A stretch of DNA of 8,439 nucleotides. It comes from Bacillota bacterium. Lineage in GTDB: Bacteria > Bacillota > DTU030 > DUMP01. The stretch covers positions 1 to 8,439 of the forward strand of contig JAAYHG010000293.1 in the NCBI GenBank assembly GCA_012735455.1, read 5' to 3'. The translations under genes and the position numbers were made by a program. Each line of letters opens with the position of its first letter. Positions within the stretch are counted from its first letter, which is position 1. Positions 1-8,439 of this stretch are shown piece by piece. The notes beneath the pieces are model-generated. The model saw nothing but the letters and a program-made list of their open reading frames with translations. It was not told where the DNA came from and searched no databases.

Positions 1-202
1 CCACCTTTACCTCACCAGCTGTGGGTTCGGTTAGCCCCATCAGCATCAAGATGGTAGTTGTCTTACCGGCACCGTTGGGGCCCAGAAGCCCAAAGACCTC
101 CCCTGCCAAGATCTCCAGGTTTAGATTGTCGACAGCTGTGAAGGCCCCGTAACGTTTTGTAAGCCCTGCAGTAGAGATAAGGCTTCTTTCAACTGCAACC
201 AT
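1..202 (-). CDS. ABC transporter ATP-binding protein (N-terminal part, cut by window edge)
   Basis: This is the first 67 codons of an ABC-transporter ATPase, the cytoplasmic subunit that drives a membrane permease. It begins at an ATG at 202-200. The translation shows an A-loop aromatic (Y18 in TKRYG), the usual VDNLNLEI strand region, and a complete Walker A motif GPNGAGKTT (residues 41-49). The reading frame is open to the edge; the Q-loop, signature and Walker B lie off-window. Only two bases separate its start from the TAA of the upstream NEW3 gene, and a GGGAG ribosome site sits inside the end of that gene, so the two are almost certainly co-translated. The [20 protein letters not shown] pattern is typical of ABC-2/drug and lipid export type ATPases, but the substrate cannot be told. 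The permease is expected next, beyond the left edge. Confidence 0.93.
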
Positions 203-204
203 GG

Positions 205-1404
205 TTATCGTCTCCCGTACAGCCTAAAGAGCCTGAGCACACCAGCTATGGCAGCAACAATAACAGCCACGCCTACAATGCCCCACAGAGTCGATGTTTT
301 CACCAACACCCGTAGCTCGGTGCTGCTTCTTGCCTCCGGACTGCTGGCGGTGAGGCTCACTACGTAATCACCGGCAATGGCACGACGATCGGGACGTATA
401 TAAGCCTTAACCTGCTTGGTTTCTCCGGCGGCCAACAAATCAAGTTCCTCCGGTTCGAAACGGACGGACCAGTTCTGTGGCTCCCAGGAAGTAAACCTTA
501 CCCCATTCAAGTCAGCACTGCCGGTGTTTGTAACGTCCAGGGTAATCTCCCGTTCCTGTCCGGGATTGGCAGAGGCATTAAGGCGGCCGCTCGGAGTGGA
601 TAGTTTAAGCTCATATGTTCCGGTGATCTTAACTACCAGTTCTGTTTGCAGTGTGCCGCCTGCTGACACCGCGGCAATGGGGATCTTATACTCCCCGGCT
701 TTAACACCCTGTGCCGGAATAACCTCCACATCCAGGGCCTGGCTTTCCCCAGCCTTGATGCTCAAGCTGGCGATCTTTTTGCTGTCGTAAGCGGGGCTGA
801 AGGAAATCTGCCAGCCGCGCGGCACTTGAGCCGCCAGACTGTAAGATTGCTCTTTGGCGGTATCGTTGGTAAGATTAACGCGGAATTCAAAAGTGGCCCC
901 AGCTGGCCCTTCCAGCTGCGGGTACTGAGCCTGGAGCTTACCTTCCCCCGTTCCCTTTGTAGATACTTTGAGATCCAGGGTGAGGTTAGCGACCGCTTTC
1001 CCTGCAGCGGCCCTGACAACTACCTGGTATGTCCCCTCTTTTAGCTCCGCTGGTAGTTCCAGTTCCAGGGTGAGATTTTGGGGGATGCCTCTTTGAGCAA
1101 AAACCTGGTGTACCGCTTTGCCGTGTCCCTCCAGGGTGTACTGCCACCCCTCCGGGGCTGAGACCACACTCACGTTCACCGGTTGCGAAGAGAGTCCAGC
1201 ATTAAGAACCTCAAGCGGAAATTCTACAGTTTCACCTGGCCGAGCAGTGACACCGGGATAAGGGGTGCTTAGAATGAGCTGCCCCTGGGCCAAGGCTAGG
1301 CCCGAGATCAAAGGCAGTAAACTACTTACAATCAGCAGCGCTGCGAGAAGTACGAGTACCCCCTTACGCAGCTTCAAGAAAACTGTTGACCTACTAGAAT
1401 TCAC
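205..1404 (-). CDS. Secreted, membrane-anchored NEW3-repeat protein of an ABC transporter operon (COG1470-like)
   Basis: A 399-residue protein starting at a GTG (1404-1402), with AGGGAGG nine bases upstream (1420-1414). Residues 1-40 form a signal peptide: basic K/R residues at 11-14, a hydrophobic run 16-38, and an ALA|Q cleavage-like site near 40. Three related beta-sandwich units follow, about 42-147, 154-260 and 266-370. Each has a PG/AG-E-T/F-E strand, a GW or NW turn (87, 198, 312) and a closing AGEY/AGDY or EGTY strand (125, 236, 344). This matches the NEW3 (alpha-galactosidase-associated) fold. A single transmembrane helix at 373-392 and a basic tail (RLFRLYGRR) anchor it with the repeats outside the cell. 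It overlaps functionally with the ATPase two bases downstream. I infer an extracytoplasmic accessory or substrate-contact subunit of that transporter; the ligand is unknown. No enzymatic motif is visible. Confidence 0.9.
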
Positions 1405-1473
1405 CTTCCTATGCCTCCCTTTTTGATATTACCGTTCATTAAAGATAGACGAAATAGCACCTGCGAAACGTAA

Positions 1474-1534
1474 CACCTGCCACGGGGACTGTCCCCGGGG
1501 CAGGGCCGTCCCCGTGGCAGGGCCGTGGCAGGTG
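1474..1534. repeat. G/C-rich nested inverted repeat (candidate dispersed hairpin element)
   Basis: The outer arms CACCTGCCACGG (1474-1485) and CCGTGGCAGGTG (1523-1534) are perfect 12-base complements. A second perfect pairing of 14 bases joins 1476-1489 to 1508-1521, and GGGGAC-T-GTCCCC (1484-1496) makes a third small hairpin. The first two folds share the same left arm and so exclude one another. The element lies between divergently transcribed genes and has no T-run, so it is not an obvious terminator. The CTGCCACGGGGAC phrase resembles short intergenic repeats I recall from other Firmicutes, sometimes near REP-type (Y1) transposases; that link is from memory, not shown here. Confidence 0.75.
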
Positions 1535-1652
1535 GGCGGCAGGGCTTCCAGAAGATTACAGCGGAACTTTTAGAGAGCGAGCTTCGTCTATAAGACCAAG
1601 AAGCCTGCGCCCAGGAAGTGCCCCTTTTGCGCGGGCTGGCTGGCAAGAATGA

Positions 1653-1659
1653 AGGAGGT
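1653..1659 (+). promoter_or_regulatory. Ribosome binding site deciding a TTG start
   Basis: AGGAGGT is a near-perfect anti-16S match ending eight bases before the TTG at 1668. No ATG or GTG in the frame is similarly placed, so this site fixes the rare TTG start of the downstream gene. Confidence 0.85.
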
Positions 1660-1667
1660 CAAAGGAC

Positions 1668-2699
1668 TTGAAAGGGAAATGGAGGTTAGCCGCCGTTATA
1701 TTAGCGGGCGTGATGTTCATAGTAGGGGTGGGTTTCAGTGCCAAGGAGACAGTGCCGGCTTTAGTGAACCAGGTGCAGTTTGTATTGAACGACCGTGAGG
1801 TCCAGCCAAGCGACCGCCCTGGCTACTACTTCAATGGGGTCGATTATGTACCTGAAGCACTGAACTACAAAGGTACCAATTATGTACCGCTGCGCTTTGT
1901 TGCCGAGGTGCTCGGCCTTAAGGTAGCATGGGACCAGGAAACGCGCAGCATTATCCTGGGAGAGACGATAGCCGTTCCCCCGGTGGCGCCGCCCGATCCC
2001 GAGAAAAAGCCGTCCTTTCAGATGCTGAATCCCGCAGAGGCTCCCCAGGGGGTGCGAGATCTGATCAACCGCTCCCGTGAGCTTGAACTTGCCCAAACCA
2101 TAACTGTGGGGGAGGAGACCTACCTGGTAGTAACGCGGGGCGTCAAGCCCACTGGCGGCTACGCAGTGGAGATTGAGAGTGTTGTTGATACTGGAGAAGA
2201 AATAGAGGTGCAGGTGAGGTACGTGGACCCAGCACCTGATGCCATCGTCACACAGGCGCTCACCTACCCTGTTGCGTTGGCCGTGCTGCCCAAAGTTGAG
2301 AAACCCGTGCGTTTTATCGGTGTTGACGAGGCTTATATCCCACAGCTCTGGGGTCTGGATTACCTGGAGCCCGTAGTCGCAGAAGGTTCAACGAATATCA
2401 AGCTTCTTTCTCCTACGGTCCAGGGCTCTGAGCTTACCGTTCGCGGCGTGGCGCGAGTATGGGAAGCGGCGCTGAACTGGGAGATTTTGGCCGACGGCAA
2501 GGTTGTGGATGAGGGCTGTCTTATGACTGCCAGTGGTGCACCGGACTGGGGCTATTTCAGCCTAACCCTTCCTACACGTCTTGCCCAAGGCGAAAACTAT
2601 TTCCTGCGCCTCTTTTGGTCCAGCCCCAAGGATGGTTCCCCCCTCGACGTGGTGGAGGTGTCCTTGGACTCTTACCGCAGTGAGGCCAAAGGACGTTAG
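1668..2699 (+). CDS. Exported three-domain protein: copper amine oxidase N-terminal-like, PrcB C-terminal-like and Gmad2 domains
   Basis: A 343-residue protein with a TTG start backed by AGGAGGT eight bases upstream. Residues 1-25 are a signal peptide or N-terminal anchor (MKGKWR then a hydrophobic run). Residues 35-99 match the copper amine oxidase N-terminal-like domain: VQFVLNDREV, then YVPLRFVAEVLGLKVAWD and SIILG. This is a cell-surface stalk/adhesion module, not an oxidase. After a proline-rich linker (103-115), residues about 125-210 look like the PrcB C-terminal domain (TGGYAVEIESV, then VQVRYVDPAP and QALTYPVALAVLPK). Residues about 244-333 look like the Ig-like Gmad2 domain (LLSPTVQGSELTVRGVARVWEAALNWEI, then DWGYFSLTL). 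Such domains occur singly in Firmicute surface and sporulation/germination proteins. Function is not assignable beyond an extracellular, probably wall-associated role. It is a single-gene unit closed by the terminator at 2713-2746. Confidence 0.88.
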   Translation: MKGKWRLAAVILAGVMFIVGVGFSAKETVPALVNQVQFVLNDREVQPSDRPGYYFNGVDYVPEALNYKGTNYVPLRFVAEVLGLKVAWDQETRSIILGETIAVPPVAPPDPEKKPSFQMLNPAEAPQGVRDLINRSRELELAQTITVGEETYLVVTRGVKPTGGYAVEIESVVDTGEEIEVQVRYVDPAPDAIVTQALTYPVALAVLPKVEKPVRFIGVDEAYIPQLWGLDYLEPVVAEGSTNIKLLSPTVQGSELTVRGVARVWEAALNWEILADGKVVDEGCLMTASGAPDWGYFSLTLPTRLAQGENYFLRLFWSSPKDGSPLDVVEVSLDSYRSEAKGR

Positions 2700-2712
2700 G
2701 TAGTTTGTTGCG

Positions 2713-2746
2713 GCCTGTCACGGGAATAATCCGTGACAGGCTTTTT
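2713..2746 (+). terminator. Rho-independent terminator
   Basis: Perfect 11-bp stem GCCTGTCACGG (2713-2723) / CCGTGACAGGC (2731-2741) with a 7-base loop, followed directly by TTTTT and a second T-rich run. It lies 13 bases after the stop of the three-domain protein. Confidence 0.93.
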
Positions 2747-2849
2747 GCTTTTGTCTTGGAATTGACGAGGTAAACAACGCAAGACAAGGATTAAAAGAAC
2801 AGATTGTGCTAAACTGTCTAATTTGGACTCCTCGTTGCAGTGAACAGAT

Positions 2850-2878
2850 TTGCTAAAGCAGCCAAATGTTTTTAGTAT
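2850..2878 (+). promoter_or_regulatory. Candidate sigma-A promoter of the ArsR-family gene
   Basis: TTGCTA (2850-2855, 4 of 6 to TTGACA), a 17-base spacer and TAGTAT (2873-2878, 4 of 6 to TATAAT) lie in an A/T-rich stretch. The predicted transcript start near 2885 leaves about 45 bases of leader before the ATG at 2932. A second pair, TTGTTT at 2891 and TAATGT at 2914, also has a 17-base spacer but would start transcription beyond the ribosome site, so it is less likely. Confidence 0.45.
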
Positions 2879-2882
2879 TTAA

Positions 2883-2898
2883 TTAAGCAATTGTTTAA
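2883..2898. promoter_or_regulatory. Candidate repressor operator (imperfect palindrome)
   Basis: TTAAGCAATTGTTTAA is symmetric at 14 of 16 positions around its AATT centre. It falls on the predicted transcription start of the ArsR-family gene, where a bound repressor would block initiation. ArsR proteins commonly bind such A/T-rich inverted repeats in their own promoters; autoregulation here is inferred. Confidence 0.4.
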
Positions 2899-2931
2899 GT
2901 GTTTGTCCCAGATTAATGTAGGAGTGATAGG

Positions 2932-3297
2932 ATGGAGAAACAGGCGGAAATGCCAAGCCAGGTAAGCGGTGGTTCAAAATTAAAAGAAATCAAGGAGCAA
3001 GTTGCCGGCCTCACTGGTGTAGGTGAGTTGTTCAAGATTCTTTCCGATGACACCAGGAACAAATTACTGTACGCCTTGCATCACAAGAAAGAGCTCTGTG
3101 TTCGGGATATGGCAGAATTGACGAACTTGAGTCTGCCAGCTGTTTCTCATCACCTGCGCATCCTGCGCAACCAGCGGCTGGTAAATGCCCGCCGTGTTGG
3201 CAAGGAGGTTTATTACTCCCTGCGCGACAGGCAAATCGTAGCCTTGATTGCCATGGCTGCAGTGCGAGCCCGAGCTTTGGGGTTGAATGTATTCTGA
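2932..3297 (+). CDS. ArsR/SmtB-family winged-helix transcriptional repressor
   Basis: A 121-residue DNA-binding protein, usual length for the family, with an AGGAG site (2920-2924) seven bases before the ATG. The N-terminal 25 residues are polar and charged. The winged helix covers about 30-98: LFKILSDDTRNKLLYAL, then ELCVRDMAELTNLSLPAVSHHLRILRNQ (recognition helix about 68-80), then the wing LVNARRVGKEVYYSL. ELC56VRD aligns with the alpha-3 metal site ELCVCD, but the second cysteine is arginine. In the alpha-5 site only D99 remains; the SmtB His and Glu positions are Q101, R112 and L115. C56 is the only cysteine. The usual metal sites are therefore absent and the signal is unknown. It lies 92 bases upstream of the radical SAM gene on the same strand with no terminator between, so it probably controls itself and that gene. 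Confidence 0.92.
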   Translation: MEKQAEMPSQVSGGSKLKEIKEQVAGLTGVGELFKILSDDTRNKLLYALHHKKELCVRDMAELTNLSLPAVSHHLRILRNQRLVNARRVGKEVYYSLRDRQIVALIAMAAVRARALGLNVF

Positions 3298-3389
3298 ACG
3301 GGGTGGGCCAAAAAAGCGGACGGGGGTGGCTGGTGGACAGACCTAGCTGTTAATTTGTCGGGTAGAGATATAAAGGGGGAGGAAAGCAA

Positions 3390-4781
3390 ATGCCAATGAC
3401 CAACACCTTGACAGCGGGGATGGAGCGTGCCAGGGAGCTTGCGGCGGAACTGGCTCTTGACCAAGCCCTTAAGTACCTGAACCGGAATCCAGACGAGAAT
3501 CTGCCCCGCATCCTTGACTTTGTTGAACGCTTGGCTCCCGATGAAGGACAAAAGAAAAACATTCGAGTGCTGAAGAAAAGACTGGCCGATGATGAACGAG
3601 CGTTTGCTCAGATAAAACGCCTTGCCTCTAACCAGAAGATGCTCAAGAACTTCATGAACATATGGGTGATCAAAGCTATTGTGCTCGGCGGTCCACACCG
3701 CAATGCCTTAATGAAGCGCTACAATGTGCATATTCCCTGCGCTATTCTGGTGGATCCAACCTCGGCCTGCAACCAGCGTTGCAGAGGTTGCTGGGCTGGC
3801 AAGTACCAGCAAATGGATCGCCTGGAGCCAGAGTTGTTGAACCGGATTCTGCGCGAGGCCAAGGACCTGGGGATCTACTGGATTGTATTCTCCGGCGGCG
3901 AACCCTTTGCCTATCCTGAGCTCTTGGACGTGGTGGCTGAGCATCCGGACCTCGCCTTCATGGCTTATACCAACGGCACTTTAATCTATGATAAGGTCGC
4001 CGACCGCTTGGCGGAGCTGGCCAATTTTACGCCGGCTATCAGCCTCGAGGGCTGGCGGGAAGAAGCGGACGCGCGACGGGGTGAAGGAGTATTTGACAAA
4101 ATCGTCGCCACCATGGACCGGCTGCGGGAACGGGGAATCTTCTTTGGCGCCTCGGTAACCGTGACACGCCAGAACATCGATACCATCTTTTCCGATGAGT
4201 TCATCGATTTCCTGGTCGACAAAGGTGCAGTGTACGCCTGGAGCTTCCACTACATCCCGGTAGGCCGAGGGCCCAACCTCGATATGATGATAACACCTGA
4301 ACAACGGGCCTGGTTGGTAGAGCGGGTGGCACAAATCCGCAATACCAAACCTATCCTAATTGCCGATTTCTGGAACGACGGGCACTTTACCGGGGGCTGC
4401 ATTGCGGGTGGTAAGATGTATTTGCATATCAACGCAGCCGGTGATGTGGAACCGTGTGCCTTTGCCCACTTTGCCAGCGACAATATTCATGACAAGAGCC
4501 TCCTGGAGGTTCTGTCCTCACCGCTCTTTACGGCCTATCAGGCACGTCAGCCTTTCTATAAGAAGAGCGCCTACGCTCCTTGTCCCATTATTGATGTGCC
4601 GCAGGCTTTGCGCGACATTGTCGCCGAGTCGGGGGCGCGACCAACCCACAGTGGAGCAGAAGACGTACTCACAGGCACTTCAGCAGCTTTCCTTGACCGC
4701 CGCTCGGCCCAGTGGCGTCAAGTAGCCGATACCCTGGAAGAACGTTATTATGGAACTGAAATCAAGAACGTAGGCAAATAG
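3390..4781 (+). CDS. Radical SAM enzyme, MoaA/PqqE-like, with C-terminal cysteines; substrate unknown
   Basis: A 463-residue protein starting at ATG 3390 behind a GGGGGAGG site. Residues 1-110 are mostly helical and charged. The core begins at about 117: CNQRCRGC gives C127, C131 and C134 (CX3CX2C, binding the SAM-coordinating 4Fe-4S cluster). It continues with FSGGEP (167-172), YTNGTLI (193-199) and ISLEGW (217-222). The C-terminal part GGCIAGG, NAAGDVEPCAF and APCPI supplies C337, C356 and C398, which could hold an auxiliary Fe-S cluster as in SPASM/Twitch proteins. The GGCIAGGKMYLHINAAGDVEPC stretch resembles a radical SAM family I recall as common in Clostridia and of unproven function. 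Peptide or small-molecule modification are both possible; no precursor peptide gene is adjacent. It is probably co-transcribed with the ArsR-family regulator and ends at the terminator at 4797-4858. Confidence 0.92.
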   Translation: MPMTNTLTAGMERARELAAELALDQALKYLNRNPDENLPRILDFVERLAPDEGQKKNIRVLKKRLADDERAFAQIKRLASNQKMLKNFMNIWVIKAIVLGGPHRNALMKRYNVHIPCAILVDPTSACNQRCRGCWAGKYQQMDRLEPELLNRILREAKDLGIYWIVFSGGEPFAYPELLDVVAEHPDLAFMAYTNGTLIYDKVADRLAELANFTPAISLEGWREEADARRGEGVFDKIVATMDRLRERGIFFGASVTVTRQNIDTIFSDEFIDFLVDKGAVYAWSFHYIPVGRGPNLDMMITPEQRAWLVERVAQIRNTKPILIADFWNDGHFTGGCIAGGKMYLHINAAGDVEPCAFAHFASDNIHDKSLLEVLSSPLFTAYQARQPFYKKSAYAPCPIIDVPQALRDIVAESGARPTHSGAEDVLTGTSAAFLDRRSAQWRQVADTLEERYYGTEIKNVGK

Positions 4782-4796
4782 ATTAAGGCTTGCTTC

Positions 4797-4858
4797 AAGA
4801 CCTGTCACGGGAGGACATCTCTGCCAAGGGATGGTCCCTGCGGCAGGTCTTAGTTTTT
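4797..4858 (+). terminator. Rho-independent terminator with branched stem
   Basis: AAGACCTG (4797-4804) pairs with CAGGTCTT (4844-4851), and the stem extends inward with G-U pairs and a mismatch. A small inner hairpin, AGGGA-TGG-TCCCT (4827-4839), sits at the top. A T-rich tract to 4858 follows. It lies 15 bases after the radical SAM stop. Confidence 0.75.
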
Positions 4859-4879
4859 CCCCGGTTTCGGCTGTCTAAG

Positions 4880-4912
4880 ACTTAAGAAAAGGCGGGCAGG
4901 AAGATCTTAAGT
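4880..4912. repeat. Inverted repeat upstream of the DUF2935 gene
   Basis: ACTTAAGA (4880-4887) and TCTTAAGT (4905-4912) are perfect 8-base complements separated by 17 bases. The spacing fits either a hairpin or a pair of protein-binding half-sites. It lies about 105 bases before the DUF2935 start. Confidence 0.4.
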
Positions 4913-4926
4913 AGGATCTGAGGCAA

Positions 4927-4951
4927 ATTCGCCAATAAGATGGTGGCGAAT
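4927..4951. repeat. Second inverted repeat upstream of the DUF2935 gene
   Basis: ATTCGCCA (4927-4934) and TGGCGAAT (4944-4951) are perfect 8-base complements with a 9-base loop. The element sits just before a TATACT (4974-4979) -10-like hexamer, so it may be an operator rather than an RNA hairpin. Confidence 0.4.
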
Positions 4952-4971
4952 AGCGCACGGTCAGGTTCCCG

Positions 4972-4979
4972 CATATACT
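4972..4979 (+). promoter_or_regulatory. Weak promoter -10 candidate for the DUF2935 gene
   Basis: CATATACT contains TATACT (5 of 6 to the sigma-A -10) and also fits the sigma-E -10 pattern CATAYANT. No good -35 for sigma-A is found at 17 bases. An ATA at 4950-4952 is 19 bases away, slightly long for sigma-E. The sigma factor is therefore undecided. Confidence 0.22.
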
Positions 4980-5004
4980 GCTACCATCACTGCAAACATG
5001 AATT

Positions 5005-5010
5005 AGGGGG
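5005..5010 (+). promoter_or_regulatory. Ribosome binding site deciding the DUF2935 start
   Basis: AGGGGG ends seven bases before the ATG at 5018. The in-frame upstream ATG at 4940 lies inside the inverted repeat at 4927-4951, has no comparable site, and would add 26 residues unlike the family. Confidence 0.7.
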
Positions 5011-5017
5011 TATTCCC

Positions 5018-5881
5018 ATGACTGCCACCTCTCAAGAAGCAAACCTGGCCCCGTTGCCGCTCCGCCAGGAGCTCGATTTTTGGTTGGGCATCATGACTGA
5101 CCATTCGCGCTTTATGCGCAATGCCTTCGATCCTACCGAAGAAAAGCTGTTTCGCCGGGCCCACGACTTTGGCGAGCGTTTCGCCCTACTGCGCAACCAG
5201 AACCGTATTCAGCCGGAACTAAGTGTTCAGTTTCTTATATTAGTGCAGGAACTCTTAGCACACCTAATTGTCTTTAAAGGCCGTGTGGCTGCAGGGCTTG
5301 AGGCATGCCAGATACTTGCCATCCTTCCTGCGGGATTCATCGAGCACATCCGGCGTGAAGCCATTTTCTTTTCTGGCGTCCTGGCCCGCCTCAGGGGGGG
5401 ACCTCGCCCCACTCTGGAGGATCTTGGACTGCCAGGGAGCGGTATGGCCGTCACAGCCCCACAGGTCCTTATCCCTCGGCTGCGGCAAGAGTTTCGGGCT
5501 ATAGCTTACGAAGAGATGCTATTTTGGCTGCGTATTGACTTTGAGCACATGGGGGTGCTTGCTGTTCGCTTTCTGCCCGAGCAAGAGGCTTACCGGCGCG
5601 AGACTTTGCGTTGGGGACAGAGACTCGCCCAGCAGTACGATGCAGTCCTATCAGCCTTTAACCGGAATGCCGATCCACGGCCTTTATTTGCTCCAACCCT
5701 TGCCCTCGTCGAGGAACATGCAGCCTTTTTGACACAGTTGTTCAACGATATCGTCACCTGTTCCATTCCCGGTGGGCAGACCAACTTCTGGCCACGTCTT
5801 GTTAATCACATGTGGCGCGAAGGTACTTATTTTATTCAGGTTCTCAGGGTCCTCATCTCCCTGGCGGACTCTGGCTTGTAA
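5018..5881 (+). CDS. DUF2935 family protein (two-repeat helical protein)
   Basis: A 287-residue, all-helical protein from ATG 5018, without signal peptide or membrane helix, so cytoplasmic. It consists of two related halves. The first has ELDFWLGIMTDHSRFMRNAF (19-37) and HIRREAIFF (110-118); the second has EEMLFWLRIDFEHMGVLAVRF (165-185) and HMWREGTYF (264-272). The E-x2-FWL-x-I-x3-H pattern and the later H-x2-RE-x3-F are the DUF2935 signature. The conserved Glu and His residues at matching positions (E19/H29/H110/E114 and E165/H177/H264/E268) suggest a buried metal site in each half; that is my inference, not a known activity. The family is found mainly in spore-forming Firmicutes and its function is unknown. 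It appears to be a single-gene unit with inverted repeats upstream and a terminator downstream. Confidence 0.88.
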   Translation: MTATSQEANLAPLPLRQELDFWLGIMTDHSRFMRNAFDPTEEKLFRRAHDFGERFALLRNQNRIQPELSVQFLILVQELLAHLIVFKGRVAAGLEACQILAILPAGFIEHIRREAIFFSGVLARLRGGPRPTLEDLGLPGSGMAVTAPQVLIPRLRQEFRAIAYEEMLFWLRIDFEHMGVLAVRFLPEQEAYRRETLRWGQRLAQQYDAVLSAFNRNADPRPLFAPTLALVEEHAAFLTQLFNDIVTCSIPGGQTNFWPRLVNHMWREGTYFIQVLRVLISLADSGL

Positions 5882-5915
5882 ACACTCTCCTCATCCCAGA
5901 GCCTGCCATGTAGGT

Positions 5916-5954
5916 CTGCCATGGGGTCTATCCTCGTGGCAGCCCATTTTTTTT
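5916..5954 (+). terminator. Rho-independent terminator
   Basis: An 11-bp stem, 5916-5926 with 5932-5942 (CTGCCA / TGGCAG plus G-C and two G-U pairs), has a 5-base loop, then CCCA and eight Ts (5947-5954). It closes the DUF2935 gene 34 bases after its stop. Confidence 0.88.
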
Positions 5955-5979
5955 AAGAGTGGAGGGCCAAGGCGTACGA

Positions 5980-5998
5980 ACCCCTGCCTCTCAGGGGT
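5980..5998. repeat. Short hairpin upstream of the GDSL gene promoter
   Basis: ACCCCTG (5980-5986) and CAGGGGT (5992-5998) form a perfect 7-bp stem with a 5-base loop. It has no T-run and ends four bases before the -35 at 6002, so it could be a binding site next to the promoter or chance. Confidence 0.35.
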
Positions 5999-6001
5999 AC
6001 C

Positions 6002-6030
6002 TTGCGGTATTTCCAAGGCGGGAATATGAT
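6002..6030 (+). promoter_or_regulatory. Sigma-A promoter of the GDSL hydrolase gene
   Basis: TTGCGG (6002-6007), a 17-base spacer and TATGAT (6025-6030, 5 of 6 to TATAAT). Predicted transcript start is near 6037, giving a leader of about 54 bases. This also argues against any start upstream of 6037 for the gene. Confidence 0.55.
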
Positions 6031-6090
6031 AAGAGTAAACTCAAAGGGCAGGTTCCAAGACAGGCAAGCGGTGTGGATGGGGGGAAGAGC

Positions 6091-6663
6091 ATGACGGCGG
6101 ATATTATTGTTGCACTTGGCGATTCGTTGACCTACGGCTATCCTTTTGGCCCGGCAAGTTCCTGGGTGGAGGAAGCGGCGACTATTCTTAAGCGACCCAT
6201 CGTCAATCGGGGCATTAACGGGGAAACCAGCTTTGCCCTCCTCTCACGGGTGGAAGAAGACGCACTTAGCCTTAAGCCGTCTTGTGTAGTAATTCTGATT
6301 GGCAGCAACGATGCTCTGTTTGCTGGGATGCGTTGGTCGGAAACAGAGGCCAACCTGCGCGCTCTAGCTGAAGCTGTACAAGGTAGCGGTGCTCAGGTAG
6401 TCTTCGGGCTGCCGCCTGCCGTGGATGATCCAGCAGCCGAACGAAGGTTGCAGCGACAACGTGCCTGGTTGCAGGACGAAGCTCCGCGGCAACACTGGGA
6501 GCTCATAGATTTCTACACGCCGCTCGTCGACCCGACCACGGGTGAAATAAGAGAGGAGCTCACCGTAGATGGTCTGCACCCAAGCAAAGAAGGGTACCGC
6601 CTTATGGGACAGGCTGCAGCCGGGGTCTTGAGGCGCTTGGGTTACGGGAACCAGAGAAGCTAG
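6091..6663 (+). CDS. SGNH/GDSL-family hydrolase (esterase/lipase-like)
   Basis: A 190-residue protein with all four SGNH blocks: GDSL (10-13, catalytic S12), the block II glycine in NRGINGET (39-46), GSND (71-74, oxyanion N73), and DGLHP (160-164, D160 and H163 completing the triad). The family hydrolyses ester bonds in lipids, acyl-CoA, polysaccharide acetyl groups and similar substrates. There is no signal peptide, so it should act in the cytoplasm. The size matches TesA-like single-domain members minus their export signal. The ATG at 6091 is chosen because it follows a GGGGGG-AAG purine-rich site and lies downstream of the promoter at 6002-6030; the frame stays open upstream to 5959, but that stretch precedes the likely transcript start. 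The substrate cannot be inferred from neighbours, which are separate units. Confidence 0.9.
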   Translation: MTADIIVALGDSLTYGYPFGPASSWVEEAATILKRPIVNRGINGETSFALLSRVEEDALSLKPSCVVILIGSNDALFAGMRWSETEANLRALAEAVQGSGAQVVFGLPPAVDDPAAERRLQRQRAWLQDEAPRQHWELIDFYTPLVDPTTGEIREELTVDGLHPSKEGYRLMGQAAAGVLRRLGYGNQRS

Positions 6664-6737
6664 AGAACACGAAACTCGGCCGGTGAGCTGAGAGAGTTCC
6701 CGTGCAGGTCGAATTGGGTAATAGGCCTGTCAAAGCA

Positions 6738-6775
6738 AAACACCTACTCCGTTACCTTTGCCGGGGCAGGTGTTT
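6738..6775 (+). terminator. Candidate terminator hairpin after the GDSL gene
   Basis: AAACACCT (6738-6745) pairs with AGGTGTTT (6768-6775). The stem continues inward past one mismatch through CTCCG / CGGGG pairing (including G-U). The following bases (ATTACTG) are only weakly T-rich. CCTGTCAAAG (6725-6734) can also pair partly with CTTTG...CAGG (6756-6770), giving a competing fold. Confidence 0.5.
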
Positions 6776-6793
6776 ATTACTGTAAGACCCGTC

Positions 6794-6822
6794 TACAGTT
6801 GGCGGAGTTGGTGTGGTAAACT
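6794..6822 (+). promoter_or_regulatory. Weak extended -10 promoter candidate for the small basic protein
   Basis: TGGTAAACT (6814-6822) is an extended -10 (TGn plus TAAACT, 4 of 6). The -35 position at 17 bases, TACAGT, is poor. It is the only reasonable sigma-A-like site in the 6776-6868 region. Confidence 0.25.
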
Positions 6823-6868
6823 AATGGCAAGTGGCAGACAGTAGAGATGGGCCGGGTACATACTGGTG

Positions 6869-6876
6869 AAGGAGGT
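6869..6876 (+). promoter_or_regulatory. Ribosome binding site deciding a GTG start
   Basis: AAGGAGGT ends seven bases before the GTG at 6884. The in-frame GTG at 6866 lies upstream of the site and the ATG at 6878 is one base after it, so neither can use it. Confidence 0.75.
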
Positions 6877-6883
6877 CATGTTC

Positions 6884-7060
6884 GTGGCAAGGAGGAAAAG
6901 AAGTGCTATCAGCCAGACGCGTAGTGTGCTCTATGGGTTGGCGCGACTGCTGGGCGACATTCAGGCGGTGAGCAAGGGGCCGAAGGCTATGGCCAAGAGG
7001 GCTGGACGTCGCTTGGCAGGAAAGGCTACGGGAAGGGCGTTGGGAAGACTGTTTAAGTAA
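6884..7060 (+). CDS. Small, very basic protein of unknown function (58 residues)
   Basis: Starts at GTG 6884 behind a consensus AAGGAGGT. The sequence opens (M)ARRKRSAISQTRSVLYGLARLLGDIQAVS and ends with MAKRAGRRLAGKATGRALGRLFK. About a quarter of the residues are Lys or Arg and there are only two acidic ones or fewer, with no cysteine and no hydrophobic stretch long enough for a membrane helix. The C-terminal half has a helix-compatible pattern with R/K every three to four residues and a small-residue (Gly/Ala) face, suggesting nucleic-acid or anionic-membrane binding. I recall similar small basic hypothetical proteins in Clostridia but cannot name a family. It stands alone, with a hairpin 32 bases after its stop. 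The strong ribosome site is the main evidence that it is real. Confidence 0.75.
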   Translation: MARRKRSAISQTRSVLYGLARLLGDIQAVSKGPKAMAKRAGRRLAGKATGRALGRLFK

Positions 7061-7091
7061 GGGAGCTGCGGTGAAAAGGGAAAGAAATTGC

Positions 7092-7127
7092 TAACCCCCT
7101 GTAACCATCAGCTGTTGCAGGGGGTTA
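7092..7127. terminator. Hairpin terminator candidate after the small basic gene
   Basis: TAACCCCCTG (7092-7101) and CAGGGGGTTA (7118-7127) form a perfect 10-bp stem with a 16-base loop containing a further short AAC/GTT pairing. There is no strong T-run on the plus strand. On the minus strand the stem is followed by a moderately T-rich CAATTTCTTT, so it could act in either direction. Confidence 0.6.
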
Positions 7128-7249
7128 ACCTTAGTATAGAGGCCATTGCAATGTGGGCAAGTTCTCTCAAGATTTTAAGAATCCAAGAAGTGGGAACATG
7201 AACTGGGGAATTAGTCTCTCTGTGTGGTTAAGAACAGGGCAGACATACA

Positions 7250-7276
7250 TAAGACGCCCGATTTTAGGGCGTCTTA
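7250..7276 (-). terminator. Rho-independent terminator of the DUF378 gene
   Basis: Perfect 10-bp stem TAAGACGCCC (7250-7259) / GGGCGTCTTA (7267-7276) with a 7-base loop. Read on the minus strand it lies 24 bases after the DUF378 stop and ends in TTATGTATGT, a modest T-rich tail. Confidence 0.7.
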
Positions 7277-7300
7277 CGCTGGATCATGATGTACCTCTAG

Positions 7301-7504
7301 TCATTTATTAGGAGTTCGTTCACGGAAGAATAAGCTAGTGGCCCAGAGGCCGCCTAACCCTACAATGGAGTAGATCAGTCTGCTGAGCATTGAATCCTGG
7401 CCGCCGAACAGGTTAGCCACTAGATCGAAGCGGGCGATTCCCACCAGGAGCCAGTTCAGGGCACCAATAATCACTAAAGCCAGGGCGATACGGTCCATTG
7501 CCAT
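7301..7504 (-). CDS. DUF378 family small membrane protein
   Basis: A 67-residue protein with two membrane helices: about 5-24 (IALALVIIGALNWLLVGIA) and 42-60 (LIYSIVGLGGLWATSLFF). The ALNWLLVG motif, the acidic FDLVANLFGG linker and YSIVGLGGLW are the DUF378 hallmarks. The start ATG at 7504 has GGAGGTGA about six bases upstream on the minus strand; a second ATG two codons in is possible. The family is widespread in Firmicutes and of unknown function. It is divergent from the spore photoproduct lyase homologue, with 142 bases between their starts, and has its own terminator at 7250-7276. Confidence 0.92.
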   Translation of the reverse strand: MAMDRIALALVIIGALNWLLVGIARFDLVANLFGGQDSMLSRLIYSIVGLGGLWATSLFFRERTPNK

Positions 7505-7571
7505 ATACTTTCACCTCCGCCCCTAGCATGCACTGATATTGCCTTAGATATGAGAGCGGGCGAATGAAAGT

Positions 7572-7601
7572 GAATGCTCAGTGCCAAGCACCAGCATAAT
7601 A
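7572..7601 (+). promoter_or_regulatory. Sigma-G (forespore) type promoter
   Basis: GAATG (7572-7576) fits the sigma-G -35 consensus GHATR. An 18-base spacer leads to CATAATA (7595-7601), an exact match to the -10 consensus CATNMTA. The predicted transcript start near 7608 leaves about 39 bases of leader with a ribosome site at 7632-7638. Sigma-G drives spore photoproduct lyase genes in Bacillus, so position and gene agree. Confidence 0.6.
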
Positions 7602-7631
7602 GGACTGTCGTGTCTTCCACGAATGACGACC

Positions 7632-7638
7632 AAAGGAG
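7632..7638 (+). promoter_or_regulatory. Ribosome binding site deciding a GTG start
   Basis: AAAGGAG ends eight bases before the GTG at 7647. An in-frame ATG at 7623 lies upstream of this site and has no ribosome site of its own, so GTG 7647 is preferred. Confidence 0.7.
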
Positions 7639-7646
7639 AGCTAAAG

Positions 7647-8439
7647 GTGGGGAAAGGCCTGTTTGTACCACAACGGGTGTTTGTACAGAAAGAAGCCTTG
7701 GACTATGAAAAGGGGAAGCGATTAGTAGAGGAGTTGCGTTCACAGGGTATTCCCTTAAGTGTGTACAAACGCAGACTGCCCGCGGTGAGTTTCTCAAACC
7801 CCAGAGCGAGGTTTCTGGCACTCAAGCGGGTGTTGGCAGTAGGAGTCTGGGCAGGGCGGGAATTTCAGTCCTGTAAGCCTTCAGCCCATTACCAACTCCC
7901 TTTGATATCCGGCTGCCCCGGCCTTTGTGAGTATTGCTATCTCAACACGAATCTAGGTGGGAGACCTTACGTACGAGTGTATGTGAACACGGAAGAGATC
8001 TTGGCTCGTGCTCGGGACTATGCGATAAAGAGGCGGCCAGAGGTAACAATCTTTGAGGGATCGGCGACTTCTGATCCTATTGCCGTAGAGGGCTGGACGG
8101 GGTCCTTGGCCGAGGCGATTACGTTCTTTGCCCAGCTGGAGGAGGCTCGCTTTCGTTTTGTTACCAAGTACACGGATGTGAATGGGTTGCTGGAATTGGA
8201 TCACCGGGGCAAAACAGAAATTCGCTTCAGCCTCAATGCCGGTCGGGTTATATCTAAGTTTGAAAAAGGTGTTCCGTCACTGGCCCAACGTCTGGTGGCT
8301 GTGCGGAATGTAGCCCGGTCAGGCTACCCGTTGGGGATTCTTATTGCTCCTATCTTTCTCTTTACGGGCTGGCAGGCAGAATACCAGCACCTTCTTAGAA
8401 CCCTCCGGGATCACCTGGCAGATACAGGGGTTGACGCGG
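7647..8439 (+). CDS. Spore photoproduct lyase homologue lacking the catalytic cysteine (3' end off window)
   Basis: The first 264 residues of a radical SAM protein clearly homologous to spore photoproduct lyase, the light-independent repair enzyme for the 5-thyminyl-dihydrothymine lesion of spore DNA. Conserved stretches: LFVPQRVFVQKEALDY (5-20), SCKPSAHYQLPLISGC (75-90), GCPGLCEYCYLNTNLG (89-104; C90, C94, C97 form CX3CX2C), YVRVYVNTEEIL (108-119), RFRFVTK (168-174), EIRFSLNAGRVISKFE (191-206), ARSGYPLGILIAPIF (223-237). The radical-relay tyrosines Y96 and Y98, S142 and K174 are kept. The segment FEGSATSDP has alanine (GCG, 8064-8066) at residue 140, where characterised lyases have the hydrogen-donor cysteine (C140 in Geobacillus, C141 in B. 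subtilis numbering). It is either a distinct lyase subfamily or an enzyme of altered activity; I leave the splB symbol off. The frame is open to the edge; about a quarter of the protein is missing. Confidence 0.9.
   Translation, partial: MGKGLFVPQRVFVQKEALDYEKGKRLVEELRSQGIPLSVYKRRLPAVSFSNPRARFLALKRVLAVGVWAGREFQSCKPSAHYQLPLISGCPGLCEYCYLNTNLGGRPYVRVYVNTEEILARARDYAIKRRPEVTIFEGSATSDPIAVEGWTGSLAEAITFFAQLEEARFRFVTKYTDVNGLLELDHRGKTEIRFSLNAGRVISKFEKGVPSLAQRLVAVRNVARSGYPLGILIAPIFLFTGWQAEYQHLLRTLRDHLADTGVDA

Follow-up and report, generated by a model that had tools for sequence, protein, structure and literature searches.

Bacillus subtilis SplB and the Geobacillus spore photoproduct lyase (SPL) carry the donor cysteine at residue 140 (141 in B. 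subtilis) together with Ser76. According to PMC3742179, which describes the role of B. subtilis C141 and the effect of its replacement by alanine, the C141A variant retains slow turnover in vitro (0.14 vs 0.41 per min, Table 1 of that paper) and shows no lag in its kinetics; on this ground the authors ruled out that a tyrosine intervenes as donor. The Clostridium acetobutylicum lyase, as presented in PMC5368176, has its conserved cysteine at C74 rather than C141 (Yang et al. 2017, cited therein) and turns dinucleotide SP into ~80% TpT and ~20% TpT-SO2-. The same paper projects C74 onto the pocket side opposite the conserved tyrosine, whereas B. subtilis C141 and Y99 lie on the same side, and considers a favourable donor position less likely for C74.

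Engineered variants of the Geobacillus enzyme offer a further comparison. The chains returned by our fold comparison are titled as C140A, C140S and C140A/S76C mutants, and in the alignment 4fhe and 4fhg carry Ser76 while 4rh0 carries Cys76 with Ala140; the Geobacillus wild type is therefore Ser76/Cys140. By its title, 4rh0 is the C140A/S76C mutant with bound AdoMet, and we take it to be the structure described in the 2014 paper by Benjdia et al. The protein studied here, which shares the family, the cluster cysteines and the tyrosine pair with these enzymes, naturally holds the residue pair that was engineered into the Ser76/Cys140 SPL of Geobacillus thermodenitrificans (PDB 4rh0/4rh1), and it is set apart from that construct by the His81 and Gln83 that accompany the natural pair.

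The lyase gene at the contig end

The window, the whole stretch of 8,439 nucleotides that we analysed, spans its contig and ends within an SPL gene (Table 1), whose start codon is preceded by AAAGGAG and whose frame stays open up to the contig end. As the gene itself is cut, its missing C-terminal part is provided by P0001, a 98% identical relative of 345 residues, which we scored against the family models at full length. The original prediction had singled out an alanine (GCG) at residue 140, inside FEGSATSDP (F136 codon at 8052), and had described C90, C94, C97, Y96, Y98, S142 and K174 as kept under the numbering of the Geobacillus enzyme; all of this holds in the protein's own numbering, which the alignment shows to coincide with that of Geobacillus. 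Its residue list lacked Cys76, which is the sole cysteine outside the iron-sulfur motif among the 264 visible residues and, in full-length P0001, again the sole cysteine beyond the cluster motif. The presence of a cysteine elsewhere in the pocket changes the reading of the gene, and it is Cys76 that decides it. No cysteine is placed at 140 by the alignment, and an alignment shift that would bring one in from a neighbouring position is ruled out, as there is no gap between 76 and 140. A read error, already thought unlikely, is argued against further by the nearest proteins, since the best 120 of 2970 matches all combine Cys76 with Ala140, which likewise excludes a lone mutation.

Table 1. Positions of the lyase gene, its key codons and other genes in the window
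Feature	Position	Strand	Remark
First 264 codons of the spore photoproduct lyase gene	7647..8438	+	GTG start; cut by contig end
Codon 76, TGT, Cys	7872..7874	+	Proposed hydrogen-atom donor; motif SCKPSAHY
Codons 81-83 (His81, Gln83)	7887..7895	+	Tend to accompany Cys76/Ala140; position by arithmetic from the start codon
Radical SAM motif CPGLCEYCY (C90, C94, C97; Y96, Y98)	7914..7940	+	Position by arithmetic
Codon 140, GCG, Ala	8064..8066	+	Where B. subtilis and Geobacillus have the donor Cys
Radical SAM/SPASM protein gene	3390-4781	+	463 aa
ArsR-type regulator gene	2932-3297		Upstream of the radical SAM/SPASM gene
Gene for a Gmad2-domain protein	1668-2699	+	

As expected of a spore photoproduct lyase, the window protein has both Y96 and Y98 along with the CX3CX2C radical SAM motif, and of the two possible donor cysteines it has Cys76, with a predicted donor role, and lacks Cys140. 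P0001 passes the SPL equivalog model TIGR04070 with 452.2 bits (cut-off 400), and the truncated window protein, which covers 255 of the 338 model positions, stays under this value with 336.2 bits. Against PF20903 the window protein scores 274 bits (cut-off 27), while both proteins remain far under the cut-off of 437.55 of TIGR03886, the model for the spore photoproduct lyase family protein (86.6 for the window protein and 85.5 for P0001). The predicted fold of P0001 is the SPL fold. We put at about 0.9 the probability that the gene encodes an SPL family member with Ala140 in which Cys76 likely donates the hydrogen atom that completes repair, a reading that rests on the residues, on the finding that no sequence combines the two cysteines and, for P0001, on the family score and predicted fold.

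The original prediction had also suggested looking for a second, Cys-containing lyase in the same genome; in this draft (93% complete, 355 contigs) a protein search and a TIGR03886 search returned the window gene only. By gene content alone, the genome holds two SASP matches (alpha/beta-type) and a SpoIVA above its cut-off. SASP genes are common in this phylum and occur in 54 of 61 relatives, including all 25 of these genomes with a lyase match and 29 of the 36 that gave no such match. The association between SASP and lyase is thus weak, and we set SASP aside as a test of lyase function because so many genomes that lack a lyase match carry it as well.

Elsewhere in the window, the radical SAM/SPASM protein scores far under the respective cut-off for each of the 25 NCBIfam families shown, NirJ2 coming first with 94.4 vs 500, and the product of the 1668-2699 gene carries Gmad2 spore-germination immunoglobulin-like, PrcB C-terminal and copper amine oxidase-type N-terminal domains.

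Occupancy of sites 76 and 140 across the family

We aligned 558 sequences (137 genome-search loci, 340 proteins, 80 named loci and the window protein), which reduce to 526 distinct cores when that of the window protein is counted. Besides the window protein's best 120 of 2970 matches, the proteins comprise the best 120 of 2725 for L124 (100 of them new) and the best 120 of 2496 for a Paenibacillus-type enzyme, and because these lists are the best-scoring portions of longer match sets, the survey totals are not to be read as natural frequencies. The phylum search gave matches in 193 of 398 genomes, from which 110 places were taken (30 given as loci and 80 added). Weaker matches came from 19 hand-picked genomes, where 10 of 24 places belong to an Asn76/Ser140 group and the rest are Cys/Ala, Cys/Ser or cut off (residues 76/140, here and below); eleven genomes with a best match between 1e-21 and 1e-26 were left out (G134, G160, G186, G210, G234, G280, G303, G324, G344, G383 and G396).

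At sites 76 and 140, Ser/Cys (261) and Cys/Ala (252) account for most of the 526 distinct sequences, followed by Cys/Ser (9) and other pairs (4), and cysteine at both sites is found in none. Every Ala140 sequence keeps Cys76 (252/252), and all 526 sequences retain Y96, Y98 and the three cysteines of the cluster. The 137 phylum-search loci, with the window's own gene and some double entries counted, divide into 118 Cys/Ala, 9 Cys/Ser, 7 Ser/Cys and 3 other. By comparison, the 80 named loci (the top-ranking 80 of 582 for alignment A1) are Ser/Cys in 76 cases, whose titles name Bacillus, Sporosarcina, Paenibacillus and similar genera of the Bacilli, and Cys/Ala in four, whose titles mark them as MAGs of Bacillota (two), Clostridia and Pelotomaculum. 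No paper on an S76C variant came up in the literature collection that we searched, and we make no claim as to the novelty of the either/or pattern.

The four exceptions are L024, which ends before residue 140; L025, an Asn/Ser protein of another group; L027, another kind of protein at 24% identity, whose unreliable alignment reads Cys/Tyr in one version and Ile/Tyr in another; and P0273. The last, an isolated case among the Paenibacillus-type SPLs, reads Ser76/Tyr140 and has a donor cysteine at neither site. Cys76/Ser140 with Asp81 forms a third pair, seen at nine loci (L020, L022, L064, L083, L105, L116, L117, L120 and L126), and Cys76/Ser140 occurs in two further loci, L224 and L225.

Two residues close to site 76 vary with the donor type. 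Across 119 representatives, 80 of 88 Cys/Ala sequences have His at residue 81, where 21/21 Ser/Cys sequences have Glu or Asp and 9/9 Cys/Ser sequences have Asp, and residue 83 is Gln in 88/88, Ala in 18/21 and Glu in 6/9, respectively. A link between these residues and the donor type is suggestive only, as the pattern stems from few evolutionary changes.

For the phylogeny we built trees without sites 76 and 140: a quick tree from 119 of the 558 rows, with 53 of its 116 inner branches left open, and a careful one from 78 of these 119. Dropped beforehand were L001, L007, L023, L024, L026, L027, P0273 and sequences shorter than 240 residues, as well as rows at least 66% identical to a kept row (93% for a preferred list). 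The root, placed by one very long outgroup branch (L025), is tentative. Ser/Cys rows occupy two places, the first shared with proteins of Geobacillus, Brevibacillus and Paenibacillus and the second including a Limnochordia MAG, so that at least two site changes are needed on the tree; forcing them into one clade is not rejected (p-AU 0.392), and we therefore claim neither a single nor a repeated swap. The second of these places holds a Ser76/Cys140 group (L124:101-1216, minus strand, and P0121-P0128) with FDGSCTSDP-like motifs, which stands apart from the Bacillus-type enzymes on the tree and includes the Limnochordia MAG. It possibly represents a separate swap of the donor site, a single origin being compatible with the p-AU value.

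Predicted role of Cys76 and its alternatives

The chemistry of the cycle is established for the SPL family and predicted for the window protein. A [4Fe-4S] cluster on C90/C94/C97 would cleave S-adenosylmethionine (SAM), the 5'-deoxyadenosyl radical would abstract H6proR from the spore photoproduct, 5-thyminyl-5,6-dihydrothymine, and the lesion would fragment to a thymine allylic radical. Cys76 would then give the hydrogen atom back, likely from the pocket side opposite residue 140 and Tyr98, and the thiyl radical would likely be handed to Tyr98, with SAM regenerated. The donor role, the radical path and the substrate are inferred for the window protein.

In the C. acetobutylicum SPL, as here, a conserved cysteine located ~15 residues ahead of the region with the radical SAM motif (C74 there and C76 here) replaces C141. 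C74 would correspond to column 76, and the Cys76/Ala140 arrangement is likely that of this already studied Clostridium enzyme. By analogy with its ~20% TpT-SO2- and the placement of its C74, as given in PMC5368176, Cys76 may be an imperfect donor.

With alanine at the textbook donor site, the original prediction allowed for another donor, but also for a different lesion or nucleic acid adduct. The first of these options is supported, with Cys76 as the likely donor. Action on another lesion or adduct with no need of a cysteine donor, for which Ala140 would speak, is very improbable given that Cys76 is kept in every distinct Ala140 sequence, that P0001 passes TIGR04070 and lies far under the TIGR03886 cut-off, and that the fold is the SPL fold. 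The window protein most likely represents an ordinary Cys76-type lyase.

We consider it very improbable that the hydrogen atom is returned by a tyrosine (Y96 or Y98) or an external thiol instead of Cys76. The invariance of both tyrosines (526/526), the slow turnover of B. subtilis C141A reported in PMC3742179 and the existence of P0273 would all agree with such a route, which nevertheless leaves unexplained why Cys76 is present in 261 of 264 distinct sequences without Cys140 (the exceptions being L025, L027 and P0273). A tyrosine donor is further disfavoured by the lag-free kinetics of C141A, on which the authors of PMC3742179 based its exclusion. Finally, a decaying gene that has lost its catalytic cysteine could be suspected from Ala140 alone and from a gene end beyond the contig, but deserves next to no credence in view of the open frame, the remaining active-site residues, the near-identical 345-residue relative and the recurrence of Ala140 with Cys76 in 252 distinct sequences.

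Donor placement as a possible variable feature of the fold

Neither known donor cysteine is present in an SPL-like group with Asn76/Ser140 (L025:1456-2502 and L246-L260). A phylum search with L025 located such proteins in 15 of 398 genomes; at 1e-50 it matched 22 of 398, and the other seven matches are ordinary lyases of 32 to 35% identity. The group has Cys101 in 15/15 and Cys106 in 14/15 members and keeps Y96, Y98, S142 and K174. L025 passes Pfam PF20903 and scores under both NCBIfam cut-offs (TIGR04070, 220 vs 400; TIGR03886, 172.6 vs 437.55). In 10 of the 15 genomes the Asn76/Ser140 protein is the sole TIGR04070 match at 1e-20, the other five having a second match, and all ten of these genomes carry SASP genes. 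The question first raised for the window protein, that of another donor or substrate, is better suited to this group, which offers the sharper test of that idea.

Tentatively, and with more doubt than confidence, the SPL fold could be seen as hosting three mutually exclusive donor placements, namely Cys140 with Glu/Asp81, Cys76 with His81/Gln83 as in the window protein, and Cys101 in the unnamed Asn76/Ser140 group, the last as the only lyase of some SASP-bearing bacteria. If this were true, the donor position and the route of SAM regeneration would form an evolvable module and would not be fixed features of SPL. For the window protein, an apparent paradox is settled, in that a lyase without the textbook cysteine offers one at another site of the pocket. 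Among the 137 phylum-search loci, Cys76 is the common type and the textbook Cys140 enzyme the rarer one in that sample, and the either/or pattern, together with residues 81 and 83, provides concrete sites for probing how the radical is returned.
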